Origin: Olleya sp. Hel_I_94
GTDB taxonomy: Bacteria; Bacteroidota; Bacteroidia; Flavobacteriales; Flavobacteriaceae
Assembly (NCBI RefSeq): GCF_007827365.1
Contig: NZ_VISI01000002.1
Span: 2,795,001 to 2,859,000 of the forward strand
DNA length: 64,000 nucleotides
Direction: 5' to 3'
Shown here: piece after piece, positions 1 to 64,000 of the stretch
Layout: the number at the start of each line of letters is the position of its first letter
Position numbering within the stretch: position 1 is the first letter of the stretch
Notes under the pieces: generated by a model
Seen by the model: only the letters and a program-made list of their open reading frames with translations
The model's database searches: none
Told to the model about the DNA's origin: nothing
Program-made: the position numbers and the translations under genes

Positions 1-841
1 TTGGATCTTTTCCAGAAAAAGCACCACCACCATGGGCTCCTTTTCCTCCGTAAGTATCAACAATAATCTTACGACCAGTTAATCCTGTATCACCATGAGG
101 TCCACCAATTACAAATTTTCCTGTTGGATTAATGTGGTATTTGATGTCGTGATTAAATAATGCTTGTGTCGCTTCTGGTAATTTAGCTACCACTCTAGGT
201 ATTAATATCTCGACAATGTCTTTTCTTATTTTAGATAACATCACCTCATCGTTAGCATCAAAATCGTCATGCTGAGTTGATACTACAATGGCATCAATAC
301 GTTGTGGTACATTATCATCACTATACTCAATAGTAACTTGACTTTTAGAGTCAGGTCTTAAATAAGTAATGTCTTTGCTTTCGCGACGTAACTCAGCTAA
401 TTCAATTAAGATTTTATGAGATAAATCTAAAGCTAAAGGCATGTAGTTTTCCGTTTCGCGAGTTGCATAACCAAACATCATACCTTGGTCACCAGCACCT
501 TGCTCTTCCTTACTAGCTCTGTCAACACCACGATTAATATCATCCGATTGCTCATGTATTGCACTAAATACACCACAAGAATTACCATCAAACATATACT
601 CACTTTTAGTATATCCAATCTTATTAATAGTATCTCTAGCTATTTGTTGTACGTCTAAATACGTGTTTGATTTAACCTCTCCAGCTAAAACAACCTGTCC
701 TGTTGTTACTAAAGTTTCGCAAGCAACTTTACTGTCTTTATCAAATGCCAAAAAGTTATCTATTAAAGCATCACTAATTTGATCTGCTACTTTGTCTGGG
801 TGTCCTTCAGACACACTCTCTGATGTAAATAAATACGCCAT
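1..841 (-). CDS. metK: S-adenosylmethionine synthetase (MetK), C-terminus cut by window edge
   Basis: MetK makes S-adenosylmethionine from methionine and ATP in the cytoplasm. The visible 280 residues start [20 protein letters not shown], carrying the family's N-terminal [13 protein letters not shown] signature, followed by the [12 protein letters not shown] motif and the glycine-rich segment GGAFSGKDP at the window edge. The family is usually about 385-420 aa, so roughly the last quarter lies outside the window. The ATG at 841 is the natural start: it follows an A/T-rich leader and directly begins the conserved N-terminus. A SAM-II riboswitch (896-950) and a clear promoter (963-995) lie just upstream on the same strand, so product feedback on expression is expected. 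Identification is secure. Confidence 0.97.
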
Positions 842-895
842 ATTTGTTTTTTAAAATGTATATAATAGATTTGACGAAAGCGTCTAAGGAAGTTT

Positions 896-950
896 ACACT
901 GCCTTTAGCATTTTTTAATGAGGTTGCAATCAGTCAAATCCGTCCTCTAA
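896..950 (-). promoter_or_regulatory. SAM-II riboswitch in the metK leader
   Basis: Read on the minus strand, the leader contains GAGG, then GGATTTGACTGATTGCAA, then CCTC, then AAAAATGCTAAAGGCAGT. This matches the SAM-II (metA motif) layout: a P1 stem (944-947 with 920-923), the conserved TTGAC..GATTGCAA loop, the conserved ATGCTAAAG strand, and a pseudoknot in which ACTG of the loop pairs with CAGT at 898-901. The match was made from memory of the SAM-II consensus and its crystal-structure sequence, not by a covariance model. SAM-II typically works at translation initiation; the metK ATG is about 55 bases downstream. Confidence 0.8.
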
Positions 951-962
951 TTTATTGAGCAG

Positions 963-995
963 CAAAAGTAAGAAAATAAAGTAGTTTTTATCAAA
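963..995 (-). promoter_or_regulatory. Bacteroidota-type promoter for metK
   Basis: On the minus strand TTTG (992-995) is followed after 21 bases by TACTTTTG (963-970), an exact fit to the Bacteroidota TTTG-N19..21-TAnnTTTG consensus. Transcription would begin near 958-960, just in front of the SAM-II aptamer, so the whole aptamer would be transcribed. Confidence 0.7.
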
Positions 996-1188
996 ACATA
1001 CCGTTAAAAATAGTTAATTGATGGAAGTGCCAATTATAATTACATTTAGTAAAAATCAAAATATGAAGATTTAATTACGTAATTCATACAAAGCAGTACT
1101 ATTAGTTAATAATTCCTAAAAATTTCAATCATTTTATCAAAGTCAACTATTGTTCATTAACTTTATAACTTATCTAAAAATAAAAATT

Positions 1189-3768
1189 ATGCCATTACAG
1201 CCTAAGTTAACGCGTTTCAATCAAAACGTATTGTCTAAATATCAAATATACAATGGTATTTTTATGACCCTTCCTTTTGATACAATTACTAAAACAGGTG
1301 TGTTATTACCACTGTTTCATGAAACATGCAAAAATGGGTTTGAAGATGGGCATAATCCTACTATTATTGTAGATACTTTTTTTAAAAAATATCAAGCTAG
1401 ACGTTCAGACAAATCCAAGATAGATTTGTTGTTTAGGTTTATTCAGTATATTGAAAGACAAGTCGTTTTATTTGATGCTATTGAGGATGCTGCTTTCCCG
1501 ATTGTTAATAATATGGATGGAATTGGTACACTTAGAAGTTTAAAAGAAAGTGCTGCTGCAGAAGGAAAGCTAGATAAGTTACGTCAGTATTTAGAAGAGT
1601 TTAAAGTTAGAATTGTGCTAACAGCACATCCAACACAATTTTATCCTGGTACTGTTTTAGGAATTATCACAGACTTGACAGAAGCTGTTAGAGAAAACGA
1701 CTTACTTCGTATAAATGATTTGTTAGCGCAATTAGGAAAAACACCATTTTTTAAACATGAAAAACCAACACCTTACGATGAAGCGGTTAGCTTAATCTGG
1801 TATCTAGAAAATGTGTTTTATGAATCCTTTGGAAAAATATATGACTATATCCAACAAAATATTTTTGACGGGAAACATATAGATAACGATATTATTAACA
1901 TTGGTTTTTGGCCAGGAGGAGACAGAGATGGTAACCCATTTGTTACACCAGAAATTACAGTTAAAGTCGCAGAAAGGTTACACGAAACTATTATTAAAAA
2001 TTACCATAAAGACGTCCGAAAGTTAAAACGTAAATTAACCTTTCAAGGTGTTGAAGCGCGTATATCACACATAGAAACACAGTTATATAAAAAAGTGCTT
2101 CATGAAGAATCAAGTTTAACTTTAAACGAATTTGTTTCAGAATTAAAAGCCATTAGACAAATTATAATTGATCAGCATCAATCGCTTTACGTTACCGAAG
2201 TAACTAGTTTACTTAACAAAATTCATTTATTTGGCTTTCACTTTTCAAGCTTAGATATACGTCAAGATAGTAGAGTGCATCATTCAATTTTTACAACAAT
2301 GGTGGATAGTATGATTGCTAACGGAAGCAAGGATATTCCGAGTAATTATCATAGTCTTTCAGAAGCGGAACAAGTTAAGGTTTTGTCTGAAGTTAAAGGA
2401 ACAGTGGATTTGTCTTTAATTAAAGATGAAGAAACGCTAAAAGCACTAAATACTATTAAGGCTTTAAAATCTATTCAGGAAACTAATGGAGAGTTGGCTG
2501 CAAACCGTTATATTATTAGTAATAATCAAACCACTTTAAATGTTATGCAGTTATTTGCAATGCTTAAAGTTGTAGCATTTAATGATAAGCTAACGGTTGA
2601 TATTGGACCTCTTTTTGAAACTATTACAGATTTAGAAAATGCACATATAGTAATGGAGGATTTATATACAAATCCTGCTTATGCTAAACACTTAAAATCT
2701 AGAGGAAATAAGCAAACTATTATGTTAGGCTTTAGTGACGGAACTAAAGATGGAGGTTATTTAATGGCTAATTGGGCTATTTATAAAGCAAAAGAACGTT
2801 TAACAGCTATCTCTAGAAAATATGATGTAACTGTCATATTTTTTGATGGTCGTGGTGGACCACCTGCTAGAGGTGGTGGTAAAACACACAATTTTTATGC
2901 GTCATTAGGACCAACTATAGAGGATAAAGAAGTGCAATTAACCATCCAAGGACAAACTATTAGTTCTAATTTTGGTACTTTAGATTCTTCACAATATAAC
3001 TTAGAGCAATTAATAAGTTCTGGTATATATAATAGTTTAAGTGATACGGATTTACGCATGGTTCCAGAAAACAGAGCGGTTATGGATAATCTAGCTAAGC
3101 TAAGTTATCAAGCGTATGTAGATTTTAAAAACCATCCAAAATTTATCTCATATTTAGAACATATGAGTACACTTAAGTATTACGCAAAAACTAATATTGG
3201 AAGTAGACCTTCCAAACGTGGTAAAGCAGAAGGCTTAGTGTTTGAAGATTTAAGAGCCATACCTTTTGTGGGATCTTGGAGTCAACTAAAACAAAATGTA
3301 CCAGGATTTTTTGGTGTTGGTACTGCTTTAAAACATTACGAAGATGCTGGCGAATTTGAAAAAGCGCAAAACTTATTTAAAACCTCTAGCTTTTTTAGAA
3401 CATTAATTGAAAACAGTATGATGTCCTTATCAAAATCGTTTTTTGATTTGACAAAGTATATGAGTGATGATCCAGAATATGGTGCCTTTTGGAATGTTAT
3501 ACATACCGAGTATTTAACGACAAAACGATTGATTTTAAAATTAACAGGTTATACAGATTTAATGGAAGAAGAGCCATCAGGTAAAGCTTCTATTAGGGTC
3601 AGAGAATCTATTGTATTGCCACTATTAACAATACAACAATATGCTTTAAAACAAATTCAGGAATTAGAAAAAGCAGATGTAAAAGATGCCGAGTTAATTG
3701 CTGTTTATGAAAAATTAGTAACACGATCGTTATTTGGTAATATAAATGCGAGTCGTAATTCGGCTTAA
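1189..3768 (+). CDS. ppc: Phosphoenolpyruvate carboxylase
   Basis: PEP carboxylase carboxylates PEP to oxaloacetate, an anaplerotic supply for the TCA cycle and aspartate-family amino acids. Signatures are VLTAHPTQF (the catalytic-His region), WPGGDRDGNPFV and the C-terminal DGRGGPPARGGG. The length of 859 aa suits the family. I chose the ATG at 1189 (MPLQPKL..) rather than the TTG at 1150, because the extra 13 residues are not conserved-looking and the bases before 1189 are A-rich as expected for a Bacteroidota translation start. The gene appears monocistronic, with a terminator at 3799-3838. TAHPTQ and GGPPARGGG differ slightly from the proteobacterial TAHPTE and GGTIGRGGG, which I take as lineage variation. 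Confidence 0.95.
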   Translation: MPLQPKLTRFNQNVLSKYQIYNGIFMTLPFDTITKTGVLLPLFHETCKNGFEDGHNPTIIVDTFFKKYQARRSDKSKIDLLFRFIQYIERQVVLFDAIEDAAFPIVNNMDGIGTLRSLKESAAAEGKLDKLRQYLEEFKVRIVLTAHPTQFYPGTVLGIITDLTEAVRENDLLRINDLLAQLGKTPFFKHEKPTPYDEAVSLIWYLENVFYESFGKIYDYIQQNIFDGKHIDNDIINIGFWPGGDRDGNPFVTPEITVKVAERLHETIIKNYHKDVRKLKRKLTFQGVEARISHIETQLYKKVLHEESSLTLNEFVSELKAIRQIIIDQHQSLYVTEVTSLLNKIHLFGFHFSSLDIRQDSRVHHSIFTTMVDSMIANGSKDIPSNYHSLSEAEQVKVLSEVKGTVDLSLIKDEETLKALNTIKALKSIQETNGELAANRYIISNNQTTLNVMQLFAMLKVVAFNDKLTVDIGPLFETITDLENAHIVMEDLYTNPAYAKHLKSRGNKQTIMLGFSDGTKDGGYLMANWAIYKAKERLTAISRKYDVTVIFFDGRGGPPARGGGKTHNFYASLGPTIEDKEVQLTIQGQTISSNFGTLDSSQYNLEQLISSGIYNSLSDTDLRMVPENRAVMDNLAKLSYQAYVDFKNHPKFISYLEHMSTLKYYAKTNIGSRPSKRGKAEGLVFEDLRAIPFVGSWSQLKQNVPGFFGVGTALKHYEDAGEFEKAQNLFKTSSFFRTLIENSMMSLSKSFFDLTKYMSDDPEYGAFWNVIHTEYLTTKRLILKLTGYTDLMEEEPSGKASIRVRESIVLPLLTIQQYALKQIQELEKADVKDAELIAVYEKLVTRSLFGNINASRNSA

Positions 3769-3798
3769 TTATAGCCAATTAACGTTTAATAAGACTTT

Positions 3799-3838
3799 AA
3801 ATAGCAAGTTTAATTTTTTTTGAACTTGCTATTTTTAA
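3799..3838 (+). terminator. Intrinsic terminator after ppc
   Basis: AATAGCAAGTT (3799-3810) pairs with AACTTGCTATT (3823-3833), and the 3' arm runs into a short T tract. The rest of the gap up to 3998 is very A/T-rich; I see only a weak -7-like box (3952-3959) there, presumably for the SAM-I leader. Confidence 0.75.
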
Positions 3839-3998
3839 ATATAACAGAATATTAATCTGTATAATTTAATATTATATGAATTATTTTCTGTATAATTAAT
3901 AAAAATTTAATTTTTTAGAAAATTATTCCGTTTTGTTTGTTTCTAAAATATTTATTTTGCAATATTTGTACTCACAAAGTTCAAAAACTTACTGAAAT

Positions 3999-4118
3999 GT
4001 TATCAAGAAAGGTGGAGGGATTAGACCCATTGAAGCCTTAGCAACCCTTAGACTTACTAAGAAGGTGCTAAATTCTACTTAATTTTCGATTCATTAATCG
4101 ATACATTGGATAGATAAC
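3999..4118 (+). promoter_or_regulatory. SAM-I (S-box) riboswitch upstream of metY
   Basis: The sequence shows the classical S-box conserved blocks in order: GTTATCAAGAAAGGTGGAGG, GATTAGACCCATTGAAGCC, TTAGCAACCC, GAAGGTGCTAAATTC, then GATAAC, which closes P1 with GTTATC (3999-4004 with 4113-4118). The variable P4 arm sits around 4085-4105. SAM binding would shut down the downstream methionine operon. Recognition is by conserved blocks only, but they are very characteristic. Confidence 0.93.
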
Positions 4119-4120
4119 TA

Positions 4121-4157
4121 AAAACTAATTACTCATCTGTGGTTAGTATTTTTCTTT
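4121..4157 (+). terminator. Likely expression-platform terminator of the SAM-I riboswitch
   Basis: Immediately after the P1 closing strand, AAAACTAA (4121-4128) can pair with TTAGTATTTT (4143-4152), followed by T-rich sequence. This is the position expected for a SAM-dependent terminator. The stem is imperfect, so control could instead be translational; a small GCTTC-AAAC-GAAGC hairpin (4180-4193) lies further downstream. Confidence 0.45.
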
Positions 4158-4241
4158 TTAACATTTTTCTATTAAGTATGCTTCAAACGAAGCTTATTTG
4201 ACTTTTGGTTTAATTTATTTATTAACTCAAAAATTAGAAAA

Positions 4242-5534
4242 ATGAGTACTCAAAAATTTGCAACACAAGCATTACACGCAGGACATGACACTGCTAAAAC
4301 AGGAGGGACAAGAGCAGTTCCTATTTATCAAACTACTTCATACGTTTTTGACGATTCGGATGACGCAGCAGGACGCTTTAACCTGTCTGTCCCTGGATTT
4401 ATTTATACACGTTTAAATAATCCAACAAACGATGTTTTAGAACAACGTATTGCAGCTCTAGAAGGTGGTATTGCAGCAGTAGCAACTGCTTCCGGAACAG
4501 CTGCCATTTCTACAACATTATTAACCTTATTAAAAGCAGGAGATCATATTGTGGCTTCTAGTAGTTTGTATGGTGGTACCTATAATCTATTAAGCGTAAC
4601 CTTACCAAGACATGGTATTACAACCACATTTGTAGATCCTTCTGATCCAGAAAATTTTAGTAAAGCAGCTCAAGAAAATACAAGAGCTGTATTTGTAGAG
4701 TCTTTGGGTAATCCAAAATTGGATGTATTGGATTTAGAGGCTATTTCTAAACATGCAAAAGCCCATAAAGTGCCATTAATTGTGGATAATACAGTTGCGA
4801 CACCTTACTTGTTAAATCCAATTGAATATGGTGCAAATATAGTCATCCATTCGCTAACAAAATATATTACAGGTAACGGAACTTCTTTAGGTGGTATCAT
4901 TATAGATGCAGGAACTTTTGACTGGACTAATGGTAAGTTTCCAGAATTTACAGAGCCTTCTGCTGGATACCATGGTTTAGTCTATAGTGATGTTATTGGA
5001 CCAGCAGCATTTATTGCAAAGGTAAGAATTGAAGGTTTACGTGATTATGGTGGCGCTTTAAGTCCTTTTAATGCATTTCAGATTATTCAAGGATTAGAAA
5101 CCTTAGAATTAAGAATTTTAAAACACTCTCAAAATGCTTTACAATTAGCTAAATGGTTACAAGAACAGCCAGAAGTAACTTGGGTAAATTATCCAGGGTT
5201 ACAAACTAGTAAATACAATACGTTAGCTAAAAAATATTTACCTAAAGGACAAAGTGGTGTGGTGACATTTGGAGTGGAAGGTGGTTTTGAATCGGCTAAA
5301 AAAATAGCAGATACAACTAAGTTATTTTCACTATTGGCTAATATTGGCGACACTAAATCACTAATTATTCATCCTGCAAGTACAACGCATCAACAATTAA
5401 GTGATGAAGCGCAACAAGCCACAGGAGTTACAAAAGACTTAATCAGATTGTCCGTTGGAATAGAAAATATAGACGATTTAAAAGCAGATTTAAAAGAGGC
5501 TTTTGCTGTTGTAAACAAAACCGTTTTAGCTTAG
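4242..5534 (+). CDS. metY: O-acetylhomoserine sulfhydrylase (aminocarboxypropyltransferase)
   Basis: A PLP enzyme of the Cys/Met metabolism family that makes homocysteine directly from O-acetylhomoserine and sulfide. The 430-aa length, the start TQALHAGHD, the YTRLNNPTNDVLEQRIAALE block and the SLTKYITGNGT motif with the PLP lysine (K207) are typical of MetY; cystathionine gamma-synthases are shorter (about 380 aa). It is the first gene behind the SAM-I riboswitch and sits in one operon with metX, which supplies its substrate, while the cysteine operon downstream uses the same sulfide pool. Confidence 0.93.
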   Translation: MSTQKFATQALHAGHDTAKTGGTRAVPIYQTTSYVFDDSDDAAGRFNLSVPGFIYTRLNNPTNDVLEQRIAALEGGIAAVATASGTAAISTTLLTLLKAGDHIVASSSLYGGTYNLLSVTLPRHGITTTFVDPSDPENFSKAAQENTRAVFVESLGNPKLDVLDLEAISKHAKAHKVPLIVDNTVATPYLLNPIEYGANIVIHSLTKYITGNGTSLGGIIIDAGTFDWTNGKFPEFTEPSAGYHGLVYSDVIGPAAFIAKVRIEGLRDYGGALSPFNAFQIIQGLETLELRILKHSQNALQLAKWLQEQPEVTWVNYPGLQTSKYNTLAKKYLPKGQSGVVTFGVEGGFESAKKIADTTKLFSLLANIGDTKSLIIHPASTTHQQLSDEAQQATGVTKDLIRLSVGIENIDDLKADLKEAFAVVNKTVLA

Positions 5535-5562
5535 ACTTAATTTAATTTTAATTATTTAACCC

Positions 5563-5613
5563 GAAATAACTTCACACTTTTTAGTTGCCATTTTAAAGTG
5601 TGATGGTTATTTC
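5563..5613 (+). other. Long hairpin between metY and the OsmC gene
   Basis: GAAATAAC plus TCACACTTT (5563-5580) pairs with AAAGTGTGA plus GTTATTTC (5595-5613), giving 17 base pairs with a 1:2 internal bulge and a 14-base loop. There is no T tract after it, so it does not look like an ordinary terminator. It may act in RNA processing or stability between metY and the downstream genes. Confidence 0.7.
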
Positions 5614-5627
5614 TAATGCAATGAAAT

Positions 5628-6080
5628 ATGAGTGATTTAAAATTTACAGTAGCAGGAAATAGTACTTCTGCTACTCAATTTATAGGACAAGCAAGACAAT
5701 TTAAATTAGTGGTTGACGAACCAGATGCGTTAAATGGAACAGATCAAGGTCCAAACCCTGTCGAGTATATTTTAGCAGGTTTTGCAGGTTGCGTAAATGT
5801 AGTTGGACACCTAGTAGCAAAAGAGCTTGGTTTTAAAATAGAAAAACTTGATATCGAAGTTTCAGGACAGATCAATCCAAATAAATTCTTAGGAATCTCG
5901 CAAGACGAGCGTGCTGGTTTTAAAACAATAGAACTAAACCTAATCCCTAAAACAGATGCAAGTATAGAAACACTTGCAAAATGGTTAGAGATTGTTGAGG
6001 CACGTTGTCCTGTTAGAGATAATTTGTCCAATAAAACGCCAATAAAAATAGCTGTTGAAAAAGAATATAGTTTAAAGTAA
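5628..6080 (+). CDS. OsmC/Ohr-family protein
   Basis: A 150-aa OsmC-fold protein. The two family cysteines are visible in LAGFAGCVNVVGHLVAKELG and EARCPVRDNLSN, the redox pair used by Ohr/OsmC peroxidases to reduce organic hydroperoxides. Members of the YhfA-like branch have less certain function. It lies two bases before metX and inside the SAM-regulated methionine operon, suggesting a role tied to thiol or sulfide chemistry; that link is inference from position only. Confidence 0.85.
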   Translation: MSDLKFTVAGNSTSATQFIGQARQFKLVVDEPDALNGTDQGPNPVEYILAGFAGCVNVVGHLVAKELGFKIEKLDIEVSGQINPNKFLGISQDERAGFKTIELNLIPKTDASIETLAKWLEIVEARCPVRDNLSNKTPIKIAVEKEYSLK

Positions 6081-6081
6081 A

Positions 6082-7098
6082 ATGGAGAATTTAAAATATA
6101 TAAATATCCCTGAGTTTGTTAACAATAATGGTAAGACATCAGATATTAAGTTGTCTTACCAATTATTTGGCAGACCATTACATACAGCACCAATTATATT
6201 GGTAAATCATGCACTTACTGGTAATTCTAATGTGGTTGGAGATCAAGGATGGTGGAATGATTTAATAGGTGATAATAAATGTATTGATACCTTACATTAT
6301 ACCATTTTAGCTTTTAATGTTCCAGGTAATGGTTATGATAATCTAGAAGAAAATCTGATACATAATTACCAGGAATTTACAGCTAGAAACATAGCCGAAA
6401 TCTTTGCTTTAGGACTGCAACATTTATTAATTAATAAATTGTATGCCATCATTGGAGGTTCCGTTGGAGGAGGAATAGCTTGGGAGTTAGCTGTTTTAAA
6501 ACCAAACTTAGCAGAGCATGTAATACCAATTGCTACAGATTGGAAAGTGACGGATTGGATTACCGCAAATTGCCATATTCAGGACGCAATCTTAAACAAT
6601 TCAAATCAGCCTTTAAAAGATGCCAGAATGCACGCTATGACTTTATATCGTACGCCAGAATCTTTGACAAAAAAGTTTTCTCGTAGTAAAAATTCACAAT
6701 CTTTATTTAAAGTCCAAAGTTGGTTAAGTTATCATGGAGACCAGTTGGATAGTAGATTTCATTTGTCAGCTTATAAATTAATGAATCAAATCCTAAAAAC
6801 TATTGATATAACAAAAGGACGATTACCATTTAAAGACGTGGCTTCAGTCATTAAAGGTCACGTACATATTATAACAATTAATAGCGATTTGTTTTTCAAG
6901 GCTGATGAAAACTGGGAAACTTATATTGATTTAAAATCAGTCAAACAAAACGTAACTATTGGCGAGATTAAATCGCTTCATGGTCATGATGCTTTTTTAA
7001 TAGAATTTGATCAGTTGTCTAGCTTATTAAACCCAATTTTTAAAAGTAAAGAAGTGTTAACAAACAAATTTGAAACTGTATTAAAAAAGTGTGTATGA
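6082..7098 (+). CDS. metX: Homoserine O-acetyltransferase (alpha/beta-hydrolase fold)
   Basis: This enzyme acetylates homoserine for MetY. The sequence shows the alpha/beta-hydrolase nucleophile elbow GGSVGGG (S127), an acid in INSDLFF (D269) and the C-terminal histidine in LHGHDAFLIEFD (H302), plus the MetX-like NHALTGNS and LNVPGNGYD-type region. At 338 aa it is slightly shorter than most MetX (350-380 aa), and GGSVGGG replaces the usual GGSMGGM. Its neighbour metY supports the assignment. No homoserine dehydrogenase gene follows, although one often sits here in relatives. Stop overlaps the next start in ATGA. Confidence 0.85.
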   Translation: MENLKYINIPEFVNNNGKTSDIKLSYQLFGRPLHTAPIILVNHALTGNSNVVGDQGWWNDLIGDNKCIDTLHYTILAFNVPGNGYDNLEENLIHNYQEFTARNIAEIFALGLQHLLINKLYAIIGGSVGGGIAWELAVLKPNLAEHVIPIATDWKVTDWITANCHIQDAILNNSNQPLKDARMHAMTLYRTPESLTKKFSRSKNSQSLFKVQSWLSYHGDQLDSRFHLSAYKLMNQILKTIDITKGRLPFKDVASVIKGHVHIITINSDLFFKADENWETYIDLKSVKQNVTIGEIKSLHGHDAFLIEFDQLSSLLNPIFKSKEVLTNKFETVLKKCV

Positions 7099-8096
7099 GT
7101 AGTATTACAGAAGTCATTAAAAAGCGAATTTTAGTGCTTGATGGTGCAATGGGTACCATGTTACAACGCTATAATTTTACTGAAGAAGATTTTAGAGGCG
7201 AGCGTTTTAAAGACTATCCAACATCTTTAAAAGGAAATAATGATTTACTGTCATTAACCCAACCCAATGCTATTGCAGACGTACATCGTAAGTATTTTGA
7301 AGCTGGAGCAGATATAGTTGAAACCAACACATTTTCAGGAACAACCATCGCTATGGCAGACTATAAGATGGAAGATTTGGTTTACGAACTTAATTTTGAA
7401 TCGGCTAAAATTGCTAAATATGTTGCTACGGAATTCACTAATAAAAACCCTGAAAAACCACGTTTTGTGGCAGGAAGTATTGGTCCTACAAATCGTACTG
7501 CAAGTCTAAGTCCAGATGTTAACAGACCAGAATTTAGAGCTGTAACATTTGATGACTTACGTATTGCCTATAAACAACAAGTAGAAGCCTTAATAGCTGG
7601 AGGAGTAGACTTATTGTTAGTCGAAACTATTTTTGACACATTAAATGCAAAAGCAGCATTATTTGCAATTGAAGAAGTAAAAGAAGAAAAAAACATAGAC
7701 ATTCCAATTATGGTTTCTGGTACCATTACAGATGCGTCTGGTCGTACACTGTCTGGTCAAACAGTTGAGGCTTTTTTAGCCTCAATTTCTCACGTGCCTT
7801 TGTTAAGTGTTGGCTTTAATTGTGCATTAGGCGCAAAGCAATTACAACCTTATTTAAAACGTCTATCAAATCAAACAGATTTTTACACGTCTGCACATCC
7901 AAATGCTGGACTACCAAATGCTTTTGGAGAATATGATCAAACTCCAGAAGAAATGAAAAACTTAATCGAAGGATATTTAAAAGACGATTTAATTAATATT
8001 ATTGGTGGTTGCTGTGGGACAAATCCAGAACATATTAAAGCAATTGCTCAGGTTGTAAAAAGCTATAAACCAAGACAAATTAAACAACTAGCATAA
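7095..8096 (+). CDS. metH: Methionine synthase, homocysteine-binding module (split MetH, part 1)
   Basis: The N-terminal homocysteine S-methyltransferase barrel of cobalamin-dependent methionine synthase as a separate gene (334 aa). It begins ..[20 protein letters not shown] and holds the zinc ligands in [11 protein letters not shown] and [14 protein letters not shown] place the start at the ATG at 7095, which overlaps the metX stop as ATGA; the upstream GTG at 7089 adds only two residues. Its stop overlaps the next gene's start (TAATG at 8094-8098), so both halves are translationally coupled. A two-gene MetH is common in Bacteroidota and is not a frameshift. Confidence 0.93.
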
Positions 8097-10801
8097 TGGA
8101 CGACTGCGACTGTCAAAAATATTTAACGCTTTCTGGTTTAGAACCCTTAATTGTAACTCCAGAAAGTAATTTTATAAACGTAGGAGAGCGAACCAATGTT
8201 ACAGGTTCTAGAAAGTTTTTACGTTTAATAAAAGAAGAAAAGTATACCGAAGCTTTAGCTGTAGCAAGAGATCAGGTAGAAGGTGGTGCACAAATTTTAG
8301 ATGTCAACATGGACGAAGGTATGTTGGATGGCGTTTATGCGATGACTACTTTTTTAAATCTCATTGCTTCAGAGCCAGATATTTCCAGAATCCCTATAAT
8401 GATTGATAGCTCTAAATGGGAAATTATTGAGGCTGGTTTAAAGGTGGTTCAAGGTAAATCTGTTGTAAATTCTATAAGTTTAAAAGAAGGAGAAACCGAG
8501 TTTATTCGTCAAGCTAAACTAGTAAAACGTTATGGAGCTGCTGTAATTGTAATGGCTTTTGATGAAAATGGTCAAGCAGATACGTATAAGCGTCGTATTG
8601 AAATTTGTGAACGTTCTTATAAAATATTGGTTGATATTGTCAATTTTCCTCCACAAGACATCATTTTTGATCCCAATATTTTTCCGGTTGCAACAGGAAT
8701 GGAAGAACATCGTAAAAATGCATTAGACTTTTTTAATGCTACAAAGTGGATTAGACATAATTTACCATTGGCTAATGTGTCTGGTGGCGTAAGTAATGTG
8801 TCCTTTTCTTTTAGAGGAAACAATACTGTGCGTGAGGCTATGCATGCTTCGTTTTTGTTTCATGCCATAAAAAACGGAATGAATTTAGGAATTGTAAACC
8901 CAACGATGTTGGAGATTTATGATGAAATTGATAAGGAATTATTACAGTGCGTTGAAGACGTTTTGTTTGACAGACGTGAGGATGCTACTGAGCGTTTATT
9001 GGAGTTTGCCGAAACCGTAAAAGGCAATAAAAAAGAAACTACAGAAACGGTTCAGGAATGGAGAAATACCGAGTTGCAAAGCAGGATTACACATGCTTTA
9101 GTAAAAGGGATTGATACGTTTATAATTGAAGATGTTGAAGAGGCAAGACAATCTGTTTCACGACCAATTGAAGTTATTGAAGGTCATTTAATGATTGGGA
9201 TGAGTGTAGTTGGAGATTTGTTTGGAAGCGGAAAAATGTTTTTGCCACAAGTAGTAAAATCGGCTAGAGTCATGAAAAAAGCTGTAGCGTATTTACAACC
9301 ATTCATTGAGGCTGAAAAAGATGGAAAACAAGCCTTTGCTGGAAAAATTTTAATGGCTACTGTAAAAGGAGATGTACATGATATTGGTAAAAATATTGTG
9401 AGTGTAGTTTTAGGATGTAATAATTACCAGATTATAGATTTAGGTGTTATGGTTCCACCAGAAAAAATTATTGAAACAGCTATAAAAGAACAGGTTGATA
9501 TTATTGGCTTAAGTGGTTTAATTACACCTTCATTAGACGAGATGGTTTATGTGTCCAAAGAAATGGAAAAACAAAACCTAAATATACCATTAATTATTGG
9601 TGGTGCAACGACGTCTAAAGCACACACGTCGGTTAAAATTGCACCTCATTATAAAGACGCTGTGGTACATATTAATGATGCCTCAAGAGCTGTAACTGTT
9701 GTTGGTGAATTACTAAATAAAAATAATGTTGTTTATAAGGAGCAAATTAGAGAAGAATACGATGTGTTTAGAGAAAAATTTTTAAACAGAACCAAACAAA
9801 AAGACTACATAAGTATTGAAGAGGCTAGAAAAAGAAAGTATAAAATAGATTGGCAAACCTCTAAAATTGTAAAGCCAAAACAATTAGGAATTCAAATAAT
9901 CGAAGATTTTGATATTACAAAATTAGAAGCGTTTATAGATTGGTCTCCATTTTTTAGAAGTTGGGATTTGCATGGTAAATATCCAGATATTTTAACAGAT
10001 AGCGTGGTTGGTACTCAAGCAACAGATTTGTTTATCGACGCTCAAGAATTATTAAAAAGAATTTTTGACGAAAAGCTATTAAAAGCAAAAGCCATCTTTG
10101 GGTTGTTTCCTGCTAATACCATAAATGATGATGACGTTGAAGTAAGTTTGTCACCTCGAGCGCAGTCGAGAGGTCTTACAAGTGAAGATAAAATTAAATT
10201 CCTAACCTTACGTCAACAATTAAAGAAAAGAGAAGGTGTGCCTAACCATGCCTTAGCAGATTTTATTGCTCCAAAAGAAACAGGAATACAAGATTATATT
10301 GGTGTTTTTTGCGTGTCTACTGGTTTTGGTACAGCAGAATTAGCAGAGCAGTTTGAAGCCGATAATGATGATTATAATTCGATTATGATTAAAGCGTTAG
10401 CAGATAGATTAGCCGAAGCTTTTGCGGAATATTTACACAAAGAAGTAAGAACAAAACATTGGGCTTATGCACAAGATGAAAGCTTAACTAACCAAGAATT
10501 AATTAAGGAAAATTATAACGGAATCCGTCCAGCTCCTGGTTATCCTGCGTGTCCAGATCATTTAGAAAAACAAACCATTTGGAAGCTATTAAATATAGAA
10601 GAAAATATTGGTGTAAAACTTACCGAAAGTCTTGCTATGTGGCCTGCAGCAAGTGTAAGTGGTTATTATTTTGGTAATCCTGAGGCTAAGTATTTTGGCT
10701 TAGGAAAAATCACGAAAGATCAATTATTGGATTATTCAAAACGAAAAAATATTAGCATAGAAGAAGCTACTAAATGGCTAAACCCAAATTTAGCGGATTA
10801 G
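8096..10801 (+). CDS. metH: Methionine synthase, folate-, B12- and activation modules (split MetH, part 2)
   Basis: The remaining three modules of MetH (901 aa): the pterin-binding domain ([14 protein letters not shown], about 25-300), the cap plus B12 domain with the cobalt-ligand motif DVHDIG (D426, H428, G431), and the SAM-dependent reactivation domain (about 590-901) with RTKHWAY and [14 protein letters not shown]. It transfers the methyl group from methyl-THF, made by the downstream metF gene, to homocysteine bound by the first half. Residues about 685-693 read LSPRAQSRG, encoded by a palindromic repeat (10153-10174) that sits in frame between DDDVEV and the conserved TLRQQ segment; this is not part of normal MetH. 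Confidence 0.95.
10153..10174 (+). repeat. Palindromic repeat inserted in frame within metH
   Basis: GC-rich palindrome with arms CTCGA (10155-10159) and TCGAG (10166-10170) around GCGCAG, flanked by ACC and GGT. It stands out against the A/T-rich gene. It resembles the 'cgagcgcagtcgag' type repeats I recall as dispersed between genes of many Flavobacteriaceae; no second copy is in this window. It is read through without stop as LSPRAQSRG. Confidence 0.6.
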
Positions 10802-10802
10802 T

Positions 10803-10919
10803 GTGTTAGCGATTGATGTGGCATCCTTTTTACGTCAGTTCGAGTAATACGACGTTAGGAGTATTGTATCGAGAACAAGTAAAAAGATATAACGGAAAGC
10901 GCGACCCTTGTGGTAACGC
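10803..10919 (+). repeat. Dispersed structured repeat, copy A (between metH and metF)
   Basis: This gap carries an element with nested inverted repeats: outer GTGTTA (10803-10808) with TAACGC (10914-10919, one G-T pair), middle CTTTTTAC (10826-10833) with GTAAAAAG (10879-10886), and an inner imperfect arm around AATAC/GTATT (10846-10865). Its ends, TTAGCGATTGA and AGCGCGACCCTTGTGGTAACGC, recur inverted at 31535-31625 while the middle differs. It is noncoding in all frames checked. I believe it belongs to a repeat family common in Flavobacteriaceae, of unknown function. Confidence 0.7.
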
Positions 10920-10954
10920 TATAAAAGTAATTGAGATATAATTATAGGTAATAC

Positions 10955-11911
10955 ATGAAAGTAACAGAACATATAACGAGAGGTAAAGGGAAAACGCAAT
11001 TTTCGTTCGAGATTTTACCGCCTTTAAAAGGACAACATATCCAATCTATTTTTGATAATATTGATCCCTTAATGGCATTTAATCCGCCTTTTATTGATGT
11101 CACTTACCATCGTGAGGAGTATCATTACAAAGATTTGGGTGACGGATTGCTTAAAAAACAAGTGGTTAAAAAGCGTCCTGGAACCGTTGGAATTTGTGCT
11201 GCAATCCAAAATAAATATAATGTGGATGCCATTCCGCATATTTTATGTGGTGGTTTTACTAAAGAGGATACTGAGAATTTTTTAATTGATTTAGACTTTT
11301 TAAATATCGATAATGTAATGGCATTGCGTGGTGATGCTGTTAAAACTGAAACTTATTTTACGCCAGAAAAAGAAGGTCATGCGTATGCTAGTGATTTGGT
11401 AAAACAAATAACAGCTTTAAATAAAGCTAATTATTTGGATGATCAACTGCTTAATTGTAGTGCGACGGATTTTTGTGTTGGTGTTGGTGCATACCCAGAA
11501 AAACATATGGAAGCACCAAGTCTGGAAAGTGATATTCATTTTTTAAAAAAGAAGATTAAAAATGGTGCTGAATATGTGGTGACACAAATGTTTTTTGATA
11601 ATCAAAAGTATTTTCAGTTTGTAGATAAATGCAGAAACGAAGGGATTACTGTGCCGATTATTCCTGGTTTAAAACCAATATCAACTTTAAAGCAGTTAAA
11701 TGTTATTCCACATCGTTTTCATGTTGATTTGCCAGAAGCTTTAATTAAAAGTATTATTAAATGTAAAACTAATGTTGAGGTCAGACAGGTTGGTATTGAG
11801 TGGTGTATCCAGCAATCTTTAGAGCTTAAAAAAGCAGGCATACCAATGTTGCATTACTACTCGATGGGAAAAAGCGATAATATTAAAGCAATTGCCGAAG
11901 CTGTTTTTTAA
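10955..11911 (+). CDS. metF: 5,10-methylenetetrahydrofolate reductase
   Basis: MetF reduces methylene-THF to methyl-THF, the methyl donor for MetH. The 318-aa protein has the flavin-barrel start FSFEILPPLKG (catalytic Glu in FEILPP), the NVMALRGD motif and the EYVVTQMFFDN segment typical of the family. It ends the methionine operon; the repeat element at 10803-10919 separates it from metH, so co-transcription through that structure is likely but not certain. The ATG at 10955 starts directly at the conserved N-terminus. Confidence 0.95.
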   Translation: MKVTEHITRGKGKTQFSFEILPPLKGQHIQSIFDNIDPLMAFNPPFIDVTYHREEYHYKDLGDGLLKKQVVKKRPGTVGICAAIQNKYNVDAIPHILCGGFTKEDTENFLIDLDFLNIDNVMALRGDAVKTETYFTPEKEGHAYASDLVKQITALNKANYLDDQLLNCSATDFCVGVGAYPEKHMEAPSLESDIHFLKKKIKNGAEYVVTQMFFDNQKYFQFVDKCRNEGITVPIIPGLKPISTLKQLNVIPHRFHVDLPEALIKSIIKCKTNVEVRQVGIEWCIQQSLELKKAGIPMLHYYSMGKSDNIKAIAEAVF

Positions 11912-11925
11912 TAACAAAAAACGCT

Positions 11926-11933
11926 TACTTTTG
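11926..11933 (+). promoter_or_regulatory. -7 element of the Rrf2 gene promoter; transcript probably leaderless
   Basis: TACTTTTG fits TAnnTTTG exactly and ends only four bases before the ATG at 11938, so transcription would start at or next to the start codon. Confidence 0.55.
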
Positions 11934-11937
11934 TAAT

Positions 11938-12345
11938 ATGCTTTCTAAGAAAACAAAATACGGAATTAAGGCTTTAGTACACTTAGCTAAAAAGGACCAA
12001 CGTTGTCCTGTGCAAATTAGTACGATATCTTCGGCTGAAAATATTTCTCAAAAATTTTTAGAGACAATCCTACTTACATTAAAAAAAAATGGGATTTTAG
12101 GTTCTAAAAAAGGAAAAGCAGGTGGTTATTACCTTTTAAAAGAGCCTAAAGGTGTTAGTATGGCAGATGTCATGCGTATTTTAGAAGGACCTATTGCAAT
12201 GGTGCCTTGCGTAAGTTTAAATTTTTACGAGGCTTGTAGCGATTGTCCAGATGAAACCATTTGTGCTGTCCATAACTTAATGGAAGAGGTTAGAGATAGT
12301 TCTCTTAAAATTTTTAACAACAAGACTTTAGCAGATTTTATTTAA
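11938..12345 (+). CDS. Rrf2-family transcriptional regulator
   Basis: A 135-aa winged-helix regulator of the Rrf2/IscR/CymR family: MLSKKTKYGIKALVHLAKKD at the start, a helix-turn-helix around ISSAENISQKFLETIL and the wing GSKKGKAGGYYL. The C-terminal half carries four cysteines (VPCVSLNFYEACSDCPDETIC), so an Fe-S cluster or other cysteine-based sensing is plausible, as in IscR. Located directly before the cysteine operon and its palindromic operator candidate (12395-12408), it is the likely regulator of that operon, comparable to CymR in Bacilli. The regulatory target is inferred from position. Confidence 0.88.
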   Translation: MLSKKTKYGIKALVHLAKKDQRCPVQISTISSAENISQKFLETILLTLKKNGILGSKKGKAGGYYLLKEPKGVSMADVMRILEGPIAMVPCVSLNFYEACSDCPDETICAVHNLMEEVRDSSLKIFNNKTLADFI

Positions 12346-12349
12346 TTTA

Positions 12350-12381
12350 TTTGTGCAAACAAGCTGCAAGCTATACATTTG
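12350..12381 (+). promoter_or_regulatory. Promoter of the cysteine/sulfate-assimilation operon
   Basis: TTTG (12350-12353) and TACATTTG (12374-12381) are separated by 20 bases, an exact Bacteroidota consensus promoter. Expected start of transcription is about 12386-12390, directly before the palindrome at 12395. Confidence 0.75.
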
Positions 12382-12394
12382 CATTTAATCTACT

Positions 12395-12408
12395 ATTCCG
12401 ATAGGAAT
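12395..12408 (+). promoter_or_regulatory. Palindromic operator candidate for the Rrf2 regulator
   Basis: Inverted repeat ATTCC-GATA-GGAAT just downstream of the -7 box of the cys promoter. A dimeric repressor bound here would block initiation or early elongation. The neighbouring Rrf2 protein is the obvious candidate ligand; this is inference. Confidence 0.5.
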
Positions 12409-12430
12409 TAAAGAGTAATTGAATTTAGAT

Positions 12431-12685
12431 ATGATTTTAGATGCGTTTTTTAAAGTAGAAAACAAAAAGAAGGAAGCTAAGTCATCCGAAGAGAACATTA
12501 ATAGAAGCATCCTTAAAACAATAAGTTGGAGAGTTATTGGTACGTTAGATACTTTAGTAATTACCTATTTTATTACTGGCACTTTACAAATGGCTTTAAG
12601 TATTAGTTTTATAGAGTTTTTTTCTAAAATGTTACTTTACTTTTTTCATGAACGTGCTTGGAACAAAATTAAATTAGGAAAATGA
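12431..12685 (+). CDS. DUF2061 small membrane protein
   Basis: A small (84 aa) protein with the DUF2061 core SILKTISWRVIGTLDTLVITYFITG and ..EFFSKMLLYFFHERAWNKIKLG. It has two hydrophobic segments (about 35-55 and 60-75) and is predicted to lie in the inner membrane. The ATG at 12431 is preferred to the TTG at 12419. It is the first gene of the cysteine operon and overlaps the cysH start by four bases (ATGA), so it is translated with sulfate-reduction genes; its function is not known, though transport of sulfate or a related ion would fit the position. Confidence 0.8.
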   Translation: MILDAFFKVENKKKEAKSSEENINRSILKTISWRVIGTLDTLVITYFITGTLQMALSISFIEFFSKMLLYFFHERAWNKIKLGK

Positions 12686-13299
12686 TACAAATAGATATAG
12701 ATAGTATTAACCAAAAATTAAAAGATAAAACACCACAGGAGATTGTCAATTGGGCTATTGGTATTGCCAAAAACCCTTTGGTTACTACTAATTTTAGACC
12801 TTATGAAGCTGCAATATTACATTTAGTATCCAATCAAAAAAAGGATATAAAGGTAATTTGGTGCGACACAGGATATAATACGCCTAATACCTATAAACAT
12901 GCCGAGTCGGTTATTAATACCCTAAATTTAAACGTAAAACTATATGTCCCAAAACAGACTGTTGCACATCGTGATGTAGTTTTAGGTATTCCTGATGTAA
13001 ATGATCCTAATCATAAACTATTTACAGAACAAGTTAAGCTAGAGCCATTTACTAGAGCATTTTTAGAGCATAAACCAGATGTTTGGTTTACTAATTTGCG
13101 TAAAGGTCAAACTGCTTTTAGAGATAGTATTGATGTTGTATCTGTGGATAAAAATGGAGTAATTAAAGTTAGTCCATTTTATAATTTTACAGATGAAAGC
13201 CTTGATGCATATCTTGAAAAACATCAACTACCAAACGAGTTTAAATACTTTGATCCAACTAAAGTTTTAGGTAATAGAGAATGCGGTTTACACGCATAA
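12682..13299 (+). CDS. cysH: Phosphoadenylyl-sulfate reductase family (CysH)
   Basis: CysH reduces activated sulfate to sulfite with thioredoxin or glutathione. The 205-aa protein has the PP-loop-type nucleotide fold, the WCDTGYNTPNTYKHAE block, FTNLRKGQTAFR, and the C-terminal catalytic cysteine in NRECGLHA. The CC and CxxC cysteines that bind the 4Fe-4S cluster of APS reductases are absent, which points to PAPS as substrate. It is shorter than E. coli CysH (244 aa), mostly at the N-terminus. No APS kinase gene is seen in the operon. Confidence 0.88.
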   Translation: MIQIDIDSINQKLKDKTPQEIVNWAIGIAKNPLVTTNFRPYEAAILHLVSNQKKDIKVIWCDTGYNTPNTYKHAESVINTLNLNVKLYVPKQTVAHRDVVLGIPDVNDPNHKLFTEQVKLEPFTRAFLEHKPDVWFTNLRKGQTAFRDSIDVVSVDKNGVIKVSPFYNFTDESLDAYLEKHQLPNEFKYFDPTKVLGNRECGLHA

Positions 13300-14217
13300 A
13301 TGATAAATAAAATAATGAAAAATACCTCACAAATAAATCCGTTAGAAAACGAAGCTATTTATATTTTTAGAGAAGTGGCAGCACAATTTGAAAAACCAGT
13401 TTTACTGTTTTCTGGAGGAAAAGACTCTATAACATTAGTAAGATTAGCTCAAAAGGCATTTTATCCTGCTAAGATTCCGTTTCCATTAATGCATATAGAC
13501 ACAGGTCATAATTTTCCTGAAACTATAGCCTTTAGAGACCGTTTGGTCAAAGAATTAGGTTTAGAATTAATAGTGAGAAATGTTCAGGATTCTATTGATC
13601 AAGGAAAAGTTAAAGAAGAATCTGGACGATACGCAAGCCGAAACCAATTACAAACAACAACACTTTTAGATGCTATTGAAGAGTTTAAATTTGATGCGTG
13701 TATTGGAGGAGCCAGACGTGATGAGGAAAAAGCAAGAGCAAAAGAACGTATCTTTTCAGTAAGAGATGATTTTGGACAATGGGACGAAAAAAATCAACGT
13801 CCCGAATTATTTGACATGCTAAATGGACAAATTGAATTGGGACAAAATGTACGTGTATTTCCAATTTCCAATTGGACGGAATTAGATGTTTGGTCCTATA
13901 TAGAGGAAGAAAAAATTGAAATTCCTTCTATTTATTTTGCACATACAAGAGCTACTTTTTTAAGAGATGGATTAATATGGTCTGCTGACGATGACGTTGT
14001 TTATAGAGATGAAGATGAAGAAGTGATTGAAAGAATTGTACGTTTTAGAACCGTTGGAGATATGAGTTGCACAGCAGCTGTCTTATCCGAAGCTTCAGAT
14101 ATATCTAGTGTAGTACAAGAGATTCGCGATTCTTCAATATCAGAGCGAGGTGCTAGAATAGATGATAAGCGTTCTGAAGCTGCAATGGAGAAACGAAAAC
14201 AACAAGGGTACTTTTAG
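13300..14217 (+). CDS. cysD: Sulfate adenylyltransferase subunit 2 (CysD)
   Basis: The catalytic subunit of ATP sulfurylase, which makes APS from sulfate and ATP together with CysN. Visible are the PP-loop LFSGGKDSITLV (about 36-47), HIDTGHNFPETI, and GGARRDEEKARAKERIFSVR, all diagnostic; the C-terminal GRxxDDxRSEAAMEKRKxxGYF tail is also present. 305 aa matches the family. It follows cysH with no gap; a second ATG at 13315 is an equally possible start. Confidence 0.95.
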   Translation: MINKIMKNTSQINPLENEAIYIFREVAAQFEKPVLLFSGGKDSITLVRLAQKAFYPAKIPFPLMHIDTGHNFPETIAFRDRLVKELGLELIVRNVQDSIDQGKVKEESGRYASRNQLQTTTLLDAIEEFKFDACIGGARRDEEKARAKERIFSVRDDFGQWDEKNQRPELFDMLNGQIELGQNVRVFPISNWTELDVWSYIEEEKIEIPSIYFAHTRATFLRDGLIWSADDDVVYRDEDEEVIERIVRFRTVGDMSCTAAVLSEASDISSVVQEIRDSSISERGARIDDKRSEAAMEKRKQQGYF

Positions 14218-14293
14218 AGAAGCCTTTTCATTCCTTGAAAAAGTAATATTTAATTTAATAATAAAAACTTCATTTTGAAGTCAAACATATAAT

Positions 14294-15541
14294 ATGGACG
14301 TATTAAAAATAGCAACAGCAGGTAGCGTTGATGATGGAAAAAGCACATTAATTGGAAGATTATTGTACGATACAAAATCACTTACTTCAGACAAATTAGA
14401 AGCTATAAAAAATAAAAGTCAGCAACTAGGTTATGATTATTTAGATTTTTCTTTGGCTACAGATGGTTTAGTTGCCGAGAGAGAACAGGGAATCACTATT
14501 GATGTTGCTCATATTTATTTTTCTACAGTTAACAAAAGTTACATCATTGCAGATACTCCAGGTCATGTTGAGTATACTAGAAATATGGTCACTGGTGCGT
14601 CAACGTCTCAAGCAGCTATTGTTTTAATAGATGCAAGAAAAGGAGTGATTGAGCAGACCAATCGTCATTTTTTTATAAATAATTTATTACGAATTAAGAC
14701 CGTTATTGTAGCTATAAATAAGATGGATTTAGTTGATTTTTCTGAAGAGAGATACAATGAGATAAAATCTGAATTTGAAGTTTTGATGAGCAAACGAGAC
14801 TATCAAGACCAAAACATTAAATTTATTCCAGTAAGTGCTTTAAAAGGTGATAATGTTGTTAATAAATCAGAAAATACACCTTGGTATACTGGTGAAACAT
14901 TATTGGAGCATTTGGAAAATATTAATCAAAAAGATGTATTAAATACAGGTACACCTAGGTTTCCTGTGCAATATGTTATTCGTCCTAAAACCGAAGAATT
15001 TCACGATTTTAGAGGTTATGCAGGTAAGGTTTATGGAGGTGAATTAAGTGTTGGAGATGAGGTTGTTATTCTTCCTTCTCAGACTAAATCCAAGATTAAA
15101 GAGATTCATTTTTATAATCAAAAAGTACAAACTGCATCAAGACGCTCGTCGGTATTAATTACTTTAGATGATGATGTAAATATTAGTAGAGGAGACATGA
15201 TTGTTAAAGCCAATGATTTACCTGTTATTGATAAACAATTTACAGCGACCATTTCTTGGATGGATTCTCAAAATTTAGCCTCAGGTAATAAGTATGTTAT
15301 ACAACATGGTGTCAACAAAGTATTAGCAAAAGTGGATACTATTCATCATAAAATAAATCCTGATTATTCTGGGATTGATCAGTCTGCACAGGTGTTGAAC
15401 ATGAATGATATTGCATCAGTGACTTTTAAATTAAATAAGCCTATATTTTATGATGCATTTAAAGACCATAGGACAAATGGTTCTTTTATTATTATAGATA
15501 GTAAATCTAATAATACGGTAGGTGCAGGATTTATACAATAG
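14294..15541 (+). CDS. cysN: Sulfate adenylyltransferase subunit 1, GTPase (CysN)
   Basis: The regulatory GTPase of ATP sulfurylase; GTP hydrolysis drives APS formation by CysD. Elongation-factor-like motifs are clear: GSVDDGKST (G1, about 10-18), the G2 region REQGITIDVAH, DTPGHVEY (G3) and NKMDLVDF (G4). The protein ends after the third beta-barrel domain at 415 aa, with no fused C-terminal APS kinase (CysC). It follows cysD after 76 bases. Confidence 0.95.
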   Translation: MDVLKIATAGSVDDGKSTLIGRLLYDTKSLTSDKLEAIKNKSQQLGYDYLDFSLATDGLVAEREQGITIDVAHIYFSTVNKSYIIADTPGHVEYTRNMVTGASTSQAAIVLIDARKGVIEQTNRHFFINNLLRIKTVIVAINKMDLVDFSEERYNEIKSEFEVLMSKRDYQDQNIKFIPVSALKGDNVVNKSENTPWYTGETLLEHLENINQKDVLNTGTPRFPVQYVIRPKTEEFHDFRGYAGKVYGGELSVGDEVVILPSQTKSKIKEIHFYNQKVQTASRRSSVLITLDDDVNISRGDMIVKANDLPVIDKQFTATISWMDSQNLASGNKYVIQHGVNKVLAKVDTIHHKINPDYSGIDQSAQVLNMNDIASVTFKLNKPIFYDAFKDHRTNGSFIIIDSKSNNTVGAGFIQ

Positions 15542-15671
15542 TAATTATTAAACAAATGCAATGGTATTATCTAAGTAATTGCTATTATTTTAAATAATTA
15601 AACTCCTATTATAAATACGCTAAATAGTCTAAAATTAGAAGTAACTTTATAGCCTCAAATAAAAACAGGTT

Positions 15672-16418
15672 ATGCAGGAGACGTTACAAATTCCATTTAG
15701 GTTTAAAGAGAAAGTAGAAGACTTAGCAAAAGAGTTGTTTTATTGTGCGTTAGAGACTTCTGACCAACAGGAACAGCTTTTTAAAAATATTAAAGATGCC
15801 TTTTTTTATGTTTCTCAGGCATTAGATTGCGGAGTTTGTAATACAAAATGGGATCAGTTTAAAACAGGAGTTAAAGCTTTAAAACCAAAATTACAATTGG
15901 ATGCAGAAGCTGCTTATAATAATGATCCTGCAGCAAAAAGTGTTAAAGAAGTTTATTTAGCTTACCCTGGATTTTACGCTATAGCAATGTATAGATTAAG
16001 TCATATTTTATGGCAATTAGATGTGCCTGTTTTACCACGTATGATATCGGAATATGCGCATGGTATAACTGGAGCAGATATACATCCTGGTGCTACAATT
16101 GGAGACTCATTTTTTATAGATCATGCTACAGGAGTTGTTATTGGAGAAACAGCAATTATATATAACAATGTAATTATTTATCAAGGAGTAACTCTTGGTG
16201 GTATTAAAGTCGAAAAAGCTTTAGAAAACACTAAAAGGCACCCAACAATTAAGGATAATGTTACCATTTATGCCAATGCCACTATATTAGGAGGTGACGT
16301 TATTATTGGAGAAGGATCTGTAATTGGAGCTAATGTATGGATCACTAAATCTATTCCAGAACAATCTTTAGTCACTTACAAATCAGATATTAAAATCACC
16401 AATAAATACAGCAAATGA
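15672..16418 (+). CDS. cysE: Serine O-acetyltransferase
   Basis: Acetylates serine to O-acetylserine for CysM. The 248-aa protein has an alpha-helical N-terminal domain and a C-terminal left-handed beta-helix of hexapeptide repeats (ITGADIHPGATIGDSFFIDH, TGVVIGETAIIYNNV, ATILGGDVIIGEGSVIGAN), with the catalytic His in the FIDHATG segment. The long N-terminus resembles EpsC-type bacterial enzymes. Stop and cysM start overlap as ATGA, so the two enzymes are translationally coupled. Confidence 0.93.
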   Translation: MQETLQIPFRFKEKVEDLAKELFYCALETSDQQEQLFKNIKDAFFYVSQALDCGVCNTKWDQFKTGVKALKPKLQLDAEAAYNNDPAAKSVKEVYLAYPGFYAIAMYRLSHILWQLDVPVLPRMISEYAHGITGADIHPGATIGDSFFIDHATGVVIGETAIIYNNVIIYQGVTLGGIKVEKALENTKRHPTIKDNVTIYANATILGGDVIIGEGSVIGANVWITKSIPEQSLVTYKSDIKITNKYSK

Positions 16419-17293
16419 GTATTTTAAAACAAATAGGTAACACACCATTAGTAGAAGCCACCAATTTAGTATCAAAACCTAACGTTAAGTTGCTTTTAAA
16501 ACTAGAAGGTGATAATCCAGGAGGAAGTGTAAAAGATAGACCTGCTTATAATATGATTGCCGAAGCTGTAAAACGTGGCGACATAAAAAAAGGAGGACAT
16601 ATAGTAGAAGCTACAAGTGGTAACACTGGTATAGCTTTGGCTTATGTAGCCAGTTTATTTGGGATTAATATTTCTTTAGTAATGCCAGAAAACTCCACTA
16701 TCGAGCGTGTCAAAACAATGCGAGCTTATGGAGCAGAGGTTGTTTTAACAGATGCCCAACGTGGTATTGAAGGCTCAAGAGATGTTGCTTTTAAAATGAG
16801 AGATGAAAAAGGTTATTTATTGTTAAATCAATTTGAAAATAACGACAACTGGAAAGCGCATTATAAAACCACAGGTCCAGAAATTTGGAAAGATACAAAA
16901 GGAGAAGTGACGCACTTTGTATCTGCAATGGGTACTACAGGAACCATTATGGGGACTTCAACATTTTTAAAAGAACAAAATAAAGACATTCAAATAATAG
17001 GTGCGCAACCAGCCGATGGATCTAGTATACCAGGCATCCGTAAATGGTCTCCAGATTACGTACCAAGTATTTTTAATCCATCTAAAGTTGATCAAGTTAT
17101 CGAAGTTAGTCAAGAAGAAGCAACAGCAATGACTAAACGATTAGCAAAGGAAGAAGGTATCTTAGCAGGTATGAGTAGTGGTGGGTCTGTAGCAACCGCT
17201 ATAAAATTAATCGAAACTTTAAATCAAGGCGTTGTCGTTGCAATTATTTGCGACAGAGGTGACCGTTATTTGTCTTCTACCTTATTTGATTAG
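16415..17293 (+). CDS. cysM: Cysteine synthase B (O-acetylserine sulfhydrylase)
   Basis: A PLP beta-replacement enzyme making cysteine from O-acetylserine and sulfide or thiosulfate. The PLP lysine lies in NPGGSVKDRPA (K40), followed by the substrate-loop ATSGNTGIALAY, the phosphate-binding GTTGTIMG and the C-terminal DRGDRYLSSTLF, a tail characteristic of CysM. At 292 aa it is CysM-like rather than CysK-like. Last gene of the cysteine operon. Confidence 0.92.
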   Translation: MSILKQIGNTPLVEATNLVSKPNVKLLLKLEGDNPGGSVKDRPAYNMIAEAVKRGDIKKGGHIVEATSGNTGIALAYVASLFGINISLVMPENSTIERVKTMRAYGAEVVLTDAQRGIEGSRDVAFKMRDEKGYLLLNQFENNDNWKAHYKTTGPEIWKDTKGEVTHFVSAMGTTGTIMGTSTFLKEQNKDIQIIGAQPADGSSIPGIRKWSPDYVPSIFNPSKVDQVIEVSQEEATAMTKRLAKEEGILAGMSSGGSVATAIKLIETLNQGVVVAIICDRGDRYLSSTLFD

Positions 17294-17324
17294 TAATATG
17301 CATTAACGCTGTTTATAATTTAAT

Positions 17325-17332
17325 TACTTTTG
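17325..17332 (+). promoter_or_regulatory. -7 promoter element before the lipid A deacylase-like gene
   Basis: TACTTTTG, an exact TAnnTTTG match, ends 19 bases before the ATG at 17352. A good TTTG at -33 is not evident. Confidence 0.45.
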
Positions 17333-17351
17333 CGACTTAATTACAGTGTTA

Positions 17352-18443
17352 ATGAAGTCTTATTTTAGTTGTTTATTTTTATGTTGTGTCTTTTTAGCTA
17401 CAGCACAACAAGAAAAAAATCCGTTTACCTTAGATGCTAATTTTTTCTATGGAAATATAACAGAGCATAACAGTGATATTTCACATTTAATAAAAGGACA
17501 CCCAACTGGTTTTATTTTAAGTTATAATAAAAAGACATTTGGTCAAAATGCTTGGGAAAGCAGATATAACTATCCAGATTATGGAGCGTCAATTATTTAT
17601 CAGGATTTTAAAAATGAAACGTTAGGCAATAACCTTGGTGTCTATGCACATTATAATTTTTACTTTTTAAAACGAAACTTAGTATTCAGAATCGGTCAAG
17701 GCTTAGCATACAATTCTAATCCGTATGATAAGGTAGATAATTACCGTAATAATGCATTTGGTACACGCTTGTTAAGCAGTACTTATGTGATGCTTAATTA
17801 TAAAAAAGAAAATATTTTTCAAGGATTTGGATTACAAACTGGTTTATCTTTAATCCATTATTCAAACGCTAACATTAAAGCGCCAAACAGCTCTATAAAT
17901 AGTATTACATTAAATTTAGGAGTTAATTATCGTTTAGATTCAAATAATTCACCAGAATATATCAAGCATATTGACGAAGCATTTACAGAAAAAGTAAAGT
18001 ATAATTTTGCTTTCAGAACAGGTGTTAACGAAAGTGATATTATAGATTCTGGACAATACGTTTTTTACATTGTTTCTGCATATGCAGATAAGCGTTTAAA
18101 TAAAAAAAGTGCCATACAATTAGGAACAGATGTCTTTTTCTCTAATTTTTTAAAAACTCATATTAGATATAAATCAGTTGCCTTTCCTTTAGATAATGTC
18201 TCTGGAGACGAAGATTATAAACGTGTAGGTGTTTTTGTAGGTCATGAGTTATTTATTAGTAAAACATCATTAATTACACAACTAGGTTATTATGTGTATT
18301 ACCCATTTGATTTTGAAGGTCGTGTTTATAATAGAGTAGGTTTAAAACGCTATTTTGGAGATAAAATTTATGGAGCTTTAACCCTTAAGTCTCATGGTGC
18401 CAAAGCAGAAGCAGTAGAATTAGGAATAGGAATAAGATTATAA
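17352..18443 (+). CDS. Acyloxyacyl hydrolase / PagL-like outer-membrane lipid A deacylase
   Basis: A 363-aa exported beta-barrel protein with signal peptide (MKSYFSCLFLCCVFLATAQ). The region LSLIHYSNANIKAPNSSINS (about 175-194) carries the HxSNA..PN..N motif of the PagL-like acyloxyacyl hydrolases common in Bacteroidota, which remove a fatty acyl chain from lipid A in the outer membrane. The beta-rich C-terminal half looks like additional strands and is longer than classic PagL (about 170 aa). The ATG at 17352 is chosen over the GTG at 17346. It pairs with the lipoprotein gene one base downstream. Confidence 0.7.
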   Translation: MKSYFSCLFLCCVFLATAQQEKNPFTLDANFFYGNITEHNSDISHLIKGHPTGFILSYNKKTFGQNAWESRYNYPDYGASIIYQDFKNETLGNNLGVYAHYNFYFLKRNLVFRIGQGLAYNSNPYDKVDNYRNNAFGTRLLSSTYVMLNYKKENIFQGFGLQTGLSLIHYSNANIKAPNSSINSITLNLGVNYRLDSNNSPEYIKHIDEAFTEKVKYNFAFRTGVNESDIIDSGQYVFYIVSAYADKRLNKKSAIQLGTDVFFSNFLKTHIRYKSVAFPLDNVSGDEDYKRVGVFVGHELFISKTSLITQLGYYVYYPFDFEGRVYNRVGLKRYFGDKIYGALTLKSHGAKAEAVELGIGIRL

Positions 18444-18444
18444 G

Positions 18445-19188
18445 ATGAAAAAAATAATATACATACTATCAGTAATAGTTCTATTTAGTTGTGATTCTGA
18501 AAACGCACCAGATTGTTTTCAAAATTCGGGAGATATCGTACAACAAGAAATTGCTGTAGATGGGTTTACCAAGATTACGGTATATGAAAATATCGAATTA
18601 TTTATAGAACAAGGTCTGACGCAAAAAGTAGTTTTAGAAACTGGAGAAAACTTAGCAAACGATGTTGATGTCTATGTGGAAAACGGACGATTGATTTTAA
18701 AGGACAATAACGGTTGTAATTTAACAAGGGATTATGGGATTACTAAAATATATGTTACCACACCTAACGTGACAGAAGTTAGAAACAGTAGTAATTTAGA
18801 CGTGCATAGTATTGGTGTTTTAAATTTTCCAGATTTAAAATTGTATTCTGAAGATGATTCTGGAGATTATTATAATGTAGGTGTTTTTAATATGGAAGTT
18901 AATTGTACCGATTTAGTAGTGGTAATTAATAATATAACTACAAATATAATCTCTGGTACAACAGAGAATTTAAGAGTTAATCATGCGTCTGGTAATGGGC
19001 GTTTTGAAGGACGCTATTTAATAGCTCAAAACGTAACTATTTATCATCGTGGTACAAATGATATTATAGTAAATCCGCAACTTAGCTTAATAGCTAGTTT
19101 GGTTAGTACAGGAGATGTTATCGCTGTTAATACACCACCAACAGTTACAATTTCGCAACAATTTGATGGACAAGTAATTTTTGAGTAA
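18445..19188 (+). CDS. DUF2807 / head-GIN domain lipoprotein
   Basis: A 247-aa lipoprotein: the signal MKKIIYILSVIVLFSCDSE has a lipobox cysteine at 16. The body (about 35-235) is a DUF2807 putative auto-adhesin right-handed beta-helix, with the typical opening FTKITVYENIELFIEQG and the GRLILKDNNGC, TPNVTEVRNSSNLDV repeats. It is probably anchored to the outer membrane and coupled to the preceding gene (gap of one base). Biological role is unknown. Confidence 0.8.
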   Translation: MKKIIYILSVIVLFSCDSENAPDCFQNSGDIVQQEIAVDGFTKITVYENIELFIEQGLTQKVVLETGENLANDVDVYVENGRLILKDNNGCNLTRDYGITKIYVTTPNVTEVRNSSNLDVHSIGVLNFPDLKLYSEDDSGDYYNVGVFNMEVNCTDLVVVINNITTNIISGTTENLRVNHASGNGRFEGRYLIAQNVTIYHRGTNDIIVNPQLSLIASLVSTGDVIAVNTPPTVTISQQFDGQVIFE

Positions 19189-20082
19189 CTAACTTGTTAG
19201 TTCTCTAAATAGACTTTCTAGACTTGCGTTTTTTTGATTAAGTTGTAAAATCTTTAATTCGTTATCATGAGCAAAATCAAAGACATGGCTACGCATATCT
19301 TCTGACGTTCCAAACGTGATTTCGTAAGTAAAATCGTGGATGTTTTTAACATGTTTTGCATTAGGTAATTTTAATAAAAAAGCTTCTTCAATTCTATAAT
19401 CAAATTCCACAATAACAATTTGTTGCTGTCCATCGCGCAATTCTTTTAGTTTTTTGTTGGCAACAATTTCACCGTTATTAATAATAATAACACGATCGCA
19501 CATGGCTTCAACTTCTTGCATAATGTGTGTAGATAAAAATACAGTTTTATCTTTTCCTAAATTTTTAATTAGATTTCTAATGTCAATTAATTGATTAGGA
19601 TCCAGACCTGTCGTAGGTTCGTCTAAGATTAAAACCTCAGGATTATGTAGTAAGGCGTTTGCTAAACCAACACGTTGTCTGTAACCTTTGGATAGTTGTC
19701 CAATAGTTTTATGTGCCTCAGGTGTTAATCCAGTAAGCGTAATAACCTCTTCAATACGCGATTTGTCAACATTATAGACATTAGCGTTAAAGCTTAAATA
19801 TTCTCTTACATATTGTTCTAAATATAAAGGGTTGTGTTCTGGTAAATAGCCAACACTTTTTTGAACATTTTTTGTGTCAGTTAAAATATGATGTCCATTA
19901 ACTTCCGCATCGCCTGATGTAGGATTGATGTAGGTTGTTAAGATTTTCATCATTGTAGATTTTCCTGCGCCATTAGGACCTAAAAAACCGACAATTTCGG
20001 GACGATTAATTTCAAAAGAAATATTGTTTAAAGCCTTCTGCGAGCCATAAACCTTAGTTATGTTTTCTACTTTAATTGACAT
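19189..20082 (-). CDS. gldA: ABC transporter ATPase, gliding-motility GldA
   Basis: A 297-aa ABC ATPase with Walker A GPNGAGKST (35-43), Q-loop, signature LSKGYRQRVGLA, Walker B VLILDEPTTGLDP and the switch His in LSTHIMQE. Length, the N-terminus MSIKVENITKVYGSQKALNN and the YLPEHNPLY segment agree with GldA, which forms an ABC exporter with GldF and GldG and is needed for gliding in Flavobacterium. Those partner genes are not in the window; gldB and gldC occur at 45.9-47.2 kb. It abuts, tail to tail, the preceding lipoprotein gene with no space for a terminator. Confidence 0.85.
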   Translation of the reverse strand: MSIKVENITKVYGSQKALNNISFEINRPEIVGFLGPNGAGKSTMMKILTTYINPTSGDAEVNGHHILTDTKNVQKSVGYLPEHNPLYLEQYVREYLSFNANVYNVDKSRIEEVITLTGLTPEAHKTIGQLSKGYRQRVGLANALLHNPEVLILDEPTTGLDPNQLIDIRNLIKNLGKDKTVFLSTHIMQEVEAMCDRVIIINNGEIVANKKLKELRDGQQQIVIVEFDYRIEEAFLLKLPNAKHVKNIHDFTYEITFGTSEDMRSHVFDFAHDNELKILQLNQKNASLESLFRELTS

Positions 20083-20186
20083 GTTTATAATCTTTACTCA
20101 AAAATAGACATTCTGTAATTTAAACCATAGATTATTAGTAAATCTTTAAATCTTTACTAAAAACCACAAAAATAGGTGCTTAGTGT

Positions 20187-20216
20187 TTTGTTATATCATT
20201 TTATTAGTTACTTTAG
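20187..20216 (+). promoter_or_regulatory. Promoter of the aromatic amino-acid operon and its leader
   Basis: TTTG (20187-20190), 18 bases, then TACTTTAG (20209-20216), a one-mismatch match to TAnnTTTG. It places the transcript start about 10-15 bases before the leader-peptide ATG at 20233. Confidence 0.55.
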
Positions 20217-20232
20217 CAATATTATTATAAAC

Positions 20233-20310
20233 ATGAGCACAATAAACAATACATATTTTAGCTGGTATTATTTCTTTTTTAACAAAAGGAACGAGACGCT
20301 GTATATGTAA
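20233..20310 (+). CDS. Aromatic-rich leader peptide of an attenuator
   Basis: A 25-codon reading frame beginning MSTINNT and then YFSWYYFFF, so eight of nine consecutive codons are Tyr, Trp or Phe, followed by NKRNETLYM and TAA. It lies between a promoter and a perfect terminator hairpin, and upstream of pheA, tyrA and DAHP synthase genes. This is the pattern of a ribosome-mediated transcription attenuator, as in the enterobacterial pheA and trp leaders. The peptide itself presumably has no function beyond sensing charged tRNA-Phe/Tyr/Trp. Confidence 0.85.
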   Translation: MSTINNTYFSWYYFFFNKRNETLYM

Positions 20311-20342
20311 TTTAGCAACATATATTTTTTAAAAAAGTCTCG
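20292..20342 (+). promoter_or_regulatory. Antiterminator of the aromatic attenuator
   Basis: CGAGAC (20292-20297), within the end of the leader-peptide gene, can pair with GTCTCG (20337-20342), which is also the 5' arm of the terminator. A second hairpin, TATATGT (20302-20308) with ACATATA (20318-20324), fits inside this pairing. A ribosome stalled at the aromatic codons leaves CGAGAC free and favours this fold; a ribosome reaching the stop codon covers it and lets the terminator form. Confidence 0.75.
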
Positions 20343-20364
20343 ATATATATCGAGACTTTTTTTT
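20329..20364 (+). terminator. Attenuator terminator
   Basis: AAGTCTCGATAT-ATATCGAGACTT (20335-20358) is a perfect 24-base palindrome with flanking A tract and a run of eight T's, a textbook intrinsic terminator placed between the leader peptide and pheA. Confidence 0.88.
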
Positions 20365-20426
20365 GTTTTAATAAGTCAGGATTACACAAAACAAATAGGA
20401 TAACTCAATTAAAAAAGAATAATAAA

Positions 20427-21254
20427 TTGATAAAATCAGTAGCTATACAAGGTATTAAAGGATCATTTCATCACATTGTGTCTCAAAATTATTTTCAGAC
20501 TAATGTTAGTATTGTTCCGTTTTTGTCTTTTGACCAAACAGTGGAAAGTGTCCTTAATAAACAGACAGATGCAGCAATAATGGCTATTGAAAACTCAATT
20601 GCAGGCTCCATTATACCTAATTATGCGCTAATTGATACTAATAATTTACACGTAGTAGGAGAGTATTATTTAGATATTCAACACAACTTAATGGCTTTGC
20701 CAAATCAAAAGATTGAGGACATTACAGAAGTATATTCTCATCCTATGGCTTTGTTGCAATGTAAAGCCTTTTTTAAGCAATATCCTCATATTAAACTTAT
20801 AGAAGATAAGGATACTGCTGAGGTTGCGGAACGTATCCATAATAAACAATTAAAAAATACAGGAGCTATTGCAAGTACTTTAGCTGCGCAGATATTTGAG
20901 CTAGATATTTTAGCAAAAAGCATCCAGACTATTAAGCATAACGAAACCCGTTTTGTTATTGTAAAACAAGATAATTCTGAAATCGCTGAAGCGGAAATTA
21001 ATAAAGCGTCTATAAAATTTGAATTAGACCATAAAAGAGGAAGTTTAGCAACCATTTTAAATGTCATGAGTGATTGCAAATTAAACTTAACAAAAATACA
21101 ATCTTTGCCAATCATTGAAACTCCTTGGAAGTATGCCTTTTTTGTGGATGTAACCTTTCAAGATTATCAAGATTTCAAAAAAGCAAAATCTATAATGGAT
21201 ATTATGGCCACCCATTTTAAAGTTATAGGTCAATATAAAAATGCGAAAATATAA
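20427..21254 (+). CDS. pheA: Prephenate dehydratase
   Basis: Converts prephenate to phenylpyruvate, the phenylalanine branch. The 275-aa protein shows IQGIKGSFHH at the N-terminus, the IENSIAGSI motif, the catalytic NETRFVIV (TRF motif) and a C-terminal ACT domain (KRGSLATILNVMSDCKLNLTKIQSLP) for phenylalanine feedback. A TTG start at 20427 is used; no ATG is available near the conserved N-terminus. First enzyme gene of the operon behind the attenuator; its stop overlaps the next start as TAATG. Confidence 0.93.
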   Translation: MIKSVAIQGIKGSFHHIVSQNYFQTNVSIVPFLSFDQTVESVLNKQTDAAIMAIENSIAGSIIPNYALIDTNNLHVVGEYYLDIQHNLMALPNQKIEDITEVYSHPMALLQCKAFFKQYPHIKLIEDKDTAEVAERIHNKQLKNTGAIASTLAAQIFELDILAKSIQTIKHNETRFVIVKQDNSEIAEAEINKASIKFELDHKRGSLATILNVMSDCKLNLTKIQSLPIIETPWKYAFFVDVTFQDYQDFKKAKSIMDIMATHFKVIGQYKNAKI

Positions 21255-22393
21255 TGAAAGTAGCTAACAGATTACATAGTGTAGAGGAATACTACTTTTC
21301 TAAAAAATTAAAGGAAGTCAATGCTTTAAAAGCAGCAGGAAAACCTATAATTAATTTAGGAATTGGAAGTCCAGATTTACAACCATCAAGCCAAGTTGTT
21401 GCAGCGTTAACAGCAGGTTTATTAGATATTAATGCACATAAATATCAAAGTTATCAGGGCTTGCCAGAGTTTAGACAAGCTATTTCAGAATTTTATAAAA
21501 AACAATATCAAACACAGATTAATCCAGATACAGAAGTGTTACCATTAATGGGAAGTAAAGAAGGGATTATGCATATTTCTATGGCTTTTTTAAATGAAGG
21601 TGATAGTGTCTTGATTCCTAATCCAGGCTATCCTACATATGCAGCTGTGACTAAATTAGTGCAAGCTAATCCTATCGCTTATAATTTAGATGAATGCAAT
21701 AATTGGCTACCTAATTTAGACGAGATTAAAACTTTAGATTTAAGTAAAGTTAAACTAATGTGGATCAGTTATCCACATATGCCAACAGGAGCAAAGGCTA
21801 AAAAAGCAGATTTAAAAAAGTTAGTAGATTTTGCTAAAAAGCATGATATATTGCTAGTAAATGACAACCCTTATAGCTTTATTTTAAACGATAATCCGAT
21901 AAGTATTTTAAACATAGAAGGCGCAAAAGAGGTGTGTTTAGAGTTAAACTCACTTAGCAAAACTTTTAATATGGCTGGTTGGAGAGTAGGTATGGTGTTA
22001 GGAAGTCAAGACCATATTAATGCAGTTTTAAAAGTGAAAAGCAATATGGATTCTGGTATGTTTTATGGCATTCAAAAAGGCGCAATTGCAGCACTAGAGA
22101 GCTCACAAGATTGGTTTGATAATTTAAACAAAGTGTATAAAACACGTCGTAAATTAGTATGGCAATTGGCAGATAAATTAAACTGTACGTATGATAAAAA
22201 TGCCTCAGGTTTATTCGTTTGGGCAAAAACACCAGAAGGTTATAAATCAGAAACATTTATAGATACATTGTTACACGATAAAAGCCTATTTATAACACCA
22301 GGAACGGTTTTTGGAACACAAGGCGAAGGATATGTAAGATTTTCGTTATGTGCAACGACTGACCAAATAGAAGAAGCAATAGCAAGAGTATGA
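21254..22393 (+). CDS. Class I/II aminotransferase, probably for aromatic amino acids
   Basis: A 379-aa PLP aminotransferase with PTGAKAKK, NDNPYSFI and the lysine motif LSKTFNMAGWRVG. Lying between pheA and tyrA with overlapping genes on both sides, it most likely transaminates phenylpyruvate and 4-hydroxyphenylpyruvate to Phe and Tyr. Related enzymes are also annotated as aspartate or LL-DAP aminotransferases, so the substrate is inferred from context. Confidence 0.9.
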   Translation: MKVANRLHSVEEYYFSKKLKEVNALKAAGKPIINLGIGSPDLQPSSQVVAALTAGLLDINAHKYQSYQGLPEFRQAISEFYKKQYQTQINPDTEVLPLMGSKEGIMHISMAFLNEGDSVLIPNPGYPTYAAVTKLVQANPIAYNLDECNNWLPNLDEIKTLDLSKVKLMWISYPHMPTGAKAKKADLKKLVDFAKKHDILLVNDNPYSFILNDNPISILNIEGAKEVCLELNSLSKTFNMAGWRVGMVLGSQDHINAVLKVKSNMDSGMFYGIQKGAIAALESSQDWFDNLNKVYKTRRKLVWQLADKLNCTYDKNASGLFVWAKTPEGYKSETFIDTLLHDKSLFITPGTVFGTQGEGYVRFSLCATTDQIEEAIARV

Positions 22394-23244
22394 TACAAAA
22401 TATATACATAATTGGTGTAGGATTAATTGGTGGTAGCTTGGCTTTGGATATAAAAAATAAGCGTCCAGAAGTTTCAGTTTACGGTATAGATAATTCTGAA
22501 GACCACTTAAATCAAGCTTTGGAGCTGGGTGTTATAGACCATAAAGCAGTTTTGGAGGATTTAGATAAGGCAGATTTAGTTGTGTTAGCTATTCCTGTGG
22601 ATGCTTCAGTAATTGTTTTGCCTCAAGTTTTAGATAAAATATCAGATTTCACGTTAGTTGCAGATGTTGGTTCGACTAAGTCAGACATATGTAAAGTTGT
22701 AGAAAATCATAAAAGACGACGTAATTTTTTAGCAATGCATCCTATTGCAGGAACGGAGTTTTCTGGACCAAAAGCAGCAATCAGAAATCTGTTTAATCAA
22801 AAAACAAATATTATTTGCGAAGTAGAAAAAACAGCTTTTAAATTACAAGAAAAAGCGGTTAGTTTATTTACAGATATTGGGATGCGCATGCGTTACATGA
22901 ATCCCGAATCGCACGACAAGCATATTGCTTACGTATCGCATTTATCACACATTAGTGCGTTTATGCTAGGTAAAACGGTTATTGAAAAAGAAAAGAATGA
23001 GCGTGATATATTTGATATGGCAGGTTCAGGGTTTGAAAGTACTGTAAGATTAGCCAAAAGTAGTCCTGCTATGTGGACACCAATTTTTAAACAGAATAAA
23101 ACTAATGTAGTCGAAACGTTAGACGATTACATTGCTAATTTAACACAGTTTAAAAAACTGATAGAAAATGATGATTTTGAAGGTGTTTTTAACGAAATGA
23201 AAGACACTAATTACATAAAACAAATATTAAACGGAATACAATAA
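22390..23244 (+). CDS. tyrA: Prephenate dehydrogenase
   Basis: Oxidatively decarboxylates prephenate to 4-hydroxyphenylpyruvate for tyrosine. The 284-aa protein has an N-terminal Rossmann fold (IIGVGLIGGSLALDI, 7-21) and the HPIAGTEFSGP and SHLSHISAFMLG blocks with the catalytic histidines. No ACT or chorismate mutase domain is attached; the latter is on the next gene. Its ATG overlaps the previous stop (ATGA). Confidence 0.93.
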   Translation: MIQNIYIIGVGLIGGSLALDIKNKRPEVSVYGIDNSEDHLNQALELGVIDHKAVLEDLDKADLVVLAIPVDASVIVLPQVLDKISDFTLVADVGSTKSDICKVVENHKRRRNFLAMHPIAGTEFSGPKAAIRNLFNQKTNIICEVEKTAFKLQEKAVSLFTDIGMRMRYMNPESHDKHIAYVSHLSHISAFMLGKTVIEKEKNERDIFDMAGSGFESTVRLAKSSPAMWTPIFKQNKTNVVETLDDYIANLTQFKKLIENDDFEGVFNEMKDTNYIKQILNGIQ

Positions 23245-23297
23245 ATAGTAATACCTCTAAAATTCTAAATAATTTTGAGGCTTTAGATTAGAAGATT

Positions 23298-24380
23298 ATG
23301 GAAAATAAAAAAGAAATGAGAAACTGGTTGGATGACATGAAGTTAGATCATCCATTAGTAATCGCTGGACCATGTAGTGCAGAGACAGAAGAGCAAGTAT
23401 TAAAAATAGCACACGAGCTAAAAGATACTGATGTTAGCTATTTTAGAGCAGGTATATGGAAACCTCGTACAAGACCAGGAATGTTTGAGGGTGTTGGTGC
23501 TTTAGGTTTAAATTGGCTTAAAAAAGTTAAAGAAGAAACAGGTATGAAAACCTGTACTGAAGTTGCTAATGCTGCACACGTAAAATTGGCTATCGAAAAT
23601 GATGTTGATTTACTATGGATTGGTGCACGATCTACAGTTAGTCCATTTATCATGCAAGAATTAGCAGATGCATTAGCTGGAACAGATAAAATTGTATTGG
23701 TTAAAAATCCAGTAAATCCAGACTTAGCGTTATGGTTAGGTGGTATTGAAAGATTATATACTGCAGGTATTAAAAACTTAGGTGCTATCCATAGAGGATT
23801 TTCTACTTACGAAAAAACGAAGTATAGAAATATTCCGGAATGGCAAATTGCTATCGAGTTTCAAAACAGATTTCCTGATTTACCGTTAATAAACGATCCG
23901 TCGCATATTACTGGAAAACGTGATATGGTTTTTGATGTCTCTCAAACTGCATTAGATTTAAATTTTGATGGATTAATGATTGAAACGCATACAGATCCTG
24001 ATAACGCGTGGAGTGATGCTGCACAGCAAGTTACACCTACATCATTAATCCAGATGATGGTAGATTTAAAGATTAGAAAAGAGTCTGATCCAGAAGCAGA
24101 ATACAATCAAGAGTTAACTAACCTAAGAGCACAAATTGATGTTGTAGATAATCAGATTATCGAAGCTTTAGGTAAGCGTATGAAAATTGCTGACGGAATT
24201 GGAGGTCTTAAAAAAGAGAAAAACGTTGCAGTTTTACAAAGCAAACGTTGGAACGAGATTTTAGGAAAAATGGTTTTAGAAGGTGAGTCTAAAGGTCTAA
24301 GTGAAGAGTTTATCTTAAAAATGTTTAAGGCAATTCACCAAGAATCAATTAATCATCAAGAAAAAATTATAAAAGGATAA
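23298..24380 (+). CDS. Bifunctional DAHP synthase / chorismate mutase
   Basis: A 360-aa fusion. Residues 15-265 are a type I-beta DAHP synthase (VIAGPCSAETEEQ, GIWKPRTRPGMFEG, KNPVNPDLALWLGG, INDPSHITGKRD), the entry step of the shikimate pathway; residues about 268-360 are an AroQ-type chorismate mutase (LRAQIDVVDNQIIEALGKRM) making prephenate for the other operon genes. The domain order, mutase at the C-terminus, is common in Bacteroidota; the mutase domain often mediates feedback. The operon ends at the terminator 24396-24433. Confidence 0.93.
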   Translation: MENKKEMRNWLDDMKLDHPLVIAGPCSAETEEQVLKIAHELKDTDVSYFRAGIWKPRTRPGMFEGVGALGLNWLKKVKEETGMKTCTEVANAAHVKLAIENDVDLLWIGARSTVSPFIMQELADALAGTDKIVLVKNPVNPDLALWLGGIERLYTAGIKNLGAIHRGFSTYEKTKYRNIPEWQIAIEFQNRFPDLPLINDPSHITGKRDMVFDVSQTALDLNFDGLMIETHTDPDNAWSDAAQQVTPTSLIQMMVDLKIRKESDPEAEYNQELTNLRAQIDVVDNQIIEALGKRMKIADGIGGLKKEKNVAVLQSKRWNEILGKMVLEGESKGLSEEFILKMFKAIHQESINHQEKIIKG

Positions 24381-24395
24381 TTTTAATTTTTAATA

Positions 24396-24433
24396 TAAAA
24401 AAAAAAGCCTCTTAAATTTAAGAGGTTTTTTTG
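24396..24433. terminator. Bidirectional terminator
   Basis: CCTCTTAAATTTAAGAGG (24408-24425) is a perfect palindrome with an A tract before and a T tract after, between converging genes, so it can stop both. Confidence 0.85.
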
Positions 24434-24437
24434 TGTT

Positions 24438-24917
24438 TTAAAGTGTTCTTTTAAACGTGTATCTGGTAATAAAAATACCTTTGCCATCGCCTTTTCCACC
24501 TTCACTTTCAACACCAGTATTTATAAAAGCTAATTCCCATCCTTGAGCAACCATATCGTTAACTTTTGAAGTCATAACTGCATCGTTGGCAGCTATATTT
24601 TGAAATCTAATTCCACCTAAATTATAAAAATTTAATAGCTTAGTTTCGTCATAATTTTTAACTCTGATTTCATTTCTTTTAGATTTGTTTTTTTCATCAG
24701 AATCTTTATCATCAGAGCGCACAGTTGTAAATTCTTTGTAGTCTTTAGTTTCATTTGCAGATATCATTCTAGAACGACCCAAACCATTAGGTACTATAGA
24801 TTCTACAACAGTTACAACCTTATACTCTACCTGACCACTTTTGTCAGATTTAGTAATAAATGAGAATGAAATAAAGCCAACAATGGCTAATGCGATAAAT
24901 AAATAGTTTTTTTTCAT
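24438..24917 (-). CDS. Exported protein of unknown function
   Basis: I do not recognise this 159-aa protein with certainty. It has an N-terminal signal or membrane segment (MKKNYLFIALAIVGFISFSF) and a charged middle stretch (DDKDSDEKNKSKRNE, about 70-84). The C-terminal part, VNDMVAQGWELAFINTG..FITRYTFKR, resembles the GWEL-containing DUF4177-like fold. Probably periplasmic or cell-envelope attached. No operon partner. Confidence 0.65.
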   Translation of the reverse strand: MKKNYLFIALAIVGFISFSFITKSDKSGQVEYKVVTVVESIVPNGLGRSRMISANETKDYKEFTTVRSDDKDSDEKNKSKRNEIRVKNYDETKLLNFYNLGGIRFQNIAANDAVMTSKVNDMVAQGWELAFINTGVESEGGKGDGKGIFITRYTFKRTL

Positions 24918-25030
24918 GATATAAGTTTATGTTAAGACACGAAGTTAATAAAAATTTTAAACCGACAAAGGATGCCATTTGGTGCTGATTTTTGTAGGAA
25001 TAGAGGATAATAATTTTCATATTTGTAGTA

Positions 25031-25981
25031 ATGACAGGACGCGTATACAAATCTACAGGTAGTTGGTACACAGTAAAGACCCAATTAGGTCAAACTTACG
25101 AGTGTAGAATAAAAGGTAAGTTTAGACTTAAAGGTATTAAAAGCACAAATCCAATTGCTGTTGGAGACTTTGTGGATTTTGAATTAGATACAAAGTCTGA
25201 TCAAGAAACAGGTGTAATTAACACCATTCATGACAGGCAAAACTATATTGTCCGTAAATCCGTAAATCTATCCAAACAAACACACATTATTGCGTCAAAT
25301 ATTGACCAAGTGTTTTTGTTAGTTACTATTGATAATCCACCAACATTTACAAGTTTTATAGATCGGTTTTTAGTAACAGCAGAGGCTTATGATATTAAAG
25401 CGGTTTTATTATTTAATAAAATTGATACTTACGATCAAGATACCTTAGATGAGGTAAGGTATTTAGCTCATGTATACCGTCAAATTGGTTATGAATGTAT
25501 AGGTATTTCGGCTACGACCGGAAAAAATCTAGAGCAAGTTAAAGGCTTAATGGAAGGCAAGGTAAGTATGTTTACTGGTCATTCTGGTGTTGGAAAATCA
25601 ACATTGGTCAATGCTATAGAGCCAGCTTTAGACCTAAAAACTAAAGCCATATCCATGCAACACATGCAAGGTCAACACACCACAACTTTTGCAGAGATGT
25701 TTGACTTAAGTTTTGATGCTAAAATTATTGATACACCAGGAATAAAAGGGTTTGGTGTGGTAGATATGGAAAAAGAAGAAATTGGAGACTATTTTCCAGA
25801 ATTTTTTGCCTTAAAACAAGATTGTAAGTTTAATAACTGTTTACATATCGAAGAACCTAAATGTGCTGTTAAAGATGCTTTAGAAAAAGATGAAATCGCA
25901 GCATCACGATATAAAAGTTATGTACAAATTGTAGAAGGAGACGAGGAACATTACAGAACCGATATCTGGAATCAAGAATAA
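25031..25981 (+). CDS. rsgA: Ribosome small-subunit-dependent GTPase A
   Basis: RsgA helps mature the 30S ribosomal subunit. At 316 aa it has the N-terminal OB fold (about 1-75), a circularly permuted GTPase with the order NKID (G4), SATTGKNLEQ (G5), GHSGVGKSTLVNAI (G1) and DTPGIKGFG (G3), and a C-terminal zinc knuckle DCKFNNCLHIEEPKC. Followed immediately by dtd, so the two are probably co-transcribed. Confidence 0.96.
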   Translation: MTGRVYKSTGSWYTVKTQLGQTYECRIKGKFRLKGIKSTNPIAVGDFVDFELDTKSDQETGVINTIHDRQNYIVRKSVNLSKQTHIIASNIDQVFLLVTIDNPPTFTSFIDRFLVTAEAYDIKAVLLFNKIDTYDQDTLDEVRYLAHVYRQIGYECIGISATTGKNLEQVKGLMEGKVSMFTGHSGVGKSTLVNAIEPALDLKTKAISMQHMQGQHTTTFAEMFDLSFDAKIIDTPGIKGFGVVDMEKEEIGDYFPEFFALKQDCKFNNCLHIEEPKCAVKDALEKDEIAASRYKSYVQIVEGDEEHYRTDIWNQE

Positions 25982-26434
25982 ATGAAAGCAGTCATTCAAA
26001 GAGTTAGTAAAGCAAGCGTAACTATTGAAGGTGATTTAGTAGCTAATATTAACAGTGGACTAATAATTTTACTAGGTATTGTAGAGCAAGATACGCAAGA
26101 TGATATGGATTGGTTAGTCAACAAAATTGCTAATTGTCGCATATTTAATGATGACAATCAAGTTATGAATAAATCATTAATAGACATAAATGGTGAGGCG
26201 TTGGTTGTAAGCCAATTTACACTACATGCAAGTACCAAAAAAGGAAATAGACCAAGTTATATCAAGGCTGCAAAACCTGATATTGCAATCCCTTTGTATG
26301 AAGCTTTTGTAAAGCAATTACAATCTGTTTTAGATAAACCTGTACAAACAGGTCAGTTTGGCGCAGACATGAAAGTGGAGTTGTTAAATGATGGTCCAGT
26401 AACTATCATTATAGATTCTAAAAACAAAGAGTAG
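25982..26434 (+). CDS. dtd: D-aminoacyl-tRNA deacylase
   Basis: Removes D-amino acids wrongly attached to tRNA. The 150-aa protein begins MKAVIQRVSKASVTI and contains the two hallmark motifs SQFTLHA and GNRPSYIKAA. Starts one base after the rsgA stop. Confidence 0.96.
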   Translation: MKAVIQRVSKASVTIEGDLVANINSGLIILLGIVEQDTQDDMDWLVNKIANCRIFNDDNQVMNKSLIDINGEALVVSQFTLHASTKKGNRPSYIKAAKPDIAIPLYEAFVKQLQSVLDKPVQTGQFGADMKVELLNDGPVTIIIDSKNKE

Positions 26435-26435
26435 C

Positions 26436-26627
26436 ATGAAAAAAAAGGTAATTACATTTTTTGTTTCCGCATTGTTTTACGGAGTTTTAAGTTATCTAAT
26501 TAATTATTTTGTAAAATCTGATTATACAAATAATCAAATAATTAATATGTCTATCTTTTTTGGAGTGGCTATGGGATTATTTGAAACTTTAGTTAGGCCA
26601 CTAATTTTTAAAACAAAAACTAAGTAA
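26436..26627 (+). CDS. Small two-helix membrane protein, unknown function
   Basis: A 63-aa protein with two hydrophobic segments (about 5-24 and 38-56) joined by a short polar loop, one base after dtd, so likely in the same transcript. No recognisable family motif. Confidence 0.6.
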   Translation: MKKKVITFFVSALFYGVLSYLINYFVKSDYTNNQIINMSIFFGVAMGLFETLVRPLIFKTKTK

Positions 26628-26713
26628 TAAAGTAAGCGTAATTACAGGATTTATTCAAGTTATGTGTTTTACATTTTCTACAAATTTTATATATTAGAGT
26701 TTAATTATTTTAA

Positions 26714-28615
26714 ATGTCTACAACTACACTATTTAGAAGTATTTTTTTGATACTTTTTTTCTCCATAAATACTTTTGCTCAGGATACATATCAAGCACTT
26801 CTAATTGATTCGGATTTAAAAAAAAATGCCAATGCAATTATTAGATCTAGTCATACCGAAATTACTATTGACGCTAAGGATAAGCTAATTACAAACCAGA
26901 AACGTGCTGTTACTGTCCTTAATAAATATGGTCAAAAACACGAAGGTGCATATGTGTATTATGACGATTCTAAATCCATAAAAACACTAGAGGCTGTAAT
27001 ATATGATGCTTTTGGAAAAGAGGTTAAAAAGTACAAAAAAAGAGATTTTTTGGATGTAAGTGTAGCAGATGGTATTTCAATTTTTAATGATAATAGAGCC
27101 AAACGTATAGATTATACACCAAGCGCTTATCCATATACTATTGTTTTTAACTTAGAAACAGTATCAACAAACACTGCATTTTTACCACAATGGTATCCAA
27201 TAGAAGGCTATCACTTAAGTACAGAACAATCTTCGGTAAAAATCATTAATAATTCTGAGATACAATTAAGCTATAAAGAAACAAACTTGGATAGTTTTAA
27301 AATTGAAAAAAAGTCTGAATTCTACTATGAAGCTAAAAACATTCCTGCTATAAACTATGAAGCTTATAGTCCATCGTTTACAGAAACAGTTCCCTCTGTT
27401 AAATTTGCGCTAAAACAGTTTAGTATGGAAAGTGTAGAAGGCGAAAACAAAGATTGGAATGAGTTTGGAAAATGGATTAATGATAAGTTAATTGCAGGAA
27501 CCCAAGAGTTACCAGAAACAGTAAAATTAGAAATTTTAAACCTTACTGCAGACGCAAAAACGCCTTTAGAAAAAGCCAAAATTGTATACAATTATATGCA
27601 AAACAAAACACGCTATATAAGTGTTCAAATAGGTATTGGAGGTTGGAAGCCTATGTTGGCAAGTGACGTAGATAGGTTGGGTTATGGAGATTGCAAAGGA
27701 TTGTCCAATTACACTAAGGCCTTGTTAGATGTTGTTGGTGTGCAGTCTTATTATACCATTGTTTATGGAGACTCAGATATAAGAGATATAGATACTTCTT
27801 TCTCATCCTTACAAGGTAATCATGCAATTTTATCCATTCCAGATAATAATAGTTATATTACTTTAGAGTGTACAGATCAAACCGTTCCGTTTGGTTATAA
27901 TGCTAATTTTACGGATGACAGAGATGTGCTTATAGTTACACCAACAGGAGGTCAAATAGTACATACCAAAGCCTATGAAACCAATGAGAATTCTCAAGTG
28001 ACTAATGCGACGGTTAATTTAGATAATAGCGGAAGTATTATTGCTGAAATAAACATTAAATCTAAAGGCACGCAATATTCCAAATATAGAAGGTTAGAAG
28101 CACAAACCGAAAAAGAAAATATACTAGATTATAAAGATAATTTTGATGGTATTAATAATATTCAAATAACTAATTTGTTATTTAATAATAACAAAGATAA
28201 TATTGAGTTTGAAGAGCAAATTGCTTTAAATGCCAAAAACTATGCTAAAAAAGTAGGTAACAGATTATTGTTTGAACCCAATCTATTTAATAAATCAAAA
28301 AAAATACCTCCAAAATATGCTAATCGTAAATTACCGTTTAAAATTAATAGAGGGTTTATAGATACTGATCAATACACAATAATATTACCTGAAAATTTAA
28401 AAATAGAAGCGCTACAAGAGGATGTCACTATAAAAAACAAGTTTGGATCATATCAATTTTCTATTACAAAAAATAATGAAAACACCTTAGTGTACAACAG
28501 AAAGTTAATAATAAATAAAGGAGATTTCAGTAAAGAAGACTATAAAGCCTATAGGTTGTTTAGAGCTGAAGTAGCTAAGCACGATGCTTCAAAAATAGTA
28601 TTACAAACTATTTAA
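26714..28615 (+). CDS. DUF3857 and transglutaminase-like exported protein
   Basis: A 633-aa protein with signal peptide (ends ..SINTFAQ, about 23). Residues 50-230 fit the DUF3857 beta-domain and 265-400 a transglutaminase-like core with the catalytic Cys in RLGYGDCKGLSNYTKALL and the His in LQGNHAILSI. Such proteins are frequent in Bacteroidota envelopes; substrates are unknown, and proteolytic or protein-binding roles have been suggested for the fold. It stands alone. Confidence 0.85.
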   Translation: MSTTTLFRSIFLILFFSINTFAQDTYQALLIDSDLKKNANAIIRSSHTEITIDAKDKLITNQKRAVTVLNKYGQKHEGAYVYYDDSKSIKTLEAVIYDAFGKEVKKYKKRDFLDVSVADGISIFNDNRAKRIDYTPSAYPYTIVFNLETVSTNTAFLPQWYPIEGYHLSTEQSSVKIINNSEIQLSYKETNLDSFKIEKKSEFYYEAKNIPAINYEAYSPSFTETVPSVKFALKQFSMESVEGENKDWNEFGKWINDKLIAGTQELPETVKLEILNLTADAKTPLEKAKIVYNYMQNKTRYISVQIGIGGWKPMLASDVDRLGYGDCKGLSNYTKALLDVVGVQSYYTIVYGDSDIRDIDTSFSSLQGNHAILSIPDNNSYITLECTDQTVPFGYNANFTDDRDVLIVTPTGGQIVHTKAYETNENSQVTNATVNLDNSGSIIAEINIKSKGTQYSKYRRLEAQTEKENILDYKDNFDGINNIQITNLLFNNNKDNIEFEEQIALNAKNYAKKVGNRLLFEPNLFNKSKKIPPKYANRKLPFKINRGFIDTDQYTIILPENLKIEALQEDVTIKNKFGSYQFSITKNNENTLVYNRKLIINKGDFSKEDYKAYRLFRAEVAKHDASKIVLQTI

Positions 28616-28739
28616 AGCATAAAACTAGGTAATTATAAAAACGTATTTCGTTATACATATTTATTAAAACAAACTAGTTACACTATTCAAATAGTAGTAA
28701 ATTTATAAATTGAAAAACAGTACTTAAAACAGTTTAAAA

Positions 28740-29066
28740 ATGGACATTAAAAATGCACAGTTAGAGGTAGATAATTGGATTGAAAATCATGGTGTTCGTT
28801 ATTTTAACGAGCTTACCAATATGGCTCAATTAACAGAAGAGGTTGGTGAAGTTGCACGTATTATAGCTAGACGCTATGGTGAACAAAGCGAAAAAGAATC
28901 TGATAAAAATAAAGATTTAGGAGAAGAGCTGGCAGATGTTATGTTTGTAGTATTGTGTTTGGCAAACCAAACAGGAATAGATCTTCAGGAAGCTTTTGAT
29001 AAAAAGTTAGACCTTAAAACTAAGCGTGATCACGACAGACATCACAACAATCAAAAATTAAAATAA
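28740..29066 (+). CDS. MazG-like nucleotide pyrophosphohydrolase
   Basis: A 108-aa all-helical protein with the metal-binding pattern LTEEVGEVAR (EExxE) and EELADVMFVVL (ExxD) of MazG/dUTPase-like pyrophosphohydrolases, which clear non-canonical dNTPs. Followed by aroA after 36 bases, probably one transcript, but the functions appear unrelated. Confidence 0.85.
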   Translation: MDIKNAQLEVDNWIENHGVRYFNELTNMAQLTEEVGEVARIIARRYGEQSEKESDKNKDLGEELADVMFVVLCLANQTGIDLQEAFDKKLDLKTKRDHDRHHNNQKLK

Positions 29067-29102
29067 AGTACTAATTTCTGTTATTACAGAAATCCTTTAC
29101 AT

Positions 29103-30335
29103 ATGAATTTACATTTACACCAATCAACAATACATCAAACAAACGCTATCCAAATTACTGGGTCAAAAAGCGAATCTAATAGACTGTTATTGTTGCAAGC
29201 TTTATATCCCGAAATTAAAATAAATAATATTTCAAACAGTGACGATTCGGTATTAATGGCTAAAGCTTTAGCGTCAAAAGATACTGTTATAGACATACAT
29301 CACGCTGGAACAGCGATGCGATTTTTAACAGCATATTTTTCAACACAAGAAGGCAAAACAATAGAGCTTACAGGATCTAAGCGTATGAAAGAACGTCCTA
29401 TTGCTATTTTGGTTGATGCCTTAAATCAATTAGGAGCAGATATAACTTATAAAGAAAACCAAGGGTTTCCACCATTACTAATTACTGGTAAAAAGTTAAC
29501 TAAAAATAAAGTTACGCTTAAAGCTAATGTAAGTAGTCAGTATATATCAGCACTATTATTAGTGGCTTCAAAATTAGAAAACGGATTAGAATTAACCCTT
29601 GAAGGCGATATCACATCTGTACCATATATTAAAATGACGTTAAGCTTATTGGAAGAAATCGGTACAAAAACAAAGTTTCAGGATAATGTAATTACCATTT
29701 ACCCACAACAGCAACTAGCAAATAAAACGCAACAATTAACCGTAGAAAGTGATTGGTCATCAGCATCCTATTTTTATAGTATAGTAGCAATGTCTGCAAT
29801 AGGTACAACAATTTCGTTATCATCATATAAGCAAAATAGCCTGCAAGGAGATTCCGCTTTAGCGACAATTTATAACGCATTTGGTGTGACCACAACCTTT
29901 AAAAATAATACAGTTGTCCTTCAAAAAACCGAAGCTACATCACCAGATACGACAATTAATTTCGATTTAAAAAATGCACCAGACATAGCACAAACTATTT
30001 CGGTTACTGCTTTTGGACTAGGGTTAGACTGTCATTTAACAGGATTACATACACTAAAAATTAAAGAAACAGACCGTTTAGTCGCCTTAAAAACCGAAAT
30101 TGAAAAACTAGGAGGACAAGTAGCTATTACAGATAATAGCTTAACATTAAAAAAAGCGACTAATAGACATCAAAATGTTACAATAGCAACCTATAACGAT
30201 CACAGGATGGCTATGGCGTTTGCACCATTAGCCTTAAAAGTTCCAATAATTATAGAAGACTCAAAAGTAGTCTCTAAATCTTACCCAACGTTTTGGGACG
30301 ATTTGGCTGCTTTAGGCTTCATTTTTAGTGTTTAA
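29103..30335 (+). CDS. aroA: 3-phosphoshikimate 1-carboxyvinyltransferase (EPSP synthase)
   Basis: Makes EPSP from shikimate 3-phosphate and PEP, the sixth step toward chorismate, feeding the operon at 20.4-24.4 kb. At 410 aa it is slightly shorter than the usual 425-450. Motifs: GSKSESNRLLLLQAL, HAGTAMRFLTAYF, SKRMKERPI, the SSQYISALL segment and the C-terminal YNDHRMAMAFAPL. It is not linked to the attenuated operon. Confidence 0.93.
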   Translation: MNLHLHQSTIHQTNAIQITGSKSESNRLLLLQALYPEIKINNISNSDDSVLMAKALASKDTVIDIHHAGTAMRFLTAYFSTQEGKTIELTGSKRMKERPIAILVDALNQLGADITYKENQGFPPLLITGKKLTKNKVTLKANVSSQYISALLLVASKLENGLELTLEGDITSVPYIKMTLSLLEEIGTKTKFQDNVITIYPQQQLANKTQQLTVESDWSSASYFYSIVAMSAIGTTISLSSYKQNSLQGDSALATIYNAFGVTTTFKNNTVVLQKTEATSPDTTINFDLKNAPDIAQTISVTAFGLGLDCHLTGLHTLKIKETDRLVALKTEIEKLGGQVAITDNSLTLKKATNRHQNVTIATYNDHRMAMAFAPLALKVPIIIEDSKVVSKSYPTFWDDLAALGFIFSV

Positions 30336-30357
30336 TAAATAATAATTGGTCATTTAC

Positions 30358-30389
30358 TTGACAACGCCTATCTCCAGATTGTATATTTG
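30358..30389 (+). promoter_or_regulatory. Promoter of queA
   Basis: TTG (30358-30360), 21 bases, then TATATTTG (30382-30389), an exact TAnnTTTG -7 box, 31 bases before the queA ATG. Confidence 0.6.
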
Positions 30390-30420
30390 CAATCTTGTTA
30401 ACTTAACAACTAATTAATAA

Positions 30421-31470
30421 ATGAAATTATCACACTTCAATTTTGAATTACCTGAAGAGCTATTAGCAGAATATCCTGCAGAAAACAGAGACGAGTCTCG
30501 TTTGATGGTATTAAACCGAAAAGAGCAAACTATCGAACACAAAATGTTTAAAGACTTAATCGAGTATTTTGACGAGAAAGATGTGATGATTCTTAACAAC
30601 ACCAAAGTATTTCCTGCACGTTTATTTGGTAACAAAGAAAAAACAGGAGCAAGAATCGAAGTGTTTTTATTACGCGAGCTTAACCAAGAACAACGTCTTT
30701 GGGACGTATTAGTAGATCCAGCACGTAAAATACGTATTGGTAACAAGCTTTATTTTGGTGATGACGAGACGTTAGTAGCAGAGGTAATTGACAACACAAC
30801 ATCTAGAGGACGTACATTACGTTTTTTATATGATGGATCATACCAAGAGTTTAGAATCAAACTACAAGAGTTAGGAGAAACACCTTTACCAAAATATATT
30901 AAAAGAGAAGTAGAGCCAGAAGACGAAGACCGTTACCAAACCATCTACGCAAAAGAAGAAGGTGCAGTAGCAGCTCCAACAGCAGGACTTCACTTTTCTA
31001 AGCACTTATTAAAGCGTTTAGAAATCAAAGGTGTAGACTTTGCAGAAGTAACTTTGCACGTTGGTTTAGGGACTTTTAATCCAGTAGAAGTAGAAGATTT
31101 ATCTAAACATAAAATGGATAGCGAAGAGCTTAAAATTGAAGCTAAAGCAGTAGAGATTATCAATAACGCTAAAAAAGAAAAACGTCGTATTTGCGCAGTA
31201 GGTACAACAGCAATGCGTGCAATAGAAAGCTCAGTATCATCAAGCGGAACACTAAACGAAGTAGAAGGATGGACCAATAAATTTATCTTTCCACCATACG
31301 ACTTTAGCATCGCAAACGCAATGATTACTAACTTCCACACGCCAAAATCAACACTTTTAATGATGGTGTCAGCATTTGCAGGACACGACTTCATGAAAAA
31401 AGCATACGAAGAAGCAGTAAAAGAAAAGTATAAATTTTACAGTTATGGAGACGCGATGTTAATCATCTAA
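30421..31470 (+). CDS. queA: tRNA ribosyltransferase-isomerase (QueA)
   Basis: Transfers the ribose of SAM to preQ1 in tRNA during queuosine synthesis. The 349-aa protein begins [20 protein letters not shown] and has the conserved [21 protein letters not shown] and [11 protein letters not shown] blocks. It is another SAM consumer, but its leader shows no riboswitch. Confidence 0.96.
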
Positions 31471-31490
31471 TCCTATCAGTATAAATTACT

Positions 31491-31531
31491 AAAACCTCTT
31501 TTAGCCTTAATAAGTAAAAGAGGTTTTTTTT
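31491..31531 (+). terminator. Intrinsic terminator after queA
   Basis: AAAACCTCTTTTA (31491-31503) pairs with TAAAAGAGGTTTT (31515-31527), followed by a T run. The repeat element copy B starts within four bases of it. Confidence 0.85.
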
Positions 31532-31534
31532 ATG

Positions 31535-31625
31535 GCATTACCCAAGGGTCGCGCTCTCGACAGTCGCTTTGCATTTGCTTTAAGGCAAAAGCAAGAGCTT
31601 CAACAAATGTCTCCATCGCTAATGC
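31535..31625 (-). repeat. Dispersed structured repeat, copy B (between queA and rlmN)
   Basis: Read on the minus strand it begins GCATTAGCGATGGA and ends AGCGCGACCCTTGGGTAATGC, matching the ends of copy A (10803-10919); the terminal arms GCATTA and TAATGC pair perfectly. The middle is unrelated in sequence to copy A but still has a 7-bp hairpin (TTGCTTT with AAAGCAA). It overlaps the apparent open frame at 31532-31765, which I regard as noncoding. Confidence 0.7.
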
Positions 31626-31700
31626 ACAACCCAAAAACCAGTTTTAAAATAATCTACAGTAAATCGTCAATCGTAATTCGTAAATCAATAAACGATTCAC

Positions 31701-31708
31701 TATTTTTG
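31701..31708 (+). promoter_or_regulatory. -7 promoter element for rlmN
   Basis: TATTTTTG, an exact -7 box, ends seven bases before the rlmN ATG, implying a leaderless or nearly leaderless mRNA. Confidence 0.5.
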
Positions 31709-31715
31709 CAATCCA

Positions 31716-32756
31716 ATGGAAATCAAGAAAAAAGACATACGCGCATTAAGCAAAGACCAACTTAGGGACTTTTTCCAAAAAGAAGGCGATAAAACCTTTA
31801 GAGGAAATCAAGTATACGAGTGGCTATGGAGCAAAGGTGCACACACCTTTGAGGATATGACCAACCTATCCAAAGACACGCGTCAAATGCTAGAAGATAA
31901 CTTTGTTATAAACCATATCAAAGTAGACGTTATGCAGCGTAGTAGTGATGGTACAGTAAAAAATGCAGTACGATTGCACGATGACTTAATAGTCGAGTCG
32001 GTTTTAATACCTACAAAAACCAGGACCACAGCCTGTGTGTCAAGTCAAGTAGGCTGTAGTTTGGACTGTAAATTTTGTGCAACAGCACGATTAAAACGTA
32101 TGCGTAATCTAAATCCAGACGAGATTTACGATCAAGTAGTAGCAATTGACAGAGAAAGTAGATTATACTTTGACAGACCATTAAGTAACATTGTATTTAT
32201 GGGAATGGGAGAACCATTAATGAACTACAATAACGTACTTAAAGCAATAGATAAAATAACATCACCAGAAGGATTAGGCATGTCGCCAAAGCGTATTGTG
32301 GTGTCTACATCAGGAGTGCCAAAAATGATTAAAAAAATGGCTGATGATGAGGTTAAGTTTAAATTAGCAGTCTCACTACACTCAGCAATTGATGAGGTCA
32401 GAACATCCATAATGCCTTTTAATGCAACATTTCCGTTAGCAGATTTAAGAGAAGCATTAGTCTATTGGTACGAGAAAACAAAAAATCGCATCACCTATGA
32501 GTATGTGGTTTGGCAAGGGATTAATGACAAACGCAAAGATGTTGATGCATTAGTGCAGTTTTGCAAATTTGCACCAAGCAAAGTCAATATTATAGAATAC
32601 AATCCTATTGACGATGGTCAATTCCAGCAAGCAAGATCACAAGCAATAGATATGTATCAAAGTGTTTTAGAAGAAAATAACATAACCGTAACTATAAGAC
32701 GTAGTAGAGGTAAGGATATTGACGCAGCATGTGGACAATTAGCTAACAAAGAATAG
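31716..32756 (+). CDS. rlmN: Dual-specificity 23S rRNA/tRNA adenine C2-methyltransferase
   Basis: A radical SAM enzyme methylating A2503 of 23S rRNA and A37 of tRNAs. The 346-aa protein has the Fe-S motif CSLDCKFC (CxxxCxxC), GMGEPLMNYNNV, and the C-terminal methyl-carrier cysteine C339 in DIDAACGQL. Start ATG at 31716 directly precedes the typical MEIKKKDIRALSKDQLRDF. Confidence 0.96.
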   Translation: MEIKKKDIRALSKDQLRDFFQKEGDKTFRGNQVYEWLWSKGAHTFEDMTNLSKDTRQMLEDNFVINHIKVDVMQRSSDGTVKNAVRLHDDLIVESVLIPTKTRTTACVSSQVGCSLDCKFCATARLKRMRNLNPDEIYDQVVAIDRESRLYFDRPLSNIVFMGMGEPLMNYNNVLKAIDKITSPEGLGMSPKRIVVSTSGVPKMIKKMADDEVKFKLAVSLHSAIDEVRTSIMPFNATFPLADLREALVYWYEKTKNRITYEYVVWQGINDKRKDVDALVQFCKFAPSKVNIIEYNPIDDGQFQQARSQAIDMYQSVLEENNITVTIRRSRGKDIDAACGQLANKE

Positions 32757-32778
32757 TTAAAAAAATAGTTTAAACATT

Positions 32779-32820
32779 AAAAAAGCGACTTTCAAATCAA
32801 TTGAAAGTCGCTTTTTTTTT
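32779..32820. terminator. Bidirectional terminator between rlmN and the T9SS protein
   Basis: AAAAGCGACTTTCAA (32781-32795) pairs perfectly with TTGAAAGTCGCTTTT (32801-32815), 5-base loop, A tract before and T tract after. Confidence 0.9.
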
Positions 32821-32835
32821 ATAACTATAACAAGG

Positions 32836-33996
32836 TTATTCTTTAACAAATTTAAGCGTTTGCTTTTTGTCTTGAGTATTAATTGTTATTAAGTAAATAC
32901 CATTATTTAAAGAGGCTACATTAATTGAGTTTTCAGTAATATCTGTACCTTTTCTGTTAATTACCAGTTGTCCTAATTGGTTGTATACTTCAACAGATTT
33001 AATAGCTAAGTTTGTTTTAATAGTTATAACATCACTAGCAGGATTAGGATAAACGCTAAAATTATTATCTAATGTAAACTCATCAGTAGATAAAGCAGGA
33101 TCAGTCTCAGTTGTAAAAGACCAAACAGCACTAGCAGTAGACCCAAAGCAATTAAAAGACTCTATAGACCAATAGTATGTAGTGTTATATGCCCAGTTGA
33201 AAGTAATTCCGTTTCCATTAGTCGCTCCTGGTATAGTACCAATATTTGTACCAGCAGGATCTGTACCCAAAGACAAGTTAAAAACGGTTGCAGATGGTCC
33301 AGCAGTCCAGTTAAACGGAGTAATTAAAGGCGTTGTTCCAGTAATATCCACAGGGATATTTGTAGCTCCATTGGTAGGAGTGGGTGTTGTTGCAGCAATT
33401 GGTGCAGCAGTTTCTGTACAAGCAAAAACCTTTACGTTATCAAAAGCCCAAAAATAAGAATAATCTCCAACCCATCTAAATCTAACTTTTGCATTACTGA
33501 CACCTGCTAATAGTGCAGATACATCATAAGATTTAAAACCAAAATCAAGTTCGTTGGCTCCACTTGTGTTGTTTGTACTGTTAAATAAAACCACTTGTAC
33601 CCAAGCAGTACCATCAAATACTTCAACAAAACCATTACCACCAAATTCTGCACGAATAACATGATTAAATGTTAACTGTACATCTGTTAATGCAGAAGCA
33701 TCAAAAGTTGGGCTTTCTAAATAAGTATCTTCAGCCTCACCATCATTACCCAAAATATCACTATCAAAAATTGGATAACTTCCAGAAAAACCTTCGTCAT
33801 ACAAAACAACGTTTCCTACTCCAAATCCAGGAGCTTCTCCGGTGTTATTAAAAGACCAAACACCTCCATTAGCAAGATCAGTATTAGACCAGCCAGCAGG
33901 TGTGCTTAAACCTGCATTAAAATCTTCATCAATCAAAACTTGACCGAATGCAATTGAAGCAGTAAGAAATAAAAATAAAAATGTAATTTTTTTCAT
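32836..33996 (-). CDS. Secreted protein with T9SS type A sorting domain
   Basis: A 386-aa exported protein: signal peptide MKKITFLFLFLTASIAFG; residues 20-195 form a jelly-roll/MAM-like domain (LIDEDFNAGLSTPAGW .. YFWAFDNVKVFAC); about 200-300 a fibronectin-like segment (TPTNGATNIPVD .. YYWSIESFNCFGSTASAVWSF); and the last 75 residues the T9SS type A domain (NNFSVYPNPASDVITIKT .. GIYLITINTQDKKQTLKFVKE). It should cross the outer membrane by the type IX system. No enzymatic motif; adhesion or matrix binding is possible. Confidence 0.88.
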   Translation of the reverse strand: MKKITFLFLFLTASIAFGQVLIDEDFNAGLSTPAGWSNTDLANGGVWSFNNTGEAPGFGVGNVVLYDEGFSGSYPIFDSDILGNDGEAEDTYLESPTFDASALTDVQLTFNHVIRAEFGGNGFVEVFDGTAWVQVVLFNSTNNTSGANELDFGFKSYDVSALLAGVSNAKVRFRWVGDYSYFWAFDNVKVFACTETAAPIAATTPTPTNGATNIPVDITGTTPLITPFNWTAGPSATVFNLSLGTDPAGTNIGTIPGATNGNGITFNWAYNTTYYWSIESFNCFGSTASAVWSFTTETDPALSTDEFTLDNNFSVYPNPASDVITIKTNLAIKSVEVYNQLGQLVINRKGTDITENSINVASLNNGIYLITINTQDKKQTLKFVKE

Positions 33997-34108
33997 GTGT
34001 GTGTGTTTAAGGATTAATATGTTTTAAATATACCACAAAATTTAAGCACTAGCTTTTTTTAGTATAAATATTGCGAATTATTAACATTTCAATCCATTAG
34101 ATTATTCG

Positions 34109-34116
34109 TATTTTTG
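34109..34116 (+). promoter_or_regulatory. -7 promoter element for the polyprenyl synthase gene
   Basis: TATTTTTG fits TAnnTTTG; the coding region begins 26 bases later. No clear -33 box. Confidence 0.4.
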
Positions 34117-34142
34117 ATATTACTAAAAGTTACACCATTATT

Positions 34143-35120
34143 TTGAAGATAACAGAACAAATAAAACAGCCTATTGCTTTTGAGATGGATCTTTTTGAGC
34201 AAAAATTTAGGCTTGCCATGTCCTCTAAAGTTGCTCTGTTAAATAGGATTACCTATTACATCGTCAATCGTAAAGGAAAACAAATGCGTCCAATGTTTGT
34301 GTTTCTAGTAGCAAAAATGGTGTCTAATGGTGAGGTTAGTGAAAGGACGTATAGAGGAGCATCTGTGATAGAGTTGATTCATACAGCAACATTAGTGCAT
34401 GATGATGTCGTGGATGATAGTAATAAGCGTCGTGGTTTTTTCTCTATAAATGCACTATGGAAAAATAAAATAGCAGTTTTAATTGGTGACTTTTTATTAT
34501 CAAAAGGATTATTACTATCAATAGATAATAATGATTTTGATCTTTTAAAAATTATTTCTATTGCTGTAAGAGAGATGAGTGAAGGCGAATTACTTCAAAT
34601 AGAAAAAGCTAGAAAACTAGATATAACAGAAGCTGTTTATTATGAAATTATTAGACAAAAAACAGCAACACTTATTGCTGCCTGTTGTAGTCTTGGAGCA
34701 GCTTCAGTAAAACCTAATTCTGTTGAGGTAGAAAGTATGCGTAAGTTTGGAGAGTTGATAGGTATGGCATTTCAGATTAAAGATGATTTGTTTGATTATG
34801 GTACCCAAAGCATCGGTAAACCTACTGGTATTGATATCAAGGAACAAAAAATGACCTTACCTTTAATTTACGTATTAAACAATTGTTCTAAAAAGGATAA
34901 AAAGTGGTTAATCAATTCGGTTAAAAATCACAACACAGATAGAAAACGGGTTAATCAAGTCATCCAATTTGTAAAAGACAATGGAGGATTGGACTATGCT
35001 GTTTCAAAAATGAAAGCATTTCAGGAAGAGGCATTATTACTGCTAAATAGTTTTCCTAAATCAGAATATAAAGACTCGCTTGAGTTAATGGTGAATTATG
35101 TCATAGAAAGAAAAAAATAA
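34143..35120 (+). CDS. Polyprenyl diphosphate synthase
   Basis: A 325-aa trans-prenyl transferase. The two Asp-rich motifs are DDVVDDSNKRRG (about 92-103) and DDLFDYG (about 215-221). Long-chain members make the side chain of menaquinone, which the Nqr complex encoded at 51-57 kb would use. A TTG at 34143 is used as start because the frame has no earlier ATG with conserved sequence. Chain length cannot be read from the sequence with confidence. Confidence 0.9.
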   Translation: MKITEQIKQPIAFEMDLFEQKFRLAMSSKVALLNRITYYIVNRKGKQMRPMFVFLVAKMVSNGEVSERTYRGASVIELIHTATLVHDDVVDDSNKRRGFFSINALWKNKIAVLIGDFLLSKGLLLSIDNNDFDLLKIISIAVREMSEGELLQIEKARKLDITEAVYYEIIRQKTATLIAACCSLGAASVKPNSVEVESMRKFGELIGMAFQIKDDLFDYGTQSIGKPTGIDIKEQKMTLPLIYVLNNCSKKDKKWLINSVKNHNTDRKRVNQVIQFVKDNGGLDYAVSKMKAFQEEALLLLNSFPKSEYKDSLELMVNYVIERKK

Positions 35121-35200
35121 TTTTTTTTCATACTTCAGGCAACCTTCTTAAAAGCTTTTGCGTCTTTATAAATAGAAGACCAAACTAAACAACACTATTT

Positions 35201-35761
35201 GTGAAAGTCGTTACCTTATTTAATAACGAAGTTAAGCTAATTAAAAAAGCTGCTCAGAATAATCGTGAAGCCCAACACGTATTGTTTGAGTTGCATGCAC
35301 CTAAAATGTTAAGTGTATGTCGTTACTATATAAAGGATATGCAACATGCAGAAGAGGTCATGTTAAATGGTTTTTTAAAAGTGTTTACTAATTTAAAAAC
35401 CTTTAAACATGAAGGCAGTTTTGAAGGTTGGATTAGACGTATAATGGTTAGAGAGGCTATCTCTTTTTTAAGACAAAAAAAGACGATTCAGTTTGTAGAT
35501 GAAGATTATCAACACATCGAGATTCAAGATGAAGCATCGCAACAATATGATGTGGCACAACTTCAAGAATTAATAGACAATTTGCCAGAGGGTTATAAAA
35601 TGGTTTTTATAATGTACGCAATTGAAGGTTATAAACATGCTGAGATATCAACACTTTTAAACATAAGCGTTGGGACGTCAAAATCTCAATTATTTAAAGC
35701 AAGAAAAATGCTGCAGGACAATATTAAGATATTAAATATTAAAGAATATGGCACCAAATAA
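35201..35761 (+). CDS. ECF-type RNA polymerase sigma factor
   Basis: A 186-aa sigma-70 family ECF factor: region 2 around DMQHAEEVMLNGFLKVFTNL (about 46-66), region 4 HTH around LPEGYKMVFIMYAIEGYKHAEISTLLNISVGTSKSQLFKARKML. It starts at GTG 35201. The next gene overlaps it by 14 bases and looks like its membrane partner. In Bacteroidota such units often govern envelope functions. Confidence 0.92.
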   Translation: MKVVTLFNNEVKLIKKAAQNNREAQHVLFELHAPKMLSVCRYYIKDMQHAEEVMLNGFLKVFTNLKTFKHEGSFEGWIRRIMVREAISFLRQKKTIQFVDEDYQHIEIQDEASQQYDVAQLQELIDNLPEGYKMVFIMYAIEGYKHAEISTLLNISVGTSKSQLFKARKMLQDNIKILNIKEYGTK

Positions 35762-36470
35762 ATTTGAAAAGCAATTAAAAGACACGCTAGAGCGTCGCAC
35801 AATTGCACCAAGCAAAATAGCTTGGAGCCAACTAGATACGCAATTAGATAATCAAAAAAACAAACGAAAATTCCCGTTTTGGTGGTTTAGTATTGCAGCT
35901 ACTTTTCTAGGTGTATTTATGGCAATTTTTATTTTTAATGACAAACCTGATCCAATTAATGTGGTTGTTGAGGATGTTAAAAATGAAATACTGTTGCCAA
36001 GTAAAGTCAATCAAATTAACAAGCAAAATAAAGTAACTAAAACAATAACAAGTCCAGAAGTAGTCGTTGATAAGGTAAATGTTAAACCAAAACATGAAGC
36101 GGTAACAAATAAAAACAAGACAACAGTACAAAGTGTTGAAGCAGATAAATCTAATACTGTTTTGGTTGTAAATGACAATACTAAGTCGGAAGATAAAGTA
36201 ACTATAGCATCTACTACTAATTTACAAAAACCTATTGATAATACCAGTCAAACGACAACAATAACATCTGAAGCTGACCTTTTATTAAAAGAGGCATACT
36301 CAGATGTGCAAAACAACTACACTACTTATAAACCAGAAAAAATTGACGCTAACTCATTGTTGGAAGATGTAGAGATGAAATCTGAAAAATCTCTAAAAAA
36401 TCGTCTGTTTCATGCTGTAAAATCAGGCTACGAAACATTAAAAACAACAGTGGCAGAGCGTGATTTTTAA
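35748..36470 (+). CDS. Single-pass membrane protein, possible anti-sigma factor
   Basis: A 240-aa protein with a cytoplasmic N-terminus (about 1-40), one transmembrane helix (FPFWWFSIAATFLGVFMAIFIF, about 42-62) and a long polar, Lys/Thr-rich outer part. The topology and the 14-base overlap with the ECF sigma gene suggest an anti-sigma role, but there is no recognisable zinc-binding anti-sigma motif, so the role is inferred from position. Confidence 0.6.
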   Translation: MAPNKFEKQLKDTLERRTIAPSKIAWSQLDTQLDNQKNKRKFPFWWFSIAATFLGVFMAIFIFNDKPDPINVVVEDVKNEILLPSKVNQINKQNKVTKTITSPEVVVDKVNVKPKHEAVTNKNKTTVQSVEADKSNTVLVVNDNTKSEDKVTIASTTNLQKPIDNTSQTTTITSEADLLLKEAYSDVQNNYTTYKPEKIDANSLLEDVEMKSEKSLKNRLFHAVKSGYETLKTTVAERDF

Positions 36471-36500
36471 ATCAATTAATCATTAAAAAAACGAACAATT

Positions 36501-37550
36501 ATGCAAACCATTACTAAACACTTAGTTTATCTAATTATTTTATTTACTGTCAGCCAAATTAGCGCACAAGTAAATGACACAATTCCTAAAATTGAAACCT
36601 TGAAAAAAGCGATTATTGCAGGAGAGCGTGATGCTTTAAAAGTTGAAATTGATGCAATTAACGATAGATTGGAAGCGGATGAGATTACTTTTGATGAAGC
36701 AGAAAGCTTAAAAAAAGAAGTCGCAGAAAAAAGAGCTTTAAATATTGAAAACAGAGTCGCAATTGCTGTTAATAGATTAGAGTTTTTAGATCGCAACAAG
36801 CAGCTGCAAGATGATGATGAAAACGTTAATGTTTTTTCTATTAAAATTGGAGCATCAGATAAAGAGTTAATCGGAGTTACAGCAAATCGTACACCTCCAA
36901 AACAAGACATACGCACAGGTAATCAATTACTATTTGCAATGGGTTTTAATAACGCAATTATTGATGGTGTTAGCTTAAGTGACTCGCCATATAAATTAGG
37001 TGGTTCTGGCTTTGTAGAATTAGGATGGCTTTGGAATACGCGAGTCTTTAAAGAGTCTAATTTTTTAAGATTAAAATATGGGCTTTCAGTACAATGGAAT
37101 AAACTAGATATAAAAAACGATATGTACTTTGTGCAAGAAGGTAATCAAACCACATTACAACGTTTTGATGGCGATATAAAACGTGCTAAGTTTAGAACAA
37201 CCAGTCTTGTTGTTCCTGTGCATTTTGAATTTGGACCTTGGGATAAAAAAGTGTACGAAGATGGTAGAGTCCGTTATAATAATTACGATAAATTTAAAAT
37301 AGGTTTAGGTGGATACGTTGGTGTTAATGGAAAAGCAGTGCAAAAGCTAAATTACAAATCCGATGGAGAGCGTGTAGAAGAAACCATTAGAAGAGGCTAT
37401 AATACAAATACATTTACCTATGGTGTAAGTGCGTATGTAGGTTTTGGGGATTTAAGTTTGTATGCTAAATATGATTTAGCACCAATATTTAAAAACCAAA
37501 TAGTGGATCAAAACAACTTATCTTTAGGTGTTAGAGTAGATTTAGATTAA
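36501..37550 (+). CDS. Outer-membrane beta-barrel protein with coiled-coil N-terminus
   Basis: A 349-aa exported protein: signal peptide to about ISA-Q23, then a charged helical stretch (about 28-100, ETLKKAIIAGERDALKVE.. EADEITFDEAESLKKEV) likely forming a coiled coil, then a porin-like beta-barrel (about 120-349) ending in alternating hydrophobic residues (LSLGVRVDLD). Third gene of the sigma-factor unit (30 bases after the preceding gene) and hence a likely reporter or target of that system. Confidence 0.7.
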   Translation: MQTITKHLVYLIILFTVSQISAQVNDTIPKIETLKKAIIAGERDALKVEIDAINDRLEADEITFDEAESLKKEVAEKRALNIENRVAIAVNRLEFLDRNKQLQDDDENVNVFSIKIGASDKELIGVTANRTPPKQDIRTGNQLLFAMGFNNAIIDGVSLSDSPYKLGGSGFVELGWLWNTRVFKESNFLRLKYGLSVQWNKLDIKNDMYFVQEGNQTTLQRFDGDIKRAKFRTTSLVVPVHFEFGPWDKKVYEDGRVRYNNYDKFKIGLGGYVGVNGKAVQKLNYKSDGERVEETIRRGYNTNTFTYGVSAYVGFGDLSLYAKYDLAPIFKNQIVDQNNLSLGVRVDLD

Positions 37551-37568
37551 ACAAACAGTATTTATTTT

Positions 37569-37607
37569 AAAAAGCGTCTTTTTTTATTGTTAAAAAAGAC
37601 GCTTTTT
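37569..37607 (+). terminator. Intrinsic terminator after the sigma-factor unit
   Basis: AAAAAGCGTCTTTTT (37569-37583) pairs with AAAAAGACGCTTTTT (37593-37607). Confidence 0.8.
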
Positions 37608-37710
37608 AGCGTTAAAAGGGTTGTAAATACTGATGTTACCAAATCTTTAAAAAAATATTATTTTTTTCAAAAAAAAGTTTTTAATTAAAAAAAAAGTATT
37701 TCATTTGCAT

Positions 37711-37900
37711 CATATTAGCTGAACACCTTGAACTCTGTTTCTATGTTCGGGCTTTTGGAAATTAGGAAGTCATATTCAAAAGCAGCTTACAGATTAAGTG
37801 ACCGAATTTTAAAGCTAACTTCCGCTTTCACTACAATATTTGCTAGCCAGCATCAGTTTGGCTTCATGCCTACTTGTGAGCTAAAAATTCAGATTTGATA
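37711..37900 (+). ncRNA. Structured small RNA candidate, possibly 6S-like
   Basis: A stretch of about 190 bases, clearly richer in G and C than its very A/T-rich flanks, lies in a 420-base gap with no open frame of interest. Before it is a -7-like box (TTCATTTG, 37700-37707) behind an A/T tract. Paired segments: CTGAA (37719-37723) with TTCAG (37888-37892) closing the molecule; GGAAGT (37765-37770) with ACTTCC (37818-37823), extended by GAAA/TTTC; and AGCTT with AAGCT inside. A rod with central loops, this length and the position suit 6S RNA (Rfam has a Bacteroidota 6S-Flavo family), but I cannot confirm it. Confidence 0.5.
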
Positions 37901-37920
37901 GAATTATTTTGACATAACAG

Positions 37921-37945
37921 CATAATAAAAATATTATGTTTTATC
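37921..37945 (+). terminator. Possible terminator of the small RNA
   Basis: CATAATA-AAAA-TATTATG (37921-37938) followed by TTTTATC, between the small RNA candidate and the arginine decarboxylase gene. Weak A/T stem. Confidence 0.4.
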
Positions 37946-37970
37946 TTTAAAGTAATTTCTAAACAAAATA

Positions 37971-39368
37971 ATGAATACAAAATACATAGACTTAATAAGT
38001 CAAACCTTTGATTTTCCTCAACCAGAATTTAAACTAGAGGAAAAAACCCTACAATTTCACGACATCAATTTAATGGAGTTAGTAGAAGAGTATGGTGCAC
38101 CATTAAAATTTACGTACCTACCACAAATCTCTAATAACATACAACGCGCTAAATCATGGTTTAGTGATGCTATTAAAAAGTATGATTATAAAGGGAGTTA
38201 TAACTATTGTTATTGTACAAAAAGCTCGCACTTTAAACACGTTTTAAATGAAGCTTTAAAAAATGATATACATATAGAGACCTCTTCGGCTTTTGATATT
38301 GATATTGTTGAAAATTTAAAAAAAGAAGGTAAAATAACAAATAAAACATTTGTAATAAGTAACGGTTTTAAACGTGACCAATACGTTACAAATATTGCTA
38401 GATTAATTAATGGTGGTCAGGAAAACTGTATTCCGATTATTGATAATTATGAAGAGATAGAATTGTTGTCAGAACAAATCGAAGGTAACTTTAAAGTTGG
38501 TATTAGAATAGCATCTGAAGAAGAACCTAAATTTGAGTTTTACACTTCTAGATTAGGTATTGGATATAAAAACATTGTACCTTTTTTCAAAAATCAAATA
38601 AAAGATAATCCTAAGATTGAGCTTAAAATGCTTCACTTTTTTATCAATACAGGGATTAGAGATAATGCCTATTATTGGAATGAGTTATTAAAGTGTTTAA
38701 AAGTATACACAAGCTTAAAAAAGATTTGTCCAAGTTTAGATAGTTTAAATATTGGAGGAGGTTTTCCAATTAAAAACTCTTTAGCATTTGATTTTGATTA
38801 CGAGTATATGATTGATGAAATTATTAATCAAATTCAACAAACTTGTGAAGACGAAGAAGTAGACGTACCAAACATATTTACAGAGTTTGGAAGTTTTACA
38901 GTAGGAGAAAGTGGAGGCGCAATTTACGAGATATTATACCAAAAGCAACAAAACGATCGTGAAAAGTGGAACATGATTAACTCTTCTTTTATTACAACAT
39001 TACCAGATACTTGGGCTATAAATAAACGTTTTATAATGTTAGCCATAAACCGCTGGAATGACTCTTATGAGCGTGTTTTATTAGGTGGATTAACATGTGA
39101 TAGTGACGATTATTACAATAGTGAGCAGCACATGAATGCAATCTATTTACCAAAATACAATAAAGACAAACCATTATATATAGGCTTTTTTAATACAGGA
39201 GCCTATCAGGAAACTATAGGTGGTTTTGGAGGATTACAACATTGTTTGATTCCATCACCAAAACATATTTTAATAGACAAAGACGAAGATGGTAACATCA
39301 CCAAAACATTATTTTCAGAACAACAAAAAAGTGAAGACTTACTTAAAATTTTAGGCTATGCAAAGTAA
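37971..39368 (+). CDS. speA: Arginine decarboxylase (PLP, alanine-racemase fold)
   Basis: Decarboxylates arginine to agmatine, the first step of putrescine synthesis. The 465-aa protein has the barrel-type PLP lysine in YNYCYCTKSSHFKHV, the phosphate-binding NIGGGFPIKN, EFGSFTVGESGG and the C-terminal GFFNTGAYQETIGG. It is shorter than E. coli SpeA (about 650 aa) because it lacks the inserted helical bundle; this compact form is usual in Bacteroidota. The next gene, agmatinase, overlaps it, which supports arginine as substrate. Confidence 0.9.
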   Translation: MNTKYIDLISQTFDFPQPEFKLEEKTLQFHDINLMELVEEYGAPLKFTYLPQISNNIQRAKSWFSDAIKKYDYKGSYNYCYCTKSSHFKHVLNEALKNDIHIETSSAFDIDIVENLKKEGKITNKTFVISNGFKRDQYVTNIARLINGGQENCIPIIDNYEEIELLSEQIEGNFKVGIRIASEEEPKFEFYTSRLGIGYKNIVPFFKNQIKDNPKIELKMLHFFINTGIRDNAYYWNELLKCLKVYTSLKKICPSLDSLNIGGGFPIKNSLAFDFDYEYMIDEIINQIQQTCEDEEVDVPNIFTEFGSFTVGESGGAIYEILYQKQQNDREKWNMINSSFITTLPDTWAINKRFIMLAINRWNDSYERVLLGGLTCDSDDYYNSEQHMNAIYLPKYNKDKPLYIGFFNTGAYQETIGGFGGLQHCLIPSPKHILIDKDEDGNITKTLFSEQQKSEDLLKILGYAK

Positions 39369-40296
39369 AACTTATGCTGGTATTCCAGAAGAATTAGCAA
39401 AATTAGAACAAGCAAAAATTGTCTTAATTCCAGTTCCTTATGATGGGACTAGTACATGGCAAAAAGGAGCAGATAAAGGCCCAGAAGCTTTTTTAAATGC
39501 TTCAGAGAATATGGAACTTTATGATATCGAAACAGATACCGAAGTTTATCAACAAGGTGTCTTTTTAGCAGATCCTGTTTCAGAAAATAGCTCGCCAGAA
39601 GCTATGGTTGAGGCAGTACATCAAGCAACAAAAAAGTATATTAAAAAAAATAAATTTGTAACCATTTTTGGTGGAGAACACTCAGTATCTATAGGTACTA
39701 TTCGTGCCTTTAACGAGATGTTTCCTAGCTTAACTGTGTTACAATTAGATGCACATGCAGATTTACGTAAAGAGTATGAAGGCTCTAAATGTAATCACGC
39801 TTGTGCAGTTTATGAAGCTAGTCAAACCACTAATTTAATTCAAGTTGGAATTAGATCTATGGATGCTATTGAAAAAACAGTTATGGACGAAGAAAAAACA
39901 TACTTCGCACACGAGATGGCTGTTGACGATACATGGATGGATAGTGCAATTGATCAAATGACGGACAACGTATTTATTACCATAGATTTAGACGCGTTTG
40001 ACCCATCAATTATGCCAAGTACTGGTACACCAGAACCAGGTGGTTTATTATGGTATGAGACCTTAGAGTTTTTAAAACAAGTATTTGAAGAAAAAAATGT
40101 GGTAGGTTTTGATATAGTAGAGTTATGTCCAAACACAATTGACAAATCATCAGACTTTTTAGCAGCAAAATTATACTATAAAATGCTAAGCTATAAGTTT
40201 ATGGATCAAGGCGTAGAGGACGAGTATGACAATACTTACGACAGTAACAAACAAAAAAATAATAGTTCAAAATTTAACGAAGACGATGAGTACTAA
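39358..40296 (+). CDS. speB: Agmatinase
   Basis: Hydrolyses agmatine to putrescine and urea. The ureohydrolase manganese motifs are all present: GGEHSVS (about 102-108), LDAHADLR (about 126-133) and TIDLDAFDPSIMPSTGTPEPGG (catalytic Asp pair). 312 aa. The start overlaps the speA stop by 11 bases, and its tail overlaps the next gene's start by 11 bases, so all three are tightly coupled. Confidence 0.94.
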   Translation: MQSKTYAGIPEELAKLEQAKIVLIPVPYDGTSTWQKGADKGPEAFLNASENMELYDIETDTEVYQQGVFLADPVSENSSPEAMVEAVHQATKKYIKKNKFVTIFGGEHSVSIGTIRAFNEMFPSLTVLQLDAHADLRKEYEGSKCNHACAVYEASQTTNLIQVGIRSMDAIEKTVMDEEKTYFAHEMAVDDTWMDSAIDQMTDNVFITIDLDAFDPSIMPSTGTPEPGGLLWYETLEFLKQVFEEKNVVGFDIVELCPNTIDKSSDFLAAKLYYKMLSYKFMDQGVEDEYDNTYDSNKQKNNSSKFNEDDEY

Positions 40297-41260
40297 AGGA
40301 CCAATATCACAATTTATTCAACACCATTATTTACACTTTAATGCAGCAGCTTTAGTTGATGCAGCAAAAGGGTATGAAACGCAATTGGATAATGGAGCTA
40401 AAATGTTAGTGTCATTAGCAGGAGCTATGAGTACTGCAGAACTTGGTAAAAGTTTTGCAGAAATGATTAGACAAGACAAAGTACATATTATTTCTTGTAC
40501 AGGAGCAAATCTTGAAGAAGATATAATGAATTTAGTTGCACATTCACATTACAAGCGTGTACCTAACTATCGTGATTTAACACCTCAAGAAGAATGGGAC
40601 TTGTTAGAAAAAGGACTTAACCGTGTTACGGATACTTGTATTCCAGAACACGAAGCATTTAGACGCTTACAACACCATATAGAAAAAATATGGAAAGATG
40701 CAGAAGCAAAAGGTGAGCGATATTTACCGCATGAATATATGTACAAAATGTTATTATCAGGCGTTTTAGAGGAGTATTATGAGATTGATTTAAAAGACTC
40801 TTGGATGTATGCTGCAGCAGAAAAAAACTTACCAATAGTATGTCCAGGTTGGGAAGACAGTACAATGGGTAATATTTTTGCTAGTTATGTATTAAAAGGA
40901 GAACTTAAAGCAAGCACAATGAAATCTGGTATTGAGTACATGACCTTTCTTGCAGACTGGTACACAGACAACTCTCAAAAAGGAATTGGATTTTTCCAAA
41001 TAGGTGGAGGTATTGCAGGAGATTTTCCAATATGTGTGGTACCAATGTTATACCAAGATATGGAGCGTACAGAGACACCTTTTTGGAGTTATTTTTGTCA
41101 AATTAGCGACTCAACTACAAGTTATGGATCGTATTCTGGAGCAGTTCCAAACGAGAAAATTACTTGGGGTAAATTAGATATTGATACACCAAAATTTATT
41201 GTTGAAAGTGACGCAACAATTGTTGCACCACTTATCTTTGCATATATATTAGGACTATAA
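40286..41260 (+). CDS. Deoxyhypusine synthase homolog (likely polyamine enzyme)
   Basis: A 324-aa protein of the deoxyhypusine synthase family. The catalytic lysine is kept in ITWGKLDID (K296, like human VSWGK), with NAD-binding segments such as SLAGAMSTAELG and the GGGIAGDF loop. Eukaryotic DHS acts on eIF5A, which bacteria do not have. In an operon with arginine decarboxylase and agmatinase, a role in making a polyamine such as homospermidine or spermidine from putrescine is more likely. I take ATG 40286 as start; an upstream GTG/ATG in the same frame would overlap speB by about 70 bases. Confidence 0.88.
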   Translation: MSTKGPISQFIQHHYLHFNAAALVDAAKGYETQLDNGAKMLVSLAGAMSTAELGKSFAEMIRQDKVHIISCTGANLEEDIMNLVAHSHYKRVPNYRDLTPQEEWDLLEKGLNRVTDTCIPEHEAFRRLQHHIEKIWKDAEAKGERYLPHEYMYKMLLSGVLEEYYEIDLKDSWMYAAAEKNLPIVCPGWEDSTMGNIFASYVLKGELKASTMKSGIEYMTFLADWYTDNSQKGIGFFQIGGGIAGDFPICVVPMLYQDMERTETPFWSYFCQISDSTTSYGSYSGAVPNEKITWGKLDIDTPKFIVESDATIVAPLIFAYILGL

Positions 41261-41273
41261 TTGCTATAAAAAA

Positions 41274-41597
41274 ATGAAAAAGCCAGACAATTTAAAACGC
41301 GTCATTGTTGATTTTAAAAAGCTAACACCAGAAATTTTAAAGCTGTTAGTGGATAAATACCCAGAAGGATACGATGAAGATCATATTATCGAATTTAGAA
41401 ACGCTAAAAACGAATTAATTGAAGCTGTAGAAGTAACTACAGAAGACACTAAATATCTAGTTAAGGTTAGTACTAAATTGGTAAAAACAATGGAAAACTA
41501 CGATGAGGATGACTACGAGGATTTTGAAGATGATGATCCAGAAGCAGTACAAGACCCTCAATTAGAAGAAAGTGAAGAGCAAGATCACGATTTTTAA
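41274..41597 (+). CDS. Small acidic protein, unknown function
   Basis: A 107-aa cytoplasmic protein. The first 75 residues (MKKPDNLKRVIVDFKKLTPE .. KYPEGYDEDHIIEF) look like a compact conserved domain, and the tail from about 76 is almost entirely Asp/Glu. It follows the DHS-like gene by 13 bases and may belong to the polyamine operon; an acidic protein could interact with polyamines or nucleic-acid binding proteins, but that is speculation. Confidence 0.7.
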   Translation: MKKPDNLKRVIVDFKKLTPEILKLLVDKYPEGYDEDHIIEFRNAKNELIEAVEVTTEDTKYLVKVSTKLVKTMENYDEDDYEDFEDDDPEAVQDPQLEESEEQDHDF

Positions 41598-41682
41598 AAA
41601 AAAAATAAAATTTAAACTAAAAAAAATAGTTTCATAATCTAAACAGATAGTACTAAACGTATTTAAAGTAAAACCACGTGTT

Positions 41683-41743
41683 ATTGTTTTTAAGGAAAAC
41701 AATACTAAAAGCAGATTCGGACTTGAGGTGGCTAAAATCCGAA
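41683..41743 (+). other. Two adjacent hairpins in the leader of the next small gene
   Basis: ATTGTTTT (41683-41690) pairs with AAAACAAT (41696-41703) and TTCGGA (41716-41721) with TCCGAA (41738-41743). No T tract follows either, so they look like leader structure or a small RNA rather than terminators. Confidence 0.45.
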
Positions 41744-41781
41744 ACCCATTAACACAATATCAACTTTAATATAGTATTAAA

Positions 41782-42117
41782 ATGAAAACAAAAATTTTAG
41801 TTTTAACAATTGCTTTTTTAAGCCTAACTTTAAGTTCTTTTACAATTTCAAAAAATCAAGTAGTATCTGGAGTTTATGATGGTGTAGAGGATACTAATTA
41901 CGTATTTACAATCACTAAAGGTGATAAGACAGAAAAAATGGAATTTAACTATCTTTCAGAAGATGTTTTTGAAAACTTTGATCTTGATTCTGATGAGTTA
42001 ATCGGAACAAGCTTTACTATCACTTACGAGAAAGAAAAAGAAATGATTGTAAATGATGAAGGTGATGACGAAGAAGTAGAGTATTTAACTATAACTAAGT
42101 TAAGCGTTAATGACTAG
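41782..42117 (+). CDS. Small exported protein, unknown function
   Basis: A 111-aa protein with signal peptide (MKTKILVLTIAFLSLTLSSF) and a short, acidic beta-rich domain (SGVYDGVEDTNYVFTITKGD .. SFTITYEKEKEMIVND). No recognised family. A perfect terminator follows. Confidence 0.65.
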   Translation: MKTKILVLTIAFLSLTLSSFTISKNQVVSGVYDGVEDTNYVFTITKGDKTEKMEFNYLSEDVFENFDLDSDELIGTSFTITYEKEKEMIVNDEGDDEEVEYLTITKLSVND

Positions 42118-42145
42118 AAATAGTTGTTTTACTTAAAATAAAATG

Positions 42146-42176
42146 AAAAACCGGAATATATTCCGGTTTTTTTTTG
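42146..42176 (+). terminator. Intrinsic terminator
   Basis: AAAAACCGGAATATATTCCGGTTTTT (42146-42171) is fully self-complementary and ends in a T run. Confidence 0.88.
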
Positions 42177-42357
42177 CCTTAAAACTAATTATATGTTTCC
42201 TAATGCTATTTAGGTTTAAAGGTTAAAAAAATTAGTATTATCAACGCAGTTTCAAACTTATTTAATTCTAAAAACGTCAAAACTTAAAAGTTTCTGAATT
42301 GAAAAACGTCTTATTTTGTATTACTTTTACATTCTTAAAATTCAATAAAATTTAATC

Positions 42358-44313
42358 TTGATTACAAAATCTACCATAGACCAAGTATATGAAACAGCCA
42401 GACTGGAAGAGGTTATTGGTGATTTTGTTCAGCTAAAAAAAGCCGGAAGTAATTTTAAAGGATTAAGTCCTTTTTCAGAAGAACGTTCTCCAAGTTTTGT
42501 GGTGTCGCCAGTTAAGCAAATTTGGAAAGATTTTTCAAGTGGAAAAGGAGGAAACGTCGTTGCTTTTTTAATGGAGCATGAACATTTTACCTATCCTGAA
42601 GCTATTAAATATTTAGCTAAAAAGTATAATATTGAAATAGAAGAAACAGAGCAGTCTAACGAGCAAAAACAAGCACAAGATAAACGTGAGAGCCTATATT
42701 TAGTTAGTGAGTTTGCTAGTAGTTATTTTCAAAATACACTACATAATACAGATCAAGGTAAAGCAATAGGATTAAGTTATTTTAAGGAGCGAGGCTTTAC
42801 AACAGAAACTATCAAAAAGTTTGAACTTGGTTACAGTTTAGATCAATGGAGTGCTTTTACAGATGCAGCCTTAAAAAAAGGATATAATTTAGAGTTTTTA
42901 GAAGCTACAGGTTTAACTATAGTAAAGGAGACTAAGCAGTTTGACCGTTTTAAAGGACGTGTTTTGTTTCCTATACAAAGTATGAGTGGTCGTGTTTTAG
43001 GATTTGGTGGTCGTATTTTAACTAATGATAAAAAAGCTGCTAAATATTTAAACAGTCCAGAAAGCGACTTGTATCATAAAAGTAAAGTCTTATATGGTAT
43101 TTATCATGCTAAACAATCCATTGCAAAGGAGGATAATTGTTATTTAGTAGAAGGTTATACAGATGTAATCCAATTTCATCAAACAGGAATTAAAAATGTA
43201 GTTTCTAGTTCTGGTACAGCCTTAACTAGTGACCAAATTAGATTAATTAACCGTTTAACAAAAAACATTACTGTTTTATTTGATGGTGATGCTGCAGGTA
43301 TGAGAGCCTCTTTAAGAGGTATAGATTTAATCCTAGAGCAAGGTATGAATGTCAAGGTTTGTACGTTTCCAGAAGGAGAGGATCCAGATAGCTTTGCAAA
43401 ATCAAATACATTAGAGGAGCTAACAGCCTATTTAGATCAAAATGCTAAGGATTTTATCCAGTTTAAAGCTTCGGTTTTATATGAAAGTGCTAAAAACGAT
43501 CCAATTAAAAAGGCCGAAACCATTAGAGATATTGTAAATAGTATTGCTAAAATTCCGGATAGAATTAAAACAGAAATTTACATCCAAGAGTGCGCAAGGA
43601 TAATGGATATAAGTGAAGAGGTTTTATTTTCTACTCTAGCGCAAATGACTAATAAAGAGCAAAATGAGGCAGCGAAACAACCTCAAAACCCGCAAGCTTT
43701 TGAAGTTATTAAAAGTCAACCAGCAGTTAAAAAGGTTGATGTGCAATATACCTTAGAGCGAAAAATTATTGAGATACTACTACTTTACGGAAACAGAAAA
43801 GAAGATTTTGAAGACTTAGTTTTAAAAGAAGCAGACAATGGTCAGTTAGAGTTAGAACCAGTTGTTCAAGAAGCTAAAGTGTTTGAAAAAATATACTTAG
43901 ACTTACAAGAAGACGAAATGGAATTTTTAAACCCACAGTTTAAAGATATTTATTTTGCAATAATTGAAGCTTTAAATCAAAATCCTGAATTTAAAATAGA
44001 AAGCATTATTAACACAATAGATCCTGTTTTAGCCTCAGAAATCACATCTATTTTAATGGAGGATGAGCGTTATGCGTTATCCGATTGGCATCGTAATAAT
44101 ATTTTTCCAAAAACAAAAATAGACTCTGTTGCGCAATTAGTTAGCGAGACTATTTTGACTTTACGTTGCTTTTTAATTGATCAAAAAGTATTACAGTTTC
44201 AAAAAGAAACATTAGAAGATAGAAACACTATAAACCGAGAAATCCTTGAAGAAGTCAAGGATTACTCAGGTTTAAAAATGTTGTTGTCAAGAAAGCTAAA
44301 TAGAGCTTTATAA
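42358..44313 (+). CDS. dnaG: DNA primase with degenerate zinc domain
   Basis: Synthesises RNA primers at the replication fork. The 651-aa protein has an N-terminal zinc-binding-domain fold (1-100), the Toprim core (LVEGYTDVIQFHQ, VLFDGDAAGMRASLRGIDL, with the acidic EGD/DGDAAG motifs) and a C-terminal DnaB-interaction region. The four zinc ligands of typical primases are missing: the Cys and His of CPFHxE are replaced in GLSPFSEE (S37, S40), and the two Cys of HCFGCG in WKDFSSGK (D58, S61). Start is a TTG at 42358, which fits the MITKSTIDQV start of relatives. Its 3' end overlaps the converging response-regulator gene by six bases. Confidence 0.93.
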   Translation: MITKSTIDQVYETARLEEVIGDFVQLKKAGSNFKGLSPFSEERSPSFVVSPVKQIWKDFSSGKGGNVVAFLMEHEHFTYPEAIKYLAKKYNIEIEETEQSNEQKQAQDKRESLYLVSEFASSYFQNTLHNTDQGKAIGLSYFKERGFTTETIKKFELGYSLDQWSAFTDAALKKGYNLEFLEATGLTIVKETKQFDRFKGRVLFPIQSMSGRVLGFGGRILTNDKKAAKYLNSPESDLYHKSKVLYGIYHAKQSIAKEDNCYLVEGYTDVIQFHQTGIKNVVSSSGTALTSDQIRLINRLTKNITVLFDGDAAGMRASLRGIDLILEQGMNVKVCTFPEGEDPDSFAKSNTLEELTAYLDQNAKDFIQFKASVLYESAKNDPIKKAETIRDIVNSIAKIPDRIKTEIYIQECARIMDISEEVLFSTLAQMTNKEQNEAAKQPQNPQAFEVIKSQPAVKKVDVQYTLERKIIEILLLYGNRKEDFEDLVLKEADNGQLELEPVVQEAKVFEKIYLDLQEDEMEFLNPQFKDIYFAIIEALNQNPEFKIESIINTIDPVLASEITSILMEDERYALSDWHRNNIFPKTKIDSVAQLVSETILTLRCFLIDQKVLQFQKETLEDRNTINREILEEVKDYSGLKMLLSRKLNRAL

Positions 44314-44937
44314 ATCTAAACTTTTTGCTTGGTTTACTAAATCAATTAAGTTAGTTACATTAAGCTTTTTCATTAGCCTAGCACGATAGGTACTAACCGT
44401 TTTTTCGTTAATCTGTAATTCCTCAGCAATTTCTTTGTTACGTCTACCGTTAGATAAAAGCTTTAAAACTTCAACCTCTCTTGTAGATAGTTTTTTGTAG
44501 TAATTACTTTTTCCACTGTTTTTATCCAATGCAATTTTTCTAGATAAATTTGGGCTTATGTAAAGTCCGCCCAAATACACTTTCATTATAGCATCTTTTA
44601 AAGTTAGTAAGTCAGTGGATTTGTTAACATAGCCATCTGCTCCAGCTTTAATAGCACTTACAGCATAAACTTCTTCTTGCTGTGCGCTGTAAATAATAAC
44701 TTTTACTTCTGGATTTTCTTTTTTAATGCGACGTAATACACTTATACCGTTAAGTTTAGGTAAGTCAATTTCGCAAATTAAGATGTCTGTTGTGTACTGT
44801 TTTAGTGCGTCAAAAATAGCTTCGCCATCTGCAACCGATGCGACAAATTTTATGTCTCTAGAGTTAGCAAATACCAATTCTAATCCTTTAGTTACTATAG
44901 GATGATTATCCGCAACCATTAGTTTAACCATGGTCAA
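44308..44937 (-). CDS. NarL/FixJ-type response regulator with Glu at the phosphoacceptor site
   Basis: A 209-aa regulator: receiver domain (about 5-120) and LuxR-type HTH (about 145-205, LSTREVEVLKLLSNGRRNKEIAEELQINEKTVSTYRARLMKKL). In the receiver, the position of the phosphorylated Asp is Glu (E56 in ILICEIDLP), and the usual acidic pair is Asp-Asn (D10-N11). The conserved Lys (YVNKS) is kept. A Glu can mimic phospho-Asp, so this may be permanently active or regulated otherwise. No histidine kinase gene is adjacent. Confidence 0.9.
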   Translation of the reverse strand: MTMVKLMVADNHPIVTKGLELVFANSRDIKFVASVADGEAIFDALKQYTTDILICEIDLPKLNGISVLRRIKKENPEVKVIIYSAQQEEVYAVSAIKAGADGYVNKSTDLLTLKDAIMKVYLGGLYISPNLSRKIALDKNSGKSNYYKKLSTREVEVLKLLSNGRRNKEIAEELQINEKTVSTYRARLMKKLNVTNLIDLVNQAKSLDL

Positions 44938-45033
44938 TTAGTTTTTTAGGGCCTTTTTAATTAAAAAAAGACTTGAGTTATAGAAATAATAATAGCGTCG
45001 TAAAGGTATATAAAATTATAGGATTAAGGACTA

Positions 45034-45822
45034 TTAGATTAAATCTTTAGGGATATTACAGACAGGAATTGCAACCATTTTGTGTAAGTTGTTGGTATTG
45101 TATCGTTTAAATATTTTAAAGACTTCTAATTCTCTTGCTTCAAAGTCAGATATAGTTTTCCCTTCATCTTTCATTTTCATAGCCCATTCTAATTCTGGGT
45201 AAGATGCACCAATTTGGTCTTCGTCACTTCGTGCATCTCCAAACAAACCATCACTAGGTGCAGCTTTAATTATGGATTTTGGTACATTTAAAAATTCACC
45301 TAACTTATACACTTCACTTTTCATTAAATCTGCAATAGGACTTAAATCTACTCCGCCATCACCATACTTTGTGTAAAACCCAACACCAAAATCTTCTACT
45401 TTATTACCAGTACCAGCAACTAATAAACCTAGTAAACCAGCATGATAATATAATGTCGTCATACGTAATCTAGCACGTGTATTGGCAAGAGCCATATCCA
45501 CCACTTCTTTTTTACCTTCTAGGGATACTTCTGTTTTAAACTCTTCAAAAACAGGTGTTAGGTCAGATATAATCCCTTCCACATTGGGATAGCGTTTTTT
45601 TAATTGCTCAATATGTTCTTGACCTCTAGAGACGTGACTGGCAGCCTGATGTATAGGCATTTCTACGCAAAGCACCTTTAAACCAGTTTGCGCACAAAGG
45701 GTAGAGGTTACAGCACTGTCAATTCCCCCAGAAATACCTACAACAAAACCATTTACTTTTGCGTTATTAGCATATGTTTTTAACCAATCTACAATATGTT
45801 TTACAACTTTTTCTGTTTGCAT
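45034..45822 (-). CDS. nadE: NAD+ synthetase, ammonia-dependent
   Basis: Amidates nicotinic-acid adenine dinucleotide to NAD+. The 262-aa protein has the PP-loop GISGGIDSAV and NTRARLRM, LVAGTGNKVEDFGVGFYTKYGDGGVDLSPI motifs. There is no glutaminase domain, so ammonia is the nitrogen source. I use the ATG at 45822; the TTG two codons earlier is possible but adds only MI. Confidence 0.94.
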   Translation of the reverse strand: MQTEKVVKHIVDWLKTYANNAKVNGFVVGISGGIDSAVTSTLCAQTGLKVLCVEMPIHQAASHVSRGQEHIEQLKKRYPNVEGIISDLTPVFEEFKTEVSLEGKKEVVDMALANTRARLRMTTLYYHAGLLGLLVAGTGNKVEDFGVGFYTKYGDGGVDLSPIADLMKSEVYKLGEFLNVPKSIIKAAPSDGLFGDARSDEDQIGASYPELEWAMKMKDEGKTISDFEARELEVFKIFKRYNTNNLHKMVAIPVCNIPKDLI

Positions 45823-45849
45823 AATCAAAGAATTTAAAGCAAAGTATAG

Positions 45850-45857
45850 TACCTTTG
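45850..45857 (+). promoter_or_regulatory. -7 promoter element before gldB
   Basis: TACCTTTG, exact TAnnTTTG, 56 bases before the gldB ATG; divergent from nadE. No clear -33 box. Confidence 0.4.
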
Positions 45858-45913
45858 CCTAACAAAAATAAAGTAATCCCTTTAGTAATAAAAATTAAGA
45901 GACCTTAAGTTTT

Positions 45914-46876
45914 ATGAGAGTATTCATTTTAATAATATCATTGTTTTTTACATTGTTTTCTTGTCAAGATGATAATAAAGAAGCAGCCAAAATAGCTAAG
46001 ATTGATATAAATCTTGCTGTAGAGCGTTTTGATATCGCTTTCGCGGAAGCTAAGCCAGAAGATTTACCGCAATTAAAAATGGCTTATCCATTCATGTTTC
46101 CTAAGCAGTTTGACGACCAATTTTGGATACAAAAAATGAATGATACTTTGCAAAATCAATTAAGCGAAGAGACTATTAAAATATTTCCAGACTTAAAAAC
46201 AGAAACGCAGGAAATTAAGCAATTGTTTAAACACTTAAAGTATTATTTTCCAAATTTTAAGACGCCTAGAGTTATCACATCTACCTCTGATGTTGATTAC
46301 CGCAACAAGGTAATTGTAACAGATACTATTGCTATTTTAGAGTTAGATACCTTTTTAGGATCAGATCATTTTTTTTATCAAGGCTTACAAACTTATATCT
46401 CTGCTAACATGACTGCGGATCAGATAGTCGTAGACTTGGCAAATGCTTATGCAGAGAAGATGGTGCTAAACTCTAAACGTACAAACTTGTTAGAAGAGAT
46501 GATCTATTCAGGGAAGCTTTTGTATATAAAGGATAAGATTATACCATTTAAAACTGATGCTCAAAAAATAGGTTACACACAATTGCAATTAGATTGGGTA
46601 TATGCTAATCAAGAGCAAATTTGGCAGTACTTTATTGACAAAGAGTTATTATACAGTACAGACTCTAAATTACCTAATCGTTTTATTAATCCAGCACCTT
46701 TCTCAAAATTTTATTTAGCAGAAATAGATAATGAGTCACCAGGTAAAGTAGGACAATTTGTTGGCTGGCAAATTGTAAAAGCCTACATGGATAATAACTC
46801 TGTTACATTAACAGAGTTGCTTAATACTCCAGCACAAATCGTATTTAATAAATCTAAATATAAACCAAGAAAGTAA
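45914..46876 (+). CDS. gldB: Gliding motility lipoprotein GldB
   Basis: A 320-aa lipoprotein (lipobox LFSC, Cys17) needed for gliding and T9SS function in Flavobacterium. Recognised from the AYPFMFPKQFDDQFWIQKM and FLGSDHFFYQG segments and from gldC following with one base of overlap, the same arrangement as in F. johnsoniae. The protein sits in the cell envelope facing the periplasm. It contains the GC-rich 14-mer at 46035-46048 discussed in the findings. Confidence 0.9.
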   Translation: MRVFILIISLFFTLFSCQDDNKEAAKIAKIDINLAVERFDIAFAEAKPEDLPQLKMAYPFMFPKQFDDQFWIQKMNDTLQNQLSEETIKIFPDLKTETQEIKQLFKHLKYYFPNFKTPRVITSTSDVDYRNKVIVTDTIAILELDTFLGSDHFFYQGLQTYISANMTADQIVVDLANAYAEKMVLNSKRTNLLEEMIYSGKLLYIKDKIIPFKTDAQKIGYTQLQLDWVYANQEQIWQYFIDKELLYSTDSKLPNRFINPAPFSKFYLAEIDNESPGKVGQFVGWQIVKAYMDNNSVTLTELLNTPAQIVFNKSKYKPRK

Positions 46877-47208
46877 TGGCTAAAATAACATCAGAAATAA
46901 CTTTAAAAGTTGAGTTAGACGAAAACAGAGTGCCTGAAAAATTAAATTGGACAGCACAAGATGGGGGTATTAAAAATGCTGAAGCTAAAGCAATGATGCT
47001 ATCCGTTTGGGATAATGTAGCGCAGGAATCTTTAAGAATTGACTTATGGACTAAGGATATGCCAGTGGATGAAATGAAAGTGTTTTTTCATCAAACATTG
47101 GTAGCCATGAGTGATACTTTTAATAGGGCAACTCAGGACGAAAAAATGACTGCTACAATGAAGGATTTTTGTGATTACTTTGCAGAAAAATTAGAGCTTA
47201 AAAAGTAA
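46876..47208 (+). CDS. gldC: Gliding motility protein GldC
   Basis: A 110-aa small soluble protein, MAKITSEITLKVELDENRVP, with the IDLWTKDMPVDEMKVFFHQTL segment of GldC. It overlaps the end of gldB by one base. In F. johnsoniae loss of GldC reduces gliding only partly; its exact role is unknown. Confidence 0.92.
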   Translation: MAKITSEITLKVELDENRVPEKLNWTAQDGGIKNAEAKAMMLSVWDNVAQESLRIDLWTKDMPVDEMKVFFHQTLVAMSDTFNRATQDEKMTATMKDFCDYFAEKLELKK

Positions 47209-47235
47209 ATTTATTTTTACTAAAGTGAATAGAAC

Positions 47236-47268
47236 AAAAAACGCGAACCATTTGGTTCGCGTTTTTTT
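47236..47268. terminator. Bidirectional terminator between gldC and pruA
   Basis: AAAAAACGCGAACCA pairs with TGGTTCGCGTTTTTT, A tract before, T tract after, between converging genes. Confidence 0.85.
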
Positions 47269-47292
47269 ATGTGTGATAGTATGCTTAAAGTA

Positions 47293-48921
47293 CTATTCTC
47301 CTAAAAAAGGATATCTGTAATCTACAGGAGTTACAAAAGTCTCTTTAATCATTCTTGGAGATACCCAACGTAATAAGTTTAATGCGCTACCAGCTTTGTC
47401 ATTTGTTCCAGATGCTCTTGCTCCTCCAAATGGTTGTTGTCCAACGACAGCACCTGTTGGTTTATCATTAATATAGAAGTTTCCAGCACAGTTTTGTAAC
47501 GCTTTAGTTGCTTGTACAACTGCGTATCTGTCTTGTGCTAAAATTGCTCCAGTTAAAGCATACTCGCTTGTTTTATCAACTAATGTTAATGTTTCAGTAA
47601 ATTTATCATCATCATAGACATAAATTGTCATTACTGGACCAAATAACTCTTCACGCATTGTAGTATAGTTAGGGTCTTCAGTAACAATAACTGTAGGCTC
47701 GATAAAGTAACCTTTAGTTTTGTCGTGGTTTCCTCCAACAATAATTTCTACATTACTATCTGCTTTAGCTTGATCTATATATTTAGCTAACTTATCAAAA
47801 GATCCTTCATGGATTACAGCAGTAACAAAATTGCTTAAATCTTCTGGAGATCCCATTTTAAATGAGTTAACATCTTCAATTACATAACCTTTAACCTCGT
47901 TCCAAATACTTTTAGAAACATAAGCTCTAGAGGCTGCACTACATTTTTGTCCTTGAAACTCAAAAGCACCTCTTACAATTGCAGTAGCTACTTGTTTTGG
48001 ATGTGCAGTTTTATGTGCAACTATAAAATCTTTTCCTCCTGTTTCTCCAACAATTTTAGGATACGTTTTGTAGTTGTGTATATTGTTACCTATTTGTTTC
48101 CATAACTCTTTAAATACATAAGTAGAACCTGTAAAGTGTAAACCAGAGAAATCTGGACTAGCTAAAACGGTATCTGTAATCATGACTGGGTCACCAAATA
48201 CAACGTTAATTACACCTGCAGGTACACCTGCTTCTTTAAATACATCCATGATTACTTTAGCAGAATATATTTGAGAATCACTTGGCTTCCATACAACAAC
48301 GTTACCCATTAATGCCATACAAGCAGGTAAGTTTCCAGCAATTGCAGTAAAGTTAAAAGGTGTTACAGCATATACGAAGCCTTCAAGAGGTCTGTATTCT
48401 AGACGGTTCCAGGCATCGCTTGTGCTTTCTGGTTGATCATGATAAATCTCTGTCATGTACTGTACGTTAAAACGTAAAAAGTCAATTAGCTCACAAGCAG
48501 CATCGATTTCTGCTTGGTGTACAGTTTTTGATTGTGCTATCATTGTAGCAGCGTTAATCTTTGCTCTGTAAGGACCTGCGATTAATTCGGCTGCTTTTAA
48601 AAAGATACCAGCTCTATGTTCCCAAGGTGTGTCTGCCCAAGCTGTTCTAGCTTCTAAAGCAGTTGATATTGCTTGGTCAATATGTTTTTTTTCCGCAATA
48701 GCGTGTGTTCCAACAACATGTTTATGGTCATGTGGAGGAGACATTGTATGTGTTTTTTCTGTTGTAACATCTTGTCCATTAATGTACATAGGTACATCAA
48801 TTTTGCTGTTAAACATTGTTTTATAAGCGTCTAAAACTGCTGCTCTTTCTGGAGAGCCAGGAGCGTAACTTTTTACAGGTTCATTCACCGCAATTGGTAC
48901 ATTGAAAAATCCTTTTCCCAT
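47293..48921 (-). CDS. pruA: L-glutamate gamma-semialdehyde dehydrogenase (P5C dehydrogenase)
   Basis: Oxidises glutamate-5-semialdehyde to glutamate in proline breakdown. A 542-aa aldehyde dehydrogenase with VGETGGKDF (Glu general base) and FQGQKCSAASRAYV (catalytic Cys), and the N-terminal extension typical of the PruA group (MGKGFFNVPIAVNEPVKSYA). The proline dehydrogenase partner is not adjacent. A -7 element lies upstream at 48958-48965 (TAACTTTG on the minus strand). Confidence 0.94.
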   Translation of the reverse strand: MGKGFFNVPIAVNEPVKSYAPGSPERAAVLDAYKTMFNSKIDVPMYINGQDVTTEKTHTMSPPHDHKHVVGTHAIAEKKHIDQAISTALEARTAWADTPWEHRAGIFLKAAELIAGPYRAKINAATMIAQSKTVHQAEIDAACELIDFLRFNVQYMTEIYHDQPESTSDAWNRLEYRPLEGFVYAVTPFNFTAIAGNLPACMALMGNVVVWKPSDSQIYSAKVIMDVFKEAGVPAGVINVVFGDPVMITDTVLASPDFSGLHFTGSTYVFKELWKQIGNNIHNYKTYPKIVGETGGKDFIVAHKTAHPKQVATAIVRGAFEFQGQKCSAASRAYVSKSIWNEVKGYVIEDVNSFKMGSPEDLSNFVTAVIHEGSFDKLAKYIDQAKADSNVEIIVGGNHDKTKGYFIEPTVIVTEDPNYTTMREELFGPVMTIYVYDDDKFTETLTLVDKTSEYALTGAILAQDRYAVVQATKALQNCAGNFYINDKPTGAVVGQQPFGGARASGTNDKAGSALNLLRWVSPRMIKETFVTPVDYRYPFLGE

Positions 48922-48957
48922 GATAAGTGTTGTGTTTTTAGTTTAAAAATAATACTA

Positions 48958-48965
48958 CAAAGTTA
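48958..48965 (-). promoter_or_regulatory. -7 promoter element of pruA
   Basis: TAACTTTG on the minus strand matches TAnnTTTG, 36 bases before the pruA ATG. No TTTG at the right distance upstream. Confidence 0.45.
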
Positions 48966-49064
48966 CAATTTTTTGTTGGGTTATTACGGTTAGTAAAACC
49001 GTAAAATATTTGTAGTTAAAGGAAGAATGGTTCTTTTATCTAGAAAGAATAAGAGTATGTAGTT

Positions 49065-49451
49065 TTAGTTAAGTGCAAATGGAGCGCTTAGTTTAAAAGT
49101 AGGAATGATAACTTCAAAGTTTTTGGCAGTTGAGTAATTTATCATACTGTAAAAACCTTTCATGGCTCCAAATGGAGAGGTAAGTAAGCAGCCAGAAGAG
49201 TAGGTGTGACTCTCACCAGGTTGTAATACTGGTTTTTGTCCAATAACGCCTTCTCCTGCTACAATCTCAATATTATTTAGGGCATCCAAAATAGTCCAAT
49301 GCCTAGCATTAAGCTGGACAACATCCTTACTTTGGTTTTCAATGGTTACGTCATATCCAAAAGCAAAGTTAATTTTATAGTTTTTATAAAACGTGCCTTC
49401 AAATTTAGTGTCTACGGATATTTTTATCCCTTTTGTAACTTGTTGTACCAT
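49065..49451 (-). CDS. apaG: ApaG-domain protein
   Basis: A 128-aa protein consisting of a single ApaG immunoglobulin-like domain (TKGIKISVDTKFEG .. FAFGYDVTIENQSKDVVQLNARHWTI .. VIGQKPVLQPGESHTYSSGC). ApaG was linked to cobalt and magnesium tolerance; the biochemical function is still open. Lies between pruA and the T9SS plug gene, all leftward. Confidence 0.93.
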   Translation of the reverse strand: MVQQVTKGIKISVDTKFEGTFYKNYKINFAFGYDVTIENQSKDVVQLNARHWTILDALNNIEIVAGEGVIGQKPVLQPGESHTYSSGCLLTSPFGAMKGFYSMINYSTAKNFEVIIPTFKLSAPFALN

Positions 49452-49539
49452 GTTAGTATGTAGTTGCTTATTGTAAAAATAAGAAAATTATATATTTATT
49501 TGGTCGATATAATGGGATAAAACTTACTTTTAATGAGTG

Positions 49540-50790
49540 TTAATTGGTAATCCCAACCGAATTAGCTTCGCCTAAACCAATAATTTTGTCATATCTAGCT
49601 CCTAATTCTTTGTAATACACTAAAACTTTATAATTGTTCTCTGTTTGCCAAAAGCTGCCTCCAATAGTGTGTTCGTCTATGTTGCCACTTTTGTCGACAA
49701 TTGCATATTTATAATTATAAAAACCTTGCTTTAATTTTATAGCAATACTGTAAACACCTTCTTCTTCATAATGTTCAAGTTTAGTTTGTGGTTCAATATC
49801 ATAATTATTAAAATTTCCATAAACATGAATGGATTGACCTTTTTCAATAGTTGGATATTGTAAAGAAAAATGTACCCAAGCATAATCTGCTTCTGTTTCT
49901 GGTTTGTCCGAGTTTAAAGCTGTTATAAAAAAGTTTCCGTTTATATCTGGATTGTAGGTGTATTCTAGGTCAGCGCGAGAGGTGTTGGTGTATAAATAGG
50001 TTTGATATAGATCTTCTAAGCTAATATATTGTACACCATTATTTGCTGCTCGTATTTCTTTGTTTTCAAAACTTAAAAACTCATTGCCTCCAAAAAAGCT
50101 AGAGGCTTCATTGTATCTGTAGCTTAACTCGTTACCTAAAATGTATTGAGGTTTTAAATCCGTAATAGCTGTTTTTAAATTGTTATTTTGAATTATTACT
50201 GTTTTTACAGTCTCGGTAGGATTTACAAATTGTAATTGACCCGAACTTATTGTGATGTCTACAGATTGCTTTTGTTCGATTGTTGAAACGTCACGAGAGC
50301 GTCTAATTTGTAGGCCAACATTAGCTTGTTGTTGGTATACCATAAATTTTCGGCTAAAAATAATATCATCATAATCATCATAAATAGTGATAATATAGTT
50401 TCCGGTAAGTTTGATGCTTTTTGTAAATTGGTTTGGAATGCTAACTTTATAATGAGAAAAAGTTTGTAAAGTGTTAAAAGAGTTTTCGTATTCTCTAATA
50501 CGTTGCTCATCAAAACCATCTAAATATTCTGATTCAACTAATATGGAAGGAGTCCAATCAAAATTATAGTGCTTAATTTCGTAATAATAATCATCTTCGT
50601 TACCATTTAAAACGTCAAACTCTAATAGTAAAGGTTGACCAAGTGGAATGATTGGTAATTGACTTTCTGATGTTCCTCCATTAAAATAGATTGACTTTAC
50701 ATAATCAGGCGGTATTATTTCTTTAACTTGAGCAAAGCTTATAGTAGTGATTAAAAAAGTTAAAAAAATATGTTTAAAGTTGTTAAGCAT
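49540..50790 (-). CDS. T9SS plug protein family (DUF5103)
   Basis: A 416-aa exported protein (signal MLNNFKHIFLTFLITTISFAQ). N-terminal signature IIPPDYVKSIYFNGG and ..HYNFDWTPSILVESEYLDGF are typical of DUF5103, now described as the plug that seals the periplasmic side of the SprA translocon of the type IX secretion system. The C-terminal part (about 290-416) has an Ig/E-set like segment. Consistent with the T9SS cargo at 32.8 and 57.2 kb and with the gld genes nearby. Confidence 0.85.
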   Translation of the reverse strand: MLNNFKHIFLTFLITTISFAQVKEIIPPDYVKSIYFNGGTSESQLPIIPLGQPLLLEFDVLNGNEDDYYYEIKHYNFDWTPSILVESEYLDGFDEQRIREYENSFNTLQTFSHYKVSIPNQFTKSIKLTGNYIITIYDDYDDIIFSRKFMVYQQQANVGLQIRRSRDVSTIEQKQSVDITISSGQLQFVNPTETVKTVIIQNNNLKTAITDLKPQYILGNELSYRYNEASSFFGGNEFLSFENKEIRAANNGVQYISLEDLYQTYLYTNTSRADLEYTYNPDINGNFFITALNSDKPETEADYAWVHFSLQYPTIEKGQSIHVYGNFNNYDIEPQTKLEHYEEEGVYSIAIKLKQGFYNYKYAIVDKSGNIDEHTIGGSFWQTENNYKVLVYYKELGARYDKIIGLGEANSVGITN

Positions 50791-50877
50791 TTGTAAGCAG
50801 TTTTATATAACAAAGATAAACAAAATCTATGCCTAAAAGTTTTTTTTTAAATAGTCAATTAATTATCTATTTATTAT

Positions 50878-50885
50878 TAAATTTG
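50878..50885 (+). promoter_or_regulatory. -7 promoter element of the nqr operon
   Basis: TAAATTTG, exact TAnnTTTG, 62 bases before the nqrA ATG; no clear -33 box. Confidence 0.4.
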
Positions 50886-50947
50886 CACGGATTTTTAAGC
50901 CTATAAAAATCACAATCAGTATAACTATTAACCAATAGATTTATAAT

Positions 50948-52303
50948 ATGTCAAACGACATTAAGATTAAAAAAGGTCTGGATATTAAATTAGTCGGAGC
51001 AGCCGAAAAGGTTACCGAAAACGCTATTGTTAGCAATTATTATTCAATTAGACCTGAAGATTTTCATCAAGTTACACCAAAATTAATGGCTAAAGAAGGC
51101 GATAAAGTAAAGGCAGGTCAACCTGTTTTTTACGATAAGTCTAATGAAGCTGTAAAATTTGTATCTCCTGTTTCAGGACAGATTATTGAGGTAGCTCGTG
51201 GTGAAAAAAGAAAAATACTTTCAGTAAAAATTCAAGCAGACAAGGAACAAGAGTTTCAGGATTATGGTAAGCTAGATTTAAATTCAGCTAATGCTGAAGC
51301 TATTAAATCGCGTTTATTAGAGTCAGGATGTTGGGCTTTTGTAAAACAACGTCCATATGATGTTATTGCAAATCCTGCAAACATGCCTAAAGCTATATTT
51401 ATATCAGCTTACGCAAGTGCACCTTTAGTCGCAGATTTAGATTACGTCCTACAAGGGAAGGAGGCTGAGCTGCAAGCTGCTGTTACTGCTTTAAGTAAAT
51501 TAACTAATGGTAAAGTACATGTAAGTGTTGCAAAAAATGGTAATTCGCCATTAGCAGGACTTTCAGATATAACTTTGCATAAGGTGTCTGGTCCGCATCC
51601 ATCAGGAAATGTTGGAACCCAGATTAACAAAATAGATCCCGTTAATAAAGGTGAGGTTGTTTGGACGGTTAATGCTCAGGACCTTGTTATAATTGGTGAA
51701 TTATTGTTAACAGGACGCTTTAATGCAGAACGTATTGTTGCTTTAGTAGGTTCTTCAGTTAAAAAACCACGTTATTTCAAAACTAAATTAGGAAGCGAAA
51801 TCGCAACTATGGTTTATGACAATGGTGTGGGTAAAAACGGTAACGATCGTATCATTTCTGGAAATGTATTAACAGGAAAACAAGTTAAACCAGATGGGAA
51901 TTTAGATTATTATAGTAATACAATTTCTGTAATCCCTGAAGGTGATGATTATGAGTTTTTTGGATGGAACAAACCAGTTTTTAATAAAGTTTCTACTTCT
52001 AGAGCTTTAACTTTTTCATGGTTAACACCAAATAAAAAGTTTGACTTAAATACTAATACTAACGGAGAGCATAGAGCTTTTGTTATTACTGGTAGTTATG
52101 AAGAAGTATTTCCTTTAGACATCTTTCCAATGCAAATATTAAAAGCTTGTATGTACAAAGATTTAGACGAAATGGAAGCTTTAGGTATGTATGAAGTAGC
52201 ACCAGAAGATTTTGCTTTAACAGAATTTGTATGTGTGTCAAAACAACCACACCAAAAGATAATTAGAGAAGGTTTAGACTTAATGCTTAAAGAAATAGGA
52301 TAA
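50948..52303 (+). CDS. nqrA: Na+-translocating NADH:quinone oxidoreductase subunit A
   Basis: The peripheral subunit that interacts with quinone. 451 aa, beginning MSNDIKIKKGLDIKLVGAAE, with the barrel-sandwich region (EGDKVKAGQPVFYDKSN) and the PHPSGNVGTQINKIDPV motif. First of six genes in canonical order nqrABCDEF; stop and next start overlap by one base (TAATG). Confidence 0.95.
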   Translation: MSNDIKIKKGLDIKLVGAAEKVTENAIVSNYYSIRPEDFHQVTPKLMAKEGDKVKAGQPVFYDKSNEAVKFVSPVSGQIIEVARGEKRKILSVKIQADKEQEFQDYGKLDLNSANAEAIKSRLLESGCWAFVKQRPYDVIANPANMPKAIFISAYASAPLVADLDYVLQGKEAELQAAVTALSKLTNGKVHVSVAKNGNSPLAGLSDITLHKVSGPHPSGNVGTQINKIDPVNKGEVVWTVNAQDLVIIGELLLTGRFNAERIVALVGSSVKKPRYFKTKLGSEIATMVYDNGVGKNGNDRIISGNVLTGKQVKPDGNLDYYSNTISVIPEGDDYEFFGWNKPVFNKVSTSRALTFSWLTPNKKFDLNTNTNGEHRAFVITGSYEEVFPLDIFPMQILKACMYKDLDEMEALGMYEVAPEDFALTEFVCVSKQPHQKIIREGLDLMLKEIG

Positions 52304-53517
52304 TGGGCTTAAAAAGTAATTTACATAATTTAAAAGAAAAGTATAAAGGGACCAAGATGGCTCCTGCGTTTAACGCAATTCATACTTTTTTATACTTGCC
52401 AAATGAAACCACTCATGGTGGAACGCACATTAAGGCAGCAGATGATTTAAAACGTACAATGAATATTGTAATCATGGCATTAATACCATGTTTAATATTT
52501 GGTATTTTTAATGCAGGTTACCAACATTATGCAGCTATTGATGCAGCAGCAGGTATAACTAGAGAAGCGTCATTATTTGCAAACTTTATTACTTGGGATA
52601 ACTTTGTAGTTGGAGCTTGGACAGTATTACCATTGGTAATTGTATCTTATGGAGTTGGTCTTATTGTAGAATTTATTTTTGCAGTAATTAAAGGTCACGA
52701 AGTAGAAGAAGGTTACTTAGTAACAGGTATGTTAGTGCCATTAATAGTGCCAGTTGATATTCCATTATGGATGTTATCTGTAGCAGTAATTTTTGGTGTA
52801 GTCATAGGTAAAGAAGTTTTTGGAGGTACAGGAATGAATATCCTAAACCCAGCATTAACCATTCGTGCTTTCTTGTTTTTTGCATATCCAACATGGATGT
52901 CAGGAGATAAAGTTTGGGTACATGAAGCGGTTGAGCGTGCAGGAACTGCAGATGCAATATCAGGAGAAACATTACTTGGTGCTTATGCACAAAATAGTAG
53001 TCTTGCAGGTATTGATTATATGGATATGTTTTTTGGATTTATTCCAGGATCAGTTGGAGAAACCTCTAAGTTATTAATCATCATTGGAGCTCTATTTTTA
53101 ATCTTTACTAAGGTTGGAAGTTGGAGAATTATTGTCTCTACTTTAATAGGAGCTTTAACAATGGGGTTAATATTTAACGGAGTTGTTTCTGCTGAGTGGA
53201 TTGGAGAATCTAGTAAATTTTACGGATTAATGAATGTACCGTTCTGGCAACATTTAATTATTGGTAGTATTTTATTTGGTGCTGTTTATATGGCAACGGA
53301 TCCAGTAACTGCCTCTCAAACAAATAAAGGTAAATGGATTTATGGATTTTTAATTGGTTTCATTTCAATAATGATCCGTGTATTTAATCCAGCGTATCCA
53401 GAAGGTGTTTTCTTAGCTATTCTATTAATGAATGTCTTTGCACCAACTATTGACCATTACGTAATACAAGGAAACGTAAAACGCAGAAAGAAACGTTTAA
53501 AAGTTAAAACAGCATAA
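52303..53517 (+). CDS. nqrB: Na+-NQR subunit B
   Basis: A 404-aa membrane subunit with about ten hydrophobic helices that binds covalent FMN and riboflavin. The FMN-carrying Thr is in DAISGETLLG (T223, S-G-x-T motif recognised by ApbE). The conserved GGTGMNILNPALTIRAFLFFAYP segment is clear. Confidence 0.95.
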   Translation: MGLKSNLHNLKEKYKGTKMAPAFNAIHTFLYLPNETTHGGTHIKAADDLKRTMNIVIMALIPCLIFGIFNAGYQHYAAIDAAAGITREASLFANFITWDNFVVGAWTVLPLVIVSYGVGLIVEFIFAVIKGHEVEEGYLVTGMLVPLIVPVDIPLWMLSVAVIFGVVIGKEVFGGTGMNILNPALTIRAFLFFAYPTWMSGDKVWVHEAVERAGTADAISGETLLGAYAQNSSLAGIDYMDMFFGFIPGSVGETSKLLIIIGALFLIFTKVGSWRIIVSTLIGALTMGLIFNGVVSAEWIGESSKFYGLMNVPFWQHLIIGSILFGAVYMATDPVTASQTNKGKWIYGFLIGFISIMIRVFNPAYPEGVFLAILLMNVFAPTIDHYVIQGNVKRRKKRLKVKTA

Positions 53518-53519
53518 TC

Positions 53520-54314
53520 ATGGCAATGAACACAGATAAAAATTCATACACCTTAATATTTGCAATTGTAATGGTACTAGTTGTAGGATCATTATTAGCG
53601 TTTACAGCATCTACTTTAAAACCAACAATTGTAGAGCAAGAACGTATGGAAAAGCAACAGAATATTCTGTATGCAATGGGTGTAAATGGTAATGAAGGGA
53701 CAGGAGATATAACTTTTGTTTCAAAAGAATTAGTAGATAATGGTTCTGGTAAAAAATCACCAAAAGTATCAGTAGAATTCGCAAAATATATCACAAAGCA
53801 ACTAGTTATAGAAAACGGAGTTGCTAAAGAAGATAAACAAGCCTATTTAATTGATGTTAAAAAGGAACAAGCAAAAGCTAAAAACGGAGGAACAAGACGT
53901 TTACCTTTATTTATAGGGGAAAAAGATGGTAAAACATTTTACATCGCACCAATAAGAGGTAAAGGACTTTGGGATGCTATTTGGGGTTATGTTGCTTTAG
54001 ATGAAAACATGGTTGTTCAAGGTACATTTTTTGATCACAAAGGAGAAACACCAGGTTTAGGAGCTAATATTAAGCAACGTTACTTTATGGATGATTTTTA
54101 TGGCGAAAAATTACTAACTGACGCAGGTGTCTTTAAAGGTATTACGGTTGCAAAAGGTAATAATGATCCAAAAAACGAAATTAAAGACGATTACGAAGTT
54201 GATGCATTAGCAGGAGCAACTATCACAGGAGATGGTGTAACAGCAATGATTAAAAAAGATTTAAAGTTATACCAACCGTATTTCGAGAACTTAAAAAAAC
54301 TAGCTAGCAATTAA
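53520..54314 (+). CDS. nqrC: Na+-NQR subunit C
   Basis: A 264-aa subunit with one N-terminal transmembrane helix (about 11-30) and a periplasmic FMN-binding domain. The ApbE target motif DALAGATITG gives T234 as the flavinylated residue. GETPGLGANI is the other family hallmark. Confidence 0.95.
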   Translation: MAMNTDKNSYTLIFAIVMVLVVGSLLAFTASTLKPTIVEQERMEKQQNILYAMGVNGNEGTGDITFVSKELVDNGSGKKSPKVSVEFAKYITKQLVIENGVAKEDKQAYLIDVKKEQAKAKNGGTRRLPLFIGEKDGKTFYIAPIRGKGLWDAIWGYVALDENMVVQGTFFDHKGETPGLGANIKQRYFMDDFYGEKLLTDAGVFKGITVAKGNNDPKNEIKDDYEVDALAGATITGDGVTAMIKKDLKLYQPYFENLKKLASN

Positions 54315-54316
54315 TT

Positions 54317-54961
54317 ATGGGACTACTTTCAAAAAAAGACGCAAAGTTAATAACAGATCCTTTAGCGGATAATAACCCTATTACTATCCAAGTATTAGGT
54401 ATTTGTTCTGCTTTAGCTATTACCGCAGAGTTAAAAGCGTCGTTGGTAATGGGTATTGCTGTAATGTTTGTATTAGGAATAGGTAACGTGGTAATATCAT
54501 TAATGCGTAACATAATTCCTTCTAAAATCAGAATTATTGTACAACTTATTGTAGTTGCTTCATTAGTAATTATTGTAGATCAAGTGTTAAAAGCGTTTGC
54601 TTACGAACTAAGTAAAACACTTTCAGTATTTATTGGGTTAATTATTACTAACTGTATTATTATGGGACGTTTTGAAGCTTTTGCTTTAGCTAACAAACCT
54701 TGGAGGTCTTTTCTTGACGGAATTGGAAACTCTTTAGGTTATGCAGTCATCTTAATAATTGTTGGTTTTTTTAGAGAACTTTTAGGGTCTGGTACACTTT
54801 TCGGAATACCAGTATTAGGTGATCCAATCGAAAAAACAGGAGTGTACGCATTTGGTTACGAAAACAACGGATTTATGTTAATGCCTCCAATGGCATTAAT
54901 AATTGTTGGACTTATCATTTGGGTACAACGTAGTAGAAACAAAGCATTAATCGAAGACTAA
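54317..54961 (+). CDS. nqrD: Na+-NQR subunit D
   Basis: A 214-aa integral membrane subunit, six helices, with NPITIQVLGICSALAIT, a family motif that carries the Cys thought to ligate iron between NqrD and NqrE, and ITNCIIMGRFEAFA. Homologous to RnfE. Confidence 0.95.
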   Translation: MGLLSKKDAKLITDPLADNNPITIQVLGICSALAITAELKASLVMGIAVMFVLGIGNVVISLMRNIIPSKIRIIVQLIVVASLVIIVDQVLKAFAYELSKTLSVFIGLIITNCIIMGRFEAFALANKPWRSFLDGIGNSLGYAVILIIVGFFRELLGSGTLFGIPVLGDPIEKTGVYAFGYENNGFMLMPPMALIIVGLIIWVQRSRNKALIED

Positions 54962-54968
54962 AAATATT

Positions 54969-55682
54969 ATGGAACATTTAGAATTATTTTTCAAGTCGAT
55001 TTTTATAGACAACATGGTATTTGCAGTATTCTTAGGAATGTGTTCTTACCTAGCAGTATCTAAAAAAGTAGCAACAGCTGTTGGATTAGGTGCAGCAGTA
55101 ATATTTGTATTAGCTATTACTGTACCGCTTAACTGGTTATTGGATCAGTACATTTTACAACCTGGAGCATTAACTTGGTTAGGTGCAGAATATGCAGATT
55201 ACGATTTAAGTTTCTTATCATTTATCATGTTTATTGCAACTATTGCAACAATGGTACAATTGGTAGAAATAGTGGTAGAAAAGTTTTCACCATCATTATA
55301 TAACTCTTTAGGTATTTTCTTACCTCTTATTGCAGTAAACTGTGCCATCTTAGGTGGATCATTATTTATGCAGTCAAGAGAAATCGAAACTTTAGGTTTA
55401 GCATTTAATTATGGTATATCTTCAGGTATTGGATGGTTTTTAGCTATTCTTGCAATTGCAGCAATTAGAGAAAAGATTAGATACAGTAATGTACCTGCAC
55501 CATTAAGAGGATTAGGTATCACATTTATCATTACAGGATTAATGGGAATTGGTTTCTTGAGTTTTGGAGGTATGTTAACTGGAGGAGATGAAGAAGCACC
55601 TAAAAAAGAAAAGACAGTTAAAGTAGATACTAAAACTGTTGAGTCAAAAGAATTAGCTAACAATACTAAAATAGTAGAGTAA
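54969..55682 (+). CDS. nqrE: Na+-NQR subunit E
   Basis: Integral membrane subunit, six helices, sequence [18 protein letters not shown] with the iron-ligand Cys and [12 protein letters not shown]. At 237 aa it is about 35 residues longer than proteobacterial NqrE; the extra C-terminal tail ([16 protein letters not shown]..) is charged and soluble. Confidence 0.94.
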
Positions 55683-55683
55683 C

Positions 55684-56997
55684 ATGATTTTAGCAGCAGG
55701 AACATTAGGGACAGTATTAGCAACCGTAGCAGCATTTTTACTAATTACATTAGTATTAGTAAGTTTACTGTTGTTTGTTAAACAAAAATTATCGCCATCT
55801 GGTCCAGTAAAGATTTTAATAAATGGCGAACGCGAAATAGAAGTATCTTCAGGAGGTACTTTACTATCAACATTAGGAAACAATAAAATTTTCTTACCAT
55901 CAGCTTGTGGTGGTGGTGGAACTTGTATTCAATGTGAATGTCACGTTTTATCTGGTGGAGGTGAAGCTTTGCCTACAGAAACACCTCACTTCTCAAGAAA
56001 AGAACTAGCACATGGTGCACGTCTATCTTGTCAAGTAAAGGTTAAACAAGACATGGAAATTACCATTCCAGAAGAAGTATTTGGGATTAAAAAATGGGAA
56101 GCAACTGTTGTATCTAACTACAACGTAGCGACTTTTATTAAAGAGTTTGTAGTGGAGATCCCTGAGGATATGAACTACAAAGCAGGTGGATATATTCAAA
56201 TTGAAATTCCAAATTGTACAGTTAATTATTCAGACATGGATATCACTGCACATCCAGAAGATCACCCAGGAGAGCCAAATAAGTTTGAAGCAGATTGGGA
56301 TAAATTTGGTTTAAGACCGTTAGTGATGAAAAATGACGAGTTAGTTGAAAGAGCTTACTCTATGGCTTCTTACCCTGCCGAAGGAAGAAAAATTATGCTT
56401 AATGTACGTGTTGCAACACCTCCTTTTGATCGTGCTAAAGGTGGCTGGATGGATGTAAATCCAGGAGTAGCATCGTCTTATATCTTTAACCAAAAAGTTG
56501 GAGATAAAGTAACAATTTCTGGACCTTACGGTGAATTCTTTATCAACGAGTCTGAAGCAGAAATGCTTTATGTAGGAGGTGGAGCTGGTATGGCACCAAT
56601 GCGTTCTCATTTATATGAATTATTTAGAACTATCAAAACTGGTCGTAAAGTAACGTATTGGTATGGTGGACGTTCTAAAGCAGAATTATTCTACATTCAC
56701 TATTTTAGAGCTTTAGAAAAAGATTTCCCGAACTTTAAGTTCTTTATTGCTTTATCAGACCCAACGGAAGCTGATAATTGGAAATTGAAATCAGATATTA
56801 ATGATGAGTCAGGTGATGGATTTGTTGGATTTATTCACCAAGTGGTAATTGACCAATATTTATCTAAGCATGATGCTCCGGAAGATATAGAGTTATATTT
56901 CTGTGGACCACCATTAATGAATCAAGCAGTACAAAAAATGGGAGAAGATTTTGGTATCGATGATGAAAACATCAGATTTGATGATTTTGGAGGCTAA
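55684..56997 (+). CDS. nqrF: Na+-NQR subunit F (NADH dehydrogenase)
   Basis: The NADH-oxidising subunit: N-terminal helix (3-32), 2Fe-2S domain with C75, C81, C84 and C116 ([12 protein letters not shown] .. LSCQV), and an FAD/NADH ferredoxin-reductase domain ([35 protein letters not shown]). 437 aa. A terminator at 57026 ends the operon. Confidence 0.95.
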
Positions 56998-57025
56998 AAT
57001 GCTCAACTTCTAATTATTATATTAT

Positions 57026-57059
57026 AAAGCCAGAACTTAACAGTTCTGGCTTTTTTTTT
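57026..57059 (+). terminator. Intrinsic terminator of the nqr operon
   Basis: AAAGCCAGAACT (57026-57037) pairs with AGTTCTGGCTTT (57042-57053), then a T run. Confidence 0.88.
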
Positions 57060-57156
57060 GGTATACCAAAATAGTGTGTTAAAGTTTCGTATTTTTTTTA
57101 TTATGTTCCGTAAATTCGGCAAAAAGTAACATTTTAACGTTTATTAAAACATCAAT

Positions 57157-60027
57157 ATGAATAAAATTACACTTAAAGGTTTATTTTCCTTTTTATTTTT
57201 GAGTGCTAGTGTTTCCGCAGTAGCGCAAATTCAAAGTAGTAATTCTAGTTTAAATTCAAACCTTCAAATTAATGGAGGTCCTTTTGAATTAACAGAAGCT
57301 ACTAAACAGTCTATCGAAGTCACTGGTTATGCTAAATGTTTAACTGATGAAAACGAACTTTTACTTCAACAAAAACATCCAAATAGAGCAAATGATGCTC
57401 AATTTGAAGAATGGTTAGCGCCAAAGTTGTCTCAAATTCAAGCAGACAGAGCAAGTGGTAGAAGCCAGCAAGTAGTATATAATATACCTGTAATTATCCA
57501 CGTTGTTCACGATGGTGATGCTTTGGGTACAGGAGAAAATATTACAGATGCACAAGCGTTATCTCAAATTCAGGTAATGAATGAGGATTATAGAAGATTA
57601 GCTGGTACACCAGGAGGTGTAAATAGTACTGGAGCAGCTGTTGATGTTGAGATAAATTTTTGTATTGCGCAACAAGATGAAAGTGGTAATCCAACAACTG
57701 GAGTAGTTAGACACGTAATAACACCATACAGTAATAACCAAACGCCATCTAATACTGGAGATTGGGAAATTAGATCTGATGTGGAAACTATGAAAACAAA
57801 TACACAGTGGGATCCAACAATGTATTTAAATATGTGGACTATACGACCAGGTGGAAATGCTTTGGATGATAATGTTAATCCTGGTTTAGGAGGTTTGTTA
57901 GGATACGCACAGTTTCCTAGTAATTCTGGTTTAATCGGATTGAGTGCAAGTGGAGGAGCAGCTAACACAGATGGTGTAGTTGCAGCTTTTGACTCAATGG
58001 GTACATTAGCTGAAGATGATGGTACATTTATGCTTAACCCAACGTATAATTTAGGTAGAACAATGACGCATGAAGTTGGGCACTGGTTAGGTTTACGTCA
58101 TATTTGGGGAGATAATTCTAACTGTGTTGGAGGTAGTACAGCAGGAGATTTTTGTGCAGATACACCAGATTCTAATCAGCCTAATTACTCTTGTGTAACA
58201 GTGGATAATTGTGTTAGTGATGGTTTAGGAAATGACCAAGTACAAAACTATATGGATTATACACCAGATGCGTGTATGGATACTTTTACACAAAATCAAA
58301 AAGATAGAATTGTTGCTGTTATGCAGTCTAGTCCTAGACGTATGGAATTAAATGCATCTAATGTATGTAATCCTTCTCAACCAACTATTAGTTTTACTAC
58401 AACAGCACCAACGTCAACATTAGAAGGTAGCGATTGTGATTTTGTAGATTATAATTTTGATTTAAATATATCTGAAGGTGGTGATGCTACAGCTACTGCT
58501 ACATTAGTTGCTACAGGTACAGCAGTTGAAGGCGAAGATTTTGAATTAGTAAACAACTCGGTTGTTTTTGCAACAGGAGCAACTACTGCAACAGGAAGTA
58601 ATGTAATTACTTTAAGAGTTTATAATGATAGTTTTGTAGAAGCTGATGAAACAGTTATACTTAATTTAAACGTTACTACTACAGGAAGTACATTGGCTTC
58701 TGCAGCGACTCATCAATTAACAATTTTAAATGATGATGCAGCAGCAGCATTAACAACTACGGTTAATGTGTATACTAATAATTTTGATGATGGTACTGGT
58801 TTAGGAGTGTATGATAGAGATGGTGATGGTAACGCATGGTATGCAGGTGTTGGTGGCTTAGATGGTTTTGGAGATATTGTTGGAGATACTGCTCTTTCTG
58901 AGTCTAATGGAACACTTTTAGGTACAGGAACTGGTGGATATACTCCGGACCAATATTTAGTGTCTGCAGCATTTACTATTCCAGCTAGTGCAACTGATGT
59001 TGCTGTATCTTATGTTGTTGGATCTTATAATACAAGTGGTGTCTATCAAGAACATTACTCTGTGTATTATACTACTATTAGTGCTCCAACAGCATATGCT
59101 GATTTAGAGGAGTTTGTATTAGAAAATGACAGAATAGTTCCAGCTACAGGAACAGAAATTAGAACACATGATTTAACACCTTATGCAGGGACGACAGGAC
59201 AAATTGTAATCAGACACCATAACACACCTGGTGATGGTTTATTATTATTTGATACATTAAGTGTAGATGCTACCACAGGGACTTCTATCCAAACAGTAGA
59301 GAATTCTTCAACTTTAGATCAGTTAAGCTTATCAACTTCAGGAACAGTAACATCTAGTGATGCTGTAAGTTCTGATTTAATGTTGGATATTACTAATAAT
59401 GGAATTGAAGATTTTGGCTGTTTAGATGTATTTGTATCTAGAGCAGGTAATAGTGCACAAAGTTATAATGGTAATACTACACCAAACTTTTTTGCAGATA
59501 AAACGTTTACTATTACACCAACAAATGTTTTAACAAGTACTGATGCAGTAATTGAGTTTTACTTTACTAGTGCAGAAATAGCTGGATGGGAAGCTGCTAC
59601 AGGACAGACAACATCATCTTTAAGTATTATTAGAGAGCATGGAACAGAAGTAGAAGTTGTACCAGCAGCAGTAACAGCTTTTGGATCAGAATTTATTGTG
59701 TCTGGAACATTTACAACAGGAATTGATGGAACATTCTATTTTGGTGTACCTCAAGCTAGTTTATCTACTGCGGAGTTTGCTTTTGATCAATTTAGTGTTT
59801 ATCCAAACCCAACTTCTGGAGCGATTACTTTATCAATAAGTACTAGTGAAGATGTAACGCTTACAGTGTATGATATTAGAGGACGTCAGATATTAAACGA
59901 CAAGTATACTAACACAGGATCTTTATTTAATAAGACAGTAAATTTAAATGCTAAAGCAACAGGAATTTATATTCTTAAAGTTGAAGCAGGTAATAAATCT
60001 GTATTTAAAAAGATTATTGTAAAGTAA
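57157..60027 (+). CDS. Secreted M43 (pappalysin-like) metalloprotease with T9SS sorting domain
   Basis: A 956-aa secreted protease. Signal peptide to about A23; propeptide-like region to about 105; M43 catalytic domain about 108-395 with HEVGHWLGLRH (H305, E306, H309, H315) and the Met-turn NYMDYTPDACM; a Calx-beta domain about 440-535 (GEDFELVNNSVVFATG .. ADETVILNLNV); a jelly-roll-like region about 545-700; further beta-sandwich sequence; and a T9SS type A domain about 885-956 (FSVYPNPTSGAITLSI .. GIYILKVEAGNKSVFKKI). Likely an extracellular protein degrader. Confidence 0.9.
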   Translation: MNKITLKGLFSFLFLSASVSAVAQIQSSNSSLNSNLQINGGPFELTEATKQSIEVTGYAKCLTDENELLLQQKHPNRANDAQFEEWLAPKLSQIQADRASGRSQQVVYNIPVIIHVVHDGDALGTGENITDAQALSQIQVMNEDYRRLAGTPGGVNSTGAAVDVEINFCIAQQDESGNPTTGVVRHVITPYSNNQTPSNTGDWEIRSDVETMKTNTQWDPTMYLNMWTIRPGGNALDDNVNPGLGGLLGYAQFPSNSGLIGLSASGGAANTDGVVAAFDSMGTLAEDDGTFMLNPTYNLGRTMTHEVGHWLGLRHIWGDNSNCVGGSTAGDFCADTPDSNQPNYSCVTVDNCVSDGLGNDQVQNYMDYTPDACMDTFTQNQKDRIVAVMQSSPRRMELNASNVCNPSQPTISFTTTAPTSTLEGSDCDFVDYNFDLNISEGGDATATATLVATGTAVEGEDFELVNNSVVFATGATTATGSNVITLRVYNDSFVEADETVILNLNVTTTGSTLASAATHQLTILNDDAAAALTTTVNVYTNNFDDGTGLGVYDRDGDGNAWYAGVGGLDGFGDIVGDTALSESNGTLLGTGTGGYTPDQYLVSAAFTIPASATDVAVSYVVGSYNTSGVYQEHYSVYYTTISAPTAYADLEEFVLENDRIVPATGTEIRTHDLTPYAGTTGQIVIRHHNTPGDGLLLFDTLSVDATTGTSIQTVENSSTLDQLSLSTSGTVTSSDAVSSDLMLDITNNGIEDFGCLDVFVSRAGNSAQSYNGNTTPNFFADKTFTITPTNVLTSTDAVIEFYFTSAEIAGWEAATGQTTSSLSIIREHGTEVEVVPAAVTAFGSEFIVSGTFTTGIDGTFYFGVPQASLSTAEFAFDQFSVYPNPTSGAITLSISTSEDVTLTVYDIRGRQILNDKYTNTGSLFNKTVNLNAKATGIYILKVEAGNKSVFKKIIVK

Positions 60028-60046
60028 TTTTAAGATAATTTTAGAT

Positions 60047-60077
60047 AAAAGCCCAATACGAAAGTATTGGGCTTTTT
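60047..60077 (+). terminator. Intrinsic terminator after the protease gene
   Basis: AAAAGCCCAATAC (60047-60059) pairs with GTATTGGGCTTTT (60064-60076). Confidence 0.88.
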
Positions 60078-60091
60078 CGTTTATAAATAGT

Positions 60092-60964
60092 ATGAAAAAA
60101 ATAATTCTTACTCTTTTTATATTTATAACCTTGTTACTTTTAGTCTACAAGCTTAACCCAAAACCTGTTAAGCTGTTTGTAAATAAGTTATCTAAAAGTG
60201 TAATACAATCACGTATTAACAAGGATAGTTTAACTATTGCGTCTAGGGTAAATCCTCCAAAAGGATATAAAAGAGTTGATTATCCATTAGGTAGTTTTCA
60301 AGACTATATTAGAAACTACAAATTAAAAGCTTATGACAGTAAGATTATTAATTATGATAATTCTTTATACTATTGGCAAAAAGGACATGAAGGTATATTA
60401 GATATTAGCGTGCCTAAAAATGGATTACAACAATGTGCAGATGCTTTAATTAGGATAAGAAGTGAATACCTTTGGCAGTCTGACAAAAAGGATAAAATAG
60501 GGTTTAATTTTACTTCTGGACATTATTGCTCATGGTCTGATTATGCTAAAGGATATCGACCAAAAATTACAGGTAATAAGGTTGTATTTAATAAGACTGC
60601 AAGAGTAAACACTAGCAAAGCTAATTTTTATAACTATTTAAATTTAATATATATGTACTCTGGCACCTTATCACTTTTTAACGAGTTAGAGCCAGTAACC
60701 AAAGTAGAAGATTTAAAAATAGGCGACATGCTTATTTTAGGTGGTAGTCCAGGTCATATTGTAATGTTAGCAGATCAAGTTGTTAATGATAAAGGTGAAA
60801 GCTTGTTTTTATTATTTCAAGGTAATACACCTGCACAAAGTGTTCATTTAGTAAAAAACCTTGAGGATGCTTCTATGTCTCCTTGGTATGACTTAAAATT
60901 GGATGCTGTAATTCCAGTGTCTAACTTTACTTTCTATAACTCTAAATTTGCAAGATTTAAGTAA
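60092..60964 (+). CDS. DUF4846 domain protein
   Basis: A 290-aa protein with N-terminal membrane anchor or signal (KKIILTLFIFITLLLLVYKL). The body carries DUF4846 features: RVNPPKGYKRV, SFQDYIRNYKLK, FNFTSGHYCSWSDYAKGYRP and LILGGSPGHIVMLAD. The GHYC and GHIVML Cys/His pair is reminiscent of a papain/NlpC-like fold, but catalytic activity has not been shown to my knowledge. Confidence 0.85.
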   Translation: MKKIILTLFIFITLLLLVYKLNPKPVKLFVNKLSKSVIQSRINKDSLTIASRVNPPKGYKRVDYPLGSFQDYIRNYKLKAYDSKIINYDNSLYYWQKGHEGILDISVPKNGLQQCADALIRIRSEYLWQSDKKDKIGFNFTSGHYCSWSDYAKGYRPKITGNKVVFNKTARVNTSKANFYNYLNLIYMYSGTLSLFNELEPVTKVEDLKIGDMLILGGSPGHIVMLADQVVNDKGESLFLLFQGNTPAQSVHLVKNLEDASMSPWYDLKLDAVIPVSNFTFYNSKFARFK

Positions 60965-61005
60965 TTTGTTAGTCGGCTTTTTTTCCGCGAAAGCGAAATA
61001 AACTT

Positions 61006-61013
61006 TATTTTTG
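61006..61013 (+). promoter_or_regulatory. -7 promoter element of the small gene at 61018
   Basis: TATTTTTG, exact, ending four bases before the ATG; probable leaderless mRNA. Confidence 0.5.
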
Positions 61014-61017
61014 TAAT

Positions 61018-61392
61018 ATGAAAGCACTATCAAAACAAGAGTTACATAATCTAGCCATGAATCATGTAGGTAAAGACCTAGAGAAACGTGGTTTTGAGTT
61101 TATAGCAATTAATAGTCAACTTAAAAGTAATCCGCAATTTGTAGTTATGGATAAAAATAAACAATACTTTTTTGTGGTTGTTCGCGCTGTGCTATTACCT
61201 GATAATGCTAATAATTACGACGTTATTTGGATGGAGTCATTTAAAAAGCACGCCACAGATAATAATTCTAAAATATTATATGCTGGCGTTGGATTGGGTA
61301 ATCCAAAAGGAGAAGACTTGCCTGTTTATTTAAATCAAGAATATTTAATCGAATATAATGGGATTCAATTAATTGAAACCAACTTAAACTAA
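61018..61392 (+). CDS. Small conserved protein upstream of apbE
   Basis: A 124-aa soluble protein, no signal peptide. Segments QELHNLAMNHVGKDLEKRGFEF, QFVVMDKNKQYFFVVVRA and ILYAGVGLGNPKGEDLPVYL suggest a restriction-endonuclease-like alpha/beta fold, but no catalytic motif is certain. In related genomes I recall the name 'Nqr subunit F' for such proteins; that label is not supported by the sequence, which has no FAD, NADH or Fe-S motif. It precedes apbE by 48 bases. Confidence 0.7.
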   Translation: MKALSKQELHNLAMNHVGKDLEKRGFEFIAINSQLKSNPQFVVMDKNKQYFFVVVRAVLLPDNANNYDVIWMESFKKHATDNNSKILYAGVGLGNPKGEDLPVYLNQEYLIEYNGIQLIETNLN

Positions 61393-61440
61393 GACTAAGA
61401 CCTAAAATTAGTAGTCTTTTAAACTTACAGCATAGCCTAT

Positions 61441-62424
61441 ATGAAAAAATACACGCTTTTATTTTCTGTCTTATTTATTGTTTTTTCTTGTAAAAAAGAA
61501 CCACAATTACTTAAGGTATCAGGTCCTATTTTTGGGACAAGTTATAGTATACAGTATTTTGATTTAGATGGTACAAGTTATAATAAACAGTTTGATAGTT
61601 TGTTTGCAATTATTAATAAATCCATGTCTAATTATCAAGATAACTCTGATATTTCACGGTTAAACCGAAATGAAGAAGTTGAAGTAGATAATCATTTTAC
61701 AACCGTTTTTAAAGCATCAAAGCAAATTTATCGCGAAACCGAAGGTGTTTTAGATCCAACCATTGGAAGGATAGTTAATGCTTGGAATTTTGGTTCAGAA
61801 AAAAATACAATGACTTTGGATAGTGTTAAAATTGATAGTTTAATGCGCTTTGTTGGCTTAAACAGAGTTGGGTTAGTTGATCGTAAAATAAAAAAACCAG
61901 AAGCCTCTTTTATAGATTTTAACGCGATAGCTAAAGGGTATGGAGTAGATGTAATTGCAGATTTTTTAGAATCTAAAAATATTAAAAACTACATCGTAGA
62001 TATTGGTGGAGAGTTAAGAGCAAAAGGTATTAATGTTAGCAAAGCTAAAGGTTGGACTGTTGGTATTGAAAACCCAAATTATGATGGCTCTCAAAGCTAC
62101 AATGAAACATTAGTTTTAAAAGACCAAGCTATGGCAACTTCTGGGACATACCGTAAATTTAAAATTGACGAAAACGGAAACAAATACGCACACATTATTA
62201 ACACTAAAACAGGTTATCCATCTAAAACCAATATTTTAAGTGTCTCTGTTATAGCTAAAACCTGTATGATGGCAGATGGTTATGCTACTGCTTTTCAGGC
62301 AATGGGAATGGAAAAAGTAGATTACTTTATGGCAAAACATCCTGAGTTAAAAGCGTTCTTGATTTTTGAAAACGATAAAGGAGAATTGGAGTCTAAAGCA
62401 TTTAATAATTTTCCAGTTAATTAA
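61441..62424 (+). CDS. apbE: FAD:protein FMN transferase (ApbE)
   Basis: A 327-aa lipoprotein (lipobox VFSC, Cys17) in the ApbE family, which attaches FMN by a phosphoester to Thr in NqrB and NqrC. Motifs: GPIFGTSYSIQYFD, DFNAIAKGYGVDVIADFLE, YIVDIGGELRAKG and MMADGYATAFQAMG (metal-binding Asp). Located 4.4 kb after nqrF, it would flavinylate T223 of NqrB and T234 of NqrC from the periplasmic side. Confidence 0.95.
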   Translation: MKKYTLLFSVLFIVFSCKKEPQLLKVSGPIFGTSYSIQYFDLDGTSYNKQFDSLFAIINKSMSNYQDNSDISRLNRNEEVEVDNHFTTVFKASKQIYRETEGVLDPTIGRIVNAWNFGSEKNTMTLDSVKIDSLMRFVGLNRVGLVDRKIKKPEASFIDFNAIAKGYGVDVIADFLESKNIKNYIVDIGGELRAKGINVSKAKGWTVGIENPNYDGSQSYNETLVLKDQAMATSGTYRKFKIDENGNKYAHIINTKTGYPSKTNILSVSVIAKTCMMADGYATAFQAMGMEKVDYFMAKHPELKAFLIFENDKGELESKAFNNFPVN

Positions 62425-62494
62425 TCTTATTACCATTTAAATAGGTTTTTATACCGTTCGCTAATAATTTATAATTTAATAGCAGTCAATTTTG

Positions 62495-62502
62495 TAGCTT
62501 TG
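62495..62502 (+). promoter_or_regulatory. -7 promoter element of the propeller gene
   Basis: TAGCTTTG, exact TAnnTTTG, 16 bases before the TTG start at 62519. Confidence 0.45.
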
Positions 62503-62518
62503 AGAAAAGCATAACTAA

Positions 62519-64000
62519 TTGATCCATCGCTATTTTATATTATTTTTAATCTTACTCGCTAATCAAATAAGTTTAGCACAACAACCTGTGTCCATACATC
62601 TTACTGAAAAAGATGGTTTACCTGATATAGAATTTTATGATTTATTAGAGGATAACAAAGGCTTTATTTGGTTAGCAGCAGATAAAGGTTTGTATAGGTA
62701 TGATGGCAGAAACTATAAATTATTTACTAATCCCGATAAAAGAGGACGCTCACTTTTTGGTTTAAAATTAGACAATAAAGGACGACTTTGGTGTAATAAC
62801 TTATCAGGTCAATTTTTTTATGTCCAGGATGAGCAGTTAACGCTTTTTGAGGATTATAGCCATATTAAAACCTTAGTAGATTTTAATATCTACGATAATC
62901 ATTTAATAATTTATGAGCCATCTAGAATAGTAACTGTAGATATTAACACAAAAAGTATCACTGCTATATTGGATAGTGGGACAAGGTCTTATATGGGAGA
63001 TCTCAACCATAATCCAAAAGGATTTTATTATAATAAAAACAGTATTATATATTTTTCTCCAACAGTTGATTTTCAAGATGCTAAAACTTTAAATAATTCG
63101 CCAATTGCAGCATTTAATAAACGAGTTATAAGTAAATTTTTTAAATGGAATGATCAGATATATTATTTTAACCAATTACAAACGATTAGTAAAACTAGTT
63201 TGTATCAATTATTAGATGGTGGTATAAAGGAAGTTAACATCCCAAAACAACTTCAAAATGTAATTGTAATTCATTCTTATAACAACAATAATAACTTATG
63301 GGTTTTAACAAATAAAGGCGTTTTTATATGTCAATTGGATAGTGGTGGTTTAGTAGTAAAAAAACATCTTTTTAAAAATGAATATATCACAGATCTTGTT
63401 ATCGATAAGGACAATAATTATTGGTTATCTACACTTAATAATGGTGTATTTGTTTTGCCAAATAAACAACTAAATAAAATAAATTTACCCAACAATATAG
63501 GTGTACAAGCTATTGAGGAAGTTAATGACGATTTACTGTATATAGCTACTAACTCAAATGAGGTATTTAGTTACAATCTAAAAAATAATAAACTTAAAAA
63601 ATTACCAGAAAGTTTTAATAACAAAATATATAACATTTGCTATAACCCTTTAGCAAAGGACTTATTAATGGTTGCGACTACGGATTCAAAAATTTATAAT
63701 CTAGACACCAAGCAAAGTCAAAGTAGTAACCTGATAGTAACAAAATCAATTGATGTGTTGGATCATAATCAATATTTAATTAGTCTTCCACATTCACTTT
63801 CTATTTATAATAAAAATAAAGACTCTATTTATAATCTTAGAACATTAAGAAGCTATGGGTCTGTATTAAATAAAGCAAAAAACAAAGCGTATTGTAGTTT
63901 TGTAGATGGCTTAGGTTGGGTAGATTTAAAGACTAAAAAGTATAAAAAAATAACCCATAATAACAGTCCTGTTTATGCCTTAAAAATCGCGATAAGCCAT
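62519..64000 (+). CDS. Two-component-regulator-propeller sensor protein, 3' end outside window
   Basis: An open frame of 494 codons reaches the window edge without a stop. From TTG 62519 it has a signal peptide (IHRYFILFLILLANQISLAQ) and then the reg_prop repeat pattern: LPDIEFYDLLEDNKGFIWLA (with DKGLYRYDG), LDNKGRLWCNNLSG, NNNNLWVLTNKGVF, DKDNNYWLSTLNNGVFVL. Such seven-bladed propellers usually form the periplasmic sensor of LytTR- or histidine-kinase type proteins in Bacteroidota; the output domain would lie beyond the edge. Start codon not certain because there is no ATG near. Confidence 0.8.
   Translation, partial: MIHRYFILFLILLANQISLAQQPVSIHLTEKDGLPDIEFYDLLEDNKGFIWLAADKGLYRYDGRNYKLFTNPDKRGRSLFGLKLDNKGRLWCNNLSGQFFYVQDEQLTLFEDYSHIKTLVDFNIYDNHLIIYEPSRIVTVDINTKSITAILDSGTRSYMGDLNHNPKGFYYNKNSIIYFSPTVDFQDAKTLNNSPIAAFNKRVISKFFKWNDQIYYFNQLQTISKTSLYQLLDGGIKEVNIPKQLQNVIVIHSYNNNNNLWVLTNKGVFICQLDSGGLVVKKHLFKNEYITDLVIDKDNNYWLSTLNNGVFVLPNKQLNKINLPNNIGVQAIEEVNDDLLYIATNSNEVFSYNLKNNKLKKLPESFNNKIYNICYNPLAKDLLMVATTDSKIYNLDTKQSQSSNLIVTKSIDVLDHNQYLISLPHSLSIYNKNKDSIYNLRTLRSYGSVLNKAKNKAYCSFVDGLGWVDLKTKKYKKITHNNSPVYALKIAISH

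Follow-up and report, generated by a model that had tools for sequence, protein, structure and literature searches.

A predicted leader-peptide attenuator reading phenylalanine and tyrosine codons upstream of the pheA operon in Olleya sp. Hel_I_94 and its relatives

The pheA-aminotransferase-tyrA-DAHP synthase operon of Olleya sp. Hel_I_94 is very likely under the control of a transcription attenuator in which a translating ribosome gauges the supply of charged tRNA-Phe and tRNA-Tyr. The case is built on sequence and comparison: a leader gene, two competing helices, the joint change of these helices among relatives, the spacing between leader and helix, and the gene order. The element is very probably genuine and belongs to a known kind. 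New here are its spread beyond the family, the joint helix change, the spacing rule, and a correction: its conserved signal is Phe and Tyr rather than Trp. All coordinates refer to the window, the 64,000-nucleotide stretch of DNA that was analyzed (NZ_VISI01000002.1, positions 2,795,001 to 2,859,000 of the forward strand).

The operon comprises four genes on the forward strand: pheA, encoding prephenate dehydratase (20427..21254, initiated with a TTG codon); a gene for a class I/II aminotransferase (21254..22393); tyrA, encoding prephenate dehydrogenase (22390..23244); and a gene for DAHP synthase fused to a type II chorismate mutase (23298..24380). Each name was assigned from a Pfam match above its cut-off (for pheA, that to PDT, the ACT match being below cut-off), and several NCBIfam matches were below theirs. 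In 109 of 110 pheA loci, a set that includes some genomes twice, an aminotransferase tblastn match shared the pheA locus (within 3.8 kb); the exception was L029. A search of the whole genome (3.56 Mb, 2 contigs) for DAHP synthase gave one further match, a KDO8P synthase, and the second DAHP synthase family had no match in it. The pathway's only entry enzyme thus appears to be encoded by this operon. Upstream of the leader, gldA lies on the opposite strand, so no neighboring rightward gene ends at the terminator described below.

The leader peptide gene occupies 20233..20310 (+). It has 25 codons, beginning with the ATG at 20233 and ending with a TAA stop at 20308-20310, and its product is MSTINNTYFSWYYFFFNKRNETLYM. 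The aromatic block of the leader, YFSWYYFFF, was read from 20254-20280 (+), the last block codon being 20278-20280. Leader and block had both been named in the original prediction and are present at these bases, but the block had been credited with 5-6 Phe/Tyr codons; it contains seven, together with one Trp codon. A further Tyr codon (codon 24) is located 3' of the CGAGAC motif discussed below. Upstream of the leader is a Bacteroidota-type promoter-like site (20188..20216, +), in which TTG (20188-20190) is followed, after a gap of 18 nt, by TACTTTAG (20209-20216), which ends 16 nt 5' of the leader ATG. The Bacteroidota promoter consensus is TTK-N17-22-TANNTTNG. Of the 137 leader-terminator units compared below, 113 have a match to it no more than 75 nt 5' of the leader ATG; shuffled sequences gave 3.8 on average.

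Between the leader and pheA, the 24 bases of AAGTCTCGATATATATCGAGACTT (20335-20358) form a perfect palindrome, which A/T pairs lengthen to a 14-bp stem (20331-20344/20349-20362) and whose end is overlapped by eight T residues (20357-20364). Region 3 is the 5' arm of this terminator (20331..20344, +), and region 4 is its 3' arm with the run of eight T (20349..20364, +), as read from sequence and folding. Region 2 of the antiterminator, hereafter arm A, is the CGAGAC at 20292..20297 (+), which begins 11 nt past the last Phe codon of the block. Its partner, GTCTCG (20337-20342), lies in region 3 and is common to antiterminator and terminator, and a second copy of CGAGAC is found inside the terminator 3' arm (20349-20362). 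An inner hairpin (20301..20325, +) is nested in the antiterminator, with GTATATGT (20301-20308) pairing with ACATATAT (20318-20325). The palindrome with its T run, the competition between CGAGAC and GTCTCG, and a TATATGT/ACATATA pairing nested inside had all been proposed from the sequence earlier, and each was recovered here, the last as the inner hairpin.

Folding showed that both helices are stable beyond chance: the terminator (region 3:4) at -15.9 kcal/mol (z -7.3) and the antiterminator stretch 20290-20343 (region 2:3) at -12.2 kcal/mol (z -3.3). A 1:2 protector fold (20250..20309, +) is also predicted, in which TACATAT (20250-20256) pairs with ATATGTA (20303-20309) and, inside, the Phe codons pair with AAAAGGAA; when no ribosome is present, this fold would tie up half of CGAGAC. 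At -12.8 kcal/mol, it was not significant in the window sequence alone (z -0.9 relative to dinucleotide shuffles). Among the relatives, at least half of arm A was paired with the leader in the predicted folds of 124 of 137 units, and the 1:2 fold had a mean z of -2.1 relative to mononucleotide shuffles in the 35 of the 137 units tried. Rfam covariance models at gathering score gave three matches in the window, none of them near 20233-20364.

From these elements, we infer how promoter use, ribosome stalling, antitermination in the cell, and dependence on amino acids would fit together. Transcription would start just 5' of the leader. Scarcity of Phe or Tyr would make the ribosome stall in YFSWYYFFF, and if the last Phe codon occupies the A site, the front of the ribosome would reach about 20290. 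Arm A (20292-20297) and the inner hairpin would then be free, pairing with GTCTCG (20337-20342) would occur before the terminator 3' arm is made, and polymerase would continue. When Phe and Tyr are plentiful, the ribosome would reach the stop codon, cover about 20290-20320, and mask arm A, whereupon the terminator (20331-20364) would form and transcription would end 5' of pheA. With no ribosome, the leader would fold 1:2 and the terminator would form too. For this stall and stop geometry we used general ribosome footprint sizes, which place a stalled ribosome at 20260-20290 and a finishing one at 20290-20320. The latter spans 20292-20297, in keeping with the earlier idea that the leader stop is so placed that a ribosome finishing the peptide covers CGAGAC. 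When a ribosome positioned at the last Phe codon was included in the folding model, the complete RNA favored the terminator plus the inner hairpin (-20.9) over the antiterminator of the shorter transcript (-11.6). As the full RNA prefers the terminator, antitermination must be kinetic, that is, decided during RNA synthesis, as in classical cases. Over the 137 units, the two competing stretches were about equally stable (medians -13.5 and -13.4), with the terminator stronger in 64.

We examined 170 pheA-upstream regions, all from the window's class, made up of 30 loci, 80 named loci, and 60 stretches. The named loci were the best 80 of 232, and several of their genomes were also among the 30 loci; the stretches comprised 30 from outside the window's family, 8 class and 9 order matches, and 5 + 8 family matches. 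A leader was scored when an ATG-started frame of 10-45 codons had at least six F/Y/W within 10 residues. By this measure, an F/Y-rich leader was present in 151 of the 170 regions, and 137 distinct leader-terminator units were kept. The hairpin finder, which requires a T run, detected a hairpin in 146 of the 151 leader-bearing regions, and in the other five one was visible by eye. A comparison with relatives had been suggested with the original prediction, and it turned out as that prediction expected: aromatic leaders are conserved, and the competing stems change jointly, as described below.

At this threshold, nineteen regions were without an ATG leader: two family members (L015 and L029) and 17 of the 47 regions from outside the family. 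Outside the family, L150 has a leader started with GTG instead of ATG, and L127, L135, and L155 score five in 10, under the threshold. L029 had no leader within the 420 nt searched and, as noted, no aminotransferase match in its locus. In L015, which counts as a miss in the tally, the leader, CGAGAC, and the terminator are present farther upstream, displaced by a repeated insert. By eye, this insert (L015:1000-1410) is a repeated unit of about 110 bases, each copy with a G+C-rich hairpin, that separates attenuator and pheA.

We give hardly any credence to an ordinary terminator preceded by a chance U-rich frame with no regulation. In its favor, Phe and Tyr codons come up readily in so A+T-rich a region, and the A and T runs flanking the hairpin might let it act bidirectionally. 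However, when equal 300-nt stretches were compared, leaders occurred in 146 of 165 on the forward strand and in 2 of 165 on the reverse strand, and 10 dinucleotide shuffles of these stretches gave a mean of 2.6. Both controls contradict a chance frame. Moreover, gldA is divergent, so that no upstream gene needs the terminator, and the competing arms change jointly.

The joint change of the arms carries much of the argument for an attenuator. In each unit, the sequence from the last aromatic codon to the terminator was searched for the stretch that pairs best, and this was taken as arm A, a choice that favors pairing; with this choice, its pairing exceeded mononucleotide shuffles at p < 0.05 in 111 of 137 units and at p < 0.005 in 44, and the helix between arm A and the terminator 5' arm appeared in the minimum-energy fold of 136. 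An inner pairing of at least 4 bp was found in 135 of 137. Because the search for arm A selects the best match, more weight falls on a swap test, in which arms were exchanged among 25 terminator-arm types represented by one unit each. Own partners scored 17.7 on average and swapped partners 11.8, and the observed sum was reached in 0 of 10,000 permutations. The own partner was best or tied in just 12 of the 25 types, partly because arm types are shifted copies of each other. Among eight types that have no G+C-rich 5-mer in common, the means were 17.7 and 10.4 (again 0 of 10,000), and seven types paired best, or equally well, with their own partner. The pair is CGAGAC/GTCTCG here, AGGATTGT/ACAATCCT in Flavobacterium, and, outside the family, GCCGGGACT/AGTCCCGGC and GAGCGGTC/GACCGCTC.

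The position of arm A follows a simple rule. It starts 5-14 nt past the last aromatic codon (sd 1.6; 11 nt in 59 of 137 units), whereas the end of the stop codon ranges from -6 to 34 nt beyond the arm A start (sd 8.4; 137 units). This suggests that, wherever the stop codon falls, arm A begins roughly where a ribosome halted at the last aromatic codon has its leading edge. With the same footprint sizes, a ribosome holding the last aromatic codon in its A site would leave 5 nt or more of arm A exposed in 134 of 137 units; a ribosome at the stop codon would overlap arm A by at least 3 nt in 131 and leave it unmasked in 6. It is very improbable that the nascent peptide, and not charged tRNA, causes the stall in the manner of an arrest peptide. 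Conservation of the tail KRNETLYM/V, which follows the block, in near relatives favors such a stall, but the tail varies by genus together with the RNA arm it encodes, and in other cases the arm is found only at the stop codon or beyond it. The features preserved are aromaticity and spacing. We rejected the arrest peptide since the tail is not preserved across genera. The joint change of the arms and the spacing rule together lend good support to the view, already put forward for this site, that it follows the logic of enterobacterial pheA and trp attenuation.

The hairpin might also work mainly on translation, hiding the pheA start with or without termination, and we consider this improbable. 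In 43 of 96 distinct units from the 30 + 80 loci, the PheA match starts no more than 15 nt from the hairpin end (as in hairpin-TTTTTATG), so the hairpin could also impede translation initiation there, and a mixed effect on termination and translation may operate in relatives with a close pheA start. In the window, by contrast, pheA begins 62 nt downstream of the T run, and the T-run hairpins in 146 of 151 leader-bearing regions are what termination predicts, although the finder demands a T run. L012, L014, L016, and L039 are among the units whose PheA match starts near the terminator hairpin.

We then return to the attenuator itself and to the amino acids that it reads. Phe occurs in all 137 leaders, Tyr in 136, and Trp in 81; relative to the proteins of the window, the leaders are enriched 4.4-fold in Phe, 3.9-fold in Tyr, and 3.0-fold in Trp. 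Trp is found in 9 of 9 units of the genus, in 65 of 81 other family units (nearly all titled Flavobacteriaceae or its genera, a few merely Bacteroidetes, Bacteroidia, or Flavobacteriales bacterium), in 0 of 19 units of a mostly-Flavobacterium set (L084-L112), and in 7 of 28 outside the family. Several family members lack it or have Phe/Tyr in its place, for example L013, L020, L048, and L051. As a conserved regulatory codon, the Trp codon thus holds within the genus alone and not across the relatives. In addition, trpE of this genome, whose best NCBIfam match is anthranilate synthase component I, below cut-off, has its own leader upstream (L114:694-906), MNTILNHTWWWNNRNQTS with a WWW run and a terminator-like hairpin after it. 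Of 30 trpE regions, 29, this genome's among them, have a leader with two or more Trp in six residues, the miss being L191. Given these counts and the separate leader of trpE, Phe and Tyr are the common and conserved signal of the pheA leaders. The mixed Phe/Tyr/Trp reading of the original prediction stands for its first two amino acids and is not established for the third.

Trp may nevertheless be an added input in the window's lineage, a possibility raised by its presence throughout the genus and by the recurrent site of the codon: for 61 of the 83 Trp codons, the last aromatic follows at a distance of exactly five codons. It is possible, though doubtful, that Phe, Tyr, and Trp are all sensed by the leader; the Trp codon would then add a signal of its own, since no DAHP synthase other than that of the operon was found in the genome. 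The single DAHP synthase of the genome, the enrichment of Trp, and its frequency in the genus and in other family units agree with this, and a ribosome stalled at Trp-11 (about 20245-20275) would free arm A. Three members of one genus within the 81 (L174-L176) have leaders very like those of Flavobacterium in which Trp is the last aromatic of the block; they run counter to a clean Flavobacterium rule on Trp and favor three-way sensing. Against it stand the absence of Trp from the mostly-Flavobacterium set, its rarity outside the family, its loss or replacement in family members, the Trp-rich leader of trpE, and the weak signal that a single early Trp codon would give. A plain sensor of three amino acids was rejected on the uneven presence of Trp among the groups and on the separate trpE leader.

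Attenuators of pheA (pheL) and trp (trpL) in enterobacteria carry codons for the end product in the leader and use competing 1:2, 2:3, and 3:4 pairings. The Olleya element shares these features, with its terminator 5' of the first gene; unlike them, it appears to read Phe and Tyr for a four-gene operon, is A+T-rich, and has a Bacteroidota-type promoter-like site, so that the likeness is one of plan, not of sequence kinship. Lopatovskaya et al. in 2010 reportedly gave, to judge by the title, a comparative prediction of amino-acid operon attenuation in bacteria. By term search, neither Bacteroidetes nor pheA occurs in the main text of Naville and Gautheret 2010 (PMC2965389). The nearest precedent comes from Guerin et al. 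(2021; PMC9723704), who describe 64 structured 5' regions in Flavobacterium psychrophilum. They report strong clues that amino-acid operons are attenuated by leader peptides in that species and place 5' elements before pheA and hisG in other genera of the Flavobacteriaceae too, without an Rfam match. The F. psychrophilum pheA element and ours thus precede the same gene, and leader-peptide attenuation was proposed there for amino-acid operons. In contrast to the present account, the one main-text section on pheA in that paper has no alignment, codons, helices, or spacing, and where it deals with Flavobacteriaceae, we traced the element to other families of the order and class. The earlier remark that no detailed description was known must be tempered, as a conserved pheA 5' element and clues of attenuation were already in print (PMC9723704). 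In the literature searched, in which subscription journals are thinly covered, we found no drawing of a Bacteroidota pheA attenuator. Short frames resembling attenuating leaders are mentioned in the available text of a Bacteroides thetaiotaomicron transcriptome study (PMC7366714), and Korolev-type leader-gene statistics (PMC4833913) treat Bacteroidetes leader genes for reinitiation, pheA being unmentioned in the text available.

Other biosynthetic genes of this genome have comparable leaders. Upstream of hisG (L116 reverse strand, 1161-1350), a leader, MNFIQLHHHHFHTSTQAS, is followed by a terminator-like hairpin and is likely a His attenuator. The trpE (WWW) and hisG (HHHH) leaders resemble that of pheA in being short, with a run of cognate codons, a terminator, and then the first gene, and differ from it in reading other amino acids. 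A Thr/Ile-rich frame, MKKRHTIFTLIMTITLLG, lies 5' of thrA, a homoserine dehydrogenase-domain gene (L209 reverse strand, 511-640), and no clear terminator was seen after it. By eye, ilvD of this genome has no leader.

One flavobacterium would thus have Phe/Tyr, Trp, His, and perhaps Thr/Ile switches, two of them common to the relatives examined. Since leader-peptide attenuation needs a ribosome close behind polymerase, this set would be evidence for coupling at these leaders, and such switches could serve as simple elements for measuring transcription-translation coupling in flavobacteria. Flavobacteria start translation largely without Shine-Dalgarno pairing, and coupling and such initiation are less studied there. 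We also advance a broader proposal, in which one attenuator architecture defined by spacing, not by sequence, runs the Phe/Tyr branch across much of the class of Olleya, and in which the Trp codon kept in Olleya-like lineages makes it a three-way aromatic sensor for the only DAHP synthase of the genome. Taken as a whole, this proposal is tentative and has a real but minor chance of being right; if true, leader translation would have to be tightly coupled to transcription in organisms that start translation with little use of Shine-Dalgarno pairing. The near-fixed spacing of arm A 3' of the last aromatic codon offers a rule for finding similar switches without sequence likeness.

Other regulatory RNAs were observed in the window. 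A SAM-II riboswitch (895-953, -) and a SAM (S box) riboswitch (3997-4120, +) lie about 3 kb apart, and a Flavo-1 RNA match above gathering score is found at 10801-10910 (+).
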